Positions 1-11,143 of a DNA stretch of 11,143 bases are shown in pieces. Under the pieces are notes generated by a model. The model was given only the letters and a program-made list of their open reading frames with translations. It was not told the DNA's origin and did no database searches. The stretch comes from Fibrobacterota bacterium (GTDB lineage Bacteria; Fibrobacterota; Chitinivibrionia; Chitinivibrionales; JANQEN01), in contig JAUXBV010000052.1 in NCBI GenBank assembly GCA_030619215.1, positions 1 through 11,143 on the forward strand. Reading direction: 5' to 3'. The position numbers were made by a program, and so were the translations under genes. Position 1 is the first letter of the stretch. Every line of letters starts with the position of its first letter.

Positions 1-235
1 ATCTTTTTGTTGATGTCGTATTAAGCTACATTTTCATACACATAACTTGTTTAATATAATATAGTTATGATGATATTTGCCGTGTTTTTTAATGGGGGAA
101 TAAAAGTAATATTATTTTTATTCATATTTTTGTTCAATATTTTGTTATATTATTGTATACAGCACTTTCAATTTGTTTTAACTCTTTTTATAAGGCACTA
201 CAAGGTACTATTTTTAAGTAATGCAATGTGTTAAT
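1..235. other. AT-rich intergenic leader region
   Basis: No convincing gene is visible on either strand. The stretch is very AT-rich with several TA-rich blocks (for example around 50-65 and 143-160) that could serve as -10 elements, but I cannot pair any with a good -35 at proper spacing. It should contain the promoter of the radical SAM unit that follows, since that is the first gene. No Shine-Dalgarno sequence precedes either possible start of that gene (ATG at 221 or 236). Confidence 0.5.
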
Positions 236-1423
236 ATGAGTATACAACAGCCAAAAATTGACCGTGTGCGATATGAGTCCTTCGGGGGTATTGTCTCCTG
301 CCTCCAGCCTCCGTTTCTTGCCTGGGTTGACAGGGATTTCATGCGCAATTTGGGTTACACTGACTCACCGCTTTGGAGTGCTGAAACGGGTGATACTCAT
401 TATCTTTCAGCACCGACAGAGGTTCACGTTTCAGTAACAAACAGGTGCTCTCAGCAATGCGACGGCTGCTACATGGATTCAAAGCAGGATTGTGAGAGTG
501 AGCAGACAACAGTTGAATGGAAGCAGCATCTGAAAACTTTACGTGACATGGGTGTGTTTCATGTTGCGTTAGGTGGCGGGGAGGCTTTTGAAAGAGAGGA
601 CTTTGGAGAGCTTGTTTCTTATTGCAGGGAAATCGGCCTGGTTCCCAACCTGACAACAAACGGCCAGACAATAGGGGAGCGGGAGGTTGAGATTTGTAAA
701 AAGATGGGACAGGTAAATATCTCAATTGACGGAGTTAATAGTCATTTCACTATTAATGGAAGAAACGGCAGCTTTGAAAAGGCTGATGGGGCAATTAAAG
801 CATTGAAGAAGGCAGGGGTACAGGTTGGAATCAACTGTGTGGTTTCAATGAAAAATTTTCCTTTCCTGCAGGAAGTTGTTCAATATGCCGCAAAAAAGGG
901 ATTGAGTGAAGTTGAGTTCCTGAAGTATAAACCTTCAGGGCGTGGCAGGCAAAGATACGAGGAATATTCATTATCTCAGGAGATGATACGGCAGTTTTAT
1001 CCCATATTGATTGAATACTCTAAAGAGTATAAAATCGAGCTGAAAATTGACTGCTCCTTTATCCCGGCTCTGGTTTATCATAAGCCGCCGAAGGATGAGC
1101 TTGAAAAGCTTGCTGTTACCGGTTGTGACGGAGGAAATCTTTTAATGTCCATACGTAGCAACGGCTGCTTTACAGGATGTTCATTTGTTGATAACGGCGA
1201 ACATATTTCCGGAATAAAGAACAAGTGGGAAACGTCAGGGCATCTTAACGATTTCCGGAAACTTGTAAACAAAGCTAAAGAGCCCTGTAAATCTTGTGAA
1301 TATTTATCTATATGCAGGTGTGGATGCAGGGCAGTGGTTTTATATAACAATACAGATTTCTTTGCACCTGATCCGGAGTGTCCCATTGTGTATGATTATA
1401 ACATGAAAGAGGATATGTTATGA
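236..1423 (+). CDS. Radical SAM/SPASM peptide-maturase-like protein
   Basis: A cytoplasmic radical S-adenosylmethionine enzyme, probably modifying a peptide or protein. Numbered from the upstream ATG at 221 (400 residues), it has the cluster-binding motif CxxxCxxC at Cys76, Cys80 and Cys83, followed by aromatic Tyr84. It also has the SAM-binding GGGE at 118-121. The C-terminus carries a full SPASM pattern for auxiliary iron-sulfur clusters: Cys302, Cys316, then CxxC-x5-C-x3-C at Cys356, 359, 365 and 369, and a last Cys387. Cys320 and Cys367 are additional. SPASM proteins of this layout commonly mature ribosomal peptides (PqqE, AlbA, MftC families). About 70 residues precede the cluster motif and include a conserved-looking FGGIV...DRD block; I see no clear PqqD-like domain. 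The stop overlaps the next start (ATGA), so the small peptide is translationally coupled. The start is uncertain: ATG 236 begins MSIQQP, ATG 221 adds five residues, and neither has a Shine-Dalgarno. The family call is sure; the substrate is inference. Confidence 0.9.
   Translation: MSIQQPKIDRVRYESFGGIVSCLQPPFLAWVDRDFMRNLGYTDSPLWSAETGDTHYLSAPTEVHVSVTNRCSQQCDGCYMDSKQDCESEQTTVEWKQHLKTLRDMGVFHVALGGGEAFEREDFGELVSYCREIGLVPNLTTNGQTIGEREVEICKKMGQVNISIDGVNSHFTINGRNGSFEKADGAIKALKKAGVQVGINCVVSMKNFPFLQEVVQYAAKKGLSEVEFLKYKPSGRGRQRYEEYSLSQEMIRQFYPILIEYSKEYKIELKIDCSFIPALVYHKPPKDELEKLAVTGCDGGNLLMSIRSNGCFTGCSFVDNGEHISGIKNKWETSGHLNDFRKLVNKAKEPCKSCEYLSICRCGCRAVVLYNNTDFFAPDPECPIVYDYNMKEDML
1407..1413 (+). promoter_or_regulatory. 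Ribosome binding site of the 60-residue peptide
   Basis: AAGAGGA lies six bases before the ATG at 1420, inside the last codons of the radical SAM gene. It is one of the few strong Shine-Dalgarno sequences in the window and supports the short ORF being a real, translated gene rather than chance. Confidence 0.7.
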
Positions 1424-1602
1424 GAAAACAAAGACTTTCCCTGCCTAAGGGTGTCTTAAAGGTAAAGACAGGGTATAATCCAAACTCAAGCAGTATTGGA
1501 ACGGTGATTTACTCCTTCCCATTGGTTTATATTGCTGTAAGTGCAGCGGCTGCGGTACTCATTGCCTTGATCTATGGTAAAAATGGCGGGAAAAATGAAT
1601 AA
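1420..1602 (+). CDS. Small membrane-anchored peptide, candidate substrate of the radical SAM enzyme
   Basis: A 60-residue protein with three parts. Residues 1-17 are basic (five Lys or Arg residues in MRKQRLSLPKGVLKVK). Residues 18-28 form a polar block, GYNPNSSSIGT. Residues 30-52 are hydrophobic, with an Ala-rich stretch and a short basic tail (GKNGGKNE), fitting one membrane span. There is no Cys, so thioether (sactipeptide) chemistry on this peptide is not possible. There is no double-glycine leader cleavage site ahead of a core. It starts inside the stop of the radical SAM gene (ATGA) with a good Shine-Dalgarno, and its end overlaps the next gene by 8 bases, so the three genes form one coupled unit. 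The tight placement beside a SPASM enzyme suggests it is the modified peptide, with the NPNSSS block as a plausible target. That role is inference. It could instead be a small structural membrane subunit. Confidence 0.7.
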   Translation: MRKQRLSLPKGVLKVKTGYNPNSSSIGTVIYSFPLVYIAVSAAAAVLIALIYGKNGGKNE

Positions 1603-3043
1603 AACAACAATTTGTTTTTTGTTTATAATATTTATCGCCTGGACGCAGGAAAAGCAGGTTCCCTGGACAACATCTCCGGAAGTAAAGCAGGAGGATGTTA
1701 GTAAAATTGAAAATGTCAGTATAAAACAGGGTAATGAAGCGGTATTTTCAGATACGGTTATCAGCCTGGAGATAGAGTCGGCGTTTGCTGAACCTTATCG
1801 CTATCTACGTACCGGCAGGCTTGAGAAACTTCTGAACCTGCTGAAAAATAATATGGATATTGACATTCAGGTAATACCGGCAGATTCACTTTGTGATGAT
1901 AAGATAAATTCAACGAAGTTTCGTAGAAATTACTACGATCAATGCGTATTAAATATTATTAAATATGCTCAAACAAGGCAAAGGAACAAAGATGCTGCAA
2001 AAAAATCCCTCTTTAATGCGGCTTTAATCTCATTTAATAATCTTGACAGGCCCCGGTTGGCTCTTTCTATGTATGAGCTTGCTGAAGCTTCAGGATACGA
2101 GAATGCATCCGGGCAGGTAAAAAAGGTACAACATTACATTGAACACGACCTGCCACATACCGGCCTTTTGAAGATCCCGTGGCGTAGCAAAACCGAAAAG
2201 GAAAAGCAGGATTATGCCGATCAGCTTAAAGATATTCTTAGTAAAAATCCTGATACAATGCTGAAATTAAAGTTCAGTAAGCAAATTGGTGATGTCTATT
2301 ACAATATGGAAAAATACGGGCCGATGACGAAGTGGTATCGTAAAGCAGCGGCAGTGGATTCAAGCATCGTAAAAGATACTCCGGTTGGATATAGAATGAA
2401 TATTGGAAAAAAAGTTATGCTGAGGCAAAAACTCATTTACACCATATATATAATTTATGCTATAATTATAATTCTTCTTTTGTTAAGCATTTACAGGAGC
2501 AGGGATTTTAGAGCAGCCCTTTTTCTGCGCAGGGTATTTATTTGTATACCGGTTTTTTTCATCATTGCAGTTATTACCTTTTTGCTTGATTTCGCACTTA
2601 CATCCGGATCAATTGAAGCTGTACTGGGTAAGCCGGATGCAATTGTACCTAAGCCAATAATTCCTTTCAGTGTGTTTGATCTTTCATTTATGAAAGGCAT
2701 TATAATTATTCTGATTTTGGGATTTTTACCAATACTAATCTCAATTTTTAATACTTCCTATAAAAAGCAAATATCAAAGATATTCATTATAATCGTAATA
2801 TTTCTTACAGTTGTGTCAACATGGTGCCATTTTACCCTGTTTATGGTATTTGATAATAAATTGAATAAACGCGCAGCTACTTCAAATACCCATATCTATT
2901 TTGACGGGGAGCTTGAGAGAATGCTGATTGATAATCCGAAGAAGGTATTAAAGGCAAAACCGGCTTTGTTTTCCAGTGGAAATAAGGATCTTAACCACTT
3001 TATTAAAGAAAAAGCACCTGAGTTGTTAAAAGGTAAAGAGTGA
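1595..3043 (+). CDS. Signal-sequence protein with TPR-like region and four membrane segments
   Basis: About 482 residues if started at ATG 1595. I prefer this start over the in-frame ATGs at 1574 and 1583 because GGCGGG lies just upstream and the product then opens with a lysine and a hydrophobic signal sequence (MNKTTICFLFIIFIAW). The region to about residue 275 is soluble and predicted extracytoplasmic. It has helical repeat character, with a TPR-like unit near residues 227-258 (DVYYNMEKYG, then KWYRKAAAVD) and another weak one near 154-180. Four hydrophobic segments follow at about 281-300, 314-335, 366-386 and 394-418, then a charged tail of some 60 residues. No catalytic motif is recognisable. 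Its start overlaps the small peptide's end (ATGAATAA), so it is co-translated and may bind, export, anchor or process that peptide. Function is unknown; no protease or ABC-transporter motifs are seen. Confidence 0.8.
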   Translation: MNKTTICFLFIIFIAWTQEKQVPWTTSPEVKQEDVSKIENVSIKQGNEAVFSDTVISLEIESAFAEPYRYLRTGRLEKLLNLLKNNMDIDIQVIPADSLCDDKINSTKFRRNYYDQCVLNIIKYAQTRQRNKDAAKKSLFNAALISFNNLDRPRLALSMYELAEASGYENASGQVKKVQHYIEHDLPHTGLLKIPWRSKTEKEKQDYADQLKDILSKNPDTMLKLKFSKQIGDVYYNMEKYGPMTKWYRKAAAVDSSIVKDTPVGYRMNIGKKVMLRQKLIYTIYIIYAIIIILLLLSIYRSRDFRAALFLRRVFICIPVFFIIAVITFLLDFALTSGSIEAVLGKPDAIVPKPIIPFSVFDLSFMKGIIIILILGFLPILISIFNTSYKKQISKIFIIIVIFLTVVSTWCHFTLFMVFDNKLNKRAATSNTHIYFDGELERMLIDNPKKVLKAKPALFSSGNKDLNHFIKEKAPELLKGKE

Positions 3044-3237
3044 CCCAACACTACGATATTCCCCTTTTAATAATATTACCTCGCTTATTAAAAATTTCTT
3101 CAAATCGTATACCGGACTGTATTTATTTTATTTCATGGGGGAGTGAATTTCTTCCAGAATTCATTTGTATTCCTCTCATACATAAGTTACAATAAAGTCA
3201 CTATAGTTTTTTTCCCTAACTATCTGCTGTTATAAAT

Positions 3238-3966
3238 ATGTCAAACAAAAAAGCAGCACTAATAACCGGCGGTTCGAGAGGTATAGGCAGGGCAATTTCC
3301 CTTCGTCTTGCACAGGATGGCTATCATGTAATCATTAATTATCGAAGCAATGAAAAGGAGGCTGCGGCAACACAAAAAATGATTACCGACGACGGTTTTT
3401 CCAGCGAGCTTTGCCCCTTTGATATTACTGACCGCAAAGCAGTGTCGGAAGCGATAGAAGCTATTTTAGAAAAACACACGCTTCACACTCTCGTGCTTTG
3501 TGCCGGTATCCGCCATGATGAGCTGCTGATTTTCATGTCGGAGGAGCAGTGGGATTCAGTGATTGATACAAACCTGACCAGTTTTTATGCTGTTGTAAAG
3601 CCTGTTGTCAGGTATATGATACCCAACAGGGCGGGAAGAATAATAATAATATCCTCAACTTCCGGCCAATTCGGTTTACCCGGACAGGTGGGCTATTCAG
3701 CGGCAAAGGCCGGCCTTATTGGCGCGACCAAAGCGCTTGCCAGGGAATGCGCCAAGAAGAATGTACTTGTCAATGCTATTGCCCCGGGTTTTATTACTAC
3801 CGATATGACGGGCGATATTAAAGAGAAGGAGCTGGTTAAAACGGTTCCCATGAACCGTTTTGGCAAACCGGAGGAGGTTGCATCCGTAGTCTCTTTCCTT
3901 GCTTCTGACGACGCCGGTTACATCACCGGGCAGGTTATCGGGGTTAATGGCGGGGTGTATATGTGA
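3238..3966 (+). CDS. 3-oxoacyl-ACP reductase-like short-chain dehydrogenase (FabG family)
   Basis: A 242-residue classical SDR, the usual length for FabG, probably reducing a 3-oxoacyl-ACP with NADPH in the cytoplasm. The cofactor motif TGGSRGIG is at residues 10-17. The active-site set is complete: Asn112 (in DTNL), Ser140, Tyr153 and Lys157 (YSAAK). The C-terminus carries the family hallmarks APGFITTDMT and VNGGVYM. The usual NNAG motif reads LCAG at 87-90, as in FabG-like reductases of some specialised fatty-acid or aryl-polyene-type clusters, although no other genes of such a cluster are nearby. It stands alone after a 194-base gap and is followed 62 bases later by the transglycosylase gene, with which it may be co-transcribed. 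No Shine-Dalgarno precedes the ATG. A housekeeping FabG is possible but not shown, because fabD, acpP and fabF are absent here. Confidence 0.88.
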   Translation: MSNKKAALITGGSRGIGRAISLRLAQDGYHVIINYRSNEKEAAATQKMITDDGFSSELCPFDITDRKAVSEAIEAILEKHTLHTLVLCAGIRHDELLIFMSEEQWDSVIDTNLTSFYAVVKPVVRYMIPNRAGRIIIISSTSGQFGLPGQVGYSAAKAGLIGATKALARECAKKNVLVNAIAPGFITTDMTGDIKEKELVKTVPMNRFGKPEEVASVVSFLASDDAGYITGQVIGVNGGVYM

Positions 3967-4028
3967 AGTTGCCCAAGAAAAAGAGGCGTTCACAGTAATT
4001 TGTTAAAATGTGCTTTCAATAAACAATT

Positions 4029-6218
4029 ATGAAGCAGACTATCTACACACTTATTATCTATCTCCAAATACTCTTATTATTCCCATGTCAAATATATAGT
4101 GCAACGACTCTTGTTAATGAAAACAGGCCGGAATGGTCCGGTACAAAAGCTATCCGAGACGCTGATTTTGAGAAGGCATTATCTGAGATTCAGGCTGATA
4201 CCAATGTGACGGATACCGCCTTTAATATGTTCAAGCTGGGTTGTGTTTATCATGGGCTTGAAGATTGGAGTAAAGCGCTCTTTTATTTTAAAATGAGCGC
4301 CAGGATGAGCAAAAAATACACACCCTTTGCCTATGAGAGAATCGGTGATATTGAGCTTGCACAAAAGAGATATGAGAGCGGCCTGAAAGCTTACCGTGTT
4401 GCCGCTCGAAAAACAGAGCTTATGCCGTACCGGTATGTATTGCATAAGAAGATGTATTCGGTTGCGATGAAGCATGCGGAGGCGATTGGGAAGATCTCAT
4501 GGCTTGAGGAGGTTGTGGGGGAGGATGAGGAGGTCATGCTTGATACGGGTATGAAGGACATTTTTATTCAACTCCTTGAAGCCGGGAAATCAAAAGAGCT
4601 TGACAGTGCATTGTTAAAATTTATCGCCCCCTCAAAATACAATGAAGTACAATGCTATATTTGTTCGTTTTTATCAACGGATTATTTAAATGACACGATG
4701 TTTTCCACAAAAACATTGTATCTCCTGTCAAAGCTTTCGTATACCTGCAAGCAGTATAAAAAATCAAGCGATTGGCTGCATAAAGCTCTTGACAGGAAAG
4801 ATTTTAAAAAGGCGGTCTCCCGGCAGAACTTTATATACCACCGGGTTGTTTTAAATTACAGGCTGAAAAATTATAACAAAGTAATAAAATGGGGTACGAA
4901 GTATGATAAAACCTACGGATCGGATCCCGGATTGGTTTTTATACTTGCCCGTTCATACAGGAGCCTGGGAAAAAGTAAGCAGGCGGCCCACTGGTATGAC
5001 AAACATATTAAATTGTTTCCCAACCTTTCCAAGACCCATGATATTATCTGGTACCGGGCCTGGCAGAAGGAGGATGCCAATCAGTTTGAGGCTGCAAGAA
5101 AATTTTACCGCACCCTTTTTAAAAGATATAAACATGGATCAAAAGCTGATGATGCATATTACCGTTACGCGCTTTCTTATTGTAAAGAGAGAAATTATAA
5201 AACTGCGATAAAAGCATTTTCAATGTTCCTGAAAAAATGTCCCTATTCGACCTTTTCCGCAGGAGCTCATTTCTGGAGGGCGAAAAGCTATTTTGCCATA
5301 AAGCAGTTTGATAATGCCAAAGAAGTATGTCAAAACCTTATCCGGACAAATCCTGCGGATTATTATGCATACCGTGCCCGGGAATTACTTGTTCTTATGG
5401 GTGATTCTTACAGTGCATTGCGGGTTGATACGGCACGATCCGATGACGAGGCTTTTCTCTGGCTGGATTCGGTTACTGAGGATACGGCAAAGCATTTGTC
5501 CGGAAACGATAGTGCGAGGTTTTACCTTGGCAGTTGTCTTGCAGCAGTAGGTATGCTGGATCAAACGGAGCTGGTTTTAGAGCCTTTTGAGATATCGTAT
5601 GGTAAGAACCTGTTATTGCAGTATGAGCTGGCGAGGTTGTATCAGATAAGCAATAACCCGGCTCACTCCTTTCGGGTAGCGAAGCGTCTATCATGGCGTA
5701 TCCCGGAAGAGGCACGCTCATGCATGCCTTCTCAGATATATTCGCTTTTATACCCCGGATCCTATATGAGTATAATTCAGTCATCTGCTGAGATTAATAA
5801 AATTGAGCCGGAACTTGTCAGTTCTATTATTCGCCAGGAGAGTATTTTTAATCCTACAATCGTATCGCCTGCCGGTGCTATAGGTCTGATGCAGATAATG
5901 CCCTATACCGGGGAGGAGATAGCAAAGGACCTTAAAGAAACGTTTGTTCTTGATTCGTTATATTATCCCTCGGTAAATGTCAGGTATGGGTCGTATTATA
6001 TCAAGAAACTTCTCGATAAATTCAAAGGGAGTATTGTTCTGGCTGTTGCCGGTTATAATGGCGGCCCCCATAATGCTAAGAAATGGAATGCGCAGAACAG
6101 CGATGACGGATTCGATATGTTTGTAGAAGACATTGGTTTTTCGGAAACAAGAAGGTACGTTAAAAAAGTATTGGGAAATTACTGGACTTATAGAGCATTA
6201 AAGGGTATTGGTCATTAA
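4029..6218 (+). CDS. Periplasmic TPR-containing lytic murein transglycosylase (SLT, GH23)
   Basis: A 729-residue secreted enzyme that cleaves the MurNAc-GlcNAc bond of peptidoglycan to give 1,6-anhydro ends. Residues 1-25 are a signal peptide (Lys2, a hydrophobic core, a likely cut after YSA). Most of the chain, about 60-560, is alpha-helical TPR-type repeat, clear near 64-131, 267-335 and 370-450. It recalls the superhelical scaffold of Slt70, but the protein is somewhat longer. The C-terminal catalytic domain (about 590-715) has every SLT landmark: catalytic Glu604 in RQESIF, the SPAGAIGLMQIMP motif at 613-625, and AGYNGGP at 674-680. Together with its length and TPR arm this resembles family 1A enzymes, or the TPR-SLT proteins common in delta-proteobacteria and FCB bacteria. 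It follows the SDR gene after 62 bases and has no Shine-Dalgarno. The enzyme class is firm; the exact cell-wall role (turnover, secretion-system assembly or division) is open. Confidence 0.92.
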   Translation: MKQTIYTLIIYLQILLLFPCQIYSATTLVNENRPEWSGTKAIRDADFEKALSEIQADTNVTDTAFNMFKLGCVYHGLEDWSKALFYFKMSARMSKKYTPFAYERIGDIELAQKRYESGLKAYRVAARKTELMPYRYVLHKKMYSVAMKHAEAIGKISWLEEVVGEDEEVMLDTGMKDIFIQLLEAGKSKELDSALLKFIAPSKYNEVQCYICSFLSTDYLNDTMFSTKTLYLLSKLSYTCKQYKKSSDWLHKALDRKDFKKAVSRQNFIYHRVVLNYRLKNYNKVIKWGTKYDKTYGSDPGLVFILARSYRSLGKSKQAAHWYDKHIKLFPNLSKTHDIIWYRAWQKEDANQFEAARKFYRTLFKRYKHGSKADDAYYRYALSYCKERNYKTAIKAFSMFLKKCPYSTFSAGAHFWRAKSYFAIKQFDNAKEVCQNLIRTNPADYYAYRARELLVLMGDSYSALRVDTARSDDEAFLWLDSVTEDTAKHLSGNDSARFYLGSCLAAVGMLDQTELVLEPFEISYGKNLLLQYELARLYQISNNPAHSFRVAKRLSWRIPEEARSCMPSQIYSLLYPGSYMSIIQSSAEINKIEPELVSSIIRQESIFNPTIVSPAGAIGLMQIMPYTGEEIAKDLKETFVLDSLYYPSVNVRYGSYYIKKLLDKFKGSIVLAVAGYNGGPHNAKKWNAQNSDDGFDMFVEDIGFSETRRYVKKVLGNYWTYRALKGIGH

Positions 6219-6393
6219 CGGGGTTTAATAGAATATTCAACACTTTGATGCGGTTAAATATTTTTCATATTTTATTCCCTCAGTTTTACCTGTTATTATT
6301 TAAATTAATAATGAAGAGATTTATGTATAGTTCAATATTATTTTTAAGAGGTAAAAGGGAGCGAAAGATACCTTAGCCAAAGGAGACGGTTTT
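6219..6393 (+). other. Intergenic leader of the propeller gene
   Basis: A 175-base AT-rich spacer. Near its end a weak stem pairs GAGGTA (6348-6353) with TACCTT (6369-6374, one G-U pair), with a purine-rich 15-base loop. It sits just ahead of the ribosome site. I cannot match it to a known riboswitch. No good terminator for the preceding gene is visible. Confidence 0.35.
6381..6386 (+). promoter_or_regulatory. Strong ribosome binding site of the propeller gene
   Basis: AGGAGA lies seven bases before the ATG at 6394. It fixes this start and contrasts with the absent Shine-Dalgarno sequences before the genes at 236, 3238 and 4029. Confidence 0.75.
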
Positions 6394-7344
6394 ATGTTTA
6401 ATAGAATTTTTATCTGTATAGCGCTATTATTTCCGGTAATGGCAGGTGCCCAGACAATAGTTGAAAAAATGGACCATGGTGATAATACGATAAGCTGGCG
6501 GGTATATGATACAAAAGGGATACCTGTGGCTTTTGCCATAGAGGGGTCCGATCTGTGGTATTCCATTGGGATGACCGTGGGCCTTTTTGACCTGAAAACA
6601 AACCAGGAGAGGTTATATCCGAAACTTGGAGAGGTAGCCTCGGCCGGCGTTAAAACCATTGCCGGTGATAAGAGGGGAGGCGTCTGGTTTGGCGGTGATG
6701 CGGGAGCAATCCTCTTTAAGAATGGTAAATTCAAAGCATTTACAAAAGATAACGGGCTCTCAGATAATACGGTTAATAAGATTTTGTGCGTTTCAGGCGA
6801 CGTATGGATCGGCACGGAAAACGGTGTTACACGATATAAAAATGGTTCCTTGACAGTATATACCAAGAAAGATGGTTTGTGCGGAAACAGCATTCGTGAT
6901 ATAGCGGCGGATGACAAAGGTACCGTATATTTTGCCACCAATAAAGGAATAGCGGCCCTAAGAGGAGGTCAATGGAAAAAGTATGACGCGAATAGCGGCC
7001 TCAGCTATAACGATGTAAAGGCAATTGCTTACGATGACCGCAAGGGGGAGCTGTGGGCGGCAGTTGGAGAGATGGATGTTAACAGCTTTAACGGTAAAGA
7101 GTGGAGCACGTACATGGATATACAAATAGGTATTGGCTGTATTATGAGCGATACCCAGAGCAGAATATGGTTCGGATCAGAGGCCGGAGCTTTGAAATAT
7201 AACGGTTTCGAGTGGCTTACCGACCCTGCTAAGATCGGTTTCCCGGCAGCGGTGGTTAATGATATGTATCGCGACGGTAAAGGCGATCTCTATTTTGCCA
7301 TTGATAGCGGTGTGTTGCACATGAAGAATCCATACCCGTATTAA
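6394..7344 (+). CDS. Secreted beta-propeller protein with two-component-regulator-type repeats
   Basis: A 316-residue exported protein. Residues 1-19 form a signal peptide (MFNRIFICIALLFPVMAGA, cut before Gln20). The rest is a string of about seven propeller blades, each with a W/Y-[FIY]-[GA]-x(3-4)-G core: VWFGGDAGA at about 97, VWIGTENGV at 137, VYFATNKGI at 178, LWAAVG at 220, IWFGSEAGA at 258 and LYFAIDSGV at 299, plus a weaker first blade near 54. Linkers such as KDNGLSDNTVNKI and KDGLCGNSIRDI are typical of the Reg_prop repeat, which normally forms the sensor half of hybrid histidine kinases. Here the protein ends after the last blade: there is no transmembrane helix, Y_Y_Y domain or kinase. 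It is therefore a free periplasmic or extracellular propeller, perhaps a ligand- or protein-binding module. It has a strong ribosome site. The downstream response regulator is 330 bases away and is not clearly in the same operon. Confidence 0.87.
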   Translation: MFNRIFICIALLFPVMAGAQTIVEKMDHGDNTISWRVYDTKGIPVAFAIEGSDLWYSIGMTVGLFDLKTNQERLYPKLGEVASAGVKTIAGDKRGGVWFGGDAGAILFKNGKFKAFTKDNGLSDNTVNKILCVSGDVWIGTENGVTRYKNGSLTVYTKKDGLCGNSIRDIAADDKGTVYFATNKGIAALRGGQWKKYDANSGLSYNDVKAIAYDDRKGELWAAVGEMDVNSFNGKEWSTYMDIQIGIGCIMSDTQSRIWFGSEAGALKYNGFEWLTDPAKIGFPAAVVNDMYRDGKGDLYFAIDSGVLHMKNPYPY

Positions 7345-7540
7345 TCAATGACTGCTTTATTTTTTGGATATACGTGCAAAATTATACGATCAAAGACTAT
7401 TCAAAAGCGCCATCCATATATAAGCAAGACATCATTGGGGCAGAACAGAATCATACTTTAATATTGACGTATGGCACTACCTGCTTTTATACCAGGGACT
7501 GTTTCTCATATTCCCATAGTAAATAAGGCACAGGGATATC

Positions 7541-7556
7541 AAATACCCGGGTATTT
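7541..7556. promoter_or_regulatory. Perfect 16-bp palindrome, possible operator
   Basis: AAATACCCGGGTATTT is a perfect inverted repeat with no spacer. Its centre lies roughly 55-60 bases upstream of the TATAAT box, a position suited to a dimeric activator. It lacks a following T-run, so it is unlikely to be a terminator of the preceding gene. Confidence 0.45.
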
Positions 7557-7580
7557 TAAAAAGTGTACTTTTGAAAATGG

Positions 7581-7609
7581 TTTTAATAACGCGTACATAA
7601 TTGTATAAT
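7581..7609 (+). promoter_or_regulatory. Candidate promoter of the response-regulator gene
   Basis: A consensus -10 box TATAAT occupies 7604-7609. The matching -35 position at 17-base spacing (7581-7586) reads TTTTAA, a poor match to TTGACA, so the promoter may need an activator such as one bound at the palindrome at 7541-7556. The start codon lies 65 bases downstream of the box. Confidence 0.45.
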
Positions 7610-7674
7610 ATATAAACGCCCCTTCATCTCTATTAATAACAGAGCAATTCATTTCTAGTAACAGGTTCTTACCC

Positions 7675-9651
7675 ATGGATCAGGTGCAGGAAACACTTAT
7701 TCTTGTGGCAGATGATGAAACTGCTATCAGGGAGATGGTTTCAAAATATCTTAAAAAGATCGGGTATTTCACCGTTACGGCCTCTGATGGGGCAGAAGCA
7801 TTACAGATCTTTAAGAAGAAAGCGCCTCAACTTGTCATAATAGATATAAAAATGCCCAATATGGATGGGCTTAAATTTCTTAAGAATGTTCGTAAGTTTG
7901 ACACTACTACCCCTATTATTTTCATAACAGGCTTTCCGGATATGAATAATGTTATGGAGGCAATTCATTTAGGCGCTTATGACTATATCATTAAACCTTT
8001 CCGGATGGAGGCAATATCCTCCAAAGTCGTTCAGGCGCTCAATGCTATTAACCTTGCGAAGGAGAATGCCGCTTTAGTAGAACTTGCATCATTGCACGAT
8101 ATCGCCATTAAACTTGCAAATACACGCGAGGTAACCAAAATCCTAGATGATACCTTCCAATTTTGCCTCGACGTATTAAATGTTGACAACGGCGCTATCC
8201 TTCTTGTCGATAAGGCTCAAAACGCCCTGCAAGTTGTCCGTAAAAAAGGTATTCAGCCGGGGCCGGATTTTTCCTTAATATCCGAGAAGACAGAATGGCC
8301 TATTTCAAAATGGGTGCTTAAGCAGGCTCAATCCGTTTTTGGTGTAAAAGGTGTTTTAAAACCAAAGGTTGATGTTCCTTTTCCCGAAAAAGTAACCGGT
8401 TCAATTTTGTCCGTTCCCTTGAAAGCGCGAGAGGAAATAATCGGCGTCGTTAACCTGAACCAGACAGAGAAAAAGGCCCCTTTTACCGAGCTTGACCTTA
8501 ACATACTGGAAGTACTTGCCTCACAGGCCGGTACTGCCATTAACAACGCTAAATTATACACATCCCTAAACGAGAAAATAGCTGAACTGTCGTTAATCAG
8601 CAGCTATTCTGAGCATTTTGTTGGGTTGGTAGATTTAAATGACGTGATTCGCTGCCTTTTCGAGACCGTATTGAAAAACTTCCCTATCGATGTTACCGGA
8701 TTCCTGGTTGTAAAAAAGCGTTTCCATGAATTTGTATACTGTACGCGGGGGCAATTGTCGGATGAATGGACGGATAAGATAATCGAAGAGACAATTGATA
8801 AATATAATGATTTTACCGATTCATCGGTTATGAGGAGGAGAGTTAAGTCGCATTTAATGGAGATAACCCCCTCTGAAGGAGGCATACTTAAGACCCCATT
8901 AAGCTTTACCCATATAATCCCGCTTGTCTGGGAGGATTTTAATTTCGGAGCCTTATATCTCGGTGCAAAAGAGGTACCTGAGAAAAAGGATGAGCAAATC
9001 AAGGTGTTGACAAGCCTGATCAGCCAGACGCGTATTGCTTTGACAAGTGCAATGCTCTACAGCCAGATGAAAGAGAATTATATCCGGACAATAAAGGCAC
9101 TGGCTATTGCGGTTGATGCAAAAGATACCTACACGCACGGCCATTCGGAAAATGTCATGAACATTGCTGAGGCCATTGCTGAAGAGATGAATATTGAGGC
9201 TAAGAATATTGGTGTTATTCGTGACGGTGGCCTGCTGCATGATATCGGTAAAATCGGTATTCCAGGGTATATCCTGAACAAGCCGGGGCCTCTCACCCGT
9301 GAAGAATTTAACGGTGTTATGAAAACACACAGTACTCTGGGAGCCAATATTGTAAAAGAGGTGCCCTTCCTGCAGGAGTTATACTCATTGATTTTACATC
9401 ACCATGAAAATTATGACGGCTCCGGTTACCCTGACGGCTTAAAGGGAGAAGATATACCCTTGGGTGCCAGGATTTTGCATGTTGCGGATGCATTTGAGGC
9501 GATGACATCAAATCGGCCATATCGGGACAGCCTGGGTAAGAAGGAAGCCGTTAGAAGACTCCTTGAAGGCAGAGGTAAGGAGTTCGATCCTGACGTTGTT
9601 GAAGCATTTATACGGGCGGCTGAGAGGAGAAACTGGCTGGGAGAGGAATAA
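7675..9651 (+). CDS. Response regulator REC-GAF-(GAF)-HD-GYP, probable cyclic-di-GMP phosphodiesterase
   Basis: A 658-residue cytoplasmic signalling protein. Residues 5-122 are a REC domain with the acidic pair Asp13/Asp14, phospho-acceptor Asp57 in VIIDIKMPNMDG, Thr85 and Lys107 (KPF), so it should be phosphorylated by a histidine kinase. Residues of about 135-295 form a GAF domain, and about 300-465 look like a second, more diverged GAF. The C-terminal HD-GYP domain (about 470-650) has a full motif set: THGHS with His490, HD at 522-523, HHHEN at 575-579, DGSGYP at 581-586, Asp605 and RPYR at 614-617. By family knowledge it hydrolyses cyclic-di-GMP to pGpG or GMP. Two GAF regions imply a small-molecule or dimer-linked input besides phosphorylation. 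No kinase or cyclase gene lies in the window, so it is an orphan regulator here. The start ATG has only a weak AGG some 11 bases upstream. Confidence 0.93.
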   Translation: MDQVQETLILVADDETAIREMVSKYLKKIGYFTVTASDGAEALQIFKKKAPQLVIIDIKMPNMDGLKFLKNVRKFDTTTPIIFITGFPDMNNVMEAIHLGAYDYIIKPFRMEAISSKVVQALNAINLAKENAALVELASLHDIAIKLANTREVTKILDDTFQFCLDVLNVDNGAILLVDKAQNALQVVRKKGIQPGPDFSLISEKTEWPISKWVLKQAQSVFGVKGVLKPKVDVPFPEKVTGSILSVPLKAREEIIGVVNLNQTEKKAPFTELDLNILEVLASQAGTAINNAKLYTSLNEKIAELSLISSYSEHFVGLVDLNDVIRCLFETVLKNFPIDVTGFLVVKKRFHEFVYCTRGQLSDEWTDKIIEETIDKYNDFTDSSVMRRRVKSHLMEITPSEGGILKTPLSFTHIIPLVWEDFNFGALYLGAKEVPEKKDEQIKVLTSLISQTRIALTSAMLYSQMKENYIRTIKALAIAVDAKDTYTHGHSENVMNIAEAIAEEMNIEAKNIGVIRDGGLLHDIGKIGIPGYILNKPGPLTREEFNGVMKTHSTLGANIVKEVPFLQELYSLILHHHENYDGSGYPDGLKGEDIPLGARILHVADAFEAMTSNRPYRDSLGKKEAVRRLLEGRGKEFDPDVVEAFIRAAERRNWLGEE

Positions 9652-9720
9652 TGGTTAATGGTCAATGGTTAATAGTCAATGGTTAATTGTCAATAGCTAA
9701 TTGTCAACTGAAGAGTGTCA
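9651..9720. repeat. Tandem heptad (14-bp period) repeat
   Basis: Five 14-base units run without a gap: ATGGTTAATGGTCA, ATGGTTAATAGTCA, ATGGTTAATTGTCA, ATAGCTAATTGTCA, and a decayed ACTGAAGAGTGTCA. Each splits into two related heptads (ATGGTTA plus ATGGTCA types). The array starts at the last base of the HD-GYP stop codon and fades toward the right, with a partial sixth unit at about 9721-9727. It lies between convergent genes. Confidence 0.85.
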
Positions 9721-9774
9721 ATAGGCAATATGGAAGCGGCAATCAAAGATCGGAAGTTATAAATAAAATTATCA

Positions 9775-9784
9775 ATTGACCATT
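9775..9784 (-). repeat. Inverted copy of the heptad repeat
   Basis: ATTGACCATT is the exact reverse complement of AATGGTCAAT at 9657-9666 in the tandem array. It sits just before the stop of the minus-strand gene. The two could pair across about 108 bases, or mark the two edges of a small repeat element. Confidence 0.5.
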
Positions 9785-9788
9785 CCAA

Positions 9789-10235
9789 CTATCTTCCCAC
9801 CTTATTTTTTAGTGTATCCACCCTGTATTTCCCATATTTAAGCTTAAGATCATGTAAGAGAAATTCATCCCCTTCCGGCCGCATTCCCGCTTTGAAGAGC
9901 GTATCCATCATTTCTAGTTGTTCAACTGCTTTCCGCAGTTTTTTTTCATTTGAAGTAAAAACTTCTGCCAGACTTTCCTTAATGCGCCGCTCCCTGTCCG
10001 CCTTGTTTGATATGCGTATTCCATACGGCCCGTTTTGCTGTTTGAATTCAGTGATATGCCTGTTGTAATCTTTTTGGACAGTATATCTCTTAAGAAGTTG
10101 TTCGCATAAAAACCAAATTATTCTGGTTACAACTGTAGTTAGCAAAGCTATCCGGATATTTCGTATGAAGAAAAGATAAACTGATATTCCACAAAGGACG
10201 GAAATGTAGAATCGATAAAAACTAAGCGTCCACAT
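9789..10235 (-). CDS. Hypothetical membrane protein with two N-terminal helices
   Basis: A 148-residue protein of unknown function. Residues about 7-23 and 27-48 are hydrophobic and likely form a membrane hairpin. The remainder is charged and soluble, with a helical, possibly coiled-coil stretch at about 78-112, and ends basic. Its ATG overlaps the TAA stop of the 74-residue gene by one base (TAATG), so it is translated by coupling; the nearest AAAGG is too distant to act alone. It is the last gene of its unit and converges with the HD-GYP gene across the heptad repeat. No motif allows a functional call. Confidence 0.7.
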   Translation of the reverse strand: MWTLSFYRFYISVLCGISVYLFFIRNIRIALLTTVVTRIIWFLCEQLLKRYTVQKDYNRHITEFKQQNGPYGIRISNKADRERRIKESLAEVFTSNEKKLRKAVEQLEMMDTLFKAGMRPEGDEFLLHDLKLKYGKYRVDTLKNKVGR

Positions 10236-10459
10236 TATTTTTTTAACATACCTTTAAGTGCTTGAGCGATCAATTTGGCCGCTTCTTTACTGATGCCCCT
10301 TTGAGCATTTCTTTGAAAATGTTTTGCTGAAAGAATATTATCATGGGAAGGTCCGCGGCCCGGGATTGGGGAATTCTTTTTAGTAGATTTTCTTTTATAG
10401 GGGTTTTTTGAACTTCTCCTGTAACCGTCCGGCGTAAGGTATTGAGGCTTTTCGTACAT
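10235..10459 (-). CDS. Small basic hypothetical protein
   Basis: A 74-residue, strongly basic protein of unknown function. The first half is rich in Lys, Arg, Pro and Ser with YLTPDGYRRS near the start, and looks disordered. Residues about 40-73 look helical (NILSAKHFQR, then KEAAKLIAQALKGMLKK). A good ribosome site, AGGA, lies seven bases upstream of the ATG on the minus strand (10467-10470). It is translationally coupled to the downstream two-TM gene, which suggests joint action, perhaps the basic protein docking on the cytoplasmic face of its partner. It has no Cys or recognisable DNA-binding motif. Confidence 0.65.
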   Translation of the reverse strand: MYEKPQYLTPDGYRRSSKNPYKRKSTKKNSPIPGRGPSHDNILSAKHFQRNAQRGISKEAAKLIAQALKGMLKK

Positions 10460-10478
10460 ATATAAATCCTGTGTAAAA

Positions 10479-10498
10479 TGTTATATTAAAGTATAACA
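10479..10498. promoter_or_regulatory. Inverted repeat upstream of the 74-residue gene
   Basis: Arms TGTTATA (10479-10485) and TATAACA (10492-10498) are perfect inverted repeats around a 6-base spacer. On the minus strand the site includes TATACT (10495-10490), a possible -10 box, so it may be an operator over the promoter. I see no good -35. Confidence 0.35.
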
Positions 10499-10502
10499 CA
10501 AA

Positions 10503-10551
10503 ATTGAGCTGGGGGTACTCCCACATAATATGCCAATCCCACAGCTCCAAT
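10503..10551 (-). terminator. Interrupted hairpin, weak terminator candidate
   Basis: ATT-GAGCTG-GGG (10503-10514) pairs with CCC-A-CAGCTC-C-AAT (10538-10551), giving 12 base pairs with two single-base bulges. It lies 28 bases past the stop of the right-hand minus-strand gene. On the minus strand it is followed only by a short T-run (AATTTTG), so termination would be inefficient. Confidence 0.35.
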
Positions 10552-10578
10552 GGTTTGTTAATGAATTTCCATTTTTCT

Positions 10579-11143
10579 CTATTCTTCAAACTTAATTGAT
10601 TCGTAAAAATTGACAAAATGGGGTTTATTTAAATTATAAGCTTCTTTAATTCCAGAATAAATAATCCCAATACAATGTGTACGTGTTTTTTTATAAAGAA
10701 AATCAATATAGATATCATATTCTTTTCGTACCCAGTTTTTGCATTTATAACCTATGTATTTTTCTTTATTCACTTGTCGTTTTTGTGCACCTAATGCTTT
10801 TTTCCATAGTGAAATAAAATTATTTAAGTCCCTTCTTTTTGTATATATAAAAGCAATAGTCGCTTGAGAATAACCTGGTTTTCTTTTTTGTTTTGAAAAT
10901 CCAGTAGCAATTGAAACAAAATCTGTTTTATAGCCTGAATTATCAGTGGCTCTATAGTGATTTCCTATCATAAAATGGTAAGGAAATATTAGTTTCCATT
11001 TGTTTAGATTTGATGACAGGAAAAAGTTTGCCCCCTTTAATTTAAAATTAAACAGTGCTGATTCCTTAACAATTGAGTCACCATTCCAATTTGAATCTAA
11101 TACAGTATAAACCAATTTTGCTCCAATTACACCGAGGGTATCC
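10579..11143 (-). CDS. Hypothetical protein, 5' end beyond the window
   Basis: The reading frame is open from the stop at 10579-10581 to the right edge, at least 187 residues. A TTG at 11115 is a possible start, but the frame continues upstream without a stop and has no evident ribosome site, so the true start is probably outside. The visible part is mixed alpha/beta in character, rich in Lys, Tyr, Phe and Asn, with no membrane segment. It ends in a pattern (HCIGIIYSG, then HFVNFYESIKF) reminiscent of small secreted PsbP/DcrB-fold proteins; that likeness is only an impression. The DNA is noticeably more AT-rich than the neighbouring genes, which may indicate recent acquisition. Function is unknown. 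Confidence 0.65.
   Translation of the reverse strand, partial: DTLGVIGAKLVYTVLDSNWNGDSIVKESALFNFKLKGANFFLSSNLNKWKLIFPYHFMIGNHYRATDNSGYKTDFVSIATGFSKQKRKPGYSQATIAFIYTKRRDLNNFISLWKKALGAQKRQVNKEKYIGYKCKNWVRKEYDIYIDFLYKKTRTHCIGIIYSGIKEAYNLNKPHFVNFYESIKFEE

Follow-up and report, generated by a model that had tools for sequence, protein, structure and literature searches.

Organization of the locus

The window, which is the whole stretch of DNA analysed (11,143 nucleotides of the Fibrobacterota contig JAUXBV010000052.1), carries three consecutive genes on its forward strand at positions 236 to 3043. The features of this region are as follows:

236..1423, + strand: radical SAM/SPASM enzyme of 395 aa (Pfam Radical_SAM, 6.6e-18; alignments; AlphaFold model); an in-frame ATG also lies at 221
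236..415, + strand: N-terminal region of the enzyme, residues 1-60, R-x-E-x-FGGI...PPFLAxVDR, conserved in the alignment, possibly a peptide-binding domain
446..469, + strand: CxxxCxxC of the radical SAM cluster, residues 71-78 (C71/C75/C78), invariant in 25 aligned enzymes
1124..1381, + strand: SPASM region C297-X12-G310-X4-C315, C351-X2-C354-X5-C360-X3-C364, C382, invariant in 25 aligned enzymes
1406..1412, + strand: Shine-Dalgarno-like AAAGAGG preceding the peptide ATG, read from the sequence
1420..1423, + strand: ATGA stop/start overlap of enzyme and peptide, read from the sequence
1420..1602, + strand: membrane-tailed peptide of 60 aa, proposed substrate of the enzyme (relatives and alignments)
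1465..1500, + strand: conserved core KTGYNPNSSSIG of the peptide, residues 16-27, likely modification site (alignment and codon comparison of relatives)
1504..1575, + strand: hydrophobic segment of the peptide, residues 29-52, read from the translation
1595..3043, + strand: TPR membrane partner of 482 aa, overlapping the peptide by 8 bases (homology by hhalign; helical model)

Both gene overlaps of the original prediction are present. The TGA of the enzyme occupies 1421-1423 and the ATG of the peptide ORF begins at 1420; the peptide ORF ends at 1602 and a possible ATG of the membrane protein ORF lies at 1595. A second in-frame ATG of the latter ORF was found at 1574. The start at 1595 is favoured because a relative (L019; peptide at 10496-10678, membrane protein at 9136-10503) shows the identical 8-base overlap. 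The Shine-Dalgarno sequence had been placed at 1407-1413 and is present one base upstream, at 1406-1412.

The enzyme

The enzyme scored 65.9 bits against PF04055 (cut-off 29.5) and belongs to the radical SAM proteins. Its assignment to the SPASM type was borne out by the complete seven-cysteine spacing CX9-15GX4C ... CX2CX5CX3C ... C, and a motif of the same spacing is quoted in a passage of PMC5715301. Outside the clusters, C273 is invariant and C201 nearly invariant among the 25 aligned enzymes; residue S316, which follows the second SPASM cysteine, is an invariant serine. Among the NCBIfam matches listed, none reached its cut-off. The nearest model was MftC (TIGR03962, 127.8 bits, cut-off 265), followed by the GeoRSP radical SAM/SPASM protein (TIGR04303, 127.7 bits, cut-off 400); PqqE (TIGR02109) gave 104.5 bits against a cut-off of 381.35. 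The nearest PDB sequence was PqqE (9.2e-27). PADLOC returned weak radical-SAM and 4TM matches, which were set aside.

The AlphaFold model of the enzyme had a pLDDT of 86.3 and a pTM of 0.85, and the nearest solved folds were SuiB, SkfB, PqqE, anSME, and CteB. Residues 3-384 of the model align to SuiB. Residues 8-38 form three strands and a helix, with pLDDT values of 45-75 across most of the N-terminal region. A profile comparison of this region with 13 PqqD sequences gave no match to a PqqD-like domain; two control segments were also unmatched.

Known systems resemble this one in part. PqqE/PqqA and MftC/MftA likewise combine a seven-cysteine SPASM enzyme with a dedicated small peptide gene nearby, but the tail of the window peptide is hydrophobic, and the mapped cassettes showed no PqqD-like partner. 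SuiB, SkfB, and CteB, which are RiPP maturases built of an RRE, a radical SAM domain and a SPASM/Twitch domain, are the nearest folds over almost the whole enzyme model. The window differs in having no KxxxW-type partner, and an RRE was not detected by sequence comparison. The window peptide also lacks the core cysteine that serves as thioether donor in sactipeptides and ranthipeptides. The enzyme anSME shares the SPASM fold and a serine or cysteine at the target position, but here a serine replaces its Asp277 and the presumed substrate is no sulfatase.

The peptide

The peptide matched no model of Pfam or NCBIfam, and its PHROGs matches were weak (best 0.0027) and were set aside. Across relatives, the core follows the pattern K-x-G-[YF]-NPNSSS-x-G and is succeeded by the hydrophobic segment. 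K16, G18, and NPNSSS were invariant in 56 aligned peptides, an invariance that is partly by construction because these peptides were gathered with a motif pattern. NPNSSS was read in 80 of 81 pattern matches, though T, C, R or W was permitted at the three serine positions; the single exception, L108, proved to be no peptide. The translation contains no cysteine, as had been predicted. The peptide had also been expected to end in a membrane span instead of a cleavable core. The hydrophobic residues are indeed there, but the likely target is the conserved block upstream of them.

Neighbouring genes are often overlapped by short ORFs, and a chance or non-coding ORF had to be considered. This explanation is refuted by the conservation across phyla, by the mixing of synonymous codons in the core (both serine codon families at each position among 81 copies, selected with a filter that required NPNSSS) and by dN/dS values of 0.08-0.32 in nine close pairs of relatives, and we regard its probability as negligible. 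A dN/dS near 1 was one of the outcomes named beforehand as speaking against the prediction. The two pairs that include the window peptide had pS of 0.77 and 0.89 against pN of 0.21 and 0.29, and gave no dN/dS because synonymous sites were saturated. On these comparisons, the small ORF is a real gene.

Distribution of the peptide and the enzyme

A DNA-pattern scan found the core with the hydrophobic segment in 56 genomes, of which 55 were genuine, from at least 10 phyla. Because the pattern demanded [hydrophobic]-K-x-G-[YF]-N-P-N, peptides that differ at those positions were missed and identities there are by construction. The enzyme was present in 52 of the 55 peptide genomes (46/49 plus 6 relatives of the window); among those with both genes is Geomesophilobacter sediminis Red875, a culturable organism. 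The other three are small draft assemblies of 1.5-2.7 Mb for which completeness is not given; G168 and G196 contained no family enzyme and G174 only a distant one (1e-46).

The co-occurrence was also examined starting from the enzyme, in samples some of which contain genomes already found by the pattern scan. The original prediction had named consistent absence of the small ORF beside SPASM homologues as counting against it. The opposite was found. The peptide accompanied the enzyme in 4/4 carriers among 244 genomes, in 3/3 among 298 genomes, and in 53 of 54 carriers among 282 Myxococcota genomes, where a contig end interrupts the locus of the remaining carrier. In the window's own group (100 relatives), the peptide adjoins the enzyme in 5/5 other genomes with a close enzyme. 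The locus has the RiPP-type arrangement of a conserved small peptide gene tied to a putative maturase gene. Before inspection, the raw Myxococcota table was 44/8/2/228 (Fisher p 1e-40). Among the eight apparent enzyme-only genomes, seven had the peptide fused upstream and the eighth, G905, ends at the contig end; the peptide-only reading of two genomes was dropped after the enzyme was found in both.

Co-occurrence was also unlinked in five genomes (G191, G1011, G778, G917, and G945), with the two genes on different contigs and the core motif present in each. Re-inspection of eleven weak or unlinked peptide regions found the core motif in every genome concerned. Weaker radical-SAM matches in nine relatives of the window (E 1e-20 to 1e-23, about 28% identity) were rejected as other enzymes, and these nine genomes gave no peptide match at E <= 0.01. 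About 60 weak peptide matches (E ~1e-3) in another family of the phylum were all counted as chance; in the four loci inspected, they lay antisense to a large ORF, which we take to be argS.

The membrane partner and the wider cassette

By hhalign profile comparison (98.3%, E 1.3e-14), the window membrane protein is a homologue of the TPR membrane protein found in other phyla. Its model is all-helical and of modest confidence (pLDDT 64.5, pTM 0.45). Judging by this homology, the membrane partner is conserved along with the enzyme and the peptide. Outside the window, the genes belong to a cassette that also encodes a metallophosphoesterase, TPR membrane proteins, and a ResA-like lipoprotein. The order of the genes varies and the gene set stays together. 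A TPR membrane protein adjoins the peptide in 37 of 82 mapped cases, and seven of the 82 peptides have no cassette gene adjoining on either side. No recurrent protease was found in the mapped loci, with flanks of about 4 kb. Two or three peptides occur in 19 of 49 genomes, nearly always with a single family enzyme, and the additional peptides sometimes lie several kb away, adjoining other proteins. At three loci, TRAP transporter genes adjoin the peptide in place of cassette genes.

Peptide-enzyme fusions and the Ser/Cys switch

In one Myxococcota branch, the first core serine is replaced by cysteine, and peptide and enzyme usually form a single fused protein. Peptide and enzyme shared one stop-free reading frame at 14 of 20 fetched loci, which were picked mainly on suspected fusion. 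Among the enzymes of the tree, fusion was seen in 22 of the 27 Cys-type and in 0 of the 50 Ser-type members. A single branch of this tree (support 100/98) separates the two peptide types, and the core cysteine is confined to this divergent branch. In some Myxococcota peptides the aromatic core position is Leu, Val, Arg, His or Pro, and the enzyme is kept.

The fusions bear on the orientation of the peptide. They place a cytosolic-type enzyme after the hydrophobic segment, which would put the C-terminus inside, whereas the N-terminal tail is the more positive in 51 of 77 copies (mean +3.7 vs +2.1), which would put the N-terminus inside. These sequence-based indications of topology appear to contradict each other.

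The fusions also tie the peptide permanently to the enzyme, and of the 22 Cys-type fusions, 17 may work without any release of the peptide. This would suit a peptide that is no substrate at all but a small membrane anchor or regulator of an enzyme that modifies another target. We consider this improbable. Hydrophobicity suffices for an anchor, and an invariant NPNSSS core is not required; many genomes encode two or three peptides, which can lie several kb away beside other proteins, and the unfused peptide often adjoins the TPR protein instead of the enzyme.

The enzyme as a probable dedicated maturase

We believe that the SPASM radical-SAM enzyme serves the small peptide as its dedicated maturase, that the product stays in the membrane and that the three genes of the window are a reduced form of a widespread system; we give this explanation as a whole a probability of roughly 0.8. 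Modification of the peptide by the enzyme is strongly inferred. It is favoured by the co-occurrence, the fusions, the single Ser/Cys change, the SPASM motif, and a fold near those of peptide-modifying SPASM enzymes. Counted against the maturase reading are the peptide genomes lacking the enzyme (3/55), the isolated peptides (7/82), the TRAP neighbours, a PqqD-like domain not detected by sequence, and the topology. Because the peptide and the enzyme match no named family searched, the pair seems to represent a class of enzyme-modified peptides that has not been described, in line with the earlier suggestion of an uncharacterised system. No description of it was found in the open-access literature; most subscription papers and all preprints were outside the scope of this search.

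From these patterns we infer the action of the enzyme, its site, its product, and the role of the peptide. The enzyme would recognise the peptide and remove a hydrogen atom from the core, which directly precedes the hydrophobic segment; the [Ser/Cys]-Ser pair (S23-S24) is the most likely site. After modification, the peptide would not be a released natural product but a small subunit that stays in the membrane, paired with its TPR partner. Where the cassette is fuller, a single maturase may serve two or three peptides, near a periplasm-facing metallophosphoesterase and a ResA-like redox lipoprotein.

Three chemistries were considered for this step. An anSME-like oxidation of S23 (cysteine in the other branch) to C-alpha-formylglycine would leave a reactive aldehyde on the membrane peptide. 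It is unlikely, although a serious candidate: Asp277 (numbering of the alignment) is the catalytic base in anSME, and its place is taken here by the invariant Ser316. The sulfatase-type motif is presumably absent from the peptide, which we also count against this oxidation. A cross-link (C-C or C-O) in the core, for example from Tyr/Phe to Asn/Ser, as made by SuiB or PqqE on their peptides, is rather unlikely. The enzyme is kept where the Myxococcota peptides have no aromatic residue, and a cross-link among Asn and Ser alone would be unusual. Epimerization, in which the enzyme would form D-residues in the Asn-Ser-Ser stretch by C-alpha abstraction and a conserved cysteine would return the hydrogen atom, seems to us fairly doubtful as well. 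It would tolerate the exchange of Ser, Cys, and Ala in the core, and C273 and C201 are candidates for the non-cluster cysteine. The use of a critical cysteine by peptide epimerases is described in a passage of PMC8326336.

Significance

Beyond the first reading of the locus, the analysis showed that the cassette can be larger, that a genome can hold as many as three peptides, that peptide and enzyme can be fused, and that the core switches between Ser and Cys. This switch offers a simple way into the chemistry, and the combination of a short soluble core and a soluble enzyme makes the system directly testable in vitro. We suggest tentatively that the peptides form a cross-phylum class that is radical-SAM-modified, resident in the membrane and not secreted. 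The [Ser/Cys]-Ser site might then act in place, like a protein-derived cofactor or a covalent handle, within a complex in the membrane that also contains TPR proteins, the ResA-like redox lipoprotein, and the metallophosphoesterase.

If the enzyme modifies the peptide, this would be a widespread SPASM maturase-substrate family, nameless in the libraries searched and present in at least 10 phyla, many of them known mainly from metagenome assemblies. It would depart from the usual picture of such peptides in three respects: the target lies next to a hydrophobic stretch, a single maturase acts on several peptides that have different membrane proteins as partners, and one lineage combines substrate and enzyme in a single protein.

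Three-Gene Unit in the Window

The window spans an entire contig (G000:C55); the draft genome to which it belongs has a completeness of 68.6%. Three genes lie at the left end of the contig:

236-1423, + strand: enzyme gene (SPASM radical-SAM protein)
1420-1602, + strand: 60-residue ORF (peptide)
1595-3043, + strand: membrane protein gene (TPR protein)

The gene overlaps and ribosome-binding site on which the original prediction based a single coupled unit were found as described, within one base, when the sequence and ORFs were read. The enzyme contains the radical-SAM Cys triad and the complete seven-Cys SPASM spacing (as quoted in PMC5715301), and reached no NCBIfam cut-off among the best 25 of the 68 models matched. 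The window peptide and six relatives gave no Pfam or NCBIfam match above cut-off. The genes downstream are ordinary. A short-chain dehydrogenase resembling FabG (3238-3966) is followed by a TPR protein carrying a lytic transglycosylase domain (4029-6218), a regulator-propeller protein (6394-7344) and a GAF/HD-domain response regulator (7675-9651). In the raw sequence, AT-rich short near-repeats of the type GTCAATGGTTAAT (9650-9715) stand immediately 3' of the HD-domain gene.

Out of 100 genomes related to that of the window, five further ones encode a close enzyme (E <= 1e-72). The peptide was expected to recur next to SPASM homologues, and it adjoined the enzyme in all five. In genomes G027 and G031 the membrane protein comes first, then the peptide, then the enzyme, instead of enzyme, peptide, membrane protein, so the gene set is kept together while its order changes. 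When 167 genomes of the window's phylum were searched with the peptide profile, seven of them proved to hold ten real copies between them; other weak matches were treated as chance after four of the loci were inspected. The peptide codons are mixed synonymously, and a dN/dS of 0.08-0.32 in nine close pairs bore out the codon-level conservation of the small ORF. Judged by these sequence comparisons, the small ORF is a gene.

Distribution and Co-Occurrence of Enzyme and Peptide

One degenerate DNA pattern was run over 84,980 species genomes. It matched 75 stretches from 56 assemblies, and 80 of 81 pattern matches read as peptide. Every peptide opens with a basic N-tail, followed by the core and then a hydrophobic segment, and ends in a polar tail. 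According to titles and tree labels, the peptide occurs in Myxococcota, Thermodesulfobacteriota, Planctomycetota, Kiritimatiellota, Bacteroidota, Delongiibacteriota, Spirochaetota, Elusimicrobiota, Bacillota, Pseudomonadota, Aminicenantes and the window's own phylum, though single assignments may be wrong because many assemblies are metagenome bins. By these matches, the peptide system is widespread.

Outside the window's phylum, the peptide was present in 49 of 50 pattern-scan genomes, 46 of which had the family enzyme at E <= 1e-80; two of the remaining three lacked the enzyme and one had only a distant radical-SAM protein. All six pattern-matched genomes of the window's phylum had both, giving the enzyme in 52/55 peptide genomes. 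In the enzyme-first samples (E <= 1e-60), the enzyme was found in 4/244 genomes of the class of G184 and 3/298 of the class of G207, and the peptide in 4/4 and 3/3 of these, respectively. In Myxococcota, 52 of 282 genomes had the enzyme; the peptide profile matched 46 of the 282 (E <= 0.01), of which 44 also had the enzyme. On inspection, both peptide-only genomes contained the enzyme, and seven of the eight enzyme-only genomes had the peptide directly upstream; in the eighth, G905, the locus is truncated at the end of its contig. The claim that SPASM homologues have the small ORF thus held in 53 of 54 Myxococcota carriers, the other being the contig-cut one. The core was present in the weakest and unlinked peptide matches that were checked. 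Enzyme and peptide lie on different contigs in five genomes, and apart on opposite strands in G936 and G960; therefore, the pairing is not explained by linkage alone.

Cassette and Neighbours

All-against-all BLAST and profile maps revealed a recurrent cassette: a lipoprotein of no assigned family, peptide type B, a lipoprotein resembling ResA (AhpC-TSA match, 1.9e-22), a metallophosphoesterase (~760 residues), peptide type A, a TPR membrane protein, the enzyme, and a protein similar to DUF2950 (1e-6). Loci L113, L101, L062 and L102 hold most of it within one stretch. A TPR membrane protein adjoins 37 of 82 mapped peptides (73 loci), and seven of the 82 have no adjoining cassette gene. Two or three peptides per genome occur in 19/49 genomes. 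Both the window's membrane protein and the Geobacter-type one (E 7.2e-21) are homologous to this cross-phylum TPR partner.

TRAP transporter genes directly adjoin the peptide in three loci (L056 4326-6851, L087 423-1672, L110 21-2633), with DctP in 3/3 and TAtT in 2/3; the enzyme in these genomes is elsewhere or was not found. In L064 (1749-4034) and relatives, the long C-terminal part of the metallophosphoesterase weakly matches the ArsG permease family (E 0.004), and some copies have a CxxC segment, which may tie this protein to the ResA-like redox lipoprotein. Genome G164 has clusters of paralogous genes for secreted metallophosphatase-like proteins in the vicinity of peptides (L053 8092-11269, L054 10121-14767).

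Fusions, Ser/Cys Switch and Candidate Chemistry

In many Myxococcota, peptide and enzyme form a single open reading frame, peptide first (14/20 loci, picked mainly for suspected fusion), and the core is G-x-x-[P/A]-[N/S]-C-S, compared with G-[YF]-N-P-N-S-S elsewhere. In an 85-enzyme set, 50 were Ser-type (0/50 fused), 27 Cys-type (22/27 fused), and 8 had no peptide within the stretch covered. One branch of the maximum-likelihood enzyme tree (support 100/98) divides Ser-type from Cys-type; shuffled labels would be expected to need 22.5 changes. Fusion state needs four. Within the core, the aromatic residue, the Pro and also the first Asn are variable. The one feature kept by all peptides is the spacing G...[S/C]-S..[G/A], which suggests that the target of the enzyme is the [S/C]-S pair.

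The folds closest to the enzyme are those of SuiB, SkfB, PqqE and CteB, RiPP or cofactor maturases that act on peptides, and of anSME, which modifies protein. No single chemistry is likely. Formylglycine formation, known for anSME from the literature, would fit the Ser/Cys exchange in the core but is doubtful, since the family enzymes have an invariant Ser where anSME has Asp277. The invariant residue C273 would suit an epimerase, which we consider improbable, and likeness to SuiB/PqqE would suit a cross-link, to which we likewise give low odds. Whichever the chemistry, we infer that the enzyme would abstract a hydrogen atom in the peptide core before the peptide enters the membrane, where the modified peptide would remain alongside the TPR protein.

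Pfam, NCBIfam and the literature searched yielded no match to the system. It is of the type in which a SPASM maturase has a peptide of its own, and it is distinguished by a hydrophobic tail adjoining the core, the presence of several peptides to one maturase, the peptide-enzyme fusion and the periplasm-facing cassette.
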